NCBI GenBank assembly: GCA_041228335.1
Contig: CP166130.1
Span: 1,202,638 to 1,266,637, forward strand
Direction: 5' to 3'
DNA length: 64,000 nucleotides
From: Alphaproteobacteria bacterium LSUCC0684
GTDB lineage: Bacteria; Pseudomonadota; Alphaproteobacteria; Puniceispirillales; UBA1172
Made by a program: the position numbers and the translations under genes. The notes beneath the pieces are model-generated. The model had not been told where the DNA came from and made no database searches. It saw only the letters and a list, made by a program, of their open reading frames with translations. Of the stretch, positions 1 through 64,000 are shown one piece after another; position 1 is the first letter of the stretch, and the number at the start of each line of letters is the position of its first letter.

Positions 1-202
1 CATCGCCCCCCTCTTTCTTGATCTGTCCGATCTGGCGGGAGGCGTCGTTGCGGCGCTGCTGCATTTCCTGAAGGCTGGTCTGAATCTGCCGGCGTTCCGT
101 ATCAAGGGCGAGAATATCCGCCGCCTGCGGGGCAATCCCCCGGCGGGCCAGCGCCCGGTCAAACCCATCCGCATCGTCACGAATGAAACGGATGTCATGC
201 AT
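1..202 (-). CDS. serS: Seryl-tRNA synthetase, N-terminal part
   Basis: This is the first 67 residues of a class II seryl-tRNA synthetase; the rest lies beyond the left edge. The protein begins MHDIRFIRDD and continues into the charged helical arm (ALDTERRQIQTSLQEMQQRR) that in this family binds the long variable arm of tRNA-Ser. The start ATG at 202 has a GGAG six bases upstream. It lies 26 bases after tatC and closes the tat operon, an arrangement common in alphaproteobacteria. No catalytic motif is inside the window, so the call rests on the N-terminus and on synteny. Confidence 0.88.
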   Translation of the reverse strand, partial: MHDIRFIRDDADGFDRALARRGIAPQAADILALDTERRQIQTSLQEMQQRRNDASRQIGQIKKEGGD

Positions 203-228
203 CGGCAACTCCATTTAACAAGCGCAAG

Positions 229-1044
229 CTACGCATTTTCCGGGTCCTCTTCCGGTTGCGGCACCATGATACGGGTGGCAATGATGGATAACTCATAAAG
301 GAAGATCACCGGTACCGCCAGCATCACCTGGCTGATCACATCCGGTGGCGTCATGATCGCCGCGGCAATGAATGAAAACAGGATGGCGTATTTCCGTTTT
401 TCAGCAAGTCCGCGCGCCGTCACCAGCCCGGCCTTGGCCAGAAGCAGAATGACAACCGGAAGCTCGAAGGAAAGGCCGAAGGCAAAGATCAGCCGCATCA
501 CGAGGCTGAGATATTCGGAAATCCTCGGCTCGACTTCGATGGCGAGAGAGGTGTCGCCGCCGGCTATCTGAAAGGAAAGGAAGAAATTCCAGGCCAGCGG
601 GATCACCAGATAATAGACCATCGCCCCGCCGAGAAAGAACAGGACCGGGGTTGCGATGAGAAACGGCAGGAAGGCCTTTTTCTCGGATTTGTAGAGCCCC
701 GGGGCAACAAACCGCCAGATCTGCATCAGGATGATGGGAAAGGCGACGAAGAGCGAGACGAAGAAGGCGACCTTGATCTGGGTGAAAAACGCTTCATGCA
801 GGGCGGTGAAGATCATCCGCCCGCCCTGGGCCCTGAGAATATCCGCCAGCGGCTGCTGCAGGAAGAGGTAGACGATATCCGCGATATTCGGCGTATCGGA
901 ACCAAAGGGCCGCACAAGACAAGCGATGAAAAGCACGACAAAAACAACGATACAGACAATCAGCCGATTGCGCAGCTCCGCCAGATGCGAGAGCAGCGGC
1001 ATCGATCCGTCGTCGAGATTATCTTCACTGACCTTTTCATTCAT
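229..1044 (-). CDS. tatC: Sec-independent translocase subunit TatC
   Basis: TatC is the polytopic receptor of the twin-arginine translocase; with TatB it binds signal peptides of folded, often cofactor-containing, precursors and recruits TatA. The 271-residue protein shows the hallmark HLAELRNRL near residue 20 and six hydrophobic segments, including ones near residues 28-46, 90-110, 127-150, 185-205 and 220-250. The start codon overlaps the tatB stop by four bases, which suggests translational coupling. Length is normal for the family and no key region is missing. Confidence 0.97.
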   Translation of the reverse strand: MNEKVSEDNLDDGSMPLLSHLAELRNRLIVCIVVFVVLFIACLVRPFGSDTPNIADIVYLFLQQPLADILRAQGGRMIFTALHEAFFTQIKVAFFVSLFVAFPIILMQIWRFVAPGLYKSEKKAFLPFLIATPVLFFLGGAMVYYLVIPLAWNFFLSFQIAGGDTSLAIEVEPRISEYLSLVMRLIFAFGLSFELPVVILLLAKAGLVTARGLAEKRKYAILFSFIAAAIMTPPDVISQVMLAVPVIFLYELSIIATRIMVPQPEEDPENA

Positions 1045-1502
1045 GATGACGCACTATCGCCCGGTGTTTTGGAAGAAACGGGGGTTTTGGAGGAAATGGG
1101 TTCGTTTCGGGATTTTTCAGTTTTGCTCCCGGCAACGACCTTGTCGGCTTCCTTCGCGGTTGCTGTTTTCAGCTCATCGGCGGTGGATTTGATGCTCTTG
1201 ACGCTTTCGTCGAGGCCGGCATCCTTCTGGGCTTCATCAAAAGCGTCCTTGACTTCCGCCATGGGAGCAGAAAGATCTTCGATGCGGCCGCTTTTCGCAT
1301 CATCGAAGGCCTTTTTGACATCACGAAATTCCTCCTGATTGGCAACTTCCATCATCGAGGTCTGAAATTCGCGTGCCATCCCGCGCGCCTTGCCCATGAA
1401 TTTGGCAAAAGCACGCAACACCTTTGGCAGGTCCTTGGGGCCGACCACGACCACAAGCACCAGCGCAATTACCATGAATTCCTGCCAGCCTAGATCCAGC
1501 AT
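1041..1502 (-). CDS. tatB: Twin-arginine translocase subunit TatB
   Basis: TatB partners TatC in the signal-peptide receptor of the Tat system. The 153-residue protein has one N-terminal membrane helix (residues 5-20), the GPKDLP hinge at 21-26, and an amphipathic helix followed by a long charged, partly disordered tail rich in Lys, Glu, Ser and Thr. The GPKDLP hinge is typical of TatB and separates it from TatA. It sits between tatA (37 bases upstream) and tatC (overlapping by four bases). Confidence 0.95.
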   Translation of the reverse strand: MLDLGWQEFMVIALVLVVVVGPKDLPKVLRAFAKFMGKARGMAREFQTSMMEVANQEEFRDVKKAFDDAKSGRIEDLSAPMAEVKDAFDEAQKDAGLDESVKSIKSTADELKTATAKEADKVVAGSKTEKSRNEPISSKTPVSSKTPGDSASS

Positions 1503-1539
1503 CGGTTACAGACTTTCCTCTGAAAAAGAGATGATGCGA

Positions 1540-1830
1540 TCAGCTTTTGGCCTTGACCTTGCGAGACGCTTTTTTCGCGGCCTTCTTTTTCCTGGCAGTC
1601 TTTTTCTTGGTCGCTCTCTTCCTGGCTGGTGCAGGTGCCGGCTCGGGATCAGCCTCGATCACTTCAACATCTTCGGCTTCAACGGCATTTTCATCTTTCA
1701 TGCCGGTCTTGAAATTCCTGAGACCTTTGCCGAAATCACCCATGATGCCCGAAATCTTTCCGGGGCGAGCAAACAGAATAAGAACAATGGCGAGGATAAG
1801 AATCCACTGCCAGATACCGGTGATGCCCAT
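1540..1830 (-). CDS. tatA: Twin-arginine translocase subunit TatA with basic tail
   Basis: TatA forms the oligomeric pore of the Tat system. The 96-residue protein has a membrane helix (residues 5-20), the short hinge ARPGKI where FGRGKI is usual, and an amphipathic helix to about residue 45. An acidic segment (48-64) and a Pro/Ala stretch follow. Residues 70-96 are then extraordinarily basic, with repeated Lys/Arg/Ala patterns such as KRATKKKTARKKKAAKKASR. Such a histone-like tail is not standard for TatA, whose C-terminus is usually acidic or neutral. A GGAG lies upstream of the ATG and a promoter-like sequence lies just before it. tatB and tatC follow in the same operon. Confidence 0.93.
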   Translation of the reverse strand: MGITGIWQWILILAIVLILFARPGKISGIMGDFGKGLRNFKTGMKDENAVEAEDVEVIEADPEPAPAPARKRATKKKTARKKKAAKKASRKVKAKS

Positions 1831-1864
1831 GTGACAATCTCTCCGTCAGGTTAATTACCGAATG

Positions 1865-1894
1865 ACTATAGCCCCATCGCCAAGCAAACCGCAA
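1865..1894 (-). promoter_or_regulatory. Putative promoter of tatABC-serS
   Basis: Read on the minus strand, TTGCGG (1894-1889) is followed after 18 bases by TATAGT (1870-1865), close to the housekeeping sigma factor consensus. The predicted start gives a leader of about 30 bases before the tatA ATG at 1830. It sits in the gap behind the ABC ATPase gene, so tat may be transcribed independently of the scp operon. This is by inspection only. Confidence 0.5.
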
Positions 1895-1929
1895 CGGTAC
1901 ATTTGATCATTATGGCCGAGATATTCATA

Positions 1930-2979
1930 TCATCCTTCGGCAAAGATGAAAACCTGGCTCGGATCGACCGAAAGGGTCACCTGCTGGCCGGGGGAAAGCA
2001 TGTTGAGGCCGGGCACCCTTGCGTGAAGATGAAGATCTTCTCCTCCCGGCAGAGGCATTGACAGGTGAACAAGGCTGTAGCGCCCGAGAAGGCGGGTTTC
2101 CATGACTTCGGCATTGGGTTTGCTGCCATTGCCGATGACGAGGCCTTCATTGCGGATAATGAGCGCGGCATTATGGCCTGTTGTTCCTTCCGGCATGTCA
2201 AACTCGCCCAGCGGCGTGACAAGATGGCCCTGGCGAATGACGCCTTCGACCCGGTTTACCTCACCGAAGAATTCGGCGACAAACGCATTGCTAGGGCGGC
2301 AATAGAGATCGATCGGCCTGCCTGTCTGTTCGATCCGGCCCGAGCGCATGACATAGATGCGGTCTGACATGAACATGGCTTCCTCGCTGTCATGGGTGAC
2401 CATCAGGACGGCGGTGCCTGTTTCCTTCAGGATATGAAGCATGTCATCCCGGATACGTTCACGCAGGCGGCTGTCCAGTCCGGCGTAAGGCTCATCCATG
2501 AGGATCAGTCTCGGCTCAGGCGCCAGCGCCCGGGCCAGCGCAACCCGCTGCTGCTGGCCGCCGGAAAGCTCATCCGGCATGACGTCCCCGAGACCGGCAA
2601 GATCAACATGTTCAAGAACGGTGTTGACCCGGGCCTCCTTGTCTTCCCGGCTCATCCCCGTATGGACGCCATCAAGCCCGAACAGGATGTTCCGGCGCAC
2701 CGACATATGCGGAAACAGCGCGTAATCCTGAAAGACAAGCCCGATCCCGCGCTCTTCGGGCGGGATGAACATATCCGCGCTCGCCACCACCCTGCCATCA
2801 AGCATGATCGTGCCGGACCGGAGCTTTTCCAGCCCTGATGCGAGGCGCAGAATGGTCGATTTCCCGCAGCCGGACGGACCCAAAAGGCTAACCACCTCAC
2901 CTTTCCGGATCTGGATTGAAATATCCTCGACCGACGGGGTTTCACCATAGGCATGGCTGACATTCTCAAAAGTCAGCAT
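1930..2979 (-). CDS. ABC transporter ATPase, iron/spermidine/sulfate importer type
   Basis: This is a 349-residue ATP-binding subunit of the FbpC/PotA/CysA class. It has Walker [10 protein letters not shown] (residues 34-42), a Q-loop in [11 protein letters not shown], the signature LSGGQQQR, Walker B LILMDEP and the switch histidine in [11 protein letters not shown]-terminal TOBE-like regulatory domain starts near residue 240. The gene begins six bases after scpB. No permease or binding protein is adjacent, so the substrate cannot be assigned. FbpC-like ferric iron ATPases often carry the [12 protein letters not shown] pattern, so iron is a reasonable guess but only that. Its partner permease may lie elsewhere in the genome. 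Confidence 0.85.
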
Positions 2980-2985
2980 GGCGGC

Positions 2986-3672
2986 TCACTCCCCTTCGTC
3001 TTCATCAAGGTCTTCGGGAAATTCAAAATCGGGATGATCTTCCATCAGGTCATCGCCGGTATCTTCGCTGTCATCTTCATCCCACATGGTATTGAGCATG
3101 TCGCCGATACCGTTCGCATCGGAAATGCTCTGGCCGGACCTGAGTAGCCCTGCCTGCTCCAATTCCTCAAGACCGGGCAAGGCGTTGATATCCTCAAGGC
3201 CGAAATGATCAAGAAATCCTTCGGTGGTGCCCCAGGTCAGGGGCCGACCGGGAGACCGGCGACGTCCACGGGGCTTGATCCAGCCCAGTTCAAGAAGAAT
3301 GTCCATGGTCCCGCGTGAGATCGACACGCCGCGTATCTCCTCAATCTCGGCGCGGGTGACCGGCTGGTGATAGGCGATAATGGACAGCACTTCCAGCGCC
3401 GCCCGCGACAGGGGCCGTTCGGACTGCTTTTCCACGGTCAGCAGGGCGGCGATATCGGCGCGGGTGCGAATAGCCCAGGATGCACCAACTTTTCGCAGTT
3501 CAAGCCCGCTGTCTTCCCCGTAGCGCGCCGAAATCCGGGCAAGGATATCGGCAAGTTCGATATCTTCCGGCAGATGTTTTTTGAGCAAATGTTCCGGCAC
3601 GGGTTCGGTTGAGGCAAAAATCATCGCCTCGATAACCCGGCTCGGCGTTGCAAGAACATCGGAGGTGGTCAT
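2986..3672 (-). CDS. scpB: Segregation and condensation protein B
   Basis: ScpB is the winged-helix kite subunit that binds ScpA in the SMC condensin complex and helps chromosome segregation. The 228-residue protein has two winged-helix domains: residues about 12-80, and about 85-170 with the family sequence LSIIAYHQPVTRAEIEEIRG and the region around GRRRSPGRPLTWGTT. Residues about 195-228 form a very acidic tail of Asp and Glu. The start overlaps the scpA stop by four bases, as expected for partners made in fixed ratio. Confidence 0.95.
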   Translation of the reverse strand: MTTSDVLATPSRVIEAMIFASTEPVPEHLLKKHLPEDIELADILARISARYGEDSGLELRKVGASWAIRTRADIAALLTVEKQSERPLSRAALEVLSIIAYHQPVTRAEIEEIRGVSISRGTMDILLELGWIKPRGRRRSPGRPLTWGTTEGFLDHFGLEDINALPGLEELEQAGLLRSGQSISDANGIGDMLNTMWDEDDSEDTGDDLMEDHPDFEFPEDLDEDEGE

Positions 3673-4466
3673 GGCACTTGTCTTCTCCTGGTTGTGGCAA
3701 GCCAGATCGGGCCGAAGGCAGAATCCTGGCGCAGTTTCAAGGCGCCGTCACGCACCAGTTCAAGCGAGGCGGTGAAATGGGACGCCAGCGCCGAGCGTTC
3801 ATCGAGCGGACCTGAATAATCCCGGGGCAGGAAGGATTGCAAGGTTGCCCAGCCCGGACTGACCTTGAGCAACTCACCAAGGCGTTTCATCGCTTCCTCG
3901 ACGCTGTAAAGACGACTTGAGGCGATGGTGAGCGTGCCGGTCTCTTTGGCCGAGGCGATCTTGCCATAGGCGCTGATCAGGTCAAACAGCGTCGCGTTGA
4001 AGGTGATCGCGTTTTTCGGCGAGAAATATTCGGGCTGGCCGCTTGTATGTCGTTCCTGGCCGAGACGCGGCAGGGCCATGAGACGAGGGCCGGCTTTCTG
4101 CATCGCTTCAAGACGCATGAGCTGAAATTTGAGCGCATCGGCCATGTCGATGGTCTCTTCCTGCTCATCCGCATCGGGATCAGGCAGAAGAAGCCGGGAT
4201 TTGAGATAGGCAAGCCAGGCCGCCATCACCAGATAATCGGCGGCGATTTCGATATCAAGATCACGGGCGGAACTGATGAAGGCCAGATACTGCTCTGCCA
4301 GGGGAAGGATGGCAAGTCTGGCGAGATCCACCTTCTGCTCACGCGCAAGGGAAAGAAGAAGATCAATCGGACCTTCAAACCCGTCCAGCGTCACGAACAG
4401 GGCCATCTGGCCATCCGAACTGACCACGGGCTGCACCGGGGCGGTGAAATCATCATTCCCGGTCAT
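3669..4466 (-). CDS. scpA: Segregation and condensation protein A
   Basis: ScpA is the kleisin that bridges the SMC heads. The 265-residue protein shows the N-terminal family signature FEGPIDLLLSLAREQKVDL (residues about 30-48), the AADYLVMAAWLAYLKSRLLL helix used for SMC neck contact, and a C-terminal winged helix. It overlaps the upstream SPOR gene by four bases and the downstream scpB by four. In many alphaproteobacteria a nagZ gene lies between the SPOR gene and scpA; here there is none. Confidence 0.95.
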   Translation of the reverse strand: MTGNDDFTAPVQPVVSSDGQMALFVTLDGFEGPIDLLLSLAREQKVDLARLAILPLAEQYLAFISSARDLDIEIAADYLVMAAWLAYLKSRLLLPDPDADEQEETIDMADALKFQLMRLEAMQKAGPRLMALPRLGQERHTSGQPEYFSPKNAITFNATLFDLISAYGKIASAKETGTLTIASSRLYSVEEAMKRLGELLKVSPGWATLQSFLPRDYSGPLDERSALASHFTASLELVRDGALKLRQDSAFGPIWLATTRRRQVP

Positions 4467-5428
4467 GGCGTATCTTCCAGAAGTTTGGTGATGCAGTCCT
4501 GCCCTACCGAGCGCAGGGTATTGCAGAGCCGGGCGGCTTCGGCGCGCAGCATCGGATCCGACACCACCCGCCAGTACTCCCCGCGCTTGATATGGCCAAG
4601 CTCAACCCCGTTGAGGCGCTCGGCATGTTTCTGGCTGAGAAGGGCCGCCGTGGTCTTGGCGCTTTTTTCGGTCTTGAACGCGGCAAACTGAACGACAAAA
4701 TAGGGCTCGCCATCCTGACTGCGGGGACGTTTCTTGGGCAGGGTTTCAGGTGGCGTGTTGAGCACGGATTCAACCGCATCATCGATATTTTCAGGCTTGG
4801 CAGATTCAGGCTGGGTTGGTTCAGTTGAGACTGTTGCGGCCGGGGCGATTGCAGGTTGGGCAGATTCAGGCTGGGTGGCTTCAGTCGAGACTGTTTCAGT
4901 CGAGACTGTTGCAGCCGGGGCAGCCACAGGTTCTGCCGGGGCAGCCACAGGTTCTGCCGGGGCATCCTCGGGCTGGGTAGCCTCAGGCTGGGCGGGTTCA
5001 GCCGGGGCAGCCACAGGCTGACTGGACGACGGCTCGGGAGGGGCGGCGGAAGCTGCCGCAGGTTCCGGGGAGGCCGGAGAGGCGGCGGTCGCGGCGGTGG
5101 TCTGCGTTGCGTTATCAACCGCAATCGGCGGCAGTTCAGGCTCGCTTTCCGGCGGTAGGAGGACTTCGGTGCCTGTCTTGTCGTCTTGCTGTTTTTCGAG
5201 AAGCGACATGACCGGGCTGTCCTGGCTGTTGATCGTAAGCCCGCCCGGATGTTCAGGTTCGACCTTATAGGGGGAGGTATCGGCTTTCAGAATGACCAGC
5301 GGCGTATCCCGTTCATCATCGACAATCAAGAGCACAACACCGACAACAGCCATGGCCATCCCTACCGCCAGGAGGAGGATGGTCAACAAGCTTCTGTTTT
5401 TCGGGCTGGCCTGATCCTGATCCGTCAT
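4463..5428 (-). CDS. SPOR-domain membrane protein
   Basis: This 321-residue bitopic protein probably binds denuded peptidoglycan at the division site. It has a short cytoplasmic N-terminus and one membrane helix (residues 14-36). A long linker (about 110-230) rich in Ala, Pro, Glu, Gln and Thr follows, then a C-terminal SPOR domain (about 243-320, starting PYFVVQFAAFKTEKSA). The linker is encoded by imperfect tandem repeats at about 4800-5030 with units such as APAEPVA and TQPESA, so its length probably varies between strains. It lies five bases after argS, its usual position in this class. Confidence 0.9.
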   Translation of the reverse strand: MTDQDQASPKNRSLLTILLLAVGMAMAVVGVVLLIVDDERDTPLVILKADTSPYKVEPEHPGGLTINSQDSPVMSLLEKQQDDKTGTEVLLPPESEPELPPIAVDNATQTTAATAASPASPEPAAASAAPPEPSSSQPVAAPAEPAQPEATQPEDAPAEPVAAPAEPVAAPAATVSTETVSTEATQPESAQPAIAPAATVSTEPTQPESAKPENIDDAVESVLNTPPETLPKKRPRSQDGEPYFVVQFAAFKTEKSAKTTAALLSQKHAERLNGVELGHIKRGEYWRVVSDPMLRAEAARLCNTLRSVGQDCITKLLEDTP

Positions 5429-5433
5429 GGGGA

Positions 5434-7158
5434 CTACATTTCCTCCGCAGCTTCGACGCCAAGCATAGCAAGTCCCGAGCGGATCACCAATGCCGTTGCA
5501 TCGACAAGACGCAGCCTTGCCATGGTTGCGGGACGATCATCCTCAAGGATGAAACGCAAGGACGGATCATCCCTGCCCTTGTTCCAGAGCGTATGGAAAG
5601 CCGCGGCAAGATCATTGAGATGAAAGGCGATGCGATGCGGCTCATGCGCGATGGCCGCGCTTTCAACCATCCGCGGCCAGGATGCCAGAAGACGGATAAG
5701 CGCCATTTCCGCTTCATCCTTAAGGGGGGAGAGATCAACCCTGTCTTCGATCCGGCCGCCGGCCTGCCGCAATACCGACGAGGCCCTTGCATGGGCATAT
5801 TGAACATAGAAAACAGGGTTGTCCCGAGATTGTTCGGTCACCCTCGCGTAATCGAAATCCATGGCCTGATCGCTGCGGCGGGTCAGCATGATGAATCTGA
5901 GGATATCCTTGCCGACGCTGTCAAGCACATCGGAAAGGGTGACGAATGTCCCCGCACGTTTCGACATTTTGACCGGCTTGCCCTTGTCCATCAGATTGAC
6001 CAGCTGGCAGAGCCGCACATCAAGCGCATCCTTCCTGCCGGAAAGGGCGGCAACCGAAGCCTGCATCCTTTTGACATAGCCGCCGTGATCCGCCCCCCAG
6101 ATATTGATCAGCCGCCCCGCCCCGCGCGAGAGTTTATCAAGATGATAGGCCACGTCGGAGGCGAAATACGTCCAGGTGCCATCGGATTTGCGGATCGGCC
6201 GGTCAATATCATCGCCGAAATCGGTGGAACGGAACAAGGTCTGCTCTCGCGGCTCCCAATCATCGGGGATCTTGCCCTTGGGGGGATCAAGAACGCCTTC
6301 ATAGATCAGGCCTCTCCGGGCCAGTTCATCCATGGTTTTTTCCACCGCCCCGTTTTCTACAAGCGCGCGTTCGGAAGAAAACACATCCATCCTGATGCCG
6401 AGACGGACCAGATCTTCCCGGATATCGGCCATCATCGCCTCAATGGCAAAGGCGCGCACCACCGGCAGCCATTCCTCTTCCGGGGCGTTCATGTAGCGTT
6501 CCCCATGGGCCTGGGCAAAAGCGCGGCCTGTTTCGATCAGATATTCCCCGGGATAGAACCCTTTGGGGATGGTGCCGATATCCTCCCCCATGGCTTCCCG
6601 ATACCTTAGATAGGCGGAGCGGGCGAGCGTATCCACCTGGGTGCCCGCATCGTTGATGTAATATTCGCGGGTCACCTCGAATCCGGCCTTTTCCAGAAGC
6701 GCGGCCAGGCTGTCGCCGATGATGGCACCGCGGGCATGGGCGGCGTGAAGCGGGCCGGTCGGGTTTGCCGAAACATATTCGACATTGACCTTCTGTCCTG
6801 TGCCGATATCGGACCTGCCCCAATCCTCACCGGCGGCAAGACAGGCATCAAGCGTATCCCGCCAGATCGCAGGATCAAGCCTGATATTGATAAATCCGGG
6901 ACCGGCGATCTCAACCCCCGTGATGCCGTCAACCTGTTGAAGCGGTGCGGTGATCATCTCCGCCAGATCGCGAGGCTTCATCCCCGCCGATTTCGCCAGC
7001 ACCATGGCGGCGTTGGTGGCAAGATCCCCATGGGAAGGGTCGCGCGGCGCCTCACACCCGACGGAGGTGATTGCAAGGCCATCGGCAAGAGCACCTTTGC
7101 TGACCAGATCGTCAAGGATGGCGCGTATTTCGGTTTCAAAATGCGTATAGATGTTCAT
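5434..7158 (-). CDS. argS: Arginyl-tRNA synthetase
   Basis: This class I enzyme charges tRNA-Arg. The 574-residue protein has the N-terminal Add-1 domain, the HIGH-equivalent in [16 protein letters not shown], the KMSKS-equivalent [11 protein letters not shown], and the C-terminal DALR anticodon-binding domain beginning near [18 protein letters not shown] at 7161 directly precedes ATG at 7158; the ATG is chosen because it fits the GAGATAAG upstream. The dgt stop lies immediately before it, and the SPOR gene follows after five bases. Length and motifs are normal. Confidence 0.97.
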
Positions 7159-7161
7159 CAC

Positions 7162-8355
7162 TTATCTCAGGATCGGTCCAAGATCAAAAAGGCGTTCGTA
7201 TTCCATCATAGCGTATCGGTCGGTCATGCTGGCAATATAATCGGCAATCTGCCTTGCCTTTTGCTCTTCCGGCAAGTCGGCAAGAGCGCGGCCGTCGATC
7301 TGCTGCCAGTCCCCGGGCAGGACATTCGGCTGGGCCATGAAAAGATCAAAAAGCTGGCGGGTGACGCGGCGGGCCTTGCTCGTCATCCGGTTGACCTTGT
7401 AATGCCGCCAGACGGCGCGGAAAAGAAAGGATTTGAGCGTATCGAGATCCGTTGCCATGGAGGGGGAAAAGGCGGCAACCGGCATCCCTGCCCCGCGGAT
7501 ATCATCGGCGGATTTCGGGGCGATTTCATCAAGGCGGCGGCGGGTTTCCCTGACCAGATCGGTCACCGCATCGCTGATCAGGCGGCGGGTCAATTCATGG
7601 ACAAGACGCGAGGTTTCAAGCCTGCCGTAGCGCTTTTTAAGGTCTGCCAGCACCGGCCCGGCCAGCGGCAGATCAAGCATCAGCTCCGGATCAAGGAGGC
7701 CGGCCCTTATCCCGTCATCGCAATCATGGGCAAGATAGGCGATATCATCGGAAAGCGCGGCCACCTGCGCTTCGAGGCTCGCGTAGGTATCAAGGCCGAA
7801 ATTCATGCCGGCATCGAGTTCCATCACCGTCGGGCGGATGGCTTCGGGATCAATGGGCCCGTTATGCTTGATCACGCCTTCGAGGGTCTCCCATGTCAGG
7901 TTGAGGCCGTCAAATTCAGCGTAGCAATGTTCAAGGCTGGTGAGGATACGGACGGTCTGTTCGTTATGATCGAACCCGCCTGCCCCCTGCATGGCGGCGT
8001 CAAGCTCATATTCCCCGGCATGGCCGAAGGGAGTGTGGCCGAGATCATGGGCAAGGGCGATGGCCTCGGCGAGATCATCATCAATCCCGAGCTGGCGGGA
8101 AATCGCCCTTGTGATCTGGGCGACTTCAAGCGAATGAGTCAGCCGGGTGCGGAAATAATCACCTTCATGGTAGATGAAGACCTGGGTCTTGTGCTTGAGC
8201 CTGCGGAAAGCGCCGCAATGGATGATGCGGTCACGATCACGCTGAAAGGGGCTGCGCGGATCATGCGCATCGCGATCCGGCACCGCAATCTGCCGGCCGC
8301 GGGACTGCCGGTGATCGGAGGCATATTCTGCCAGAATGGGATGATGCTCGGTCAT
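7162..8355 (-). CDS. dgt: Deoxyguanosinetriphosphate triphosphohydrolase-like protein
   Basis: An HD-superfamily dNTP hydrolase of the bacterial Dgt type, which splits dNTPs to nucleoside and triphosphate. From ATG 8355 the protein has 397 residues and begins MTEHHPILAEYASD. Metal-binding motifs are visible: HCGAFRRLKHKTQVF, RLTHSLEVAQI, AHDLGHTPFGHAGE and a later DDIAYLAHDCDD. An upstream frame reaches 8448, but that extension is Arg/Lys-rich and unlike the family, and an AAGAGA precedes ATG 8355. It starts the dgt-argS-SPOR-scpAB run. Confidence 0.92.
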   Translation of the reverse strand: MTEHHPILAEYASDHRQSRGRQIAVPDRDAHDPRSPFQRDRDRIIHCGAFRRLKHKTQVFIYHEGDYFRTRLTHSLEVAQITRAISRQLGIDDDLAEAIALAHDLGHTPFGHAGEYELDAAMQGAGGFDHNEQTVRILTSLEHCYAEFDGLNLTWETLEGVIKHNGPIDPEAIRPTVMELDAGMNFGLDTYASLEAQVAALSDDIAYLAHDCDDGIRAGLLDPELMLDLPLAGPVLADLKKRYGRLETSRLVHELTRRLISDAVTDLVRETRRRLDEIAPKSADDIRGAGMPVAAFSPSMATDLDTLKSFLFRAVWRHYKVNRMTSKARRVTRQLFDLFMAQPNVLPGDWQQIDGRALADLPEEQKARQIADYIASMTDRYAMMEYERLFDLGPILR

Positions 8356-8448
8356 GCGCGTTCTCTTGAGGTGATGCCGCGACCATACCGTTTTACCCCC
8401 CCTTTGGGCAATGCCTTTATCACGCGATTTACACGGCGGGGGAGTCAC

Positions 8449-8616
8449 GAGCGGGGGGCAACGCCGATGGCGGGGGCAACGCGGGGGATTTCAATGGGGG
8501 TGTGGGGCGTGGCTTGGGGTGAGCGGCACCTCCTCGGGGGATGGTGGGGTGGGTTGATGTGCGGGTTGATGTGGCGCGAGACCTCCTCGGGGGATGGTGG
8601 GGTGTGGTGGTGGCCG
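8449..8616. repeat. G-rich minisatellite 3' of the first ankyrin gene
   Basis: The spacer between dgt and the first ankyrin gene is strongly G-skewed on the + strand. It repeats CCTCCTCGGGGGATGGTGGG near 8528-8549 and 8581-8602, with GGTTGATGTG repeats between. Runs of four or more G are frequent, so G-quadruplex formation on the + strand is conceivable. No gene is seen in it. A similar G-rich spacer follows the second ankyrin gene. Confidence 0.7.
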
Positions 8617-10374
8617 TTAATATCTGGCTTCGTTAAGTTCCCAGTACATGTCCGTACCCTTGACCTTGTCGTTTGTCTCAGCCAGATCGACGGGTAGAAG
8701 GCCATTCAAAGCACGGACTTTTATATTCGCCCCGGCTTGAAGCAACGCCTTTATATTCTCAGGCGTGCCATCTCTCGCTGCATAATGAAGCGGCGTGCGG
8801 CGAAGTTTGTCCCGAACATTGATATCTAACCCAGCCTTGACTAATGCCTCGATGGTTTGTGGTGTACCTAATCCCGCTGCCCTATGAAGCGGGGTTTGAC
8901 CATTCTTGTTGCGGGCCTCGATATCTGCCCCGACCTTGAGAAGCGCGCGGATGGTTTGTGCTGTGCCTCCTACCGCCGCATGATGAAGCGGAGTCCAGCC
9001 ATCCTTGTCCCAACTCTCTATAACAGCCCCAGCCTCGGCAAGCGTAATAATATTTTGTGACGTGCCGGATACCGCAGCATAATGCAATGGGGTGACGCCA
9101 CCCTTGTCGTGGGCGTTGACCTCTGCTCCCTCTTTGATTAGGAAACGAATATTTTGTGACGTGCCTGATTTAGCCGCATAATGAAGCGGGGTGTGGCCAT
9201 ATTTGTTACGAGCATTAATATCTGCCTTAGCCTCGATAAGCGCACGGATTATCTCGAGCGCACCTAATCCCGCCGCCCAATGCAGTGGGGTGGCACCATC
9301 CCTTTCGCGAGAATTTACATCCGCTCCGATATTGACAAGTACGTGGATATGCTCTTGCGTGCCGAATGCTGCAGCCCAATGAAGTAGGGTGGCATCATCA
9401 TTGTCGCGGGCATTTACATCCGCTCCAACTTTAATGAGTTCCTTGATTGTCTCTGGTTTGCCTTCACCTGCCGCCTTATGTAGCGGAGTGGCGCCATACT
9501 TGTCGCGTGCATTGATATTAGCTCCAACCTCGACAAGAGGCCGGATGTTTTCAGGTGTGCCGTGTTGTGCTACGAAATGAAGAGGGGTGAGGTCATTCAT
9601 GTCTCGGGCGTTGACTTCCGCCCCTATATTGACAAGTGTACGGATGTTCTCGGGTGTACCAACTACCGCCGCATCATAAAGTGGCGTGGCGCCATACTTA
9701 TCGCGGGCGTTAACATCTGCCCCGGCTTCGACAAGCGTACGGATATTTTCGGGCATATCTGATCCCGCCGCCCTATGAAGCGGGGTGGCGCCATTTTCTG
9801 CCCGCGCTTCGATCTCCGCACCAGCCTCAATGAGTGCGCGGATATTCTCAGGCATACCGTACTCCGCCGCATCATGAAGCGGGGTGTTCCGATACTTGTC
9901 TCGGACTTCGATCTCTGCCCCGGCCTCGATGAGTGCACGGATGTTCTCAGGCGTGCCAAATTGTGCCGCCCGATGAAGTGGGGTTATGCCACCACCGGCA
10001 CGGGCCTCAATCTTTGCCCCGGCTTAGATGAGAGTACGGATATTCTCGGGAATGCCTGATTCAGCCGCCCAATGTAGCGGGGTTGAGCCAAACAGACTGC
10101 GCGCCTCGATCTTCGCCCCCGCCTTGATGAGTGCTAAAATGGTCTCGGGCGTTCCATGTCCAGCCGCATAATGCAAGGGGGTGGCACCATTCTTGCCTTG
10201 GACGTTGACGTTGGCGCCGTTTGTGAGTTCTTGCCGTAGCGTTTCAATGCTGGCGCTTTTCCACCATTCCCTGCTGCAGAGATTGCCGCAGGATTCCGCC
10301 TTTGCCGCCACCGGCAGCATGAGTATCGGGGCCATGAACGCCATTACCAGCGTCAGTTTCAAGAGTGATCGCAT
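8617..10374 (-). pseudogene. Secreted ankyrin-repeat protein with in-frame stop (ank1)
   Basis: One continuous frame of 586 codons is broken by a single TAA at 10026-10024 (codon 117), leaving an N-terminal piece (10374-10024) and a long downstream frame (9855-8617 from its first ATG). The N-terminus has a signal peptide ending VAAKAE, then the motif CGNLC followed by WW. About fifteen 33-residue ankyrin repeats follow (core pattern G.TPLH.AA..G.PENI..L...GA.I.AR), ending in LLPVDLAE and a terminal ELNEARY. The stop replaces the codon that in sister repeats is Glu or Lys (ALIEAGA, ALIKAGA). Either the gene is inactivated, the stop is read through, or this is a sequence error. It is a clear paralogue of the gene at 12181-13365. 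A CtrA-like box lies 68 bases upstream. Confidence 0.85.
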
Positions 10375-10427
10375 CTCCCCCCTCCTTTGTTCTTTTTGTT
10401 GATCCGTGTGGATCTTTTGATCAAGGG

Positions 10428-10456
10428 TAGCACGGGGATGATTAAGAAATAGTTAA
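10428..10456 (-). promoter_or_regulatory. CtrA-like box and GCTA element upstream of ank1
   Basis: On the minus strand TTAACTATTTCTTAA (10456-10442) matches the CtrA full site TTAA-N7-TTAA. Exactly ten bases later GCTA (10431-10428) resembles the alphaproteobacterial -10 element GCTANAWC. The box lies 68 bases upstream of the ank1 ATG. The same arrangement with the same spacing occurs upstream of ank2. CtrA is the cell-cycle and motility response regulator of the class; binding here is inferred from sequence. Confidence 0.65.
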
Positions 10457-10469
10457 GGGAAAAGGCGTG

Positions 10470-10720
10470 GTTCAGGCCGCCGGAGAAGAAGCCGCCCGCA
10501 CCCGCAAAAGAAGCTCTCCGGGCTGCTGGAAAAGAAGCATTCACGCAATCACAAAAGATGCCCCCTGCCCCCGAGCACCCGCAAAAGAAGAAAAACGGGC
10601 CGCTGGAAAAGAAGCCGCCCGCGCTAACGCAAAAGAAGCTCTCCGGGCCGCCGGAAAAGAAGCCGCCCGCGCTAACGCAACCTCGCAACCCGAGCACCTG
10701 CAAAAGAAGCACCCCGCGCA
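10470..10720. repeat. Degenerate minisatellite between ank1 promoter and erpA
   Basis: Imperfect repeats of roughly 48 bases carry the pattern CCGGAAAAGAAGCCGCCCGC followed by GCTAACGCAAAAGAAGCTC. The best copies lie at about 10608-10655 and 10656-10690, with more decayed copies to the left. Open frames cross it on both strands, but they encode only low-complexity Ala/Glu/Lys or Gly/Phe repeats without a plausible start. I treat it as non-coding repeat DNA. Confidence 0.7.
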
Positions 10721-10722
10721 AC

Positions 10723-10751
10723 TTGCGGCCGATGGCCCGAAGCATTATATT
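10723..10751 (+). promoter_or_regulatory. Putative promoter of erpA-xthA
   Basis: TTGCGG (10723-10728) and TATATT (10746-10751) are separated by 17 bases, a good housekeeping promoter match. Transcription would start near 10758, giving a leader of about 28 bases before the erpA ATG. No Fe-S-responsive operator was recognised by eye. Confidence 0.5.
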
Positions 10752-10785
10752 CAATATATCACCAATCTCAGGATCGTGACGCGCC

Positions 10786-11148
10786 ATGGATGACATCACC
10801 ACTTCACCACGCACCGATTTCCGCCTGACGCCTCAGGCGATCGACCGGGTTTCCTTCCTGCTCGAACAGGAAGAGGGCGACGTGTTCCGTGTCGCCGTTC
10901 TGGGCGGCGGATGCAGCGGGTTCCAGTACAGTTTCAGCATCGATGACGCCCCGGCCGAAGATGACCAGGTGCTCAACCTCGCCGATAGCGGCGGTAAACC
11001 TGTCCGTGTCGTGGTCGATGAGATGTCGCTCGAATTTCTCGCCGGCAGTGAACTTGACTATGTGCAGGAACTGATCGGCAGTTATTTCCAGGTCTCAAAC
11101 CCGAACGCGACCGCCTCCTGCGGATGTGGAACGTCCTTTGCCATCTGA
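10786..11148 (+). CDS. erpA: A-type iron-sulfur carrier protein ErpA
   Basis: This A-type carrier delivers Fe-S clusters to apo-enzymes. The 120-residue protein has the three conserved ligands: Cys43 in GGGCSGFQY, and Cys112 and Cys114 in the C-terminal CGCGTSF. The order erpA-xthA next to dgt-argS is common in alphaproteobacteria, which supports erpA rather than iscA or sufA. The downstream xthA overlaps it by 23 bases. In the host it would be needed for IlvD and other Fe-S enzymes, including those encoded in this window. Confidence 0.92.
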   Translation: MDDITTSPRTDFRLTPQAIDRVSFLLEQEEGDVFRVAVLGGGCSGFQYSFSIDDAPAEDDQVLNLADSGGKPVRVVVDEMSLEFLAGSELDYVQELIGSYFQVSNPNATASCGCGTSFAI

Positions 11149-11953
11149 TCACGTCACCATCGCCAGCTGGAATGTCAATTCCATCAAGGTGCGTGCCCCG
11201 CAGGTGGTGGACTGGCTCAAGACCTCGGGCACCGATATCCTCTTCATGCAGGAGATCAAATGCGTCGATGACGCCTTCCCGCGGGAGATGTTCGAGGCGG
11301 CCGGATATACCTGCCATGTCCATGGCCAGAAAACCTATAACGGCGTTGCCATCGCAACCCGGATACCGCTTGAGGATATCCGCCGCGGCCTGCCCGATGC
11401 CCCTGATCAGGGAAGTGAGGAACAGGCGCGTTTCATTTCAGCCAGGCTGGGCGATGTCACGCTTGCGGGGCTCTACATGCCGAACGGCAACCCGACGCTG
11501 GCCGATGACGGCTCAATCCATCCGAAACTTTCCTATAAACTCGACTGGATGAAGAAACTCGCCGAATATGCCGACGGGCTCAACCAGGCGCGGCGGCCGG
11601 TGATCTTCCTCGGTGATTTCAATATCATCCCCGGGGCGATGGATGCCTGGGATATCGACGCCTGGAAGGGCGATGCCCTGCACCACCCCGAAACGCTGGC
11701 GCTGTTCCGGCGGATGTGCTGGCTCGGCTATACCGATGCCTTCCGTGGCCTTGACCCGAACGCCATCGCCTACAGTTTCTGGGATTATCAGGGCGGTGCC
11801 TGGCAGAAAGATCACGGCATCCGGATCGACCATATCCTCGCCAATGCCGAGGCCATGGACCGGATGCGCGAAGCCGGAATCGACAAAACCCCGCGCGGCA
11901 ATGACCGCGCCAGCGACCATACCCCTGTCTGGTGCCGCCTCACCACCGGATGA
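11126..11953 (+). CDS. xthA: Exodeoxyribonuclease III
   Basis: A Mg-dependent AP endonuclease and 3'-5' exonuclease of base-excision repair. The 275-residue protein carries the exonuclease III landmarks: SWNVNSIK (residue about 14), FMQEIKC with the metal-binding Glu, GLYMPNGN, the GDFNI motif and the terminal SDHTPVW with the catalytic His. Translation probably starts at GTG 11126 inside the end of erpA, giving MERPLPSDHVTIASWN; an overlap suggests coupling. Length is standard for the family. Confidence 0.95.
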   Translation: MERPLPSDHVTIASWNVNSIKVRAPQVVDWLKTSGTDILFMQEIKCVDDAFPREMFEAAGYTCHVHGQKTYNGVAIATRIPLEDIRRGLPDAPDQGSEEQARFISARLGDVTLAGLYMPNGNPTLADDGSIHPKLSYKLDWMKKLAEYADGLNQARRPVIFLGDFNIIPGAMDAWDIDAWKGDALHHPETLALFRRMCWLGYTDAFRGLDPNAIAYSFWDYQGGAWQKDHGIRIDHILANAEAMDRMREAGIDKTPRGNDRASDHTPVWCRLTTG

Positions 11954-12180
11954 GGGTGGGGTTTTGATGCGGGGGCCACGGTGCGGGGTCGATGTGGTGG
12001 GCACGGTGCGGGGGTCGATGCGGGGGGGGGCCACGGTGTGGGGGGCTTGGTAAGTGAGGGTGCCCGCCCCTGACGTGACCCGATGTGATCGGGACAATGC
12101 GGTGGGGCGAGGCAAGTGATGGGGTGCCCGCCCCTGACGTGACCTGATGTGGCGGGCGAGGCAAGCGATGGGGTGCGGGG
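11954..12180. repeat. G-rich repeat spacer 3' of the second ankyrin gene
   Basis: The spacer between xthA and ank2 consists of G-rich imperfect repeats. GCCCGCCCCTGACGTGACC occurs at about 12062 and again at about 12124. GGCAAG.GATGGGGTG occurs at about 12112 and 12160, and CCACGGTG with GGGGTCGATG recurs between 11978 and 12035. A run of ten G sits near 12023. No gene is visible. The composition and the position 3' of an ankyrin gene mirror the spacer at 8449-8616. Confidence 0.7.
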
Positions 12181-13365
12181 TCAATGTCGGGCTTCGTTAA
12201 GTTTTCGGTACATATCCGAGCCCTTTATTTCGCCTCCAAACTTGACATTTCCCTCAACCAGATCCACGGGTAGAAGGTCATCTTCGGTCCGTGCCCGAAT
12301 ATCTGCTCCGGCCTCGACAAGTGTGCTTATGTTTTCGGGCTTGCCTGCCGCCGCCGCCCTATGAAGCGGGGTCCAGCCATCCTGGTCACGGGCTTCGATA
12401 TCCGCCCTCGCCTCGATGAGTGCACGGATATTCTCGGGCATGTATGATTCCGCCGCCCTATGAAGCGGGGTATGGCCATTTTTGGTCCGCGCCCTAATAT
12501 CTGCCCCGGCCTTGATGAGTTTACATATGGGTTTAAGCGTGTTAGAAAACGCAGCCAAATGAAGCGGGGTGCAGCCATTCTTATCTCGGGCATTGACTTC
12601 CGCCCCGCTCTTAATGAGTGCGATGATGTTGCTGGAGCCACGCCTCGCCGCCCAATGAAGCGGAGTGGCTCCATTCTTGTCACGGACTTCGGTCTTCCCT
12701 CCGACTTCGATAAGCATTCTGATATCCACAGGTGTGCCGTCTTCTGCCGCACTATGAAGAGGAGTACCGCCATTCTCGTTGTCGACGGCATTGATATCCG
12801 CTCCGGCTTCGACAAGTGTGCGGATGTTTTGGGGTCTGCCTCTGAAGAGTAACCAATGAATCGCCACTGCCGACTTATGAAGCGGGGTGTATCCATCTTT
12901 ATCTTGTGCATTGATCTCTGCTCCAGCCTCAATAAGTGCACTAATGTTATGAGGTTTGCTATAAGCGGCAGCACGATGAAGGGGAGTAAGCCCTTGTTTA
13001 TCTTTGACATTAACATTTGCACCAGTCTCAACAAGCGCAAGAATGTTCTGAGGCCTGCCTTGCCAAGCCGCCCAATGAAGCGGGGTCCGGCCTTTATTGT
13101 CCCGCGCCTCAATCTCCGCGCCGGAACCGACCAGCGCTGAAATTGCCGCAGGCGTGCCCTTGCGGGCCGCCCAATGCAGCGCCGTCATCCCGCGTTCATC
13201 GCGGGCATTGACCGCGGCGCCGAGGGCAAGCTCCTTTTCAAGCGCCACCACGTCTGCCGTGTTCCACCATTTCCTGTCGCAAAGATTGCCGCAATCCGCT
13301 GCCGCCGCGCCCGGACCTGCCGGAAGCAATGCCGACGCCAGCGCCATGGCGAAAACATATCGCAT
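12181..13365 (-). CDS. Secreted ankyrin-repeat protein (ank2)
   Basis: This 394-residue protein is intact and paralogous to ank1. A signal peptide (residues 1-23, ending AAAAD) is followed by CGNLCDRKWW. About ten ankyrin repeats follow with the core G.TPLH.AA and the turn VEAGADI.AR, and a conserved end LLPVDLVEGN then KLNEARH. Ankyrin repeats bind other proteins; with a signal peptide it should act in the periplasm or outside the cell. One repeat (around residues 155-165, SAVAIHWLLFRGRP) has an extra few residues. The conserved paired cysteines and tryptophans after the signal peptide look like a defined N-terminal cap. Its function is unknown. Confidence 0.88.
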   Translation of the reverse strand: MRYVFAMALASALLPAGPGAAAADCGNLCDRKWWNTADVVALEKELALGAAVNARDERGMTALHWAARKGTPAAISALVGSGAEIEARDNKGRTPLHWAAWQGRPQNILALVETGANVNVKDKQGLTPLHRAAAYSKPHNISALIEAGAEINAQDKDGYTPLHKSAVAIHWLLFRGRPQNIRTLVEAGADINAVDNENGGTPLHSAAEDGTPVDIRMLIEVGGKTEVRDKNGATPLHWAARRGSSNIIALIKSGAEVNARDKNGCTPLHLAAFSNTLKPICKLIKAGADIRARTKNGHTPLHRAAESYMPENIRALIEARADIEARDQDGWTPLHRAAAAGKPENISTLVEAGADIRARTEDDLLPVDLVEGNVKFGGEIKGSDMYRKLNEARH

Positions 13366-13420
13366 CGCCCCATCCTCCCATTGATACCCGGCCTGATGTG
13401 CCGAGTTTGCCGGCCAAGAC

Positions 13421-13449
13421 TAGCACAAGAACGGTTAATAAATGGTTAA
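13421..13449 (-). promoter_or_regulatory. CtrA-like box and GCTA element upstream of ank2
   Basis: On the minus strand TTAACCATTTATTAAC (13449-13434) is a complete match to the CtrA consensus TTAA-N7-TTAAC. Ten bases after its second TTAA comes GCTAGTC, starting with GCTA at 13424-13421. The box lies 70 bases before the ank2 ATG. The architecture repeats that of ank1 base for base in spacing while the surrounding sequence has diverged, which argues for selection. Confidence 0.72.
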
Positions 13450-13473
13450 GGCAAGGGGGCGGAAAGAGAAAAA

Positions 13474-13497
13474 GGCCAGCCCCGGGGCTGGCCTTTT
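13474..13497. terminator. Terminator at the end of ilvD
   Basis: A perfect ten-base-pair stem (GGCCAGCCCC with GGGGCTGGCC, 13474-13493) has T runs on both outer sides. On the minus strand it ends CCTTTTTCTC, so it should terminate the pcm-to-ilvD operon before it reaches the ank2 promoter. On the plus strand it ends CCTTTTC, so it could act both ways. Confidence 0.8.
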
Positions 13498-13540
13498 CAT
13501 CTCTGTCGGGGGTGATCCCCGCCCAGATATCGGCGTAGAC

Positions 13541-15262
13541 CTAGATATCGGCGTAGACGTGCTTTTCCGATCTGGCGCCGGGATGGGTTATCGCGCCCTT
13601 TTCGGCTGAGCCGACGGTCTGGGCGTATTTCCAGAGCGTTCCCGACTGGTAATCGGTTTCCCGCGGGGTCCATTCCTTGCGGCGGGATTCAAGCTCGGCA
13701 TCGCTGAGATCAACGGTGATGGTGTTATTCTCCGCGTCGATGGTGATCACATCGCCGTCCTTGAGCAGGCCGATGGGCCCGCCTACCGCAGCTTCCGGGC
13801 CGACATGGCCGATACAGAACCCGCGTGTCGCCCCTGAAAACCGGCCATCGGTGATCAGCGCGACCTTGTCGCCCATCCCCTGGCCATAGATGGCGGCGGT
13901 GGTGGCCAGCATCTCCCGCATGCCGGGGCCGCCTTTGGGGCCTTCGTAGCGGATGACAATCACATCACCTTCCTTGTAGTCGCGGCGCTCCACCGCGGCG
14001 AAGGCATCTTCCTCGCAGTCAAAACAGCGGGCCGTGCCGGTGAAGACGAGATTCTTCATCCCCGCCACCTTGACGATCGCGCCTTCGGGGGCAAGATTTC
14101 CCCGCAGGCCGACAACCCCGCCGGTGGGCGAAAGCGGGCTGGTGGTGGGATAGATGACGTCCTGATCTTTCGGGATCACCACATGGCGGAGGTTTTCCGC
14201 CATGGTCTTGCCGGTGACGGTGATGCAGTCACCATGGATGAAGCCGCCATCTAGAAGCGCCTTGAGCAGAACAGGCACCCCGCCGATTTCAAACATGTCC
14301 TTGGCAACGTAGCGGCCGCCGGGCTTGAGATCAGCAATATACGGCGTGCGCTTGAAGATCTCCGACACATCGTGAAGATCAAAATCAATGCCGCATTCCG
14401 CTGCCAGCGCCGGCAGATGAAGCCCGGCATTCGTCGATCCACCCGATGCCGCGACAACGGTGGCGGCGTTTTCAAAAGCCTTTCGGGTCAGGATATCCCG
14501 GGGACGAAGATTGGTCTTGAGAAGCTCCATCACCGCCCGGCCGGAATGATAGGCGTATTCATCCCGGGTTTCGTAAGGCGCCGGCGCCCCGGCTGATCCC
14601 GGGATGGCAAGACCGATCGCTTCCGATACGCAGGCCATGGTATTGGCGGTGAACTGGCCACCACAGGACCCGGCACTCGGGCAGGCGACGCATTCAAGCT
14701 CATGCAGGTCTTCATCCGACATGTTCCCCGCCGCATGGGCGCCCACGGCCTCAAACACGTCCTGAACGGTCACGTCCCTGTCCTTGAACCGCCCCGGCAG
14801 GATCGAGCCGCCATACATGAAAACAGACGGGATATTGAGCCGGGCCATGGCCATCATGACCCCGGGCAGGGATTTATCGCATCCCGCAAGACCGACCAAC
14901 GCATCATAGCAATGGCCGCGGACCGTCAGCTCGATGGAATCGGCGATGACTTCGCGGCTGACCAGCGAGGATTTCATGCCCTGATGCCCCATGGCAATCC
15001 CGTCGGTCACGGTGATGGTGGTGAACTCACGCGGGGAGCCCTTGTTATCGGCAACGCCTTTCTTTGCGGCCTTGGCCTGGCGATCCAGCGTAATGTTGCA
15101 GGGGGCAGCCTCATTCCAGGTGGACACAACGCCGACCAGCGGCTGATTGATCTCCTCTTCGGTCATGCCCATGGCGTAGTAATAGGAACGGTGCGGCGCA
15201 CGTTCCGGGCCGACCGATACATACCGGCTCGGGAGTTTGGATTTATCCCAGTTGCTTGTCAT
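13541..15262 (-). CDS. ilvD: Dihydroxy-acid dehydratase
   Basis: An Fe-S dehydratase of branched-chain amino acid synthesis that converts 2,3-dihydroxy-isovalerate and its methyl homologue to the 2-keto acids. The 573-residue protein starts at ATG 15262, preceded by GGAGGACAAC; the longer frame to 15289 lacks this. Cluster cysteines are visible in [11 protein letters not shown] and [11 protein letters not shown], with the family end [20 protein letters not shown]. It starts 29 bases after valS. The sequence resembles IlvD more than the sugar-acid dehydratase Edd, since it has the IlvD-type [18 protein letters not shown]. Confidence 0.95.
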
Positions 15263-15291
15263 GTTGTCCTCCATATCATGTGTCAGCATAA

Positions 15292-17928
15292 TCAGCCAAG
15301 ACGATCCCGGGCAAGCGAAAGCCGGGCACGAGTTTCGTTTTCCTCCGCCAGGCGGCGGCGGTTTTCTTCAATCACGTCTTCGGGAGCTTTGGCCATGAAG
15401 CCGGGGTTGCCAAGCTTTCCTTCAAGTTTGCGTATTTCCTGTTCAACCGCGGTGATCTCCTTCTCGAGGCGGGCGCGCTCGGCGTCAAAATCGAGAATAC
15501 CGGCCAGCGGCAGGGCAAAACCGATCCCGTCGACAACGCCTTGCGCCGATTGTGCGGGCATGGTTTCGGCAAAACTTACCTCCTCAACCCGGGCCAGACG
15601 CAGGACCGAGGCCAGATTGCCCTCAACCCGCCGGCGCAGCGTCTCATCCCCCGATGGCAGGACAAGTTCAGGCTTGGCCGCAACCGGCACATTCATCTCA
15701 TTCCGGATTGACCGGATGGCGGTGATCAGATCGACGATGAAACCGATTTCGGCCGCTGCCTTGCTGTTGTCGCCGGTGGAGATGTCAGGCCAGCGCGAGG
15801 TGATGAGCATCCCGGAATTGCCGAACACCTTCTGCCAGAGCTCTTCGGTCAGAAACGGCATCATGGGATGCAGCATCCGGATAGCCTCGGCGATGACGCG
15901 GGTGGCTACGGCGCGGGTCTCTTTGCTTGAGGTGTCTTCTTCGGCAAGCTGGGGTTTGATCAGTTCAAGATACCAGTCGCAATAGCTGTTCCAGATGAAT
16001 TTATAGATCGCATCGGCCGCTTCGTTGAAGCGGTATTCTTCGATGGAAGACGAAACTTTGCGGCCTGTTTCCGCAAGTTCATGAACAATCCACCGGTTGA
16101 CCGGCTCATTCACGGCGGCAAGATCAACCTCCATGCCCGCATCGCAACCATTCATCTGAAGAAAGCGGCAGGCGTTCCAGATCTTGGTGGCGAAATTCCG
16201 ATAGCCCTCGATACGGCTTTCGGCAAGTTTGATATCCCTGCCCTGGGCGGCCATGGCCGCCAGCGTAAAGCGCAGCGCATCGGCACCGTATTTGTCGCTG
16301 AGCTCGAGTGGATCCATCACGTTGCCCTTGGATTTGGACATTTTCTGCCCTTTTTCATCGCGGACAAGGGCATGGATATAGACATCGCGGAACGGGACTT
16401 CGCCATTCATGAAATGCATGCTGAGCATCATCATCCGGGCAACCCAGAAAAAGATGATATCAAATCCGGTGACCAGCACATCACCCGGATAATAGCGGCT
16501 GACCTCCTCGGTCTCTTCCGGCCATCCCAGGGTTGAAAACGGCCATAACCCTGATGAAAACCAGGTATCGAGCACATCTTCATCCTGATTGAGGGGGACC
16601 GCCTTGCCGTAATGGGCATGGGCAAGCGCCTCCGCTTCCTCCTGATCCATCGCCACGAAGGGCGTGCCATCGGGACCATACCAGGCCGGGATACGGTGCC
16701 CCCACCAGAGCTGGCGGGACACGCACCATGGCTGGATGTTGCGCATCCATTCAAAATAGGTTTTCTCCCATCGCTGGGGGACGATCCGGGTCCGGCCATC
16801 CTCGACGGCCTTGATCGCCGGCCGGGCCAGGGTGTGGGCGTCCACATACCACTGATCCATCAACCAGGGTTCCACCGGAACACCTGATCTGTCGCCATGG
16901 GGAACGGTGTGGGTTGTCTCGGTCACTTCAGCCAGAAGCCCGAGGCTTTCAAAGGTTTCGATGACACGTTTGCGGGCATCAAACCGGTCAAGTCCCTGCC
17001 AGTCTGGGGGGGTGTTCTCGTTGAGCCTTGCTTCGGCATCGAGGATGTTGATCATCGGCAGATTATGGCGACGGCCAAGCTCGAAATCGTTGAAATCATG
17101 GGCCGGGGTGATCTTCACCGCGCCTGATCCCTTTTCCATATCTGAATATTCATCGGCCACGATCGGAATCCGGCGGCCGACAATGGGCAGGATGACGTTC
17201 TTGCCGACAAGGTGACGATACCGCGCATCATCGGGATGGACCGCAACCGCGGTATCACCGAGCATCGTTTCCGGGCGGGTGGTGGCAACCGTGATAAAAG
17301 CCCCCTCCTCGCCTTCGATCGGGTAGTTGAGGTGCCAGTAATTGCCCTGGACTTCCTTTTGTTCAACTTCAAGATCCGAAATCGCGGTCAGGAGTTTCGG
17401 GTCCCAGTTCACCAGCCGCTTGTCGCGGTAGATCAGCCCCTGACGATGAAGATCGACAAAGACTTTCCGCACCGCGTTCGACAAGCCCTCATCCATGGTA
17501 AAGCGATCACGCGGCCAGTCCGGGGATGCGCCAAGCGAGCGCAGCTGGCGGCTGATCGTTCCCCCGGAGTGGTCTTTCCATTGCCAGACACGTTCAATGA
17601 ACTTTTCACGCCCGAGATCACGGCGATCAATCCCCTCGGCATTGAGCATGCGCTCCACCACCATCTGGGTGGCGATACCGGCATGATCCGTGCCAGGCTG
17701 CCATAACGCATCCCGGCCGGTCATGCGATGATAGCGGATCAGAATATCCTGTAGCGTGAAGGTCAGCGCATGGCCGATATGAAGCGAGCCCGTGACATTC
17801 GGCGGCGGCATCATGATCGTATAGGGTTGAGCCGAACTCGACGGATCGCAGGCGAAACTGCCTTCCTTCATCCAGCGTTCGTACCATGCCGCTTCAAACT
17901 GTTTCGGATCATAGGTTTTATCTAGCAT
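15292..17928 (-). CDS. valS: Valyl-tRNA synthetase
   Basis: A class I synthetase with editing domain. The 878-residue protein has the HIGH motif in [15 protein letters not shown] (residue about 41), the editing-domain signature [18 protein letters not shown], the KMSKS motif in [12 protein letters not shown], and a C-terminal coiled coil ([20 protein letters not shown]) ending the protein. Length is slightly short of the E. coli enzyme but normal for alphaproteobacteria. Gene order popZ-valS is shared with Caulobacter-like genomes. ilvD follows on the same strand, linking valine synthesis and charging by proximity. Confidence 0.97.
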
Positions 17929-18025
17929 ATCAGCCTCAGGCTATCGAATTGCGCGGTCAATGGGTTGTTCTAATGAGATTGGGCTGATTTGCCAAGAGGC
18001 CAAGGTCATGCCGGGGGTAATGTCA

Positions 18026-18733
18026 TCAATCTAGGGTTGTTGCTTTCGGTGGCCGGCCTCTCTTGCCGGCCTTTTTGGTCGCCGTGGTCATGGTTTTTTC
18101 GATGCCCTTTTTGGGGGCATTTTTGGGTGTTTTTTTTGAGGCCTGTTTCGGGGTCTTGGGAGCTGTTTTTCCGGCGGCGGATTTCCGGGCCTGTTTTCTG
18201 GCGGTTGTGCTGTTGGTTTTCGGTTTCCGTGACGTTCCAGAAGATGCACCTGCACTGGCAGGGGATTTGCTGGCAGAGGATTTGCGGCTGGAGGATTTGC
18301 GGCTGGAGGATTTGCGGCTGGAGGTCTTCTTGAGTTCGAGCCCTTCTTCTGCCATCACTTCACGGATAAGAACAGGGACGTTTTTCCTGATCCAGCCTGA
18401 AAGTTCATCCTTGATGATGGCGCGAACACCATCGGAGATGTCCGTGCCGGCTTGCCGCACCTCACCCGTGGATCCATCCTGTGCAAGCCGGCGAAGAGAT
18501 GTGGATATATCATCTTCCACTGACTGAACGGGCGACTGAACGGGATTGCCGAGGCCAGGCACATGGGTGGTGATGATCTTGTCCTCGGCAAGAGGAAGGA
18601 AGTTTCCCGGGCGGACGATATCCTGAAGAAGGAGGATGGGTGCAGTATCCTTGTGTCTTTTCATGTCCTGCCCGATCGCCGCCATGATTTCATCAATCCG
18701 GGTAATCAAGCGCCGGGAAAGGCCGTGCCACAA
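18026..18733 (-). CDS. popZ: PopZ-like polar organizing protein with H1-like tail
   Basis: PopZ (DUF2497) forms polar condensates that anchor ParB and cell-cycle regulators in alphaproteobacteria. The 235-residue protein keeps the N-terminal partner-binding pattern (ITRIDEIMAAIGQDM, residues 10-24, like EEILASIRRIISED) and the C-terminal oligomerisation helix (SDGVRAIIKDELSGWIRKN, about 100-118, then LIREVMAEE). It then adds about 100 residues rich in Ser, Lys, Arg and Ala, including KSSSR repeats. Canonical PopZ ends soon after the helix, so the tail is unusual and could bind DNA. Position between tolC and valS supports orthology. The start is uncertain: TTG at 18733 or 18709, both inside the tolC end. 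Confidence 0.72.
   Translation of the reverse strand: MWHGLSRRLITRIDEIMAAIGQDMKRHKDTAPILLLQDIVRPGNFLPLAEDKIITTHVPGLGNPVQSPVQSVEDDISTSLRRLAQDGSTGEVRQAGTDISDGVRAIIKDELSGWIRKNVPVLIREVMAEEGLELKKTSSRKSSSRKSSSRKSSASKSPASAGASSGTSRKPKTNSTTARKQARKSAAGKTAPKTPKQASKKTPKNAPKKGIEKTMTTATKKAGKRGRPPKATTLD
18276..18320. repeat. Triplicated 15-bp unit in the popZ tail
   Basis: Three perfect copies of GAGGATTTGCGGCTG lie head to tail. On the minus strand they encode successive KSSSR-type units of the basic tail of the PopZ-like protein. Perfect identity suggests recent slippage and a tail length that can change. Confidence 0.85.
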
Positions 18734-20066
18734 GCGGGTTTACGGCCGGTGCCAGATCATCCACCGGAGACAGACCTTCAAGACCGAGATCCGTGGCTGA
18801 AAGCCTGCCCATGCTGGCCAGAAGCTCAAAGGCGGAGAGCACCTGATCCCGATTGGCGATGAGCAGATTCAATTCCGCGTTGACCACATCCTGTTCGGCA
18901 TCAAGCAGGTCAAGAAAGGTTTTCAGGCCAAAGGATACTTCACTCTGCGTGCCGTTGCGAACAAGGATCGCCGCTTCGAGTTCCGCCTTATGGGCGTCAA
19001 TGATGGCCGAGTTTGACGCAAAATCACGCCAGGCATTTTCACCGGCAAGAATGGTCTGGCGGCGGCTGTCTTCGAGGTTGAAAATCTCCGCCCGATGCTC
19101 CGCCACCGCGGCCCGGGCCGAACTTCTAACGGACGAACTGGGGAAAAGCGGCATCGACAAGGTGATCCTGGCCGAAACGCTATCCTTGTCACCTGCATCG
19201 GTCGTGGCTTCGGTGGTGAGCCCGGAGAGGCTGAAATCCACCGTCGGCCGGACCTGGGCCACCAGCACGTCAAGGGATTTGCGGGACACCCTCTCATTCA
19301 GGAGAGCAAGGCGGTGATCCAGATTCTGCTGCTCGGCAATCTGCCCGGCTTCGGGTGCGGAGGCCGGCAGACCGGCGGGCAGGTCAGGCATGGAAAGTTC
19401 CGCCGGCGGCGTGCCGATCCGGGTGCGATAGGTTTCCTCGGCATTCGCCTGACTGGTTTCTGCCTCGATCAGGCTTGCTCTGGCGCGGGCAAGACGGGCG
19501 CGGGTGCCGGCAAGTTCGGTCGGCGTGCTTTCCCCAAGATTGAGCTTGAGTTCTGTTGCCTTGAGATGTTCTTCTAGGCGGGCAAGATTCCTCTTTTCAA
19601 GTTCAAGCCTGTCCCGGGCCGCGGCCAGAACGATATAGGCGGAAAGACTTTCAAGAAGAACGCGCTGCTCTGCCTTGCCAAGCGAGGTTCTGGCGATATC
19701 GAGGAGAAGCCCGGCATTGCCTTCCCTGGCATCGGCAAGACCACCATCATAAAGAGGTTTGGTCATCGTCACCGTCAGGTTGGCGGAATCGTTTTTCTTG
19801 AAATCGGCGTCGCTGGTGGATTGCTGGCTTGCGGTGCCGGTCGCCGAAAGCGTGGCGGAAAGATCCATCGATGATCTGGCGATGACGATATCTTCCCTGG
19901 CCGCCAGCACCGCCTGCCGCGCCGCGGCCAGCACATCGGACTGCTCAACCGCTTTCTGCAACTCGATTTCGAGAATGTCGCCAGCCTGGCTTGCACCCGA
20001 GGAAAGTGACAGGCCGAACACCAGCATGAGCGGAACAAGTGAGAATTCCTTGAGATTATACCGCAA
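18693..20066 (-). CDS. tolC: TolC-type outer membrane efflux protein
   Basis: An outer membrane channel of type I secretion and multidrug efflux. From TTG 20066, which overlaps the pcm stop, the protein has 457 residues: a signal peptide (LVPLMLVFGLSLSSGASQA) and two homologous halves of long helical hairpins. Typical sequences are NLTVTMTKPLYDGGLADAREGNA in parts, ITLSMPLFPSSSVRSSARAA and FLDLLDAEQDVVNAELNLL. A longer frame to 20159 would overlap pcm extensively and is not preferred. No inner membrane partner is adjacent. Confidence 0.88.
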   Translation of the reverse strand: MRYNLKEFSLVPLMLVFGLSLSSGASQAGDILEIELQKAVEQSDVLAAARQAVLAAREDIVIARSSMDLSATLSATGTASQQSTSDADFKKNDSANLTVTMTKPLYDGGLADAREGNAGLLLDIARTSLGKAEQRVLLESLSAYIVLAAARDRLELEKRNLARLEEHLKATELKLNLGESTPTELAGTRARLARARASLIEAETSQANAEETYRTRIGTPPAELSMPDLPAGLPASAPEAGQIAEQQNLDHRLALLNERVSRKSLDVLVAQVRPTVDFSLSGLTTEATTDAGDKDSVSARITLSMPLFPSSSVRSSARAAVAEHRAEIFNLEDSRRQTILAGENAWRDFASNSAIIDAHKAELEAAILVRNGTQSEVSFGLKTFLDLLDAEQDVVNAELNLLIANRDQVLSAFELLASMGRLSATDLGLEGLSPVDDLAPAVNPLVARPFPALDYPD

Positions 20067-20721
20067 AGTCGAACCCCTTCTCGGTTGCAAATTCAGGCAG
20101 AAAAGGTGAATAGGCATCAAAAAGAACGGAATGGGCGAAGCTGTTGCCGGCGCGAACATATTTCACCACCCGGCCAGGGCCGTTCGGTGCATCGCGAAGA
20201 ATGGTAACACATCTGCCATCTTCGGCAAGCTGGCCCAGAACAGCGTCAGGAACCGTCGAGACCGAGCCTTCGATGATGATGGCGTTATAGGGAGATTCGG
20301 CGCGGAAACCTTCGGTCAGATCCGCGTGCAGAACCACGGCGTTATCCACCCCGCTTTCGATAAGGTTGCTCTGGCCCCTGGCGGCGATCTCTTCATGCGA
20401 TTCGATCCCGACGACGGACTGCACGAAGCGTGAGAGGATGGCGGTGCTGTAGCCAAGCGCGGCCCCGAGATCCAGAACGATATCCGCGGGTTTGAGCTCC
20501 AGCGCCTGAACCATGCGGGCAAACACCATGGGCTCAAGGATGAATCTGCCGCCATCAAGCATCAGATCTTCATCGATATAGGCAAGATCGGCGGTGTCCC
20601 TGCCCACATATTTCTCCCGCGGCACCTCTTCAAACGCTTCAAGAACCCGGATATCGGTCACCTTGTTGGTGCGAAGCTGGGATTCCACCATGAGGCGGCG
20701 GCGATCTTCAAAAACGGACAT
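20056..20721 (-). CDS. pcm: Protein-L-isoaspartate O-methyltransferase family protein
   Basis: A SAM-dependent methyltransferase of the PCMT family, which in its classical form repairs isoaspartyl residues. The 221-residue protein has the N-terminal pattern VESQLRTNKVTDIRVLEAFEEVPRE, the SAM motif VLDLGAALGYSTAILSRF and the conserved VQALELKPADI. It is the first gene of the pcm-tolC-popZ-valS-ilvD run. Alphaproteobacteria commonly place such a gene upstream of tolC; whether this version repairs protein or has another substrate is unproven. Confidence 0.85.
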   Translation of the reverse strand: MSVFEDRRRLMVESQLRTNKVTDIRVLEAFEEVPREKYVGRDTADLAYIDEDLMLDGGRFILEPMVFARMVQALELKPADIVLDLGAALGYSTAILSRFVQSVVGIESHEEIAARGQSNLIESGVDNAVVLHADLTEGFRAESPYNAIIIEGSVSTVPDAVLGQLAEDGRCVTILRDAPNGPGRVVKYVRAGNSFAHSVLFDAYSPFLPEFATEKGFDFAV

Positions 20722-20898
20722 GGAGTCTTCCCTTCAGCGACAGGATATTTATCAAGCGGAACATACCGGATGCCCGGAAATATGAAAAGACCGAAGATGC
20801 AGAAGCGTGAATCAATTTTTATCCCGTCCTCCGGGCAAGATGCACCATCTCCCCGCAACGAGCTTCTAATTTTCCGTACCCTGCTGAGGGGAAGTTTG

Positions 20899-20927
20899 TT
20901 GACGCCTCAGGGTGCATGGGGTAGAAA
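20899..20927 (+). promoter_or_regulatory. Putative promoter of tRNA-Cys
   Basis: TTGACG (20899-20904) and TAGAAA (20922-20927) are 17 bases apart, and the tRNA starts 17 bases after the -10. The rest of the gap back to pcm (20722-20898) holds no gene that I can recognise; the pcm promoter must lie in it on the other strand. Confidence 0.55.
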
Positions 20928-20943
20928 ATGCCCGCACTCAAGA

Positions 20944-21017
20944 GGCCCGGTGGCAGAGTGGTTATGCAGCGGACTGCAAATCCGTGAACATCGGTTCGAT
21001 TCCGGTCCGGGCCTCCA
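20944..21017 (+). tRNA. tRNA-Cys (GCA)
   Basis: A 74-base tRNA with encoded CCA. The acceptor GGCCCGG pairs with CCGGGCC, the discriminator is T, the anticodon GCA is at 20976-20978 in the loop CTGCAAA, and the T loop is GGTTCGATTCC. All stems close. It lies between the divergent pcm and the convergent mttB-like gene. Confidence 0.97.
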
Positions 21018-21042
21018 AGTTCAGATCCCCTTTAATTTCTGA

Positions 21043-22593
21043 TCAAGGCTCGCCGTTGCCGATCTCTTCCTTGCGGCGGGCGACATAGGCTTCGAGCTCT
21101 TCGCGGATTGCTTCATCGATGGCGGGCGGGGTAAAGGATTTGAGGATATCCTGCCAGATAGCCATGGCACGTTCGGTTGCGGACAGGCCCCCGGCCGCGG
21201 CCCAGTTCTCGTTATTCTGCCAGTCGCTGACCATGGGAGCGTAAAACGCCTCCCGGTAGCGCGCAAGCGTGTGGGCGGTGCCGAAAAAATGACCGCCGGG
21301 CCCGACATCAGCCATCGCCTCAAGGGCAAAATCCTCATCGCTGAAACCGGCGGGAGAAACAAGGCTTATCATCATCTGGAGCATTTCCACATCAATCACC
21401 AGTTTTTCCATCGATGCCACCAGCCCGCCTTCAAGCCAGCCCGCCGCATGGTAGATCAGGTTGCCGCACCCGGTGACCGCTCCCCAGAGCGCCATCTGGG
21501 TTTCATAGGCGGCCTGCGCATCAACGGTGTTGGCCGCGTTGCAGGCACTTGTCCGGTAGGGAAGATCATAGCGACGGGCCAGCTGCCCACCGGCCATATT
21601 GGCGCGGCAATTCTCCGGTGTCCCGAAGGCGGGCGCGCCGCTTTTCATGTCGACATTCGAGGTGAAGCCGCCATAGACAATTCTGGCGCCGGGATGAACG
21701 CTCTGAATCAGGGCGATGGTAAAAAGCGCTTCGGCATTCTGCTGGGCCAGCGCGGCGGCAAAAGTCACCGGCGTCATCGCCCCCATGAGCGTGAAGGGCG
21801 TGATGATGATCGCCTGGCCCAGTTCCGCAAGTTTGAGGGCGGCATCGGACATTTCCTGATCCAGCACCCGCGGGGAATTGACGTTGATATTCGTCATCGC
21901 GGAGGGATCATCCTTTAGGGCATCCAGGCTGAGGCCGCGCCCGATCGCCAGCATCCTTGCCGCATCCTCGACCCGCGCAGCCCCGATCGACATGCATGAG
22001 GTGACCTTGTCGGAGAGAAGGATCGTCGCAAGCATCGAATCCAGATGGCGGGTATTGGCGGGAAGATCGGTGGTTGCCAGTGTCTGATTGCCCATGAAGT
22101 GAATAGCGTTGAAACTCTGCCCGAGGCGGATCAGGTCCTTGAAATCCGCAAGCGTTCCCGGACGCCGCCCGCGCAGGCAATCATGGACATTCGGCGGGCC
22201 CGAAACCAGCCCGAAATTGATTGACGCGCCGCCTATCCGAAGCGCTTTTGCCGGATCACGCGGCGTCAGGGTGAATTCAGGCGGGGCTTTGGCGACCATT
22301 TCCTCAACAAAGGCAGGGTCCATCCGCACCAGTTCTTCTGTTTCATCCACCATGCAGCCCGCGGCGCGGAGATGCGCCCGGGCCGTGGCGCTGAGAACAC
22401 GCATTCCCAATGTGCTGATGATCTTCAATGATGCTTCATGCACCGCCTCGATCTGATCCGCGCTAAGGGGTTCGATCAGGTAACGGGTATTTGAAAGAGG
22501 CTGGAACGGCATCTGCCCTGATATCGGTGAGGCGGGCGAAGCCTCCTTGCCATTGCCGCGACGACGTGATCGTCTTTCCCTCTCCTGCGCCAT
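21043..22593 (-). CDS. MttB-family methyltransferase, non-pyrrolysine type
   Basis: A 516-residue member of the trimethylamine methyltransferase superfamily, of which several members demethylate glycine betaine or related quaternary amines onto a corrinoid protein. Family features include the N-terminal IEAVHEASLKIISTLGMRV, the mid-region PPNVHDCLRGRRPGTLADF, and the catalytic-barrel segments GFTSNVDMKSGAPAFGTPE and HAAGWLEGGLVASMEKLVID. The frame is uninterrupted by TAG, so it does not need pyrrolysine. The start MAQERERRSRRRGNGKE is a basic leader. No corrinoid protein is next to it; prpD-like follows upstream four bases away. The exact substrate is unknown. Confidence 0.85.
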   Translation of the reverse strand: MAQERERRSRRRGNGKEASPASPISGQMPFQPLSNTRYLIEPLSADQIEAVHEASLKIISTLGMRVLSATARAHLRAAGCMVDETEELVRMDPAFVEEMVAKAPPEFTLTPRDPAKALRIGGASINFGLVSGPPNVHDCLRGRRPGTLADFKDLIRLGQSFNAIHFMGNQTLATTDLPANTRHLDSMLATILLSDKVTSCMSIGAARVEDAARMLAIGRGLSLDALKDDPSAMTNINVNSPRVLDQEMSDAALKLAELGQAIIITPFTLMGAMTPVTFAAALAQQNAEALFTIALIQSVHPGARIVYGGFTSNVDMKSGAPAFGTPENCRANMAGGQLARRYDLPYRTSACNAANTVDAQAAYETQMALWGAVTGCGNLIYHAAGWLEGGLVASMEKLVIDVEMLQMMISLVSPAGFSDEDFALEAMADVGPGGHFFGTAHTLARYREAFYAPMVSDWQNNENWAAAGGLSATERAMAIWQDILKSFTPPAIDEAIREELEAYVARRKEEIGNGEP

Positions 22594-22597
22594 CGCT

Positions 22598-23980
22598 TCA
22601 CCTGTCCCTGCCGAACGGTGACGTGATCAGTGCCAGCAAGGGCGCGGCGTGACCTCCCTCACCCATGGCCCAGACATGGCGGCGGATGTTTCCGGCAAGT
22701 TCAGTCCCCATCACCGGATCAGCCAGGGCATGAAATTTTTCTTCCATCTCGGTATCCGACGGCGGGGCTTCCGGATCCCAGGTCGCGGCGGTATCCGCCG
22801 AAAGATATCGCTTGCCGTCGCGGGTGAAAATCTCAACCCGGGCAAGACGATGCTCAGGAAAGACCGCGTTATGGGCGTCGTCTTCCGCAAGTTCCATGCC
22901 CAGGGCAAGACGCGTGATGGCCGGATCATCAAACGGTGCGCTGATCTGGCGTGTTCCGAGCACGCCATCCACCACCGAAGCCGCCACCGGCCAGGGAAGT
23001 GAATACTGCGCCTCTTCGGTGGTCTCCGGGATGCGGCAGGCAAGCCTTACGGCTTCATGGAAGGAATATATTTTAATTTTTTCAATGTTATCGTGGTTGA
23101 TATTAAACTCATTTCTAAGATCAAGCGCGGCGGTGACTGCAGGCTGTGCCCAGCGGCAGACCGGCCAGGGCTTGATATATTGATCAATAATATGCCAGGT
23201 CGAGCCCAGATCATCCCAGAGATCAGCCACTTCCGGTGAGGTGACGGTCAGCGCCGGGGCGCCGGTAAATCCGTCTTCGGCAAGAAGACAGGCCGATACC
23301 CCGGCCATCGCCCCCCAGCCTGATCCGTCCTTGACCATGGTCGGGTGATCGATTGTCCGCATCATCTGGCTGCGCGGGCCGTGATATTCGGCAATGCCGA
23401 GAGATTCCAGGGTCTGGCGTGAGGAACACCCCCTGAAGCGGCAGCCGATGGCAGCGGCGGCAAGCGCAACCCAGGCGCCCGACGTGTGATAGTCGGCGGC
23501 GGTGCGATGAAGCGCAATCCCGGCACGGATGGCAATCTCATACCCGATGATCAGCCCTGCCAGCAGATCTTCATCCCTTGCCGGAGCGGTGGCCAGAGTC
23601 GGGGCCGGAGTCGAGGCCGGGGCCTTGCCGGACTGAAGGTATGCGGCAAGAGCAGGCAGAACCCCGCAGCCCGCATGTCCCTTGGTGCGTTTCATGCCAT
23701 CATGGGCATCGATGGAGTCGATCGTCATTCCGCCGGCAAGAGCAATGCCCGGCAGGCTTGCGATGCGGCCATCCCCGAGAAGCCCGCCGCCCTCAATGCC
23801 AGGGCCGAAATGCGATACGGCATGATCGTTGATGATCCGCGCAAGTGGCGTTGTTGTTCCGGCGGCAAGAACCCCGATGAGGTCAAGAAGGCAACGCCTC
23901 GACTGGTGCAGGGCTTCTGCTTTGATATCCTGCAGATCAAGATCATGGAGGAAGTTTAAAAGGTGTTTTTCTGCCGCCAT
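22598..23980 (-). CDS. MmgE/PrpD family protein
   Basis: A 460-residue member of the MmgE/PrpD family, which contains 2-methylcitrate dehydratase and cis-aconitate decarboxylase but many members of unknown substrate. Visible family elements are the N-terminal CLLDLIGVLAAGTTTPLARI, HDGMKRTKGHAGCGVLPALAAY, and KPWPVCRWAQPAVTAALDL. ATG 23980 is chosen over TTG 24025. It lies immediately upstream of the mttB-like gene on the same strand, so the two probably act together; the combination suggests catabolism of a methylated or branched acid rather than a methylcitrate cycle, since no prpB or prpC is nearby. Confidence 0.82.
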   Translation of the reverse strand: MAAEKHLLNFLHDLDLQDIKAEALHQSRRCLLDLIGVLAAGTTTPLARIINDHAVSHFGPGIEGGGLLGDGRIASLPGIALAGGMTIDSIDAHDGMKRTKGHAGCGVLPALAAYLQSGKAPASTPAPTLATAPARDEDLLAGLIIGYEIAIRAGIALHRTAADYHTSGAWVALAAAAIGCRFRGCSSRQTLESLGIAEYHGPRSQMMRTIDHPTMVKDGSGWGAMAGVSACLLAEDGFTGAPALTVTSPEVADLWDDLGSTWHIIDQYIKPWPVCRWAQPAVTAALDLRNEFNINHDNIEKIKIYSFHEAVRLACRIPETTEEAQYSLPWPVAASVVDGVLGTRQISAPFDDPAITRLALGMELAEDDAHNAVFPEHRLARVEIFTRDGKRYLSADTAATWDPEAPPSDTEMEEKFHALADPVMGTELAGNIRRHVWAMGEGGHAAPLLALITSPFGRDR

Positions 23981-24155
23981 CAGAAGAATGTTCTCCCCAA
24001 TCAAGGCTTGCCCAAATCGAGGCAAAAATTATCCGGCTTAGGACGCATATTGTCCAGAAGTCGCCAAAAGGAATAAAACTCCCCTCCTTCGGTCGTTTTC
24101 ACTTGAATTCTGTCGCCATTACGCAAATAGGTGAGATAAGAACAGGACATTGGTC

Positions 24156-25388
24156 ATGTCACTCCTGATATCATTATCTGCTCTTTTCATATCGGTTCTT
24201 TTCATTCAGATAGGCAGCGGGTCGCTCGGCCCGCTCGATGCCCTGTCGGGGCAGATCCATGGATTTTCACCCGGTGAGATCGGCCTGCTTGGCTCGGCGC
24301 ATTTTATCGGGCTCTTTCTCGGCTGCCTGATCAATCCTTTTCTGATCCGGCGTTCCGGCCATTCGCGCACCTTTGCGGTCATGGCCGCGGCGAGCGCGAT
24401 TTCCGCCATCCTGCACCCGATCTTCATCAACCTGTGGTTCTGGTGCCTGCTCAGGATGTTGACGGGGTTTGCCATTGCCGGGGCCTATACCGTGATCGAA
24501 AGCTGGCTTCAGGCCAAACTGGTCAAAAGCAACCGCGGCCGGGTGTTTTCGGTTTATCGGGTGGTGGATATGTCGGGGACCATTCTTGCGCAAGGGATCA
24601 TCGCCACCCTCGAGCCGGGGACGTATATTGCCTATAACATCATCGCGATGATTGCCTGCCTCAGCCTTCTGCCGCTGGCGCTGACGCAATCCGCGCCTCC
24701 GGAAATGCCGGCCCAGCAAGGGTTTCGTCCTTTTTTCGCCCTCCGTCTGTCGCCTCTGGCCGGGATCGGGGTGGTGACGGCGGGTATCACGATGGCCGCG
24801 TTCCGGATGGTCGGCCCGGTCTACGCCACCGAGATCGGCCTCACGGCATCTGAAACCGCCCTCTATCTGGTGATGGGGGTGATCGGCGGGGCCGCAATCC
24901 AGTTGCCGGCGGGATATATCACGGACCGATACAACCGCCGCCATGTTCTGATGGGGTTCTCGATCGCCGCCATTTTTGTCTGTTTTTCCACCAGCCTGGC
25001 CACCGGTCTTGCCATGGATGAGCCCATGATCGGATATATCAGCGCGTTTTTCTTCGGCATTGCCACGATGCCGATCTATTCCGTCTGCGCCACCCATGCG
25101 AATGATTTTGCCAAACCGGGTGATCTTGTTGATCTTTCGGCGTCGCTGATCCTTCTCTATTCGCTTGGCGCGATTGTGAGCCCGGTCATCAACGGCTATC
25201 TGATCGGCGCCTACGGGGCCGGATCGATGTTCCGGTTCATCGGCATGATACATGTCATCCTGATCATCTACAGTTTCTGGCGGATGAGCATCCGGCCGGT
25301 CACCCGGTACACCACGCGGTATCGGTATATTCCCCGCACAACGCTGTTTATCAACTCGATCTTGCGCAATTCGAGAAAACACCGCTAA
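24156..25388 (+). CDS. Major facilitator superfamily transporter
   Basis: A 410-residue inner membrane carrier with about twelve hydrophobic segments. The loop after helix 2 (NPFLIRRSGHSRTF) and the loop GYITDRYNRRHVLMGF after helix 8 match the MFS RXGRR-type motifs. It resembles the YcaD/sugar-efflux-like group. ATG 24156 is preferred to TTG 24150. A DMT exporter follows 21 bases later, and the MmgE/PrpD gene is divergent upstream. Substrate and direction are unknown. Confidence 0.88.
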   Translation: MSLLISLSALFISVLFIQIGSGSLGPLDALSGQIHGFSPGEIGLLGSAHFIGLFLGCLINPFLIRRSGHSRTFAVMAAASAISAILHPIFINLWFWCLLRMLTGFAIAGAYTVIESWLQAKLVKSNRGRVFSVYRVVDMSGTILAQGIIATLEPGTYIAYNIIAMIACLSLLPLALTQSAPPEMPAQQGFRPFFALRLSPLAGIGVVTAGITMAAFRMVGPVYATEIGLTASETALYLVMGVIGGAAIQLPAGYITDRYNRRHVLMGFSIAAIFVCFSTSLATGLAMDEPMIGYISAFFFGIATMPIYSVCATHANDFAKPGDLVDLSASLILLYSLGAIVSPVINGYLIGAYGAGSMFRFIGMIHVILIIYSFWRMSIRPVTRYTTRYRYIPRTTLFINSILRNSRKHR

Positions 25389-25409
25389 AGTACGGGCCAA
25401 CAGGCCTTA

Positions 25410-26315
25410 ATGATGAAACTTCTTGCCCATTTTCTATTGATGCTGACCGCCCTTATCTGGGGGGTTTCTTTTGTTTTCCAGACAACGGCGATGGAAACGC
25501 TGGGGCCTTATGGCTTCACTTTCTGGAGGTTTCTGGCCGGTGCGCTGGCCATCCTGCCGCTTGCCATATGGGAGGCGCGGAAAGTCTCTCTTGCCGGGCT
25601 TGTGCGTGATAAAGGACGCGGTAAAAGCCGGTCGCTTGCGCTGCCGGTGCTGATGCTCGGCGTGCTGATGGCGACAGGCTCGCTCCTGCAGCAGATCAGC
25701 CTCGGCATTACCAGTGTTGCCAATACCGCTTTTCTCACCACGCTCTATGTGCCGCTGGTTCCCCTGATGGGGCTGGTGATTTTCCGTGACAATATCTCTC
25801 TTTATCGCTGGCTGGCGGTGCTGGTCTTCATGGCCGGATCATGGCTGATGTCCGGCGCATCGCCTGAAGACGCTGTGTTCGGCGATGTGCTGGTCGTCTT
25901 AGGGGCGTTTTTCTGGGCCGGGCATATCATGCTCGTCGGCTGGTGCGTCAGGGAAACAGCGGCGCCGTTTCAACTGGCCTTTGCCCAGAGTGCCATAACA
26001 ACTATGCTATGCCTGATGATCATGATCCTGACCGAACCTTTCAGCCTGGCCGCCATGGTCCCGGCACTACCGGAAATCCTTTTCACCGGGGTGCTTTCCA
26101 TCGGGGCCGGATTCACCTTCCAGCTCCTTGCCCAGAAACGTGCATCCAATGCGGCGGCGGCAATCATTCTGTCCCTCGAAGGGGTGTTTGCCGCCCTTGC
26201 CGGCTGGATGATCCTCGGGCAGGCCATGGCGTCGATTGCCATTCTCGGTGCGTTCCTGATCCTGGTGGCGGTGCTGATCATCGAGCTTACCCCCGTGAAC
26301 ACGACAGCGCCATGA
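25410..26315 (+). CDS. EamA/DMT family transporter
   Basis: A 301-residue drug/metabolite-type exporter with ten hydrophobic segments arranged as two EamA repeats. The first begins LMLTALIWGVSFVFQ and the second near FGDVLVVLGAFFWAGHIMLVG, both typical. Near the end the family sequence NAAAAIILSLEGVFAALAGW is present. The stop overlaps the selD-fusion start (ATGA), implying coupled expression, though a functional link to selenium is not evident. Confidence 0.9.
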   Translation: MMKLLAHFLLMLTALIWGVSFVFQTTAMETLGPYGFTFWRFLAGALAILPLAIWEARKVSLAGLVRDKGRGKSRSLALPVLMLGVLMATGSLLQQISLGITSVANTAFLTTLYVPLVPLMGLVIFRDNISLYRWLAVLVFMAGSWLMSGASPEDAVFGDVLVVLGAFFWAGHIMLVGWCVRETAAPFQLAFAQSAITTMLCLMIMILTEPFSLAAMVPALPEILFTGVLSIGAGFTFQLLAQKRASNAAAAIILSLEGVFAALAGWMILGQAMASIAILGAFLILVAVLIIELTPVNTTAP

Positions 26316-28546
26316 TGACTCCCTCCCCCATCACGCCTCATTTGCGTCACCTCGTGCTGGTGGGGGGTGGTCATGCCCAGATTGCGGTGCTGAAGAAATT
26401 TGCCATGGCGCCGATGCCCGGCCTGCGCCTGACGCTGATCAGCCGGGATGTCATGACCCCCTATTCCGGCATGCTGCCCGGATATATCGAAGGTGTTTAT
26501 GGCCGGGAAGAGATCACCCTTGATCTGAGCCATCTTGCCCGCCATGCCGGGGCGCGCTTCATCCATGATGAAATCTCCTCCATCGACCCGGAAGCACGAA
26601 CGATCGGCATCAAGGGAAGGCCGCCGCTTAGCTATGATCTCATGTCGATCAATATCGGGGCCAGCACCGATCTGGACGCCATCACCGGGGCGAGAGAACA
26701 CGCCATCGGCATCAAGCCTATCTCAACCCTGCTCCCGCGCCTCGATGCCGTGCTTGACCCGGATATGGACGCCCCGCATCTGCTGCTCGCGGGTGGCGGC
26801 GCGGCCGGGGTTGAGACAGCTCTTGCCCTTGATGAGCGACTGAATGTCACCGGCACGCGCAGGGCCCGGATCACGCTGGTCCATCGCGGGGAACGGCTGG
26901 CGGCGGAATACCCGCAGGCGGCATCACGGATGATGGAACGGGAGCTTGCGTCAAGAGGCATTGATGTTCGCCTTCAGACCTCCCTTGACCGGGTCGAACC
27001 CGGGATGGCGATACTCGACGGGGATGAGGGACTGGCGGCTGATCTCATCCTTGTCATTACCCCGGCATCGCCGCCGGCCTGGCTTGCCGGCACGTCCCTT
27101 GCCCTTGATGAGCGCGGGTTCATTGCGGTCAACCGAAGCCTGCAATCCATCAGTCATCCGGAGATATTCGCCGCCGGTGACATTGCCACGCTTGAAGCAG
27201 AGAGGCGGCCGAAAGCCGGGGTTTTTGCCGTCAGGGCCGGCCCTTATCTTGCCGAAAATCTCCGCCGCGCGCTTCTCGGCCAGCGGCTTAAATCCTGGCA
27301 CCCGCAACGGAACTATCTTGCCCTTGTCGGGACCGGCGGTGGCCGGGCTCTTGCCGTCAGGGGCAATCTGGTGGTGCCGGGTTCGGCGGCGGGCTGGCAT
27401 CTCAAGGAATGGATTGACCGACGGTTCATGAAGAGGTTTTCCGCAATGAGGGAAATGCCAGCGCCGCCACCCCCTCAACTTGCCCGACAGATCACAGGCG
27501 AGGGCGAGGATCCGGCGCTCGCCGATATGCGCTGTCTTGGCTGTGCCGCCAAAGCCGGATGGGCGTCCCTTGATCAGGCGCTGGCGGCAGCGCGCAATCA
27601 TCTCAACGAGATTGCGCCCGGAATGACCGAAAAATCCCCTATCACCGAAGACAGCGCAATGACCGAGATAGGCGGTATGGTCATGGTTCAATCCATCGAT
27701 GCGCTGACGGCGATGGTGGATGATCCCTTTCTTCTTGGCCGTATTGCCGCGCTCCATGCCCTGAGTGATCTATATGCCAGCAACGCCACCCCCATCAATG
27801 CGCTGGCGCTTTTGACCCTGCCGCCGGCGCTGGCACGGCTGCAGCAGGATGACATCACCCAGATACTGGCAGGCGCCATGCTGGCTCTGGCGGAAGAAAA
27901 TACCCGGCTTGTCGGCGGGCATACATCGGAAAGCCATGCCCTTCAGGTTGGGTTTTCGGTCACCGGAACACGGCCGGATGATCTCACGCTCGCGGAGGTC
28001 AAGGACGGCGACGGCCTTGTGCTGACCAAGCCCCTCGGCACAGGAATGATCATGGCGGCACATGCACGGGGTATTGACGGCGCGAATGGAGAGATCCGCC
28101 GGAAAGCCATCGATGTCATGTCGCTATCAAATGGCGGGGCCGCCGCGCTTCTTGCGAGGCACGGGCCGTTCATGATGACGGACGTGACCGGGTTCGGGCT
28201 GGCCCGGCATTTGCGTTCCCTTCTTGATCGGGAAGACGGGCGGGGTTTTTCCGCTGAATGTGACCATCACGCCCTGCCGGTAATTCCGGGCGTCACGGCG
28301 CTGGCAGGACAGGGCGTGCGGTCCTCTCTTGCCGGGATGAATGAAAGATCAGCCCCGCTCCTCCCCCTTGGCGAGATCGATACAAGCCTTTATCATGACC
28401 CGCAGACAGGAGGCGGGCTTCTTGCCGTTGTTCCCCGGGGATGTATCGGCACCCTCATGGAGGAGGCTGAAAAAGAAGGCATCTTCCTCGCCGAAATCGG
28501 GCGTGTCCGGGATGACGGCCTGGGCCAGATACGGATACGCGGCTGA
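26312..28546 (+). CDS. selD: FAD-dependent oxidoreductase / selenide, water dikinase fusion
   Basis: This 744-residue fusion makes selenophosphate, the selenium donor. Residues 1 to about 380 are an NDH-2-like flavoprotein (HLVLVGGGHAQ at the FAD site, IFAAGDIATLEAERRPKAGVFAVRAG near the end). Residues from about 400 are SelD. The catalytic cysteine is Cys411 in RCLGCAAKAGW; E. coli has GCGCK, so the second cysteine is Ala here but the Lys is kept. ATP-binding segments (DPFLLGRIAALHALSDLYA, VGGHTSESH, MTDVTGFGLARHLRSL) are present. Fusions of this kind are known in alphaproteobacteria and cyanobacteria; the flavin half may supply reduced selenide. mnmH follows with TGATG overlap. Confidence 0.93.
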   Translation: MMTPSPITPHLRHLVLVGGGHAQIAVLKKFAMAPMPGLRLTLISRDVMTPYSGMLPGYIEGVYGREEITLDLSHLARHAGARFIHDEISSIDPEARTIGIKGRPPLSYDLMSINIGASTDLDAITGAREHAIGIKPISTLLPRLDAVLDPDMDAPHLLLAGGGAAGVETALALDERLNVTGTRRARITLVHRGERLAAEYPQAASRMMERELASRGIDVRLQTSLDRVEPGMAILDGDEGLAADLILVITPASPPAWLAGTSLALDERGFIAVNRSLQSISHPEIFAAGDIATLEAERRPKAGVFAVRAGPYLAENLRRALLGQRLKSWHPQRNYLALVGTGGGRALAVRGNLVVPGSAAGWHLKEWIDRRFMKRFSAMREMPAPPPPQLARQITGEGEDPALADMRCLGCAAKAGWASLDQALAAARNHLNEIAPGMTEKSPITEDSAMTEIGGMVMVQSIDALTAMVDDPFLLGRIAALHALSDLYASNATPINALALLTLPPALARLQQDDITQILAGAMLALAEENTRLVGGHTSESHALQVGFSVTGTRPDDLTLAEVKDGDGLVLTKPLGTGMIMAAHARGIDGANGEIRRKAIDVMSLSNGGAAALLARHGPFMMTDVTGFGLARHLRSLLDREDGRGFSAECDHHALPVIPGVTALAGQGVRSSLAGMNERSAPLLPLGEIDTSLYHDPQTGGGLLAVVPRGCIGTLMEEAEKEGIFLAEIGRVRDDGLGQIRIRG

Positions 28547-29604
28547 TGGTCGCGCCTATTCTTACAACCGAAGACTGGAAATCTCATGAGGGGGTGATCA
28601 TCGATGCCCGCAGCCCGGCCGAATTCGAGGATGATCATATCCCGGGCGCGATCAACCTGCCGGTTCTGGATAACGAGGAACGTGCCGAAGTCGGCCGGAT
28701 ATACAAAGAGGTCAGCCCCTTTGAGGCCCGCAAGCTCGGGGCGCGACTGGCGGCGGTCAATATCGCACGGCATATCGAGGCGAGGCTCGGGGCGCATGAC
28801 ACCAACTGGCGGCCGCTGATCTATTGCTGGCGTGGCGGCCAGCGGTCCGGCTCCATGGCGCGTATTCTGGCCGAAATCGGCTGGCTCGTCACCGTGCTTG
28901 ATGGCGGCTATAAACGATATCGCAAGAATGTGATGGATGCGATTGACCAGATCTCCCCTGATCTTGATCTCATCATCCTTAAGGGCGCGACCGGCACGGC
29001 CAAAACCCGGATCCTGCGCTCGGTACAGGCTGTGGGTGGACAGGTCATTGATCTTGAAGGGCTGGCCCGGCATCGCGGCTCCCTGCTCGGCCATGAACCG
29101 GGGCAGGAGCAACCCAGCCAGCGGTTTTTTGAAACCTGCCTTCTTGATGTCATGGCAGGGCTTGATCCTGCACGGCCAGTGCTCATCGAGGCGGAAAGCA
29201 GCCGCATCGGATCCTGCCATATTCCGCGAATGCTCTGGCAGAGGATGCAGCAATCCCCGCAGATCACGATCACCGCATCACGGGAAAGCCGGGTGGAATT
29301 CCTTATCCGGGATTACGCGCATCTGATCAATAATCCATCCGGGCTGGACCGCCTCTTTGACGGCATGATCCAGCGGCACGGCCGTGAGATCTGTGAAAGC
29401 TGGCGTAAGCTTGCCCGAAACGGGCAGTGGCATGAGCTTGTCGGGGCGCTCATTGAGCAGCACTATGATCCGGCCTATGCGAATACCGGCGCCCGACGGG
29501 CCGGAGCTGATCTCGGCGAAATCAGGGCCGAGGCGCTGACCGATGCCGCCATGCCGTCGCTGGCAAAGAAAGTTCTGGTTCGGATGGAAATGAGCCGGGA
29601 TTGA
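28546..29604 (+). CDS. mnmH: tRNA 2-selenouridine synthase
   Basis: This enzyme uses selenophosphate to convert the 2-thiouridine at the wobble position of Lys, Glu and Gln tRNAs to 2-selenouridine, via geranylated intermediates. The 352-residue protein has an N-terminal rhodanese domain with active Cys94 in YCWRGGQRS and a P-loop domain with GATGTAKT (residues about 147-154). The start overlaps the selD fusion stop. No selA, selB or selC is seen here, so within this window selenium is directed to tRNA modification. Confidence 0.95.
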   Translation: MVAPILTTEDWKSHEGVIIDARSPAEFEDDHIPGAINLPVLDNEERAEVGRIYKEVSPFEARKLGARLAAVNIARHIEARLGAHDTNWRPLIYCWRGGQRSGSMARILAEIGWLVTVLDGGYKRYRKNVMDAIDQISPDLDLIILKGATGTAKTRILRSVQAVGGQVIDLEGLARHRGSLLGHEPGQEQPSQRFFETCLLDVMAGLDPARPVLIEAESSRIGSCHIPRMLWQRMQQSPQITITASRESRVEFLIRDYAHLINNPSGLDRLFDGMIQRHGREICESWRKLARNGQWHELVGALIEQHYDPAYANTGARRAGADLGEIRAEALTDAAMPSLAKKVLVRMEMSRD

Positions 29605-29623
29605 AAAAAATATGTTTTCGGTC

Positions 29624-29652
29624 TTGCATCCCGGGCCGATCTTGTCTAAGAC
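29624..29652 (+). promoter_or_regulatory. Putative promoter of tRNA-Asn
   Basis: TTGCAT (29624-29629) and TAAGAC (29647-29652) are separated by 17 bases, and the tRNA begins 13 bases later. Spacing matches the arrangement in front of tRNA-Cys. Confidence 0.45.
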
Positions 29653-29665
29653 ATTTTCACCGTGT

Positions 29666-29740
29666 TCCCCGGTAGCTCAGCGGTAGAGCAAGCGACTGTT
29701 AATCGCTTGGCCGGCGGTTCGAATCCGTCCCGGGGAGCCA
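29666..29740 (+). tRNA. tRNA-Asn (GTT), island attachment gene
   Basis: A 75-base tRNA with encoded CCA; acceptor TCCCCGG pairs with CCGGGGA, the anticodon GTT is at 29698-29700, and the T loop is GGTTCGAATCC. Its last 14 bases plus TTTT recur three more times up to 40504, so this is the integration site of the adjacent island. The gene itself is intact. Confidence 0.98.
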
Positions 29741-29790
29741 TTTTACATGAACCAAGGTCCAAGGACCGAGTGCCAAGTGACTGTTTCCAA
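29727..29790 (+). repeat. attL: tRNA-Asn core plus element left end
   Basis: The core GTCCCGGGGAGCCATTTT (29727-29744) is followed by the element left end, with three CCAAG motifs, up to GACTGTTTCC. The whole 64 bases recur inverted at 32666-32729 with one mismatch seen (AAGGTCC against AAGATCC). Confidence 0.85.
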
Positions 29791-29825
29791 ACGATTAATG
29801 TTCGGGTACAGGAGTTTGGTGTTCT

Positions 29826-30980
29826 ATGGTGTGGGTAAGGTCTCCGGTATACTTTTACAAAAGAAACGATACTTTTTACTTTTCGAGGGCGGTGCCTTCG
29901 GATCTCCGTCATCGGTTTAACAAGAAAAAGATTGAAGTCTCCCTTCGGACAAAGTCAGAGGCAAAAGCAGCCAAGTCTGCTGCTGCACTCTCCGATCGAC
30001 TGGAACGATACTGGGATAGCATCAGGATGGAGATGATCTATTCCCGTGAGCTGGGAATTAGTGTTTTTCCAGACAAATCTCATAATGCAAGTACAACTGA
30101 AGTGAGTTTGTCTGATGCATTAGCCCTGTATCAACGGCTCAGGGGAACGGGGAAGAGTAAACTCTTCTTTGAAGTATCTAACCGAAGCATTCGTTATCTG
30201 ATTGAGTGCGTTGGCCATGATGTCCTAAATGGTCTTGAACCAGCAGATGCTGGACGGTTCAGGGACTTTCTATTTGAGCGGGGAATGTCCTCTTCCTCCG
30301 TTAAACGGGTCTTCTCATCTGTAAGGGCAATTATGAACTTGGCCATAAAAGAACATGGGCTTGCTATGACCAATGTGTTCAACGGAACCTTCATTCCTGA
30401 AGACAACAAGAGTAAGGAGAGACAGCCTGTTCCCGTTGATGTCATCAGACAGATCCAAGGGGAATGCAGAAGCCTTGATGATGAACCGCGCTGGTTGATA
30501 GCCCTGATCAGTGATACGGGCATGAGGCTGTCAGAAGCCTGCGGCCTGCTCTCTTCAGATATCATTCTAGATACCAATATCCCTCACATCAGCCTTAGAG
30601 AGCACCCATGGCGTAGGCTGAAGACTTCCTCAAGCACCAGAGAGATACCATTGATAGGTGCATCCCTATGGGCAGCAGAGCAGATAAAGGCTCAGGAGAC
30701 AGAGTTTGCCTTCCCCAAATACTGCAACTCAGATAAGTGCAATGCCAACTCAGCCAGTGCAGCCCTCAACAAATGGCTTAAGCCAAGGCTACCAGAAGGA
30801 TGTGTCATCCACTCCTTCCGTCACAGCCTCAGAGATCGTCTCAGAGCGGTTGAATGCCCTTCTGACATTGTAGATGCCATAGGTGGCTGGACAACCGAAG
30901 GCATAGGCCAACGCTATGGCCAAGGCTATGACCTCAACGTCAAAGCAAAGTGGATGAGGCAATTAATAATCCAAGTTTAA
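29826..30980 (+). CDS. int: Tyrosine recombinase (island integrase)
   Basis: A phage-type site-specific recombinase of 384 residues that should insert and excise the island at tRNA-Asn. The N-terminus (YFYKRNDTFYFSRAVPSDLR) is the short arm-binding domain common in proteobacterial tRNA integrases. The catalytic set is visible: Arg234 in GMRLSEACGL, His329 and Arg332 in HSFRH, the GGW segment and nucleophile Tyr364 in GQRYGQGY. It starts 86 bases from the tRNA end, as is usual. The last part of its coding sequence is duplicated at 32141-32245. Confidence 0.95.
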   Translation: MVWVRSPVYFYKRNDTFYFSRAVPSDLRHRFNKKKIEVSLRTKSEAKAAKSAAALSDRLERYWDSIRMEMIYSRELGISVFPDKSHNASTTEVSLSDALALYQRLRGTGKSKLFFEVSNRSIRYLIECVGHDVLNGLEPADAGRFRDFLFERGMSSSSVKRVFSSVRAIMNLAIKEHGLAMTNVFNGTFIPEDNKSKERQPVPVDVIRQIQGECRSLDDEPRWLIALISDTGMRLSEACGLLSSDIILDTNIPHISLREHPWRRLKTSSSTREIPLIGASLWAAEQIKAQETEFAFPKYCNSDKCNANSASAALNKWLKPRLPEGCVIHSFRHSLRDRLRAVECPSDIVDAIGGWTTEGIGQRYGQGYDLNVKAKWMRQLIIQV

Positions 30981-31143
30981 TCATTGAACCCCGATAAAAC
31001 AGTCACTTGACATCTGGTACTTGGTGCATGGCAGTTGGCGCATGGAACTCATTTGCCAAAAGGTTTTGGGTTATTTACCCATATTTGAACGTTATCAATA
31101 TGTATGATAATTTTGCAATATCATGAACGGGTAAAGAAAACTT
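30981..31143. other. Spacer with degenerate left-end motifs
   Basis: No gene is seen. At 30999-31046 the sequence AACAGTCACTTGACATC and the following TGGTACTTGGTGCATGG resemble the inverted left end at 32666-32712 (ACAGTCACTTGGCACTC, then CTTGGTTCATG). It may be a decayed recombinase binding region left after an earlier insertion. Confidence 0.4.
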
Positions 31144-32142
31144 ATGAAAAACCTCGATCCTATCAACTATATCTCTCCCGCCATTCACGCATCAGATGTG
31201 GATAAGATTTTTAAATCTAGCTGGCAATTACTTTGCCCCTCTTCTCGATTGACAAACCGAGGCGATTATATTGCCACTGAAATCGCGGGAAACAAAGTTT
31301 TTGCTGTTATGACTAAAGACGGAATTCGTGCATTTCGCAATGTTTGCCGCCATCGCGGTGCTCGATTATTGCCAGAAGGAACAGGGCGCTGCCAAACCAT
31401 ACGCTGCCCATACCATCAATGGGTCTGGCAAGACGATGGCTCTCTTTTAAATGTTCCGTGGTGGGGAGACGATCCGGATTTTAAGAAAAGTGATTGGTCT
31501 CTTGATCAAGTAGAATTATGTGAGTGGCGTGGATTTTTATTTATTTCACTATCACCAGAAAAAGCGCTTGAGGATCAATTAGGTACGCTCGCATCTGAAC
31601 TACAAAATGAACCTATTGAACAGTACAAGTGGGTGCAAGAAGAAAAATTGGTATTTGATGCCAACTGGAAAATCTATACCGATAATTTTGTTGAAGGATA
31701 TCATATTCCCGGTATCCATCCTAAATTTCATAGCGCAATCGAATTTGAAAAATTTGAAACTGTTGCTTTGGATGGGATGGTAAAAATGACGGCGCCACCT
31801 CGTGAAGGATTGTTCTATCGCGGCAAATGGTTATGGATGTGGCCAAATTGGACTTTATCTCTATTTGATGGGGGCATGAACACATCCCGAATTAATCCGA
31901 TTAATCATCATCAAACAGAGTTGATTTATAATTTTTATTTTGAGGATATTTCTGAAAATAATGCATCTAAGCGTGCAAAGGTCATAGCTGATAACCTTGA
32001 GGTGATACGAGAGGATTTTGAAGTCTGCATTGCCGTTCAAAAAAACTATGAGAGTGGTGGGTACAGGTCAGGGCCACTTTCACCACGCCACGAAGCTGGG
32101 GTCGCATATTTTCAGCAAAAGTTGATAGAGGCTAGGGCTTGA
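31144..32142 (+). CDS. Rieske-type aromatic ring/quaternary amine oxygenase alpha subunit
   Basis: A 332-residue mononuclear non-haem iron oxygenase. The Rieske centre is Cys68-X-His70 and Cys88-X2-His91 (CRHRG and CPYHQW). The catalytic iron ligands are His187 and His192 in FVEGYHIPGIH, with Asp291 in VIREDFEV. It resembles the family of choline, glycine betaine and carnitine monooxygenases as well as aromatic dioxygenases; the substrate is not clear. No reductase is adjacent, so it would need a host electron donor. It is AT-rich. Its stop TGA is created at the junction with a duplicated piece of integrase gene, so the last residues may have been altered, although SPRHEAGVAYFQ is a normal end for the family. 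Confidence 0.88.
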   Translation: MKNLDPINYISPAIHASDVDKIFKSSWQLLCPSSRLTNRGDYIATEIAGNKVFAVMTKDGIRAFRNVCRHRGARLLPEGTGRCQTIRCPYHQWVWQDDGSLLNVPWWGDDPDFKKSDWSLDQVELCEWRGFLFISLSPEKALEDQLGTLASELQNEPIEQYKWVQEEKLVFDANWKIYTDNFVEGYHIPGIHPKFHSAIEFEKFETVALDGMVKMTAPPREGLFYRGKWLWMWPNWTLSLFDGGMNTSRINPINHHQTELIYNFYFEDISENNASKRAKVIADNLEVIREDFEVCIAVQKNYESGGYRSGPLSPRHEAGVAYFQQKLIEARA

Positions 32143-32245
32143 TGCCATAGGTGGCTGGACCACTAAAGGCATATGCCAACGCTATGGCAAAGGCTATGAC
32201 CTCAACGTCAAAGCAAGATGGATGGAAGAAATATCCCCGCGTTAA
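32141..32245 (+). pseudogene. Duplicated 3' end of the integrase gene
   Basis: This 105-base fragment encodes DAIGGWTTKGICQRYGKGYD followed by LNVKARWMEEISPR and a stop. It matches the last 30 or so residues of the integrase at 30880-30960, including the catalytic tyrosine segment, with a few changes. It begins exactly at the end of the Rieske gene and ends overlapping the ahpD-like stop. It is the remnant of a second integrase copy. Confidence 0.9.
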
Positions 32246-32643
32246 GAGTGGTCAAACTCTGGGTCAACAGGCACTTTAATGCCATTCAAGAGGTGATTTG
32301 TTCGGCCTGCGAGAGATACGATTGAGAGAAACTCCGCATATTGTTCATCCGTCATACCTTTTGATCTAGCCGCAGCCGTATGTGAATGAATGCAATAATC
32401 ACAGCTATTTGCTATCGAAACAGCCGCGTATATTAACTCCTTAGTCATAGGGTCAAGGCTACTGGGTGTAGCCATTACTGCTTTTACATCTCGCCATATT
32501 GTTTCAAGTAGTTCTGGGTTAAAAGCGAGATAGTGCCAAAGATTGTTGATGAAATCGCTACCCCGTGTGGCTCTTATATCATCAAAAACGGCTTTTACTC
32601 GGGGGTCAGTTTCGGGGTTCGTGGGACGAGATAAGGTGGACAT
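32242..32643 (-). CDS. AhpD/carboxymuconolactone decarboxylase family protein
   Basis: A 133-residue all-helical protein of the AhpD-like family, whose members are alkylhydroperoxidases or small-molecule decarboxylases. The redox pair Cys81 and Cys84 with His88 (CDYCIHSH), preceded by Glu69, matches the peroxidase proton-relay motif. ATG 32643 has AAGG upstream; a longer frame to 32757 runs back into the att repeat and is spurious. It is transcribed towards the Rieske gene and converges on the integrase remnant. Its promoter would lie at the inverted element left end. Confidence 0.88.
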   Translation of the reverse strand: MSTLSRPTNPETDPRVKAVFDDIRATRGSDFINNLWHYLAFNPELLETIWRDVKAVMATPSSLDPMTKELIYAAVSIANSCDYCIHSHTAAARSKGMTDEQYAEFLSIVSLAGRTNHLLNGIKVPVDPEFDHS

Positions 32644-32665
32644 TTTACAGCCTTTTTGAAATCCA

Positions 32666-32729
32666 TTGGAAACAGTCACTTGGCACTCGGTCCTTGGATC
32701 TTGGTTCATGTAAAATGGCTCCCCGGGAC
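32666..32729 (-). repeat. Inverted attP-like junction
   Basis: On the minus strand the tRNA-Asn core (32729-32712) is followed by the element left end (32711-32666), as at attL. On its other side (32730 onward) it is joined to the element right end that precedes the core at 40384. Right end - core - left end is the order found in a circular or tandem form of an integrative element, here fixed in the opposite orientation to the flanking sites. Confidence 0.8.
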
Positions 32730-32965
32730 GGAGTTCGAAGCCTATACATAGCACCATTTCAAGACTGTTTCCAGCAATATCAATATCTTAGCAGGGCCAG
32801 CGTATTGGTCAACTATCAAAACCTTACCTGCAACCTTACCTGAACCCAGGGCCAAGGATCGAGGGCCAAGTTTCAGCCATCAATGAGCCAAGTTTAGAGC
32901 ATCATGGGCCAAGGTTCGGGGGCCGAGGACCTTGGAACTAAGACTTTGGACCTTGGATCGGGGTT
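32712..32965 (+). repeat. Left copy of ~255-bp inverted repeat
   Basis: This stretch is nearly identical to the reverse complement of 40141-40401; I see only a few mismatches and a seven-base length difference. It contains the core, the end sequence and a dense set of CCAAGG, GGACC and GGCCAAG motifs (32838-32962) that look like recombinase arm-type sites. No gene is present. Confidence 0.88.
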
Positions 32966-33296
32966 ACTTGGGGGTTTTGGGGAGGATCCAGTAAATTCAT
33001 CCATGGGGCACCCCCTGAATGCAGGGGCTTGGTTCTAGAGTAAGACTGCGGGGGGATGGATGGAGGGAGATAGTGTGGAGTAAATTTATTTGAAAAAAAA
33101 TGCCTATAGGGGGTCCACATTATTAGTTTTCTGGGATACAATTGGATATACGATTTGAGCAACCGTGTATGGTTTCGTGAACCTAATCAAAATCACGCAG
33201 TAGCGGTGAACGTATGCTACCGCGGCTCATTAAATGCGACGCAGATCTCATTACATATAAACCTTATTGGCTCAATTAGGGCCACGGAGATTTGCC
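32966..33296. other. Spacer before the AlpA-like gene
   Basis: No gene or strong motif is seen. It holds GT-rich and A-rich tracts, and two TGAAC words (about 33178 and 33208) like those of the array at 35398-35520. The promoter of the replication genes should lie here. Confidence 0.4.
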
Positions 33297-33548
33297 ATGG
33301 GTATTTTTAACCTTGTTACACGTTCTGACGTGTGTCGTGAATTCAATTGTCATCCTGATTCAATTAAACGCTGGATAAAGGAAGAGGGTTTTCCAGAACC
33401 TCTTCCATGTCCTGCAAGAGAGCCTGTTTTTGATGCAGATGCTGTCAATGACTGGATCAGAGGTAATTATGGACAATTTGCATTGGATGTTTTGTGGTAT
33501 TTCAAAGGCAAGCATCTAGAGGAGATTGAAAATGAAATCTCCAATTAA
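33297..33548 (+). CDS. AlpA-like DNA-binding regulator/excisionase
   Basis: An 83-residue protein with a winged-helix or MerR-like fold at its N-terminus: NLVTRSDVCREFNCHPDSIK then RWIKEEGFPEPLP, followed by a DADAVNDWI helix. This pattern (site selection, helix-turn-helix, FP.P) is that of AlpA/Xis-like proteins found at the head of integrative element modules, where they direct excision or activate genes. ATG 33297 has GGAG seven bases upstream. The next gene starts inside its end, implying coupling with the primase. Confidence 0.75.
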   Translation: MGIFNLVTRSDVCREFNCHPDSIKRWIKEEGFPEPLPCPAREPVFDADAVNDWIRGNYGQFALDVLWYFKGKHLEEIENEISN

Positions 33549-34293
33549 TGTAGCCATTGAAATGGCAACAGAATTTGGTTGGCGGGTATTTCCCGCCAAC
33601 CCCAGCAACAAACATCCATTCATTTCAAATTGGCAACAAATGGCCTCTAATAAGCCAGAGGAGATTATTAAACTATTTACTCCTTGGCCTAGTGCAATGA
33701 TTGGAGTTCCAACTGGTGCGGTCAATGGACTAACAGTTGTTGATATTGACAAAAGGGAAAACAAGGATGGATTTAAAACTGCAGAGGATCTTGGGCTTCA
33801 ACGTTTATCTATCTACCCAGCGGTACTAACCCCGAGTGGAGGGTTACATTTATATATTTCAACTGGTGATGACTATTACCCATGTTCTGCAGGGCGATTA
33901 GGGTTAGGCTTAGATATTCGCTCACATGGTGGTTATGTGATTGGAGCAGGGAGCGTATCTAGTTTGGGGGAATATCAATGGCTCTGCGACAAGCAGCGAG
34001 TTATTAACAATGACTATCCTATGATCCATGAATTGAAAACTTTGCTCAAACGAACCAAAGTTCGTCGATACTCTCAAGCCAGTACTGTCGCAAAAGAGTT
34101 GTTACGTCCAATAGAGGAAGGCTCTCGGAACGTAGAACTAACAAGACGCTGCGGCTTTTTGATGAAAAAATATGAGCCTGAAGTTGTGTTAGAGATGGTC
34201 CACCACATCAACAAAACATGTTTTAGACCCCCGTTAGATAGCAGAGAGGTATTCACAGTTTTCAACTCAATAAGAAAAAGGGAGGGGGTATAA
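33532..34293 (+). CDS. Primase-polymerase (prim-pol) domain protein
   Basis: A 253-residue archaeo-eukaryotic-type primase-polymerase related to those of mobile elements. The metal-binding acids are Asp71 and Asp73 in VVDIDKR, with His106 in SGGLHLYIS as the third landmark, and LDIRSHGGYVIGAGS follows. The C-terminal third (EGSRNVELTRRCGFLMKK and on) is the PriCT-like helical domain. GGAG precedes ATG 33532. Its stop overlaps the RepA-like ATPase start (TAATG). Together they would start replication of the excised element. Confidence 0.88.
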   Translation: MKSPINVAIEMATEFGWRVFPANPSNKHPFISNWQQMASNKPEEIIKLFTPWPSAMIGVPTGAVNGLTVVDIDKRENKDGFKTAEDLGLQRLSIYPAVLTPSGGLHLYISTGDDYYPCSAGRLGLGLDIRSHGGYVIGAGSVSSLGEYQWLCDKQRVINNDYPMIHELKTLLKRTKVRRYSQASTVAKELLRPIEEGSRNVELTRRCGFLMKKYEPEVVLEMVHHINKTCFRPPLDSREVFTVFNSIRKREGV

Positions 34294-35402
34294 TGAATAT
34301 TGTTTCAGAGTTAGACAATCTTGCTAATAAAAATTTAGAAACTCCCAGAGATCTCTCTAAATACGTCGTTTCTTTTTCTGAACTTCAAGTGATGAATATT
34401 CCGCCTCGTGAGTATCTCATTGGGTCGTGGATGCCTAAAGATAGTTTTGGAATGGTATATGCTGAACGAGGTCATGGTAAGAGTTGGTTCTGTATGGCCT
34501 TATCAATTGCAATAGCTGGAGGGGCCAAACAGTTTTTAGGCTGGCCTATATCTAGCAAACAAGGTGTTCTCTATGTAGATGGTGAAATGGCACTCGCAGA
34601 GATAAAAGAGAGGTTCCAGAGCCTAGCCAAAAAACCAATTGATGGTTTGTATCTCTTGCCATCAGAGACTCTTTATAGGGATGGGGTTCCAATTTGTCTT
34701 GATGAAAGGTCAGAACAAAACGCCATCAATGATTTGTTACAGGACTTAGAGAACAAAGGGTGTCGCCCCCAGGTGATCGTGCTTGATAACTTATCAACCT
34801 TAAGAAGAGGTATAAACGAAAATGATAATAGTGAAGCCCAGTCGTTATTAGATTGGCTAATTTCACTTAGGCATCTTGGTCATACCGTCATTATTGTTCA
34901 TCATGCGGGTAAAAGTGGGCAACAAAGAGGAGCATCTATAATCGAGGTGCCAATGGACTTTATCATCCATCTTAAGGAGCCTGATAAAAAGAGAGTGACA
35001 ATGCCTGGTGAACAAAGGTTTGAGTTTAAGTTCACCAAATTAAGGGGTAAAAGGCCAAGACCTGACCATGGTACAATTTTACTACGTCATGACATAGAAC
35101 ATGGGACTGAGTTGTATTGCGAAGAAGAAAACGACTTTATTGAAAAACATCACTTAGTTCTCCGATATCTAAAAGAAAATGGGCATACACCTCAGAGAAA
35201 GATCGCTAAAGATCTTGAAATGGCTGTTGGTTCAGTTAATGAAGCAATCCAAAAATTGAGGTTGTCTGGACTACTTCAACCTGTAAAAAACAGTTATGTA
35301 TTAAATCATGACGGTGAATACTTACTTCACCAAATTTGGCCAACCCGTTTTAAGTTGCCAAAGGGATTAGGGGATGTTCAGGAGGACGATTTACCGTTTT
35401 GA
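34293..35402 (+). CDS. RepA-like replicative ATPase
   Basis: A 369-residue RecA-fold ATPase of the RSF1010 RepA/AAA_25 class, probably a hexameric helicase for element replication. Walker A is AERGHGKS (residues 57-64), the second acidic site is VLYVDGEMA, Walker B is VIVLDN (Asp165), and TVIIVHHAGKSG contains the sensor histidines. Residues about 285-345 form a winged helix (HHLVLRYLKENGHTPQRKIA) that could bind the neighbouring repeats. The stop codon itself lies within the first palindrome of the iteron-like array. Confidence 0.87.
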   Translation: MNIVSELDNLANKNLETPRDLSKYVVSFSELQVMNIPPREYLIGSWMPKDSFGMVYAERGHGKSWFCMALSIAIAGGAKQFLGWPISSKQGVLYVDGEMALAEIKERFQSLAKKPIDGLYLLPSETLYRDGVPICLDERSEQNAINDLLQDLENKGCRPQVIVLDNLSTLRRGINENDNSEAQSLLDWLISLRHLGHTVIIVHHAGKSGQQRGASIIEVPMDFIIHLKEPDKKRVTMPGEQRFEFKFTKLRGKRPRPDHGTILLRHDIEHGTELYCEEENDFIEKHHLVLRYLKENGHTPQRKIAKDLEMAVGSVNEAIQKLRLSGLLQPVKNSYVLNHDGEYLLHQIWPTRFKLPKGLGDVQEDDLPF

Positions 35403-35520
35403 ACAAAATTGTTCAAATGAATGTTCAAGCATCCTATTTGTCATAGCGAAAACCAATATGTCCAATGGTTATAACTATGTTCAGAAATGAACATACGATT
35501 GAACACCAGCGTTCAGTTCA
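35398..35520. repeat. Iteron-like array, left part (candidate origin)
   Basis: Eight GTTCA/TGAAC words occur in 123 bases, at 35400, 35411, 35423, 35479, 35488, 35500, 35511 and 35516. Two sets form palindromes: TTTGAACAA-AA-TTGTTCAAA at 35398-35417 and TATGTTCA-GAAA-TGAACATA at 35476-35495. It follows the RepA-like gene directly, where a replication origin or autoregulatory operator would be expected. An IS3 element begins six bases after it. Confidence 0.6.
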
Positions 35521-35561
35521 TCCCCTGTCTAGCCCCAATTTTCTGTGCCACTAATTTTCGA

Positions 35562-36305
35562 TTACTCTACTAGTGTTTCAGGTACGGGCGGTCGCATATT
35601 TAGTCCATGATGTGGTCTGATGTGATTGTATTGGCGGAGCCATACATTGATTGCAGTTTGCGCTTGATGGACAGTGTGGAACCATTCTGCGTTTAGCACT
35701 TCATTGCGTAACGTGCCATTGAAGCGCTCGTTATAGCCATTTTCCCAAGGCGAGCCTGGATAGATTTGGATTGGCTCGATGCCAACCTTCCTAAGCCAAG
35801 TTTGAAGATGCTCTGCAATGAACTCGGGGCCGTTGTCCGATCTGATGAACCTTGGTTTTCCTCGCTTAAGGATCAGATCAAACAATACGTCCAGCACGTC
35901 ATTGGCATTCATCTTCGGCCTGACGGCCACGCACAAAGCTTCTCGTGTGTATTCATCGATAACGGTCAGCATTTTGTAGCTGCGTCCATTTGTTAGCTTA
36001 TCGTGGACAAAGTCAATCGACCAAATATGATTTGAATGCTGAGGTCTTAGCCTGATGACAGAGCTGTCTTTGTGATACAGGCGTTTTCGTTTCTTGTGAC
36101 GCTGTGGAAGTTGCAACCCTTCTTCACGCCATAATCGTTCTACTCGCTTGTGGTTGACCTTCCAGCCCTCGATCTGCAGCAACTGAGTTATCTTCCGATA
36201 GCCGTAGCGGCCATACGCCTTGGCCAATCTCATCATGGCCAAGCGTAGGGCATCATCATCGTGCTGAACCGCCTTGTAGTTCAGCGTTGAACGAGCAATA
36301 TCCAA
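35562..36305 (-). CDS. IS3 transposase OrfB (catalytic)
   Basis: The rve-type DDE integrase of the IS3 element. Catalytic residues are visible in WSIDFVHDKL, IRSDNGPEF and WENGYNERFNGTLRNE. The first in-frame start is TTG 36305, but the frame stays open upstream to the slippery sequence at 36404-36396, reading KAKGLTQEQQRQAVIHTRQK and on, so the active product should be an OrfAB fusion made by -1 frameshifting. The frame is intact, suggesting recent activity. Confidence 0.92.
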   Translation of the reverse strand: MDIARSTLNYKAVQHDDDALRLAMMRLAKAYGRYGYRKITQLLQIEGWKVNHKRVERLWREEGLQLPQRHKKRKRLYHKDSSVIRLRPQHSNHIWSIDFVHDKLTNGRSYKMLTVIDEYTREALCVAVRPKMNANDVLDVLFDLILKRGKPRFIRSDNGPEFIAEHLQTWLRKVGIEPIQIYPGSPWENGYNERFNGTLRNEVLNAEWFHTVHQAQTAINVWLRQYNHIRPHHGLNMRPPVPETLVE

Positions 36306-36382
36306 GACCTTGCATGTTCGTCGCTCAGATGTGTTGAGCTTTTGTCTTGTATGAATGACGGCCTGACGTTGTTGCTCTTGCG

Positions 36383-36670
36383 TCAGACCTTTGGCTTTAA
36401 AAAATCCAAGCTTTCCTTCAAGATCAACTTGTCCAACTCAAGTTCCGCTACAATCTTTTTGAGCCGATCATTCTCTTTTTGCAGCGACTTCATCTCGCTG
36501 AGCTGAGACCGCCCCATGCCGCCGAATTTCTTGCGCCAGCCGTAATAGGTTTTGTCCGAAACTCCTGCCTTGCGACAAGCGCTAACAACATCCATGCCAC
36601 CATGAATATGAACTTCAATCTCACGTAACAGCTTCAAAATATCTTCGTCCGTATAACGCTTCCTAGCCAT
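36383..36670 (-). CDS. IS3 transposase OrfA
   Basis: A 95-residue helix-turn-helix and leucine-zipper protein. The HTH is in VSACRKAGVSDKTYYGWRKK, and a coiled coil follows (SLQKENDRLKKIVAELELDK). It ends after the TTTTTTAAAG slippery run, where ribosomes can shift -1 into OrfB. It binds the terminal repeats and regulates transposition. Confidence 0.9.
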   Translation of the reverse strand: MARKRYTDEDILKLLREIEVHIHGGMDVVSACRKAGVSDKTYYGWRKKFGGMGRSQLSEMKSLQKENDRLKKIVAELELDKLILKESLDFLKPKV

Positions 36671-36742
36671 AATTTCGATCCTCCGTCTCTATCAAATTAT
36701 GGCACAGTTTTACGGGGCTAAGACACCCCCATTAAGGGGGGA

Positions 36743-36763
36743 TGAACACTGAACAGCCTGAAC
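36743..36763. repeat. Iteron-like array, right part
   Basis: Three TGAAC words lie at 36743, 36750 and 36759, immediately right of the IS3 end. Joined to 35398-35520 by removing the IS, they would form one array of eleven words in about 160 bases. The remainder of the gap to 36853 is AT-rich with no gene. Confidence 0.55.
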
Positions 36764-36853
36764 ATATAAAAGATAATTTGGTTATATCATGGCCTTTAGG
36801 AAAGGGAGGGATTCATAGAAAATCTCATCGTTACATGGCTCAAGAAACTAACT

Positions 36854-37207
36854 TCATAAATTATCTTTCCAATTTCTTTCTAATATACCTCCAGCAATTA
36901 ATTCACGTTCTATCTGGCGAAGTTCCTTCCTGATCTCCCGACCCTGAGCAGCATTCTCACGACGCTTCTCTAACTTGTCCTTGGTGTATCTCCCGTGACG
37001 CAGGTTGGCCTCAGAGATCCGAGTGCGTCCTTCCTCGGTCCTTGGACCAGTGCTGGCACCTCCATGAACTCTGCAACGCCCATTCCTTTTGTTAGCAGGA
37101 CGCTGACAAGCAGTCCCCTTTCTGGTCTTGGCACCGCATCTCTGTCCGGGCCAATCTGCCCCGAAACGCCATTCAACACCGATGGTTACATTGTCTTTTG
37201 TTAGCAT
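36854..37207 (-). CDS. HGGxSTGP-motif small basic protein
   Basis: A 117-residue basic protein with CGAKTRKGTACQRPANK, then GRCRVHGGASTGPRTEEGR, then a helical charged C-terminus. The Cys/His pattern (C..KTR.G..C, C..HGG) suggests a small zinc-binding or nucleic-acid-binding domain. Proteins with the HGGASTGP signature are frequent in prophages and islands of alphaproteobacteria; their role is unknown to me. An operator-like palindrome lies just upstream. Start at ATG 37207; no strong ribosome binding site is seen. Confidence 0.75.
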   Translation of the reverse strand: MLTKDNVTIGVEWRFGADWPGQRCGAKTRKGTACQRPANKRNGRCRVHGGASTGPRTEEGRTRISEANLRHGRYTKDKLEKRRENAAQGREIRKELRQIERELIAGGILERNWKDNL

Positions 37208-37223
37208 TCAAAATACCCCGAAT

Positions 37224-37245
37224 ATGAGGTATTATCATACCGCAT
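37224..37245. promoter_or_regulatory. Operator-like palindrome upstream of the HGG protein
   Basis: ATGAGGTAT-TATC-ATACCGCAT is an inverted repeat with one mismatch in nine pairs, 17 bases before the ATG at 37207. It could bind a dimeric regulator. The basis is sequence symmetry alone. Confidence 0.35.
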
Positions 37246-37415
37246 GTTTATTGGGGTCAGAAGGGTTGGATTACTTAGTGTAATATTTGGTGGGGGAATA
37301 CAACCGCCGCTACTTGCACCTGGATTATGAAATGCTGAAAAGCTTTATACCATTGTGAGATATGTCTAGTTTAGTGCCAAAAACCATAGGCTGGCTTAGG
37401 TTAGTCTAAACAGGT

Positions 37416-37511
37416 TCTAGACGAGAAGTCCTTTACGCCGAATGGTTCCACAGCACCAAACAACCACAAACTGCAATAAATGTCTGGCTTCGCCAATACA
37501 AACAAAACTGA
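37416..37511 (+). pseudogene. Remnant of an IS3 transposase OrfB 3' end
   Basis: Translation gives REVLYAEWFHSTKQPQTAIN then VWLRQYKQN and a stop, matching NEVLNAEWFHTVHQAQTAIN of the intact OrfB at 35562-36305 at diverged level. Only about 30 codons remain, so this is an older, different IS3 copy. Confidence 0.8.
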
Positions 37512-37534
37512 GGCGCAATACTAATACAACCTTC

Positions 37535-37930
37535 TATAACTAAAAGCCCACTCACAATTTCACCTGAAGTTGGGTCACTGTAGCAAAATGCTATTTTATT
37601 TGTATTATAATGTATACTTGGCAAGCCCAAACTATCCAGCAGGATTAATCCGCCCGCCCCATTGGCTGAGGAGACTTTTTGGATAACTCTTTAGCTGAAC
37701 TTATCCTATCCGACTTTACTACCGCCAAATGTAATAGCAATACTTTGGCTATAAACTTGCCCCAGCCAGGTGTTGAACAAGCACCCATATTATTTTCAGC
37801 AAATAATCCGGCACCATATATTGGTGTATCACTCACCCCACCCAGAGGTTTAAATGGTGTACCACCATTTGACGTCTCTACCGCAAAGTTTCCTTCTTTA
37901 TTACTTTCGACAGCACCGAAAGTACCTTTA
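37535..37930 (-). pseudogene. Decayed isoaspartyl peptidase/L-asparaginase (family T2)
   Basis: Two frames on the minus strand together match the beta subunit of plant-type asparaginases. The first reads GTFGAVESNKEGNFAVETSN and then DTPIYGAGLFAENN; the Thr in GTFGAV is the autocatalytic nucleophile position. After a frameshift near 37656 it continues GAGGLILLDSLGLPS and YNTNKIAFCYSD, as in the GG.GG.I.LD region of the family. A stop lies immediately before the nucleophile segment and the alpha part is absent. The gene is truncated and frameshifted, hence dead. The stretch between 37208 and 37986 holds this and the IS remnant and no intact gene. Confidence 0.75.
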
Positions 37931-37986
37931 GTGTGCGGTTTTTAGGACGATTAAATTGTTTATAGTTGAAATAACTATAAAAATAT

Positions 37987-40029
37987 ATGAAACAACATAT
38001 TAGTTATTTTTCCCGAAAGAAAGATATGTATTTAATGTTAGAAATCGATGCTCAAAAAATATATGAAAAGGGGAAAGCCTTTATTGAACAGGAACTTTAC
38101 TTTGATGCTTTAGTTGAATTTGAGAAGTTGTATGAGGTTTTTCCAGATAACCTAGACATTTTCAATGCAGTATGTATTTGCAAAATTAAAACCAGTAATC
38201 CAGAACAGGCATATGAGCTATTATATAATTCAATTAAGTCTAATAAATTTAATTCGGATTTGTTGCTGACATTCGGCAATCTCTTATTTGAAAGAGAGCA
38301 AATATCTAAAGCGTTAAACATTTTTTCTGAAGGCAACAGGATTTATCCGGAAAATATTGAATTTAATTATGGAATCGCCTTAGTTAAGGAAAAACAATAT
38401 AAGTTTTCAGAAGCATTGGAAATCTATGATAATTTAATTAATATAAATAATAATGATTACAGATATTTTGCAAACAGAGGCACTATTCATCTCTCACTTC
38501 AGAATACTGAAAGATCCATTAAAGATAGCGTTACTGCAATAAAACTTAATCCGGATGATTACAAACCTTATATTACTCTCTCTCTTGCATATTCAATGAA
38601 TAATGATCTGAAAAATTCACAGGATATTTTGAAAAATGCAAAAATACGATTTCCGGACAACCCTATAATAGAAGTTGAATGGATTAATCGTTGCCTTAGC
38701 AATTGTGACTGGACATTTTTAAATTATAAAAATTACATTTCATCCAAATTAGGTATTACGTCCGAAGCTATAACTCCTCTTCCCATGATTTCAATTGAAG
38801 ATTGTCCGGAGGGTCAATTTAAGAGATCCTTAAATTGGGCAAAGTTAAAATTTAAATATCAAAATACATTCAAAATAGATAAATCACACAACCCGGAACA
38901 AAAACTGAAAATTGGTTTTTTCAGTTCTGACATTCGTGAACACCCTGTTATGTATTTGATAATGGGTCTATTGAGGGAGTATGATAAGACTAAAAACGAA
39001 ATTTATATTTACAGTTATAAGAATGACTCAAAAAGAATTATGCAAAGAAAGGTTGCAAAACTTGTTGACCATTTCTTCGATATTGAAAGTGATCTCGATG
39101 AAGATGTTGTAGATTTAGTAAGGAGCCATGATTTAGATGTTGCCATAGATCTTAATGGATATACTGCACACTCACGATCAAACTTGTTCAAGGACAGGAT
39201 TGCACCGGTTCAGATAAACTTCTTAGGTTATCCAAGCACAATGGGTGCAGATTTTATTGATTACATCATTGCCGATAAAATTATTATTCCTGATACATAC
39301 AGAAAATTTTATTCTGAAAAGATTATTTATATGCCTCATTGTTTTCAGCCCAATGATAACCTGAGGGAGTTTTCTACAGACAAAACAGATAAAGCTGGGA
39401 ACAGTTTACCTGAAAAAGGTTTTGTATTTTGTTGCTTCAATAATACTAATAAAATCAGCTCATCAGAATTTGATATTTGGATGAAAATATTATTGAAAGT
39501 CGATGGAAGTGTCTTGTGGCTGTTGAAATCAAATAACTTGGCAGAAGATAACTTGAAAAAAGAGGCAGAAAAACGAGGGGTAAATCCAGCCAGAATTATT
39601 TTTGCAGAAAGAGTGCCCTCCTTATCAGAACATCTGGAAAGGCTTCAACATGCTGATTTGTTTATAGATACCTTTAATTACAATGCGCATACGACAGCCA
39701 GTGATGCGTTATGGGCAGGACTTCCCATTGTAACAAAACAAGGGAAACAGTATGCAGCCAGGGTTGCTTCAAGTCTTTTAAACGCTGTCGGGTTGGCTGA
39801 ACTCATTACTTTCACTGAAAAAGATTATGAGAATAAGATAATAGAATTGGCTTTAAACCCAGTAAAACTTTCTGCAGTAAAAGATAAACTTTCTTCGAAT
39901 AAATTGAACCACCCTTTATTTGACACGAACCGTTATGCAAGAAACTTTGAAGATGGTTTGAGACAGGCCGTTAATGCTTATATTGAAAAAACTCAATATC
40001 AGGATATAACAGTTAAAGATTTGGTGTGA
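37987..40029 (+). CDS. TPR/O-GlcNAc transferase-like glycosyltransferase (AT-rich copy)
   Basis: A 680-residue protein with tetratricopeptide repeats in residues about 20-250 and a GT41 catalytic domain (about 300-670). The GT41 domain has the catalytic His region DIREHPVMYLI, QINFLGYPSTMGADFIDYII, and the donor-binding FNYNAHTTASDALWAGLPIV. GT41 enzymes attach GlcNAc or related sugars to Ser/Thr of proteins; in bacteria they modify adhesins, flagellin or unknown targets. It is very AT-rich, more so than its paralogue at 40579. An initial ATG at 37987 is likely, with another at 38026. The adjacent FkbM gene suggests surface glycan work. Confidence 0.88.
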   Translation: MKQHISYFSRKKDMYLMLEIDAQKIYEKGKAFIEQELYFDALVEFEKLYEVFPDNLDIFNAVCICKIKTSNPEQAYELLYNSIKSNKFNSDLLLTFGNLLFEREQISKALNIFSEGNRIYPENIEFNYGIALVKEKQYKFSEALEIYDNLININNNDYRYFANRGTIHLSLQNTERSIKDSVTAIKLNPDDYKPYITLSLAYSMNNDLKNSQDILKNAKIRFPDNPIIEVEWINRCLSNCDWTFLNYKNYISSKLGITSEAITPLPMISIEDCPEGQFKRSLNWAKLKFKYQNTFKIDKSHNPEQKLKIGFFSSDIREHPVMYLIMGLLREYDKTKNEIYIYSYKNDSKRIMQRKVAKLVDHFFDIESDLDEDVVDLVRSHDLDVAIDLNGYTAHSRSNLFKDRIAPVQINFLGYPSTMGADFIDYIIADKIIIPDTYRKFYSEKIIYMPHCFQPNDNLREFSTDKTDKAGNSLPEKGFVFCCFNNTNKISSSEFDIWMKILLKVDGSVLWLLKSNNLAEDNLKKEAEKRGVNPARIIFAERVPSLSEHLERLQHADLFIDTFNYNAHTTASDALWAGLPIVTKQGKQYAARVASSLLNAVGLAELITFTEKDYENKIIELALNPVKLSAVKDKLSSNKLNHPLFDTNRYARNFEDGLRQAVNAYIEKTQYQDITVKDLV

Positions 40030-40140
40030 CTTAGAACCTACCTTTCACCCAACCTCGTGATTTTACGTCAAAGTGTCAATACTACGGCCCATTCATAATG
40101 TTTGTGAACTTGCCTTCTTTACACTACGACATCACCCTAC
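40030..40140. other. Spacer between glycosyltransferase gene and inverted repeat
   Basis: No gene or clear terminator is visible in these 111 bases; composition shifts from AT-rich to mixed toward the repeat. Confidence 0.4.
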
Positions 40141-40401
40141 AACCCCGATCCGAGGTCCGAGGTCCAAAGTCTTAGTTCCAAGGTCCTCGGCCCCCGAACC
40201 TTGGCCCATGATGCTCTAAACTTGGCTCATTGATGGCTGAAACTTGTCCCTCGATCCTTGGCCCTGGGTTCAGGTAAGGTTGCAGGTAAGGTTTTGATAG
40301 TTGACCAATACGCTGGCCCTGCTAAGATATTGATATTGCTGGAAACAGTCTTGAAATGGTGCTATGTATAGGCTTCGAACTCTGTCCCGGGGAGCCATTT
40401 T
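40141..40401 (-). repeat. Right copy of ~255-bp inverted repeat, ending in attR core
   Basis: It is the reverse complement of 32712-32965 with a few differences, for example CGAACTCTG against CGAACTCCG, and one additional GAGGTCC-type unit. The right end of the element leads into the core GTCCCGGGGAGCCATTTT at 40384-40401, followed by sequence not found at attL. Read in tRNA orientation this is attR. Confidence 0.88.
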
Positions 40402-40541
40402 CCTTACTTTCAATTTTTTGCGGGACGGTTTCGAGCCGCCTCCTTTATCAATGGCAGCGTGGCAACGCCACGCGGGGTTCTCCACCGTCCCGGGGAGCCA
40501 TTTTCCTTACTTTCAATTTTTTGCGGGACGGTTTCGAGCCG
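40384..40541 (+). repeat. Tandem attR copies (55-bp direct repeat, period 103)
   Basis: The 55 bases at 40384-40438, core plus CCTTACTTTCAATTTTTTGC and the following CGGGACGGTTTCGAGCCG, recur exactly at 40487-40541. Between them lies a hairpin, GCGTGGC-AAC-GCCACGC (about 40456-40472). The second core shows that attachment sites were duplicated, possibly by accretion of another element. Confidence 0.85.
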
Positions 40542-40578
40542 GGGAAACAGATGAGGGACAGAAGAATGTTTCCCGACG

Positions 40579-42870
40579 CTAATCCCCAGTCACGAAAATA
40601 TGCTGTTTTTTTATCCCGCGCTGATATGCATCGACGGCTTTCTCAAGCCCCTTTTCAAAATTTCTGGCATATCTTTTCGCATCGAATAAAGGGTGCGTTT
40701 TCCTGTTTGCAGCAAGTGTTTCACGGATCTTCTGCAATCTATCTTTATCCTTGGCAAGATTAAGAATGAGGTCTTCATATTCCTTGGATGATTTTGTCAC
40801 CAACTGATCAAGCCCCAACGCATAAAGAAGGCTTGACGCAACACGGGCGGCAAATTGCTCCCCTGGTCTTGTAACCAGCGGGACACCTGCCCATAACGCA
40901 TCGCTCGCGGTGGAATGGGCATTGTAGTTAAAGCAGTCGAGAAAAAGATCAGCATGCTGGAGGCGCGCCAAGTGATCACGCATCTCCGGGATTCTGCCGG
41001 CAAAGATGAGCCGGTCCCCATTAACTTCCCTGTTTTCCGCTTCTCTTCTGAGGTTGTTGACCGTCCGCTCATGCCCATCGGGTAGCCAGAGCACACTTCC
41101 GGGTATCTTTTTCATCACCCGCATCCAGATATCGAATTCCTCGGGGCTGATTTTGTAACTGCTGTTAAAACAACAGAAGACAAAACTATCTTCCGGCAGG
41201 CCATGATAGGATTTTGTTTTCGGATCAGCGGCAATTTCACGCAAATTATCCGATGGGAAAAACGTATCGGGCATATGGATGATATGTTCGGAGTAGAATT
41301 TCTCCTGGCCGTCGCCGATGACATGGCGGTCTGCAATCATGTAATCAATATACCCTGCTCCCAGTGTTCCCGGGTATCCAAGATAGTTTATCTGGACGGG
41401 GGCGAGGCGCTGAGCAAAAAGGCCGATTTTTGCGTCTTTCGTATACCCCATCATATCTATCGCAATATCGAGTTGCTGGTTCCGGGCGACAATAATTATC
41501 TCATTTTCTGGCAATTCATGAAGATCATGAAAAACATCAACATCCTTTGCGGCCTCTTCGCGGATATCACTGTTATCAGGCAAACCAAAGCTGAAAAGAT
41601 GAACTTCAAGTGTTGAACGGTCGTATTCCCGGAACAACCCAGATGTCATATGCAGCACCGGATGATCTTTGATATCCGCGCTGAAAAACCCGACGCGTAT
41701 CTTCTTGCCGGCAGATGATTGGGGAGCCCTCGTTAACGGCAGGGTTTTGGGTTTAATAGTTTCAGCATAGGATTTTGACCGATCCATTTGTCGTTCGGGA
41801 TGATCTTCCATTGAAAGCAGCATGTGTGTAGGTATCGGAGATGATTTAACATCAATTACCGCCAATAATTGTTGATCACTTTCGAAATCCGCCCATTCGC
41901 ACATTTTCCTGTTAAGAGACATCATACCAATTCGGGATTTATGGTAATCAGGATTTATCTTGAGCGATTTCTGAAATGAAGAGAGAGCCTGTTCAAATTT
42001 ATCCTGCCCCTCGAGTGTTTCGCCAAGGTTGTAATAGGCTTCATAATTGTCCTTATTTGCATGAATAGCTTTAATGTAGAATTGAACCGCCTGATCAAGT
42101 TCCTTCTTTTCCTTATAAAAATTGCCAAGATTGTTGAAGGCGAAATAATAGGTCGGGTCAACGGCAATGGATTTTTCAAGATATTTGATGGATTGCTGAA
42201 AAAAGCCCTGTTCATTCAGAATAATTGCAAGATTGTTCAGCGCTTCCGGATAGGCAGGCTGGATGTTGATTGCGGCTTTGTAATCATCAATCGCCAGATC
42301 AGACCTGCCTGTTTCCTTATGGCATTTAGCTCTGTTGAAATAACTTCCCGCATTTTGCGGATTGATCTCAAGGGCTTTTGTGAACTGGAGGATTGCTTGT
42401 GAAATATCACCCAAGTGATAAAAAGCGACACCTTTCCGGCTATGGGCTTCAGCAAGATTTTTATTTAATCTCAATGCTTTATCAAATATCTCAATGGCCT
42501 GATCGTGTTTCTCTTGCCTGATGAGGCACTTCCCCAAATTCATGTAGGCATCAAGAAAACCCGGGCTTTTCCTGATGGAGTCGGCATAGGCTGCTTCGGC
42601 CTGTTCAAGTTTACCGCAGCTCAGGAGTACATTGCCAAGATTGTAGAAGGCTTGCGCATAATCTGGCTTCAGAAGAATTACGCGGTTAAATGCCTTTTCC
42701 GCGATATCAAACCTTTTAAGTTGCGCTGCTGTTAATCCGAGTATCTCAAAAACAGGATGAATATTTGAATGCTTCCTGCTTAAGGAAAGCGCTAGATCAA
42801 ATGCCTGAACTGTTTTTCCTTGTTGAAAAAGAAGAATTAATTCCTGAATTTTTTTTTCATTTTTTTTCAT
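40579..42870 (-). CDS. TPR/O-GlcNAc transferase-like glycosyltransferase
   Basis: A 763-residue paralogue of the gene at 37987. About eleven TPR motifs (for example AFYNLGNVLLSCGKLEQAEA and its repeats) fill residues 1-330. The GT41 domain (about 365-755) has DIKDHPVLHMT, VQINYLGYPGTLGAGYIDYM, and FNYNAHSTASDALWAGVPLV. ATG 42870 (MKKNEKKIQELIL) is preferred to GTG 42936. Composition is intermediate between host and island. It lies to the right of the att copies, convergent with its paralogue across them, so the pair probably did not arrive as one tandem duplication. Confidence 0.88.
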   Translation of the reverse strand: MKKNEKKIQELILLFQQGKTVQAFDLALSLSRKHSNIHPVFEILGLTAAQLKRFDIAEKAFNRVILLKPDYAQAFYNLGNVLLSCGKLEQAEAAYADSIRKSPGFLDAYMNLGKCLIRQEKHDQAIEIFDKALRLNKNLAEAHSRKGVAFYHLGDISQAILQFTKALEINPQNAGSYFNRAKCHKETGRSDLAIDDYKAAINIQPAYPEALNNLAIILNEQGFFQQSIKYLEKSIAVDPTYYFAFNNLGNFYKEKKELDQAVQFYIKAIHANKDNYEAYYNLGETLEGQDKFEQALSSFQKSLKINPDYHKSRIGMMSLNRKMCEWADFESDQQLLAVIDVKSSPIPTHMLLSMEDHPERQMDRSKSYAETIKPKTLPLTRAPQSSAGKKIRVGFFSADIKDHPVLHMTSGLFREYDRSTLEVHLFSFGLPDNSDIREEAAKDVDVFHDLHELPENEIIIVARNQQLDIAIDMMGYTKDAKIGLFAQRLAPVQINYLGYPGTLGAGYIDYMIADRHVIGDGQEKFYSEHIIHMPDTFFPSDNLREIAADPKTKSYHGLPEDSFVFCCFNSSYKISPEEFDIWMRVMKKIPGSVLWLPDGHERTVNNLRREAENREVNGDRLIFAGRIPEMRDHLARLQHADLFLDCFNYNAHSTASDALWAGVPLVTRPGEQFAARVASSLLYALGLDQLVTKSSKEYEDLILNLAKDKDRLQKIRETLAANRKTHPLFDAKRYARNFEKGLEKAVDAYQRGIKKQHIFVTGD

Positions 42871-43040
42871 TTGTTGAAGTATTTCGATGATGAAAACGTG
42901 GTTTGTCAGAAATGTTGCATTTTGTTTAATTATCACTCCCTTTATAAGTTAAATGTAACTTTATTTATTGGTGATTGTCGATATTTGAGCGAAGTACATA
43001 TGCGGACTTCAAGCACACATAAACTAGAATAATAATTTTT

Positions 43041-43749
43041 GGGGCTGTACCAGATAACTAGTACAAGTTATAGGTATAGTGATGAGAAAGAGCAGATTAA
43101 GCCGATTGAAGCAGACTAAATTGATGGAGCATTATGTTGCGGGAACGACGGCGAGATGTGCCGCTGATTTGGTGGGTGTAAACTTCAAAACAGCAGCATA
43201 TTACTTTCATCGTCTGCGGGAAATCATCGCCCTTGAGACGCAAAATAACGATGTGCTTTCAGGTGAATTTGAGGTGGATGAGAGTTACTTTGGAGGCACA
43301 CGTAAAGGCAAACGCGGGCGAGGTTCTGCGGGCAAAGTTCCTGTGTTTGGTATCCTCAAACGTGGCGGTAAGGTTTACACACAGATCATTCCAGATGCGT
43401 CAGGTCAAACGCTTATACCTATCATAGAAGATCGTATTATGCCTGATAGCATCGTATATTCAGATTGCTGGCGTGGATACAATGTCCTTGATGTATCTGA
43501 ATTTAAGCATTACCGCATTAATCATTCAGTATTGTTTGCAGATAAGAAAAACCACATTAACGGCATTGAGAACTTCTGGAACCAGGCGAAACGGCATATG
43601 CGTAAATTTAACGGTATTCCTGCCAAGCATTTTCCGCTATTTTTAAAGGAGTGCGAGTGGCGATTCAACAACCCATCACCACAGACGCAATTAAAACAAG
43701 TCAAACAATGGGTTAACAAACATATGGGCTAGTTATCTGGTACAGCCCC
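43041..43749 (+). mobile_element. IS1595-family insertion sequence
   Basis: A 709-bp element with perfect 21-base terminal inverted repeats beginning GGGGCTGTACCAGATAAC (43041-43061 and 43729-43749). It encodes one ISXO2-type transposase. I see no eight-base target duplication, so one flank may have been rearranged. The right end abuts the FkbM reading frame. Confidence 0.93.
43082..43732 (+). CDS. IS1595-family (ISXO2-like) transposase
   Basis: A 216-residue DDE transposase. Catalytic landmarks are FEVDESYFGG, VYSDCWRGY and NGIENFWNQAKRHM, with conserved KVPVFGILKRGGKV between. The N-terminal zinc-ribbon of larger members is absent, as in the short ISXO2 type. ATG 43082 is preferred to the preceding GTG. 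The frame is intact and both terminal repeats are perfect, so the element may be active. Confidence 0.93.
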   Translation: MRKSRLSRLKQTKLMEHYVAGTTARCAADLVGVNFKTAAYYFHRLREIIALETQNNDVLSGEFEVDESYFGGTRKGKRGRGSAGKVPVFGILKRGGKVYTQIIPDASGQTLIPIIEDRIMPDSIVYSDCWRGYNVLDVSEFKHYRINHSVLFADKKNHINGIENFWNQAKRHMRKFNGIPAKHFPLFLKECEWRFNNPSPQTQLKQVKQWVNKHMG

Positions 43750-43779
43750 TTAAACAATTCTCTAAATCCTAATGCTGTT

Positions 43780-44505
43780 ATGGCCTTTATTGAAAGGTTT
43801 AGAGATAACTATGTATCTCTAGACCTTATCAGAGTTGGGGGTAAAGGAGATGGTGGTTATTTAATTCCAGATGTTAGAAATGATATAAGCCATTGTTTCA
43901 GCCCAGGTGTATCTGACACCGCTAATTTTGAAGACGAATTAAGCAAAACTAATCGAATAAAATCTTTCATGGCCGATGCAAGCGTAGATAATTCGCCCCT
44001 ATCTAACGACGATTTTAATTTTATAAAAAAATATTTAGGTAACAGGTCAAATGGTGATTTCATTACACTCAAAGATTGGATGAATGATAGTCTTAATGGT
44101 GATGAAAATGGATTGCTTCTTCAAATGGATATTGAGGGAGGAGAGTATGATGTCCTAATTTACGAGTCAGCTGAAACACTTTCTAGATTTAGCGTAATGG
44201 TTATCGAATTTCATTCTTGGCAATTAATTTTTCAGCATCATTTTCTAAAAATGATAAGCAGTATATTTGAAAAGATATTTGAAAACTTTGTCATTTGCCA
44301 TGTTCATCCAAATAATTGTTGTGGAATTGCTGAATATGAAAAAATAGAAGTTCCGAGGGTTCTGGAAATCACATTTATTAGAAAAGATTTGATAGATAAA
44401 TTCATCTCCTCCAAGAAAATTAATCTTCCACATACATTAGATCAGAAAAATGTAAAACAAAACGCAGATATATTTATGCCTGTAATCTGGTGGAAGAAAG
44501 ATTGA
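43780..44505 (+). CDS. FkbM-family methyltransferase, probably 5'-truncated
   Basis: A 241-residue SAM-dependent methyltransferase. GGKGDGGYLIP near residue 20 and LLLQMDIEGGEYDVLIYES (about 111-129) match the FkbM family, which O-methylates sugars or other small molecules. The frame remains open upstream of ATG 43780 (NNSLNPNAV) into the IS1595 end, so the IS seems to have removed the original start. It is AT-rich. Its place beside a GT41 glycosyltransferase fits modification of a surface glycan. Whether the shortened protein is active is unknown. Confidence 0.75.
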   Translation: MAFIERFRDNYVSLDLIRVGGKGDGGYLIPDVRNDISHCFSPGVSDTANFEDELSKTNRIKSFMADASVDNSPLSNDDFNFIKKYLGNRSNGDFITLKDWMNDSLNGDENGLLLQMDIEGGEYDVLIYESAETLSRFSVMVIEFHSWQLIFQHHFLKMISSIFEKIFENFVICHVHPNNCCGIAEYEKIEVPRVLEITFIRKDLIDKFISSKKINLPHTLDQKNVKQNADIFMPVIWWKKD

Positions 44506-44730
44506 TAATCTTAATTCATTTAAAAAATAAGTTTAAATTTAAGGTGCTTTTTATACACATTCCAAATACGTTTTTCATGCAAATCACTAAAGTATCATTT
44601 TGCTAAAAATATGTAATATTACTCCATCCATTTCCTTAACTCACAAAATACACCATTTCTTTATTTTGAGCATATTAATCAGAATAACTGCCCCTTAGGT
44701 ACTCAGGCTGAAGATCTAAGTTCTTGATAA
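44506..44730. other. AT-rich spacer at the right edge of the island
   Basis: No gene, tRNA or attachment repeat is seen. Composition changes sharply at about 44700 to host-like GC content, which I take as the right border of foreign DNA. Confidence 0.5.
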
Positions 44731-45930
44731 TCACGGGTAGTGGCGGATATCCGTGCCCAGGAGGGTGACCGCGGTATCCGGGGCGGCGGCGAAACCAAGA
44801 AAAGACGAGAACGGCGTCGGGCCCGATGGCCGCATGGAAAAACTGATGGTGCCGCCCTTGTGCAGGAAATCTTCAATCGCCGGAGCAAAGAGCGTGTAGC
44901 TTCTGGGGGCGTAAAGACCTGCTGTCATGGCCAGTTGTTCCATGATTTCGGCCACCGCTTCATCTCGGCCTGATCCGGATTGCTCCCGGTAGGATGAAAA
45001 CGCCAGCGGCAGAAAGCCTGTATCGGTGATCGTAATTTCTGCTTTGTTGAAAAGCCCGCCTGAAAGAATGAGTGCGCCCATCTGTTCGGATGAAGACATG
45101 TCAGGCGAACGCAGAACGGCATCAAGCATCTGTAGCGTCGAGTTCAGAAACCCGATATCGATCATCAGCCTTGCCGTGCCAAGACCTTCGATGGTGATAT
45201 CGGTGTCGGTCAGGGTGTTGACCCGGTCTGCCATCTGGTCAAAGGCGGATTCCATGCGGGCATCGATTACCAGACGCTCAAGGCCGAGATCAGCCAGTTC
45301 ACGGGCAAATTCCGAACTCGCGCTGGCCGGGGAGATGACAAGCTGATCAATCACCAGCGTGCCTTCCTGCAAGGGCAGGTTTTCAAGCACCCCGAGCGGC
45401 ACCTGAAGCGTGGAAAGATCAAGCCTGTTCACGGTCACGATCCCCTCATCCTGAAAATCCATGAAAAGACCTTCAAGAAGGACATCCCCGAAAAGAAGAA
45501 TGTCGTCTTCAAAGGTTTCGCCATTGATGATCTTTGCTATATTCGGTGACGTGCCGCGCAATTCGAGGCCGGACCAGTCCATGCTGGACAGGGCGATAAT
45601 CCCATCGGTATTCTCAAAGGTAAAATTCTGCACTTCGAATGTATCGATGCGGAGACGCTCCGGATACTCGAGCGGCGTTGTCCTGATATGGAGATAATCG
45701 GCATAGGCGATATCTCCGGTATTGAGATGAAAGACCACGTCCCTGATCTTGCCATTGAAGGTTTCGGGATCCATATAGCCGGATTTGTATTCGATCTCAC
45801 CTCCCCGGTAGGTGAGACTGCCCGCATGGGCAATGGAAGATAAAAGCATGCATCCGAGAACAACGAGAATATGAAGGGCTTTAATCACGGGGGCAATCTC
45901 CAGTTTTCCGGATTTCCATTGTTTCAACAT
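44731..45930 (-). CDS. Secreted protein of unknown function
   Basis: A 399-residue protein with an N-terminal hydrophobic segment and a probable cleavage site after SSIAHA (residue about 36 from ATG 45930). The mature part is beta-rich with repeated layers of the type [35 protein letters not shown] and [19 protein letters not shown]. This resembles AsmA-like or repetitive periplasmic proteins, but I cannot assign a family. ATG 45930 has AAGG upstream; ATG 45951 adds seven residues. It is host-like in composition and divergent from gcdH. Confidence 0.7.
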
Positions 45931-45980
45931 ATTGCCTTTATGTCCAGCCATGGATAAGTTGTGGTCATTATGGAGGGCAT

Positions 45981-47165
45981 ATGATGGCTAAACCTGTATT
46001 TCAGTGGGATGATCCCTTTCTTCTTGACCAGCAACTCAGCGACGAGGAGCGGATGGTGCGGGACAGCGCCCGCCGCTTCGCGGAAGATGTGCTTCTGCCG
46101 CGGGTGATCGAGGATTATCGCGAAGAGGGATTTGACCGTTCCATCATGCTGAAAATGGGTGAAATGGGCCTGCTGGGGCCAACCATTCCGGCAGAATATG
46201 GCGGCGGCGGCATGAACCATATCTGCTATGGGCTGGCTGCACGGGAAATCGAGCGAATCGACAGCGGTTACCGTTCCGCCATGAGCGTTCAGTCATCGCT
46301 TGTCATGCACCCGATCAACGCGTTCGGCACCGAAGAGCAGAAGCAACGCCTGCTGCCAGCACTTGCCACGGGTGAGAAGATCGGTTGCTTCGGCCTCACC
46401 GAACCGGATTACGGCTCAGATGCCGCATCGCTCATCACCAGGGCGGAAGAGGTTGACGGCGGATATGCGCTTACCGGCTCAAAAATGTGGATCTCCAACG
46501 CGCCGATTGCTGATATCGCGATTATCTGGGCCAAGCTTGATGGCGTGATCCGGGGGTTCATCGTTGAACGCGACAAGGCTGGTGACGGGTTCACCACCCC
46601 GATGATCAAGGGAAAACTCTCGCTGCGCGCCTCCATGACCGGTTCGATCATGATGGACGGGGCTTTTGTTCCGGCGGAAAACATTCTGCCCGGGGTCGAA
46701 GGAATCAAGGGCCCGTTCTCCTGCCTTAACAAGGCACGATACGGCATTTCATGGGGGGTCCTGGGGGCCGCTGAATTCTGCTGGCATGCCGCGCGTCAAT
46801 ATACGCTTGATCGCAAACAGTTCGGCCGTCCGCTTGCGGCAAACCAGCTCATCCAGCTGAAACTGGCCAATATGCTGACGGAAATCACCATTGCGTTGCA
46901 ATCCTGTCTTCGTGTCGGGCAGATGCTCGATGAAGGCACCTGCCCGGTGGAAAACATTTCCATCGTCAAGCGAAATTCCTGCGGCAAGGCCCTCGATATC
47001 GCCCGCATGGCAAGGGATATGCATGGCGGCAACGGCATTTCGGAGGAATATCACGTCATGCGCCACGCCGCCAATCTTGAAACGGTGAACACCTATGAAG
47101 GTACCCATGATGTGCATGCGCTCATCATCGGCCGCGCCCAGACCGGGCTTCAGGCGTTCATGTAG
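45981..47165 (+). CDS. gcdH: Glutaryl-CoA dehydrogenase
   Basis: This FAD enzyme oxidises and decarboxylates glutaryl-CoA to crotonyl-CoA in lysine and tryptophan breakdown. The 394-residue protein has the GcdH-specific [16 protein letters not shown], whose Arg binds the substrate carboxylate, the FAD motif [12 protein letters not shown], and the catalytic Glu in [25 protein letters not shown] precedes the double ATG. It is divergent from the secreted protein and convergent with the SixA-like gene. Confidence 0.95.
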
Positions 47166-47195
47166 GGGAAAATTCGGCAAAGATGCCGGCCCGTA

Positions 47196-47717
47196 TCAGG
47201 TGTTGAAGCCGAGTTCACGGGGCCGCAGGAGCGACAGCATCTGGCCGGTATCGTATTCAAGATCCCTGAAGGTTTCGGGTTCAAATACAAGATCGGCCAG
47301 GGCGGCGGTGGGAAAATCGGACACCGATTTGGACGCCCTGTTGCCATCTTCGGCCATCAGAAGATGGGCAAGAACGAAAAGCCCCGGATTATGCCCGATC
47401 ACCATCGCAACCCGGGCATCGGCGGCGCGGGTGGTAATCACCTCAAAAAGCGTGTCGCCATCGGCAAGATATAGCCGGTCATCCTGAATGACTTCAGGCC
47501 CGGGGCCGAAAACACCCATCACTTCATCGGCTGTCTGGGATGTCCGCACGGCAGGAGAGACGAGAATGACTTCAGGGAGCGGCATATGCTGCTGCATCAG
47601 TTCCGCCATCTGGATGGAGTTGCGTACCCCGCGTGAAACAAGCCGGCGGTCACGATCATGACCACTTGGGGATGTGTATTCAGTCTTGCCATGGCGAAAA
47701 ATGAATAATCGCGCCAT
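47196..47717 (-). CDS. SixA-like phosphohistidine phosphatase
   Basis: A 173-residue histidine phosphatase. The phosphate-accepting His is in FIFRHGKTE near the N-terminus, and the second catalytic His is in VIGHNPGL. SPAVRTSQTAD is the usual middle motif. The short size and lack of extra domains match SixA, which dephosphorylates His in phosphorelays or the nitrogen PTS. ATG 47717 is chosen over a frame to 47750 because it places RHG at the usual distance. Confidence 0.85.
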   Translation of the reverse strand: MARLFIFRHGKTEYTSPSGHDRDRRLVSRGVRNSIQMAELMQQHMPLPEVILVSPAVRTSQTADEVMGVFGPGPEVIQDDRLYLADGDTLFEVITTRAADARVAMVIGHNPGLFVLAHLLMAEDGNRASKSVSDFPTAALADLVFEPETFRDLEYDTGQMLSLLRPRELGFNT

Positions 47718-47882
47718 TCCAGCCTCCCTCACCCGAGTATCTTGCCCCATGACGGCCGATCAAAAAAGAGTTTTCATCAAAAATACCCGTTTGGAGTAAA
47801 TTTTTCCCTGTGGTGAGGTCAGGGTTTGTCACGACACGCAATCTGTTCTAAAACACCTCAACACATTGATGGAGCATCGCAT

Positions 47883-48887
47883 ATGGCCAAGATATATCCC
47901 GGGTTTCTGGAAAGCATCGGCGACACCCCGCTGATCCAGCTGAGAGGTGCAAGCAAGGCGACCGGCTGCATGATCTACGGCAAGGCCGAGTTCATGAACC
48001 CAGGCGGATCGGTGAAAGACCGCGCCGCCCGCGGCATCATTGAGCGAGCCGAAGAAAGCGGTGAGCTGAAACCGGGCGGGATGATTGTCGAAGGCACGGC
48101 CGGAAATACCGGCATCAGCCTTGCCATGTGCGGCAATGCGCGGGGATATACATCCGTCATTGTCATGCCCGAAACCCAGAGCCAGGAAAAAAAGGACGCC
48201 TTGCGCCTGCTCGGGGTCGATCTTCGCCTCGTGCCAGCGGTTCCCTACAAGAATCCGGATAATTACGTCCGCTATTCCGAACGACTTGCCAATGAGCTGG
48301 CAGCGCAGCATGAAGGCGGCGTCATCTGGGCCAACCAGTTCGACAATATCGCCAACCAGCATGGTCATTATACTTCAACCGGACCGGAAATCTGGGAGCA
48401 GACCGGCGGCAGGATCGACGGGTTCACCTGTTCGGTCGGCTCCGGCGGCACGATTGCCGGTATCGGCCGCTACTTGAAGGAGCAAAACCCCGATATCACC
48501 ATCGCGCTCAGTGATCCGGAAGGCTCGGCGCTCTTCAATCACTATGCCCATGGCGAGCTCAAGGCCGAAGGAAACTCGGTCAGTGAAGGGATCGGTCAGG
48601 GGCGCATCACCGGCAATCTCGCCATGGCGCCGATTGATACCCAATATCGCATAAGCGATCTTGAAGCCCTGCCGCTTATCCATGATTTGCTGATCCATGA
48701 AGGCCTGTTGCTTGGCGGCTCCAGTGCCATCAACGTCGCGGGGGCTATCCGGCTTGCGAGGGATCTCGGGCCCGGCCATACGATTGTCACCATTCTCTGC
48801 GACAGCGGCCAGCGGTATCAGTCGAAAATCTGGAATCCCGAATTCCTCCGGGAAAAAAGCCTTCCCATCCCCACCTGGCTGGAGTGA
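47883..48887 (+). CDS. cysK: Cysteine synthase
   Basis: This PLP enzyme makes cysteine from O-acetylserine and sulfide. The 334-residue protein has Lys45 in NPGGSVKDRAA, the substrate loop GTAGNTGISLA and the PLP phosphate loop SVGSGGTIAGIG. It ends with the family pattern ILCDSGQRYQSKIW. GGAG lies eight bases before ATG 47883; the frame to 47826 has no supporting signal. The sulfurtransferase gene follows with overlap of the upstream GTG, pointing to a sulfur operon. Confidence 0.93.
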   Translation: MAKIYPGFLESIGDTPLIQLRGASKATGCMIYGKAEFMNPGGSVKDRAARGIIERAEESGELKPGGMIVEGTAGNTGISLAMCGNARGYTSVIVMPETQSQEKKDALRLLGVDLRLVPAVPYKNPDNYVRYSERLANELAAQHEGGVIWANQFDNIANQHGHYTSTGPEIWEQTGGRIDGFTCSVGSGGTIAGIGRYLKEQNPDITIALSDPEGSALFNHYAHGELKAEGNSVSEGIGQGRITGNLAMAPIDTQYRISDLEALPLIHDLLIHEGLLLGGSSAINVAGAIRLARDLGPGHTIVTILCDSGQRYQSKIWNPEFLREKSLPIPTWLE

Positions 48888-48892
48888 TCACG

Positions 48893-49747
48893 ATGAGCCC
48901 TCTTATTTCAGCACATGATGCGATCAAGCTTTTGGGTCAGGACGGCGTTGTCTTTCTTGATGCAAGCTATCATCTGCCCAATTCGGGCCGTGATCCGGAG
49001 GCCGAGTATCTCGAACGCCGCATCCCCGGCGCGATACGCTTTGATATCAACACGATCGCCGATCCCACCGCCGAGCTGCCCCATACGATGCCGACGGCGC
49101 CGGTATTCCAGCGTCATATGCGCGCACTCGGTCTCCGCAATGAAGATACCATCATTGTCTATGATGATTCGCCTTTCTATTCCTCGGCCCGGGCCTGGTA
49201 CATGCTCCGGTATTTCGGCCATGGGGATGTGCGGGTGCTGAATGGCGGCCTCACCGCCTGGATGAAAGCGGGCGGCGCGACCGAGCATGGATCGCAAATC
49301 CCATCGCTTATGGCCAGCCAGTTTACCTGCGATGAGCCCAGAGGCAATGACGGCGTGATGATGCTCGGGGCGATGCGGCGACTTGTTGACGTGCCGGCGG
49401 CTCAACGCAAGCGGCAGGTTGTCGATGCCCGTTCGCGCGGCCGTTTTGCCGGTACCGAAGACGAACCACGGCCCGGGCTTGCTTCCGGCCACATGCCCGG
49501 GGCGATCAACATCCCCATCGGCAGCCTCATCGACCGTGACACCGGGCTGATCAAGGATCTTCCCGAACTTGAAGAGATTTTCAGCATTCTTGATAAAGAC
49601 ACACCTGTCGTGACCACCTGCGGTTCAGGGGTGACGGCCTGCGGGCTGGCGCTGGGGCTGGCCATGATCGGGCGTGAGGACGTGGCGATCTATGACGGCT
49701 CCTGGAGCGAATGGGGAAGCCGCCCGGATTGCCCGGTTGAGCAGTAA
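48893..49747 (+). CDS. sseA: Thiosulfate/3-mercaptopyruvate sulfurtransferase
   Basis: A 284-residue two-domain rhodanese. The inactive N-terminal domain has FLDASYHLPNSGRDPEAEYL and RRIPGAIRFDI. The C-terminal domain has active Cys243 in TTCGSGVTACG. The CGSGVTA loop is characteristic of mercaptopyruvate sulfurtransferases rather than thiosulfate-specific enzymes (CRxG[KR]). ATG 48893 uses the GGAG at the end of cysK. Together with cysK it handles cysteine sulfur. Confidence 0.9.
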   Translation: MSPLISAHDAIKLLGQDGVVFLDASYHLPNSGRDPEAEYLERRIPGAIRFDINTIADPTAELPHTMPTAPVFQRHMRALGLRNEDTIIVYDDSPFYSSARAWYMLRYFGHGDVRVLNGGLTAWMKAGGATEHGSQIPSLMASQFTCDEPRGNDGVMMLGAMRRLVDVPAAQRKRQVVDARSRGRFAGTEDEPRPGLASGHMPGAINIPIGSLIDRDTGLIKDLPELEEIFSILDKDTPVVTTCGSGVTACGLALGLAMIGREDVAIYDGSWSEWGSRPDCPVEQ

Positions 49748-49765
49748 GCCGAAACTGCCGCAGAT

Positions 49766-50554
49766 TCAGTGATTGAGGATTTGGCTGAGGAACAGCTGGG
49801 TCCGGTCACTCTGCGGGTTGTTGAAGAATTCCTCGGGCTCGTTCTGCTCAATGATCTGGCCTTCATCCATGAAAATCACCCGGTTGGCGACCTTGCGGGC
49901 AAAGCCCATTTCATGGGTCACGCAGATCATCGTCATGCCATCCTCGGCAAGCGAGACCATCGTATCGAGCACTTCCTTGATCATTTCCGGATCAAGGGCT
50001 GACGTCGGCTCATCAAAGAGCATGAGTTGAGGCTGCATGCACAGGGCGCGGGCAATCGCCACGCGCTGCTGCTGGCCACCGGAAAGCTGGCCCGGATATT
50101 TGAACGCCTGTTCCGGTATCTTGACCCGCTCAAGGAAGGTCATGGCAATGTCTTCGGCCTCTTTCTTGGGCATCTTGCGCACCCAGATCGGTGCCAGGGT
50201 GCAGTTTTCCATGATGGTCAGATGGGGAAAGAGATTGAAATGCTGAAAGACCATCCCGACTTCACGGCGGATTTCCTCAATGTTCTTGAGGTCTCTGTTC
50301 AGCTCAATCCCGTGGACATGGATATCGCCCTGCTGATGTTCCTCAAGCCGGTTGAGACACCGGATCAGCGTGGATTTGCCTGAACCGGAGGGCCCGCAGA
50401 CAACAATCCGCTCCCCCTTCTGAACTTCGAGATTGATGTCGCGCAGCACATGAAAATGACCAAACCACTTGTTGACCCCCTTCATGGAAACGACGATCTC
50501 ATCGCTTACCGTCATTCTTGAGCGATCTATGGCTGATTGTTCACCTTTGGACAT
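49766..50554 (-). CDS. aapP: General L-amino acid ABC transporter ATPase AapP
   Basis: A 262-residue polar amino acid importer ATPase. Walker A is GPSGSGKST, signature LSGGQQQR, Walker B LMLFDEP, and H-loop CVTHEMGFA. The first 25 residues are an extra leader. It is the last gene of a four-gene operon with aapM, aapQ and aapJ on the same strand, about 20 bases after aapM. The system imports many L-amino acids in rhizobia and roseobacters. Confidence 0.94.
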
Positions 50555-50575
50555 GAGAAGCTCCCTTGGCTCAAC

Positions 50576-52021
50576 CTAGTGCCTGCGGCTGCGGCTAAGC
50601 TTGTTTTCCATAAAGATTGAATACCGCGACATGCCAAAACAGAAGACAAAGAAAATCGCGGCAATGAACAGATACATGCTGTGGCTCTGCACCGGCGAGG
50701 CCCAGGCGGCATCGGCCAGCGCCGACTGCCCTGCCCCGAGCAGATCGAAAAGACCGATGATGCTCACCAGTGTTGTATCCTTGAAAAGACCGATGAAGGT
50801 GTTGACAATACCCGGGATGACATGGGTCAGCGCCTGCGGCAGGATCACCAGCCGCATCGACTGCCAGTAGGTGAGCCCCACCGCCGATGAGCCTTCGAAC
50901 TGCCCCTTGTCGATAGCCTGAAGGCCGCCGCGCACCACCTCGGCCATATAGGCCGCCGAGAACAGCATCACCCCGACAAGCGCCCGCAGAAGATTGTCAA
51001 AATTCACCCCTTCCGGCAGGAACAGCGGCAACATCACCGACGCCATGAACAACACCGTGATAAGCGGCACACCGCGCCAGAATTCGATAAAGACCGTACA
51101 GATGATCCGCGCCGCCGGCATGGTGGACCGGCGCCCGAGGGCAAGAAGAATCCCGAGAGGCAGCGAGGCCACAATACCGGTGATCGCCACCACCAGCGTG
51201 ATCATCAACCCGCCCCAGTCATTGGTGTCGATACGGTCAAGCCCGTAGCCTTCGGCGAAAAGGGCAAAGATGAGGGCAAAACCGATCACGAACCAGCCGG
51301 AAAGCTCGATCTTTCTGGCGTGATCTTCAATCCGGCGATCAAGCCTGCCCATGGCGCCAAGACGCGCCACCGTCATCAGCCCCAGCCCGATCAGGATCAG
51401 GGCCATCAGGGTGGTGGGGGTCGGGCTCAAAATACCGCCGAGAGTCAGGATGCTGAGCGTCGCGGATGAGGGATCAAGCTTGCCGTAAAGCAGGATGATC
51501 GCCAGCACCGGATAGACCGTCAGCAGGAAAATCCCAACATAGCGGCGGAATGGCAGAGGTTCGATCAGAAGCCAGGCCAGCGCAACAAGACCGATGATAC
51601 CTGTGAGGTTGACGCGCCAGAGCTGGTCGATATCGTAGGGGCCGTACATCAGGAACTTGAACTTCGCCTTGACGAACGGCCAGCATGCGCCATGCCAGCC
51701 CGAGGGCAGCTCCCCGCCCTGATCCACGGTCCAGCAGGCTTCGCGTTTCAGCCCGTCCGGATCTGTCCACACCGCCGAAATGAAGGCAAAGTCAACAAGA
51801 CTGATAATCTGCGTGATACCCACATAGCCTATGAGCAGCGTGAAAAACGCCATAAGCAGAGATTTGATCGCCGCAACCGGAGATGAGAAATCCGTCATGC
51901 TGGCGAGAATATTCCTGTGCAGCCAGCCGAGCGCACCTGTCTGCGATGCCGGCGGCGGTAAAAGCGGTGCAGCCTCGGTACGGACAAAGGCAATGGAGGA
52001 TGTCGTTTTTTTCCTGGCCAT
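50576..52021 (-). CDS. aapM: General L-amino acid ABC transporter permease AapM
   Basis: A 481-residue permease with a long N-terminal region and periplasmic loop, then the MetI-like core. The EAA-type loop is in AVGLTYWQSMRLVILPQALTH. Several membrane helices are clear (for example TLVVAITGIVASLPLGILLA). ATG 52021 follows the aapQ stop at once (TAGGATG), and a GGAG lies within the aapQ end. AapM-type permeases are larger than ordinary His/Gln permeases, as here. Confidence 0.92.
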   Translation of the reverse strand: MARKKTTSSIAFVRTEAAPLLPPPASQTGALGWLHRNILASMTDFSSPVAAIKSLLMAFFTLLIGYVGITQIISLVDFAFISAVWTDPDGLKREACWTVDQGGELPSGWHGACWPFVKAKFKFLMYGPYDIDQLWRVNLTGIIGLVALAWLLIEPLPFRRYVGIFLLTVYPVLAIILLYGKLDPSSATLSILTLGGILSPTPTTLMALILIGLGLMTVARLGAMGRLDRRIEDHARKIELSGWFVIGFALIFALFAEGYGLDRIDTNDWGGLMITLVVAITGIVASLPLGILLALGRRSTMPAARIICTVFIEFWRGVPLITVLFMASVMLPLFLPEGVNFDNLLRALVGVMLFSAAYMAEVVRGGLQAIDKGQFEGSSAVGLTYWQSMRLVILPQALTHVIPGIVNTFIGLFKDTTLVSIIGLFDLLGAGQSALADAAWASPVQSHSMYLFIAAIFFVFCFGMSRYSIFMENKLSRSRRH

Positions 52022-52022
52022 C

Positions 52023-53240
52023 CTATCTCTCCACCAGTTTGACGCGAGCATTGAACCAGTTCATGAAAATCGAGGTCAGGATGGAGAAGGTCAGATAGAC
52101 GCTCATCATCATGAAGATCATCTCAATTTCCTTGCCAACCTGGTTGAGCGCGGTTCCGGCAAAGACCGAAACAAGTTCAGGATAGGCAATGGCAATGGCC
52201 AGCGATGAGTTTTTGGTCAAATTAAGATATTGCGAGGTCAGCGGCGGAATGATCACCCGCATCGCCTGCGGGATAATCACCAGACGCAGGATCGGGTTCG
52301 GCTTCAGCCCCAGCGCCAGCGACGCTTCGGTCTGGCCCTTGTTGACCGCCATGATCCCGGCCCGCACAATCTCAGCAATAAAGGCGGCGGTGTAAAGCGA
52401 AAGCGAAAGCCAGACGGCCAGCATTTCAGGCACCAGCACCATGCCGGCACCTTTCTGGAAACCGCGTTTGAGAATTGGTCCGGTTTCCTTGAATTCAGGA
52501 TATTCAACCACCAGCGGGCTGCCGGAGACAAGAAACACGATCAGCGGCAGGCCGATCAAAAGGCCAAGCCCGGCCCAGAAAGCCGGAAAGATCCGGCCGG
52601 TTTCCTGCTGACGTTTCGTCGCCCAGCGATTCATGAAAAAGGTGATCACCACGGCGATGGCAAAAGCCCACATGGTGAGGGAAAACCCATCCTGGGGAAT
52701 GGCCGATGGCAGGTAGAGGCCGACAATGTTGATGCCGATCACATCGGGAATGATATCAACCTTGCCGCGGGCGTTGGGCAAGGAGCGAAGAACCGCGAAA
52801 TACCAGAAGAACAGCTGCACCAGCAGAGGAATATTGCGGGTGAGTTCGATATAGACCGTCGAAAAGGCGCGGAAAACAAAATTCTGCGAAAGACGCATGA
52901 TGCCAAAGGTGAAGCCCAGAATGGTGGCAAAAATAATCCCGAGGAAAGCCACAAGGAATGTATTGGCAATACCGATGAAATAGACATCCAGATAGGTTGA
53001 CGTGCCAACCTCGTAATCAAAAAGCCAGGTGCCCAATGTATCGGAAATGGCGAAGCCCGCGGTCTGGGTCAGGAAGCCGAACCCCACCGACTTGTTCTGC
53101 GCCTGCAGGTTCACGGCCGTATTATCCACGATCCACCAGAACCCGAAAACAAGCGAAAGAATAAGGAGAACTTGGAAGATAATGCTTCGGGTCCGTGTAT
53201 CGTAAAGATACTTCAGCAAAAGCGATTTATCTGAGTTCAT
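52023..53240 (-). CDS. aapQ: General L-amino acid ABC transporter permease AapQ
   Basis: A 405-residue permease partner of AapM. The N-terminal helix (IIFQVLLILSLVFGFWWIV) is followed by a periplasmic loop and the MetI-like core with the EAA-type sequence ALGLKPNPILRLVIIPQAMR. Its start is separated from aapJ by a perfect palindrome at 53278-53305. The heterodimer AapQM forms the channel. Confidence 0.92.
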   Translation of the reverse strand: MNSDKSLLLKYLYDTRTRSIIFQVLLILSLVFGFWWIVDNTAVNLQAQNKSVGFGFLTQTAGFAISDTLGTWLFDYEVGTSTYLDVYFIGIANTFLVAFLGIIFATILGFTFGIMRLSQNFVFRAFSTVYIELTRNIPLLVQLFFWYFAVLRSLPNARGKVDIIPDVIGINIVGLYLPSAIPQDGFSLTMWAFAIAVVITFFMNRWATKRQQETGRIFPAFWAGLGLLIGLPLIVFLVSGSPLVVEYPEFKETGPILKRGFQKGAGMVLVPEMLAVWLSLSLYTAAFIAEIVRAGIMAVNKGQTEASLALGLKPNPILRLVIIPQAMRVIIPPLTSQYLNLTKNSSLAIAIAYPELVSVFAGTALNQVGKEIEMIFMMMSVYLTFSILTSIFMNWFNARVKLVER

Positions 53241-53277
53241 TTTTCAAAATCCATGTGTTGGATTGTCTTAATTAAAA

Positions 53278-53305
53278 TACCGCCTGGCAATATTGCCAGG
53301 CGGTA
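53278..53305 (-). terminator. 28-bp palindrome between aapJ and aapQ
   Basis: A perfect inverted repeat (TACCGCCTGGCAAT and its complement) lies 19 bases after the aapJ stop; on the minus strand it is followed by TTTTAATTAA. In importer operons such hairpins reduce read-through or stabilise the upstream mRNA, so that the binding protein is made in excess over permeases. Confidence 0.75.
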
Positions 53306-53324
53306 CGTTCAGTGATGCGCGTGA

Positions 53325-54356
53325 TTAGCGAATCGGCGGGGCATACATGATGCCGCCCTTGGTCCACAGGGCATTGACGCCACGGGCAAGCTTGAGCGGG
53401 GTGTTCTCACCCACGTGCTTCTCATAGCTTTCGCCGTAGTTGCCAACCTGCTTGATGATGTTATAGGCCCAGTCATTGGACAGACCCAGTTCTTCACCAA
53501 AGTTGCCTTCCTTGCCAACAAGACGAGCAACACCAGGTGTTACCTTGTTGTACTGGGTGGCGTTAACATTAGCAGAGGTAATACCCATTTCTTCTGCGTT
53601 GATCATGGCATTGAGCGACCAACGCACAATGTTGAACCACTGATCATCACCCTGACGAACAACCGGGCCAAGAGGTTCTTTGGAAATGATTTCCGGCAGA
53701 ACGACATGGGCATCCGGGTTGGTCAGTTTGCCACGCTGGGCGGCAAGACCGGAACGGTCGGTGGTGTAGACATCGCAGCGTCCCGCATCATAAGCGGCAA
53801 CAACTTCGTCAGCCTTTTCAAAGGCAACAAGGTTGAAGCTCATGTTATTGGCGCGGAAATAATCCGTGATGTTCAGCTCGGTGGTGGTGCCGGTGTTGGT
53901 GCAGATGTTGGCGCCGTCCAGTTCAAGGGCGGAAGTCGCACCAAGAGCGGTTGGAACCATCATGCCCTGACCGTCGTAGTAGTTAACGCCGGCGAAGTTC
54001 AGGCCCAGCTGGGTGTCACGTGTCATGGTCCAGGTGGTGTTCCGGGACAGGATATCGACTTCGCCCGAGCTCAGCGCGGTGAAACGCTGCTTTGCGGAAA
54101 GCGGCGAGTACTTGACCTTGCTGGCATCACCGAAGACAGCGGCAGCAACAGCGCGGCAAAGATCAACATCAAGACCGGTCCAGTTGCCGGAATCGTCCGC
54201 ATTGGAGAAACCAGGCAGACCCTGGCTCACCCCACACTGGACGAAACCTTTCGCCTTCACTTGTGCGAGTGTGCTATCACCATGGCTGCCAGCCATGGCA
54301 TTGGATGCAAGCATAAGACCTGCAACGCCGACAATAGCGGTTGTCAGTTTTTTCAT
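53325..54356 (-). CDS. aapJ: General L-amino acid binding protein AapJ
   Basis: A 343-residue periplasmic solute-binding protein of family 3. The signal peptide (MKKLTTAIVGVAGLMLASNA, then MAG) is followed by VKAKGFVQCGVSQGLPGFSN, GLDVDLCRAVAAAVFGD, and the domain-crossing VAFEKADEVVAAYDAGRCD. ATG 54356 with upstream AGGGAAG is chosen; a frame to 54389 adds nothing family-like. Length is typical of AapJ/BztA, larger than ordinary HisJ proteins. It leads the aap operon and is divergent from metC. Confidence 0.94.
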   Translation of the reverse strand: MKKLTTAIVGVAGLMLASNAMAGSHGDSTLAQVKAKGFVQCGVSQGLPGFSNADDSGNWTGLDVDLCRAVAAAVFGDASKVKYSPLSAKQRFTALSSGEVDILSRNTTWTMTRDTQLGLNFAGVNYYDGQGMMVPTALGATSALELDGANICTNTGTTTELNITDYFRANNMSFNLVAFEKADEVVAAYDAGRCDVYTTDRSGLAAQRGKLTNPDAHVVLPEIISKEPLGPVVRQGDDQWFNIVRWSLNAMINAEEMGITSANVNATQYNKVTPGVARLVGKEGNFGEELGLSNDWAYNIIKQVGNYGESYEKHVGENTPLKLARGVNALWTKGGIMYAPPIR

Positions 54357-54534
54357 AATATCTTCCCTAGTTTGTTTTGTCTGGGTCAAATGACCCTGTA
54401 GGGCGCAGAATAATCTGATTTACGCGTGATTGACAATAAATTTTTGACTAAAATCATTAGTTTGGAGTAGTTCTTAGGTACTGTTTTTAGCTTAAATGTT
54501 TTTAATTACACGAAAAAAAACAACCGAGGGCATG

Positions 54535-55701
54535 ATGAAAGACACCCAAGCAAAAAAAGCCACCTATGCTGTTCACGCCGGCATGAAGCCACATGAAAAC
54601 CACGGAATCCCCAATGTTCCCGTGTATCATACGTCCACTATAATGAAAGCAACACTGGACGATTACCGCCAGCGCCGCGGCAAATACGATTATGGCCGCC
54701 TCGGCACCCCCACTTCCGACGCGGTTGAGTCATCGGTTGCGGGATTATACGGCAGTGACGATGCGGTTGCGGTGCCTTCCGGGCTTGCGGCGATCACCAC
54801 CGGTGTTCTGGCCGTGGTCAAGAGCGGTGAGCGCGTGCTTTTCCCTGATAGTCTTTATGGCTCGGGGCGACGTTTTGCCGAAGTCGTGCTGCCGCAGATC
54901 GGCGTCGAACCTCACTTTTATGATCCGCTTGCCGATGTCAGCGCCATTGCCGCGATGATAACCGATAATACCAGCCTGCTTTATATCGAAACCCCGGGAA
55001 GCCTTACGTTCGAGATGCAGGACACCACCGCCCTGGTGGCGCTGGCAAAGCAGCACGGGCTCCTTACCGCTTGCGACAATACCTGGGGAACACCATTTTA
55101 TTTTAATGCGGTAGGTCATGGAATTGATGTGATAATTGAGGCTGGAACAAAATATATCAGTGGCCATTCCGATGTCAGTATCGGGTTTGTGGCCTCATCG
55201 GGGGAAACGGCGCGGCGCATCCGGCAATATACGGTAAATATCGGTCTTTGCGTGGCGCCTGATGATCATTATCTGGCCTTGAGGGGAATGCGGACGATGG
55301 CGCTCAGGCTCCGGCAGTCCGAAGCAAACGGGCTGGCACTGGCCAGATGGATTGAACAGCAGCCCGAAGTCACCGCGATGCTCCATCCGGGGCTTGAAAG
55401 CCACCCCCAGCATGGCTGGTGGAAACGTGATTTTACCGGCGCGAGCGGCCTTTTCGGCTTCGTGCTCGACAAGGATATTCCCGATGCGGCGGTGGATGTG
55501 ATGGCCAATGATCTGTGCTTTTTTGGCATCGGCGCTTCCTGGGGCGGGCATGAAAGCCTGATCAGCGAAGGTCATCTGAAGCGTTCGGTCACGTCCCTGC
55601 CCGATGGTCGGCTGATGCGGATCTATGCGGGGCTTGAGGATACGGATGATCTGCTGGCGGATCTGGCCGCCGGATTCGAGCGGATGCGGAAAGCAAGATA
55701 G
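54535..55701 (+). CDS. metC: Cystathionine beta-lyase
   Basis: A PLP enzyme of the Cys/Met metabolism family that splits cystathionine to homocysteine in methionine synthesis. The 388-residue protein has the PLP Lys in EAGTKYISGHSDV, the aspartate in ACDNTWGTP, and KYDYGRLGTPTSDAVE near the N-terminus. The tail GIGASWGGHESL is typical of MetC rather than of MetB or MetZ. GAGGG lies upstream of tandem ATGs at 54532 and 54535. Confidence 0.9.
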   Translation: MKDTQAKKATYAVHAGMKPHENHGIPNVPVYHTSTIMKATLDDYRQRRGKYDYGRLGTPTSDAVESSVAGLYGSDDAVAVPSGLAAITTGVLAVVKSGERVLFPDSLYGSGRRFAEVVLPQIGVEPHFYDPLADVSAIAAMITDNTSLLYIETPGSLTFEMQDTTALVALAKQHGLLTACDNTWGTPFYFNAVGHGIDVIIEAGTKYISGHSDVSIGFVASSGETARRIRQYTVNIGLCVAPDDHYLALRGMRTMALRLRQSEANGLALARWIEQQPEVTAMLHPGLESHPQHGWWKRDFTGASGLFGFVLDKDIPDAAVDVMANDLCFFGIGASWGGHESLISEGHLKRSVTSLPDGRLMRIYAGLEDTDDLLADLAAGFERMRKAR

Positions 55702-55778
55702 ACGGCGGCGGCATTTTCAGGTGCCTGGCATGATATCTCCCTGACTTGATTGACAGGGATTGAGGCTATACTCTCTAC

Positions 55779-55800
55779 CCGGAGCTGCCAATGGCTCCGG
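55779..55800 (+). other. Leader stem-loop upstream of the tartrate dehydrogenase gene
   Basis: CCGGAGC and GCTCCGG form a seven-pair stem around an eight-base loop, followed by TTTC. A promoter-like TATACT (55767-55772) just before it would place the stem at the very 5' end of the downstream transcript. It could instead end transcription from metC. Confidence 0.4.
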
Positions 55801-55832
55801 TTTCAATCGCTTCTTCCTTCGTGAGTTCATCC

Positions 55833-56912
55833 ATGAGTAAAAATCAGTATAACATTGCGGTGATACCCGGTGACGGGATCGGCAATGAAGTGGTTCCCGC
55901 GGCGCTCAAAGTGCTGGATGCCGCCTGCGAGCGGTTCGGGGTCAATCTCAATTACACCCATCATGAGTTTGCGTCCTGTGCCTATTACGAGGAACACGGC
56001 CAGATGATGCCCGATGACTGGAAGGAACAGATCAGCGGGGATGACGCCATTTTCTTCGGGGCCGTGGGCTGGCCTGAAACCGTTCCGGACCATATTTCGC
56101 TATGGGGATCGCTGATCAAGTTCCGGCGTGAATTCGATCAATATGTCAATCTGCGGCCGGTGCGCCTTCTGCCCGGGGTGCCCTCCCCCCTTGCCGGACG
56201 CAAGCCCGGGGATATCGATTTCTATATCGTGCGGGAAAATACCGAAGGCGAATATTCCTCCATCGGGGGGCGCATGTTCCCGGATACCGAACGCGAGGTT
56301 GTCATTCAGGAAACCGTCATGTCGCGCCATGGCGTGGACCGGGTGGTCAAATTCGCCTTTGATCTTGCCCGATCACGGCCGCGAAAACACCTGACATCGG
56401 CCACCAAATCGAACGGGATTTCCATCACCATGCCGTATTGGGATGAACGGGTGGAAGCCATGGCCGAACATTATTTCGATGTCACCTGGGACAAATATCA
56501 TATCGATATCCTGACCGCCAATTTCGTGCTTCATCCGGACTGGTTCGATGTCGTTGTCGCCTCAAATCTATTTGGTGATATTCTGTCCGATCTCGGCCCG
56601 GCCTGTACCGGGACCATCGGCGTTGCGCCTTCGGGCAATATCAACCCCGAAAAGACATTCCCGTCGCTTTTCGAGCCTGTTCATGGATCGGCGCCGGATA
56701 TCACCGGCAAGGGTATCGCCAACCCCACCGGCCAGATCTGGGCCGGGGCCATGATGCTTGAACATCTCGGCCATGCCGATGCCGCCAAGGCCATTGTCGA
56801 GGCCATCGAAGTCACCCTGGCTGACCCGAAATACCGGACCGGTGATCTCGGCGGCGAGGCCGATACCCTCACCGCTGCCGCCGCCATCGCCGAACACGTC
56901 GCCCGAAACTAG
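55833..56912 (+). CDS. Tartrate/D-malate dehydrogenase family protein
   Basis: A 359-residue NAD-dependent beta-decarboxylating dehydrogenase of the isopropylmalate dehydrogenase superfamily. It starts NIAVIPGDGIGNEVVPAALK, has substrate-binding RPVRLLPGVPSPL, REVVIQETVMSRHGVDRVVK, and the metal/NAD segment SNLFGDILSDLGPACTGTIG. Absence of the LeuB-type RRGPDG loop and presence of ENTEGEYSSIGGR indicate a tartrate or D-malate dehydrogenase (TtuC/DmlA) rather than LeuB. An aldo/keto reductase gene follows after ten bases. Confidence 0.88.
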   Translation: MSKNQYNIAVIPGDGIGNEVVPAALKVLDAACERFGVNLNYTHHEFASCAYYEEHGQMMPDDWKEQISGDDAIFFGAVGWPETVPDHISLWGSLIKFRREFDQYVNLRPVRLLPGVPSPLAGRKPGDIDFYIVRENTEGEYSSIGGRMFPDTEREVVIQETVMSRHGVDRVVKFAFDLARSRPRKHLTSATKSNGISITMPYWDERVEAMAEHYFDVTWDKYHIDILTANFVLHPDWFDVVVASNLFGDILSDLGPACTGTIGVAPSGNINPEKTFPSLFEPVHGSAPDITGKGIANPTGQIWAGAMMLEHLGHADAAKAIVEAIEVTLADPKYRTGDLGGEADTLTAAAAIAEHVARN

Positions 56913-56922
56913 GAGAATTTCA

Positions 56923-57966
56923 ATGGATTATCGCCAGCTTGGCCGGACCGATCTCAAGGTATCGTCGCTCTCACTCGGCAGCATGACCTGGGGCACCCAG
57001 AACACCGAAGCCGAAGGTCATGCCCAGATCGACATGGCCCTTGACCATGGCATCAATTTTATCGACACCGCCGAAATGTATCCGACAACGCCGATGTCAA
57101 AGGAAACCCAGGGCGAGACCGAACGCATCATCGGCACCTGGATTGCCGGCTCCGGCAAAAGAGACAAGATCGTGCTGGCAACCAAGATCACCGGCGAAGG
57201 CAACATGAATGTCCGTGACGGCGCACCGATCACCCGGGAAACCCTTGAACAGGCGCTCGCCTCCTCCCTCCGGTCGCTGCAAACAGATTATATCGATCTT
57301 TACCAGTTGCACTGGCCGAACCGCGGCTCCTACATGTTCCGGCAGAACTGGACCTTTGATCCCTCCGCTCAGGACAGCGAGGCCGTTGCCGCCAATATGA
57401 TCGAGGTGCTGGAAACCCTCGACAAGTTTGTCAAAGAGGGGAAAGTTCGCCATGTGGGGCTTTCCAATGAAAGCGCCTGGGGGACGATGCGCTGGCTGCA
57501 GATCGCCGAAGCGCATGGATACCCGCGCATGCAATCAATACAGAACGAATACAGCCTCCTGTGCCGTCTATACGATACCGATATGGCGGAGCTCAGCCAT
57601 CATGAAGATGTCGGCCTGCTGGCCTTCTCGCCGCTTGCGGCCGGGCTTCTCACCGGCAAGTACAGCGGGGGAGATACGCCGGCCGGATCACGCCGGAGCA
57701 TCAATGACAGCCTCGGCGGACGGATCAATCCCCGCATCTGGCCTGCCATCGATTCCTATCTTGCCATCGCCGATAAACACGGCCTTGACCCGGTGCATAT
57801 GGCGCTTGCCTGGTGCCAGCAGCGGCCTTTCATGACCTCGGCAATTTTCGGGGCAACAAGCCTTGAGCAGCTGGAGCGCATTATCAAGGGCAAGGATCTG
57901 GTGCTGGGCGAAGACGTGATGGGCGCGATCAACGACGCGCACCGCGCCCACCCGCTGCCATATTAA
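56923..57966 (+). CDS. tas: Aldo/keto reductase, Tas-like
   Basis: A 347-residue NADPH-dependent reductase with a TIM-barrel. The first strand YRQLGRTDLKVSSLSLG, catalytic Asp and Tyr in FIDTAEMYP, Lys in VLATKITG and His in LYQLHWPNR form the usual tetrad. TWGTQNTEAEGHAQIDMA is close to E. coli Tas. AGGAG lies eight bases before ATG 56923; a longer frame starting inside the previous gene is not credible. Its physiological substrate is unknown. Confidence 0.9.
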   Translation: MDYRQLGRTDLKVSSLSLGSMTWGTQNTEAEGHAQIDMALDHGINFIDTAEMYPTTPMSKETQGETERIIGTWIAGSGKRDKIVLATKITGEGNMNVRDGAPITRETLEQALASSLRSLQTDYIDLYQLHWPNRGSYMFRQNWTFDPSAQDSEAVAANMIEVLETLDKFVKEGKVRHVGLSNESAWGTMRWLQIAEAHGYPRMQSIQNEYSLLCRLYDTDMAELSHHEDVGLLAFSPLAAGLLTGKYSGGDTPAGSRRSINDSLGGRINPRIWPAIDSYLAIADKHGLDPVHMALAWCQQRPFMTSAIFGATSLEQLERIIKGKDLVLGEDVMGAINDAHRAHPLPY

Positions 57967-58035
57967 GCGGCACTAAATCAGGCTCAAAAAACGCCTCGGG
58001 AAAGGGCCCATATCCTGCGGATCACTCCCCGCGGA

Positions 58036-58467
58036 TCACTCCCCAGCGCTTTCGGGCGGGTCCACCAGTTCTGTTTTGAATTCAGCCGGTGAGGTGATTT
58101 CGATCAGTTCCAGATCATCGCTGTGGCGGATTTCACGGTGGCGGATCCCCGGCGGTTGCAGCGCTGCCGAACCGGGGCGGAAAGTCACCTCCCCCTCACC
58201 TTCGTATTCAAAGGTCACCCAGCCTTTGAGGATATAGATCATCTGAAAATCGAGATCATGAATATGCCAGTTCGGCTCAGCATGGCGGCCGGGTACGGCG
58301 CGGATCACATGGGCGGCGTATTTCCCGCTCGTCGCGTCCTTTATGCCAAGATCGCGATATTCAAAAAATGCCCGCAACCCGCCGGTAAATCCGCCTTTTG
58401 CAATCCCTCCCCCATCGGCGTGACTGACGGTGAAGGCCTGCCCTTTCCAGAGTTGCGATGCCATCAT
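58036..58467 (-). CDS. Cupin-domain protein
   Basis: A 143-residue single-cupin protein. Metal-binding residues are in NWHIHDLDFQMIYILKG, and the second motif is FRPGSAALQPPGIRHRE. The start overlaps the stop of the quinone oxidoreductase gene, so the two form an operon. The substrate is unknown. Its last codons lie in a short direct repeat (GCGGATCACTCCCC, 58016-58043). Confidence 0.8.
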   Translation of the reverse strand: MMASQLWKGQAFTVSHADGGGIAKGGFTGGLRAFFEYRDLGIKDATSGKYAAHVIRAVPGRHAEPNWHIHDLDFQMIYILKGWVTFEYEGEGEVTFRPGSAALQPPGIRHREIRHSDDLELIEITSPAEFKTELVDPPESAGE

Positions 58468-59450
58468 CCTCTCCCGGTATCGAAAACGGTTGCGCCGGTT
58501 GTCCGGCGGCTGGTCAGCGCCTCAAACGCCCTGGGGACGTCTTTAAGGGCATAACGCTGATTGATATCGATCCGGACATGGCCATTTGCCAGCATCCCGA
58601 ACATGTTCCCCGATACCTCGGCAAGGCTTTCGGCGGTGGCGATGAAATTGAAGAGCGTTGGCCGCTGGGCATAAAGTGAGCCATTCTTGGCAAAATCCGC
58701 CATGGCGAGATTGCTGATCACCCCGCTTGACTGGCCGAAGGACACGAAAAGGCCGAAGGTCTTGATGCAGGTCAGGGTTTTCGGATAGGTGGCCTGGCCA
58801 ACGCTGTCATAGGCCACGTCGACGCCTTCACCCCTGGTGATCTCGCGGACGGCTTCGGCGAAATCCGTGCTGTTGTAATTGATGACATGGGTGTAGCCGG
58901 CAGCTTTCGCCTGCTCGGCCTTCTCATCGCTGCCAACGGTGCCGATGGATAACGCCCCGAGATGCCCTAGCCACTGCCCGGCAATAAGCCCGACGCCGCC
59001 CGCCGCCGCATGAAAGAGCACTTTTTTCGAGGCATCCACCTTGAAGGAACGGTTGAGAAGATATTCCACCGTCATCCCCTTGAGCATCGCCGCCGCCGCG
59101 ACTTCATCGGAGATATCATCGGGAAGGCGGACCAATCGGTTCGCCGGCATCACGCGTTCTTCCCTGTAAGCACCATTGGGGGTCGTGTAGGCTACGCGAT
59201 CGCCAATTTTGAAACCGGTCACGCCTTCGCCGATCGCGGCGACAATTCCAGCGGCCTCGCCCCCGGGGATCTGCGGGCCGTCTTCGGGAAAAGGGTAGAC
59301 GCCGTTGGTCATGTAGACGTCGATGAAATTGAGCCCGACTTTTGTCTGGTGGATGAGAACTTCACCCGGACCCGGATCAGGTGTCGGGATATCCCGCCAT
59401 TCCAGAACCTCAACACCGCCGGGGGTATCCGCGCAAATTGCATATGCCAT
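58464..59450 (-). CDS. qor: NADPH:quinone oxidoreductase
   Basis: A 328-residue zinc-independent medium-chain reductase. The N-terminal GroES-like domain contains KVGLNFIDVYMTNGVYP and PGGEAAGIV. The Rossmann domain has AAAGGVGLIAGQWLGHLGA, and HVINYNSTDFAEAVREITRG and YDSVGQATYPKTL follow, all typical of QOR. Zinc ligands are absent. It would reduce quinones or enones. The cupin gene follows with a four-base overlap. Confidence 0.92.
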   Translation of the reverse strand: MAYAICADTPGGVEVLEWRDIPTPDPGPGEVLIHQTKVGLNFIDVYMTNGVYPFPEDGPQIPGGEAAGIVAAIGEGVTGFKIGDRVAYTTPNGAYREERVMPANRLVRLPDDISDEVAAAAMLKGMTVEYLLNRSFKVDASKKVLFHAAAGGVGLIAGQWLGHLGALSIGTVGSDEKAEQAKAAGYTHVINYNSTDFAEAVREITRGEGVDVAYDSVGQATYPKTLTCIKTFGLFVSFGQSSGVISNLAMADFAKNGSLYAQRPTLFNFIATAESLAEVSGNMFGMLANGHVRIDINQRYALKDVPRAFEALTSRRTTGATVFDTGRG

Positions 59451-59589
59451 GATTGTCTCCTGATCATTCCGTGCTAATACGATATGGGAAGGTAATGTCC
59501 CCGGTCAATGGCAGCGGTGCCATGGGTGGGGATTTTGAAGATGTGATGATTCAACGCCGGGGAGAAGCAACCGGAAACAGAGTTTAATT

Positions 59590-60216
59590 ATGGAGTTTAT
59601 GACCATGGGTGATCCCGCCGCATTCTGGAACGAACGCTATCAGAAGCCAGATTACATTTTCGGCACCGAAGCCAATGATTTCATCAAGGCCGTCACGCCT
59701 TTTGCCCGCCGGGGGATGAAGGCTTTTGCGCCGGCAGATGGCGAGGGCCGGAACGGCGTGCATCTGGCGCGGCTCGGCTATGAAGTCACCAGCGTCGATG
59801 TCTCCGATCTGGCGGTGGAAAAGGCCCATGCGCTCGCCCGGGCCAATGGCGTTGAGATCAACGCCCATACCGGTGACCTTTTCGACTGGGACTGGGGGGT
59901 GGAGGAATATGATCTGGTGATTGTCTCATTCATGCATTTCTACCCCGATGATCATGCCCGTTTTGTCGAGCGGATACGGACCTGCCTGAAGCCGGGCGGG
60001 CTGCTGGTCTTTGAAGGATATACCCCGGATCAGATCCCGCTTGGCTCCGGCGGGCCGAAAAAACCTGAAATGCTGCTGACGGCAGAAAAACTGAAGCATG
60101 ATTTTGACGGATTTGATATTCTTTTCCTTCAGGAACTGAGGCGCTTTCTCGCCGAAGGACCACGCCACCAGGGCGAAGCTGCCACCGTGCAGCTTCTGGC
60201 CAGAAAACCAGCATAG
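59590..60216 (+). CDS. TehB-like SAM-dependent methyltransferase
   Basis: A 208-residue class I methyltransferase. FWNERYQKPDYIFGTEANDF at the start and the motif I variant APADGEGRNGVHLARLGYEV place it with the TehB/thiopurine-like family; VTSVDVSDLAVEKA and CLKPGGLLVFEGY follow. Such enzymes methylate tellurite, thiols or other small nucleophiles; the substrate here is unknown. Starts at 59590, 59599 and 59605 are all possible, and an internal GGAG favours one of the later ones. The EamA exporter follows after eight bases. Confidence 0.82.
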   Translation: MEFMTMGDPAAFWNERYQKPDYIFGTEANDFIKAVTPFARRGMKAFAPADGEGRNGVHLARLGYEVTSVDVSDLAVEKAHALARANGVEINAHTGDLFDWDWGVEEYDLVIVSFMHFYPDDHARFVERIRTCLKPGGLLVFEGYTPDQIPLGSGGPKKPEMLLTAEKLKHDFDGFDILFLQELRRFLAEGPRHQGEAATVQLLARKPA

Positions 60217-60224
60217 ACAGCGCC

Positions 60225-61124
60225 ATGATCCACGCCCTCCTGAAGAGAGAACTGAGCAAGAAGACCGCGATGATCACTGTTCTTCTGGGCTCCTCGATCT
60301 GGGGGTTTCTGTGGATGCCGCTTCGGGCGATCGAAGCCGCCGGCATGGGCGGGATCTGGGCCAGTCTCTATTACACGATCATGCCCATCCCCATTCTCGG
60401 GGTGATCTATGGGCCGGTTCTGTTGCGGGACCGCCGGCATTGGCGTGTCTACTTCATTGCCGGCGGGGCCATCGGTGCCGGGTTCATGCTCTATATCATC
60501 GGGCTGATCGTCGGCTCGGTGACCAAGACGACGCTGATCTTCTACCTCACCCCTGTCTGGTCAACCTTGATGGGGATGGCCTTTCTTGGTGAGAAAAACC
60601 GCCCTGTTCTGTGGCTGGGCAATGCGCTCGGGCTCACGGGCTGCGCCATGATCATGGGGATTTCGCCAGGCTCGCTGAGTATCGAGCCCGTGGACCTGCT
60701 CGGGCTGGTGGCGGGGGTGCTGTGGTCTGTCGGTACGGTGGCGATCCGCCGCTACCCCGAAGCCGATATCGGCGGCATCACGCTGATGCAGTATATTCTG
60801 GGCTCTGTCGTGGCGGTGCTCGGCATCATTGCCGTGGGCGAAGCTACGCCGTCCGTTGACGTGCTCTTGCGGGCAACACCGGTCGCGTTTATCGCATCGA
60901 CGGTGGTGTTCATGCCGGTCTTTCTTCTGATCTGCCGGATTGCCCAATATGTTTCGCCTGCGATCATCGGTATCCTGATGTTGTCCGAGGTCTTCTTTGC
61001 CATTCTGACGGCGTATCTGCTGCTGGATGAACCCATGATCTTCAGCCAGTGGATCGGCGCCGGCCTGATCATCCTGACCGCGTTGCTGGTGACGATGGCG
61101 GAAGCCAGAGACAACGACGCCTAA
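60225..61124 (+). CDS. EamA/DMT family transporter
   Basis: A 299-residue ten-helix exporter of the drug/metabolite superfamily. The first helix is MITVLLGSSIWGFLWMPL, and the second repeat starts DLLGLVAGVLWSVGTVAIRR; the final SEVFFAILTAYLLLDEPMIF is the family hallmark. It is probably cotranscribed with the methyltransferase and converges on the permease gene, sharing a TAA/TAG overlap at 61121-61124. Confidence 0.88.
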   Translation: MIHALLKRELSKKTAMITVLLGSSIWGFLWMPLRAIEAAGMGGIWASLYYTIMPIPILGVIYGPVLLRDRRHWRVYFIAGGAIGAGFMLYIIGLIVGSVTKTTLIFYLTPVWSTLMGMAFLGEKNRPVLWLGNALGLTGCAMIMGISPGSLSIEPVDLLGLVAGVLWSVGTVAIRRYPEADIGGITLMQYILGSVVAVLGIIAVGEATPSVDVLLRATPVAFIASTVVFMPVFLLICRIAQYVSPAIIGILMLSEVFFAILTAYLLLDEPMIFSQWIGAGLIILTALLVTMAEARDNDA

Positions 61125-63175
61125 AGATCGCTTTTGGCGCCAAGTTCAACCGCCCATCCGCGCAGGATCCTGTCCGCGATGATGGCGATAAAGGCCATGG
61201 AAAGCCCCGCCGTCATGCCGAGGCCCGTATTCGCATCACGGAGGCCGATATTCACCTGCTCGGCAAGCCCCCTCGCCCCGACCAGCACGGCGATGATCAG
61301 CATCGCAAGGGCGAAAAGCACCGTCTGGTTCAGGCCCAAAAGGATGCTTGGCCGTGCCACGGGAAGTTCGATGAAGAGAAGTTTCTGAAGCCGTGAGCAT
61401 CCTTGCGCGGTTGCAGCCTCAATCAGGGTGGCGGGAACGTTCCTCAGCCCGTGTTCGGTATAGCGGATCAGCGGCACGATCGCATAAAGAACGATTGCCA
61501 CCAGCGCCGAGAACTCATTGATCTGGAAAAGCGCTACCGCCGGAATGAGGAAGATATAAAGCGGGATCGACTGCAGGGTGTCGTTGATCGGCTGCATGAT
61601 GCGCGACACCGTATCTGATTTTGCCGCCCAGACCCCGAGAAGGCAGCCGACAACAAGACAGACAAGCACCGCCGCCGAACAGAGATAGACCGAATAGAGC
61701 GCATCCTGCCAGTGACCGGCCCAGGTGATGAAAAGCATCATCAGGACAGAAGAAATTGCAAACTTCCAGCCCGCGAAACGCCAGCTGAGCCAGGCGACGG
61801 TGGGCACCACCACCCACCAGGGCAGAAAGGTGAACCCGCGATAGAGAACAAGACCGGTCGCGGCGATCAGCACCGCCGAGGCGATACGCTGGCGGGTGAA
61901 GAGATAAAGGCTGAGGAGGCCAACACAACCGAGATAGAGAAACTTCATCATCGGGGTGAAATCAACCCCCCACGTAAAGGGAAGGATAGCCTGGGTAAGA
62001 CCGATGCGCATGGGAAGAAGCACGTAGACAAGGGCGGTGTTCTTGATCCGGTCAAGCGCCATCCCGTATTCGCGGATGAACCCGTTGAGGCTTGAATTTA
62101 TTCCCGCCTCCGCCTCGCGAAGCGACATGGCCGTATTGACCGCAAGAGTATCGAGATTTTCGGCAAAAACGACACCAAGCGCCCCTGCACCAATGACCAG
62201 CGCAAGATCACCAAGGGTGAGCTGACGCCGGTGTCCGGGGGCGGAGGGCTCGGCCGCCGCCCTTGTCAGCCGGTCAATCACCACCGCCAGCAACACGATG
62301 ACTATCCCTGCCCCGAGCGCTTCACCAAAACGGGCAGATCCCTTGTTGGTGGCGACCAGCACTTCGCGGCCGATATCATCAAACCCGCCGATAACCGCGG
62401 CAATGATCACCATGGAAAGGGTGGCAAGAACCGTCTGGTTGACGCCGACGAGGATCTGCTGTTTGGCGTGGGGAAGTTCGATGGAATGGAACCGCTGCCA
62501 GGCGGACGCGCCGGAAATATCGGCAACCTCACGCAATTCCAGCGGCACCTGACGCAGCCCGAGCATCACGTTTCTTGTAATCGGCGGGGCGGCATAGATC
62601 ATGCTGGCCAGCACGCCGGGCACCGGACCGAAGCCGAAAAGCACCACCAGCGGGGCAAGATAGGCAAAGGTGGGGATGGTCTGCATCAGATCAAGGGCGG
62701 GCTGAAGCACCAGATTGGCGCGGCGAGATTTCGCCCCAAGCACGCCAAGCCCGAAGCCAAAGATAAGGGCAAGCGGCACCGATACCCCGACCATGGCCAG
62801 CGTGTTCATGGATTTGAACCAGTGCCCCGAGAGGGCCATGTAGAGGACGGCCAGGGCCGAAAACGCGCCCAGCGTCGGGGATTTCAGCCTCAAACCCAGC
62901 ACCCCGCAGGCCACAACGAGGGCAAGCCAGGGGACGGCGTGAAGCCAGGACTGAAGCCCGCGGACCGACGCATCGACAAGTCCGGCCACAAAGCGCAGCC
63001 CGGGTTTGAAGACATCGACAAAAAGCGAAATACCCCGGTTGATCGCATCGGCCAGCGTTTCCGCCCCGGGAACAGGTGCAAGAGAGAGGAGCGGCAGCGT
63101 TTCGGGCAGAAGAATGGCCAGGGCCGCAAGCATTGTTGCCGCCATGGCAAGAAGCAGTTTCCGATCGGCAATCAT
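61121..63175 (-). CDS. proW: Glycine betaine/proline-type ABC permease, duplicated fusion
   Basis: A 684-residue protein containing two ProW-like permease domains in tandem. The first (about residues 90-310) has TIPTFAYLAPLVVLFGFG and LRQVPLELREVADISGAS; the second (about 440-675) has TLQSIPLYIFLIPAVALFQ and LRNVPATLIEAATAQGCS. Each carries a full binding-protein-dependent transport signature, so one chain supplies both halves of the pore. AAAGGAGG lies upstream of ATG 63175. The ATPase gene precedes it. The binding protein is not in the window. Compatible-solute uptake is likely, given the family. Confidence 0.88.
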   Translation of the reverse strand: MIADRKLLLAMAATMLAALAILLPETLPLLSLAPVPGAETLADAINRGISLFVDVFKPGLRFVAGLVDASVRGLQSWLHAVPWLALVVACGVLGLRLKSPTLGAFSALAVLYMALSGHWFKSMNTLAMVGVSVPLALIFGFGLGVLGAKSRRANLVLQPALDLMQTIPTFAYLAPLVVLFGFGPVPGVLASMIYAAPPITRNVMLGLRQVPLELREVADISGASAWQRFHSIELPHAKQQILVGVNQTVLATLSMVIIAAVIGGFDDIGREVLVATNKGSARFGEALGAGIVIVLLAVVIDRLTRAAAEPSAPGHRRQLTLGDLALVIGAGALGVVFAENLDTLAVNTAMSLREAEAGINSSLNGFIREYGMALDRIKNTALVYVLLPMRIGLTQAILPFTWGVDFTPMMKFLYLGCVGLLSLYLFTRQRIASAVLIAATGLVLYRGFTFLPWWVVVPTVAWLSWRFAGWKFAISSVLMMLFITWAGHWQDALYSVYLCSAAVLVCLVVGCLLGVWAAKSDTVSRIMQPINDTLQSIPLYIFLIPAVALFQINEFSALVAIVLYAIVPLIRYTEHGLRNVPATLIEAATAQGCSRLQKLLFIELPVARPSILLGLNQTVLFALAMLIIAVLVGARGLAEQVNIGLRDANTGLGMTAGLSMAFIAIIADRILRGWAVELGAKSDL

Positions 63176-63191
63176 TGGACACCCGCCTCCT

Positions 63192-64000
63192 TTACTGGTT
63201 GGCCGCAACGGTGGCGAGAATGTCAGCGCGCATGACCTTGCCGATGGTCTGGCCTTTTTCATCGCAAACCTTGATCCGGTCCCCGCCATCACCCATCGCC
63301 AGCATGGCCTCTTCAAGCGAGGCGGTCATGGGCAGGGCAAGGTCAGTCCTGATGCGCGAAGCCGGGGTCATGATATCCTTTAGCTTCAGGACCTGCAGGC
63401 GCGGCACATCACGCACGAACGACCGAACGTAATCATCTGCCGGATGAAGCAGAAGCGAGGCGGCGCTGCCCTGCTGAATGATCCTTCCATCGCGCATGAT
63501 GGCGATCCGGTCTGCAAGACGGACGGCTTCGGCAAAATCATGGGTGATGAAGATGATGGATTTGCGCAGACTGGCCTGAAGATCAAGGAGTTCATCCTGA
63601 AGCTGCCGCCGGATCAACGGGTCAAGCGCGCTGAACGGCTCATCAAGAAGCCAGAGTTCAGGATCAACCGCCAGCGAACGGGCAATGCCGATCCGCTGCT
63701 GCTGGCCGCCGGAAAGCTCATTCGGGAAGGCATCGCCGCGACCTTCAAGACCCACCAGTTCAAGCATTTCCCGTGCCTTGGCGTCGCGGGTGGATTGATC
63801 CTCCCCGCGAACCTTCAGGGGGAAAGCGATATTCTGCAGGGCCGTGAAATGGGGCACCAGCCCGAAATGCTGAAACACCATGCCCATTTTCCGGCGGCGG
63901 ATATCCCGCAACGCCTCTTCACCCATGGCAACAAGATCCGCACCATCAAAGAGAACCTCCCCGATCGTGGGGCGCTGCAATTGGGCGATACTGCGCAGAA
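63192..64000 (-). CDS. proV: Glycine betaine/proline-type ABC ATPase, C-terminal part
   Basis: The visible 268 codons lack the Walker A region, which lies beyond the right edge. Present are the Q-loop VFQHFGLVPHFTALQNI, signature [10 protein letters not shown], Walker B LWLLDEP, switch ITHDFAEAVRLAD, and a C-terminal CBS-type regulatory segment (DIMTPASRIRTD to VMRADILATV). In OpuA/ProV the CBS module senses ionic strength. The permease gene follows 16 bases downstream. Confidence 0.9.
   Translation of the reverse strand, partial: LRSIAQLQRPTIGEVLFDGADLVAMGEEALRDIRRRKMGMVFQHFGLVPHFTALQNIAFPLKVRGEDQSTRDAKAREMLELVGLEGRGDAFPNELSGGQQQRIGIARSLAVDPELWLLDEPFSALDPLIRRQLQDELLDLQASLRKSIIFITHDFAEAVRLADRIAIMRDGRIIQQGSAASLLLHPADDYVRSFVRDVPRLQVLKLKDIMTPASRIRTDLALPMTASLEEAMLAMGDGGDRIKVCDEKGQTIGKVMRADILATVAANQ

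Follow-up and report, generated by a model that had tools for sequence, protein, structure and literature searches.

Three ankyrin-repeat genes of Alphaproteobacteria bacterium LSUCC0684 share a promoter layout in which a full TTAA-N7-TTAA box stands at a fixed distance from a TANNNT hexamer. Two of them, ank1 and ank2, lie in the window (the whole stretch of 64,000 nucleotides that was analyzed), and the third, ank3, is located at 2561742, 1.35 Mb away. The shared element is probably a CtrA-activated promoter of the sigma-70 type, CtrA activation being the best explanation of three features: (i) TANNNT hexamers show a spacing peak downstream of the box, (ii) the genome encodes CtrA, and (iii) among the genomes compared, the same module precedes the histidine kinase gene adjacent to ctrA and the fliO gene. 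The CtrA layout of the ankyrin promoters suggests that the encoded proteins are made in the same program as swimming and cell-type genes.

The sequence-only reading described TTAA-N7-TTAA, then ten bases, then GCTA in front of ank1 and ank2, and this arrangement is present at both genes, with a gap of ten in each case. On the minus strand, the ank2 promoter reads TTAACCATTTATTAAC CGTTCTTGT GCTA (box 13449-13435), and the ank1 promoter reads TTAACTATTTCTTAAT CATCCCCGT GCTA (box 10456-10442). The distances to the ATG, given in that reading as 70 and 68 bases, are 69 bases for ank2 and 67 bases for ank1 when measured from the box end. As was also stated there, the flanks have diverged, and the core shared by ank1 and ank2 is more conserved. 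The proposed -10 pattern GCTANAWC agrees in its first four letters, whereas the remainder does not match (GCTACCCT, GCTAGTCT). The element common to the promoters is GC-TANNNT; GCTANAWC was dropped for TANNNT, which is present in all perfect cases, and GCTA is better read as a GC lead-in followed by the TA of the -10 hexamer. In full, the promoters are TTAA-ctatttc-TTAA-tcatccccgtgc-TACCCT for ank1 and TTAA-ccattta-TTAA-ccgttcttgtgc-TAGTCT for ank2, and the box is predicted from the sequence to cover the -35 region at a fixed distance from the -10 hexamer (Table 1). The full TTAA-N7-TTAA site precedes ank1, ank2, and ank3, but not ank4 (at 1005877), which has the degenerate form TTAA-N7-TTCA (TTAATCATTTTTTCA) with TACCTT 11 bases downstream. 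Since the TANNNT hexamer was first recognized in the ankyrin promoters, it is descriptive there, and the independent tests are the genome-wide peak at offset 11 and the relatives.

Table 1. Ankyrin genes of the window and their predicted promoter elements
Feature	Position in window	Strand	Basis
ank1: signal peptide, CGNLC-WW segment, ankyrin repeats; in-frame stop inside	8617..10374	-	ORF + Pfam
In-frame TAA at codon 117, splitting ank1	10024..10026	-	sequence
ank2: intact, 394 aa, signal peptide, CGNLC-WW segment, ankyrin repeats	12181..13365	-	ORF + Pfam
CtrA-type box of ank1, TTAACTATTTCTTAA	10442..10456	-	sequence + genome pattern search
CtrA-type box of ank2, TTAACCATTTATTAA	13435..13449	-	sequence + genome pattern search
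Predicted -10 hexamer TACCCT of ank1, GC before, 12 bases past box	10424..10429	-	sequence + spacing peak
Predicted -10 hexamer TAGTCT of ank2, GC before, 12 bases past box	13417..13422	-	sequence + spacing peak

The ank products are plainly ankyrin-repeat proteins by Pfam; against the Ank effector families of NCBIfam they scored far below the cut-off, and the similarity reflects the repeats only. The window was originally said to contain two secreted ankyrin genes. The ank2 gene is intact, but ank1 is interrupted by the in-frame TAA, after which the rest of the frame, 468 codons, has no further stop before its end; thus, ank1 may have become a pseudogene or a split gene, or the TAA may be an error in the sequence. 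The description of the family as secreted is also true in part: judged by a hydrophobic N-terminus, ank1, ank2, and ank4 encode a signal peptide, whereas ank3 has none.

A search of the single-contig 2.70-Mb genome for TTAA-N7-TTAA-N{8,12}-GCTA returned four matches, all of them with a gap of exactly 10. Three of the four precede ankyrin genes (ank1, ank2, and ank3); the fourth, at 999619, is upstream of a gene for a 104-aa membrane protein. With a stricter pattern and up to three mismatches allowed, the three ankyrin sites took the top ranks in the genome, and none of them matched when GCTA was displaced by one base as a spacing control. The bare TTAA-N7-TTAA box is not in excess genome-wide (39 vs. 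45 for the backward control), and the pattern without the TANNNT requirement shows no excess over the backward control in 12 genomes (54 vs. 52). Thus, the box alone proves nothing, and the spacing to the -10 hexamer is the special part. The 39 boxes, taken in both orientations, provide 78 oriented sites, of which 14 carry TANNNT at offset 11 and 7 carry it at offset 12. The background is about 2.5 per nearby offset, by which about 5 of these 21 sites are expected by chance; the excess has P ~7e-8, or ~5e-6 without the three ankyrin sites. None of the 14 offset-11 sites is next to an ankyrin gene, and the spacing peak is therefore independent of the pair from which the layout was discovered. 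The peak implies a predicted start site ~39 bases downstream of the 5' end of the box, near window position 13410 for ank2 and 10417 for ank1. In dinucleotide shuffles, TTAA-N7-TTAA arose within 200 bases upstream in ~0.2% of cases, and the box with TANNNT at 11-12 in ~0.005%; the shuffle probability of the box with its -10 hexamer was 2e-4 or less for each gene, including the ankyrin genes of the relatives G003 and G002.

The relatives compared belong to other genera of the same family, and the set included no other genome of this genus. The perfect module was found upstream of secreted ankyrin genes in two of these genera, G003 (two of its four pattern matches) and G002 (one of its three). 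The spacers of these modules differ from that of ank2 (TTTAGACT, TTTAGGCT), whereas the layout is identical. Another ankyrin gene of G002, C50, has only a degenerate site. In another family of the order, ankyrin genes encoding a related CLRLCD segment have a half-site at most and no full box; the homologues that share the promoter belong to G003 and G002, within the family. A scan of named genomes with ank2 returned distant ankyrin proteins only. The module also stands at fliO in four to five relatives (FliO identified by Pfam), which supports the motility control suggested at the outset, although the fliO gene of this genome has no full site. CtrA was not found in two relatives, the complete G004 (single contig, 99%) and G007 (88%), and both have zero pattern matches. 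No CtrA orthologue was found in G003 (assembly 76% complete) despite its four matches; it is here that the evidence conflicts most, and the incomplete assembly is the likely but unproven cause. In G002 and G005, CtrA is present and FliP was not found, so that CtrA may be kept there without a flagellum.

The genome does encode a ctrA gene, on whose presence the sequence-only reading chiefly depended. By its best match to Caulobacter CtrA, the gene at 1106646-1107326 is clearly marked as the counterpart: its product is 50% identical to the Caulobacter query sequence overall and 66% identical in the DNA-binding domain, where KIIDVFICKLRKKL is intact; Asp51 is retained as well. In NCBIfam, the protein matches NF045991 over the full length with 292 bits, the best of 98 families (the next scores 179 bits). 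This score is below the curated cut-off of 350, and the family name, RespRegCtrARhodob, suggests a narrower group. The ctrA neighborhood includes dksA and a gene for a 249-aa histidine-kinase-like protein. The module was observed upstream of the histidine kinase gene beside ctrA in all six genomes with a readable locus, and this position, together with fliO, makes the tie to CtrA firmer than the consensus does.

ChpT (PF10090) was found in none of the 12 family genomes, though most of them have CtrA and the Caulobacter control was positive. The best CckA match in this genome scored 88 bits where the cut-off is 1000, with a model that was non-specific in controls. With these two results and the lack of CtrA in a complete relative, control by the cell cycle, which had been offered together with motility, is not supported; control of motility or of surface functions is the better fit, given that relatives have this module at fliO. 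The kinase gene beside dksA and ctrA (G000:C1:1108410) encodes a soluble histidine-kinase-like protein with an H-DVNN motif, and in this lineage it could take the place of ChpT or CckA.

It is unlikely that a different regulator of the OmpR type, or a sigma factor whose -35 element is rich in TTAA, uses the promoter instead of CtrA. Several other OmpR-like regulators are encoded in the genome (23-34% identity to Caulobacter CtrA), and both the ankyrin modules of G003 and the lack of a recognized CckA-ChpT pair agree with such a reader, but the consensus, the half-site spacing, and the position all agree with published CtrA sites, and CtrA of this genome has a conserved DNA-binding domain. The module is also linked to the ctrA-adjacent kinase gene and to fliO, and two relatives in which CtrA went undetected, G004 and G007, have no pattern matches.

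Alternatively, the promoter might be bound by CtrA but merely inherited by duplication, with no role particular to ankyrin function. We consider this quite improbable: ank1 and ank2 are indeed paralogues separated by 3 kb, their proteins are ~50% identical, and their upstream regions are related, but the distant ank3 has a diverged spacer and flanks, and the G003 and G002 genes, which are not closely related to ank2, combine other spacers with the same layout. A chance likeness in AT-rich intergenic DNA, for which the missing genome-wide enrichment of the bare box could be cited, is very improbable in view of the shuffle probabilities at three genes of this genome and three of the relatives, the fixed spacing, and the negative off-by-one control.

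Under CtrA activation, phosphorylated CtrA would bind TTAA-N7-TTAA over the -35 region, with the 5' end of the box at about -39, and would recruit RNA polymerase to the TANNNT hexamer that follows the box after 11 or 12 bases. The module may serve up to ~20 promoters in this genome, some of them by chance. Apart from the ankyrin genes, the box with TANNNT at 11-12 precedes genes encoding a secreted Sel1-repeat protein and an outer-membrane efflux-type protein, rpoN, a dprA-like gene, the kinase gene beside ctrA, and genes for three similar lipoprotein-like proteins with a lipobox-like VLAAC (G000 783931, 468049, 1012662), one of which was checked against Pfam and had no match. The list of targets suits a surface and motility program. 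The ankyrin proteins would probably be produced when motility and surface genes are expressed, in a single cell type or phase, e.g., a dispersal state, and the exported ankyrin solenoids are probably binding proteins of the periplasm or the surface. More tentatively, CtrA might run, without ChpT, a surface and interaction program of exported ankyrin, Sel1, and lipoprotein-like proteins that persists where the flagellum was lost (G002), a possibility about which we are rather doubtful.

In Caulobacter, CtrA-activated promoters have the full TTAA-N7-TTAA at -35 (PMC11264516), and ctrA P2 has it at -39 (PMC4287350). The promoters described here resemble those of C. crescentus in the half-sites, the 7-base spacing, the placement over -35 with the 5' end near -39, and the -10 element downstream, and a flagellar CtrA-type target is likewise found in the relatives. 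Unlike in C. crescentus, the targets include exported repeat proteins, the -10 element is TANNNT and not the full GCTANAWC, and neither ChpT nor a clear CckA was found here; thus, the CtrA input pathway differs or is unrecognized. Non-essential CtrA systems for motility have been described in Magnetospirillum, Rhodospirillum, and Dinoroseobacter shibae (summarized in PMC4046655). The present system is similar to these in that CtrA can be absent, as it is from the complete G004, and in that a flagellar gene, fliO, is among the conserved targets of relatives, but G002 keeps CtrA and the ankyrin module though FliP was not found. Ankyrin effectors are known from Rickettsiales and Legionella, some of them secreted by type I or type IV secretion, and Rickettsiales also have CtrA. 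The proteins described here share the ankyrin repeats with these effectors, whereas their signal peptides are of the Sec type.

Among the papers listed by the literature search, none was found to describe CtrA control of ankyrin genes, most subscription journals being outside its reach; the literature on CtrA in Rickettsiales yielded no link to ankyrin genes, and nothing was found on SAR116 with CtrA. Except in the well-studied intracellular groups, little is known about what exported ankyrin proteins do in alphaproteobacteria. The link to CtrA would predict when these proteins are made and with what, giving a testable handle on them. It would also extend the CtrA regulon by a class of targets in a lineage where no ChpT is recognizable, and it bears on the evolution of the CtrA pathway.

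Two repeat tracts lie in the same part of the window: tandem 24/48-base repeats (AAAAGAAGCCGCCCGCGCTAACGC) at 10580-10680, separating the ank1 promoter from the next gene, and G-rich short tandem repeats at 11966-12044, downstream of an exonuclease III-like gene.
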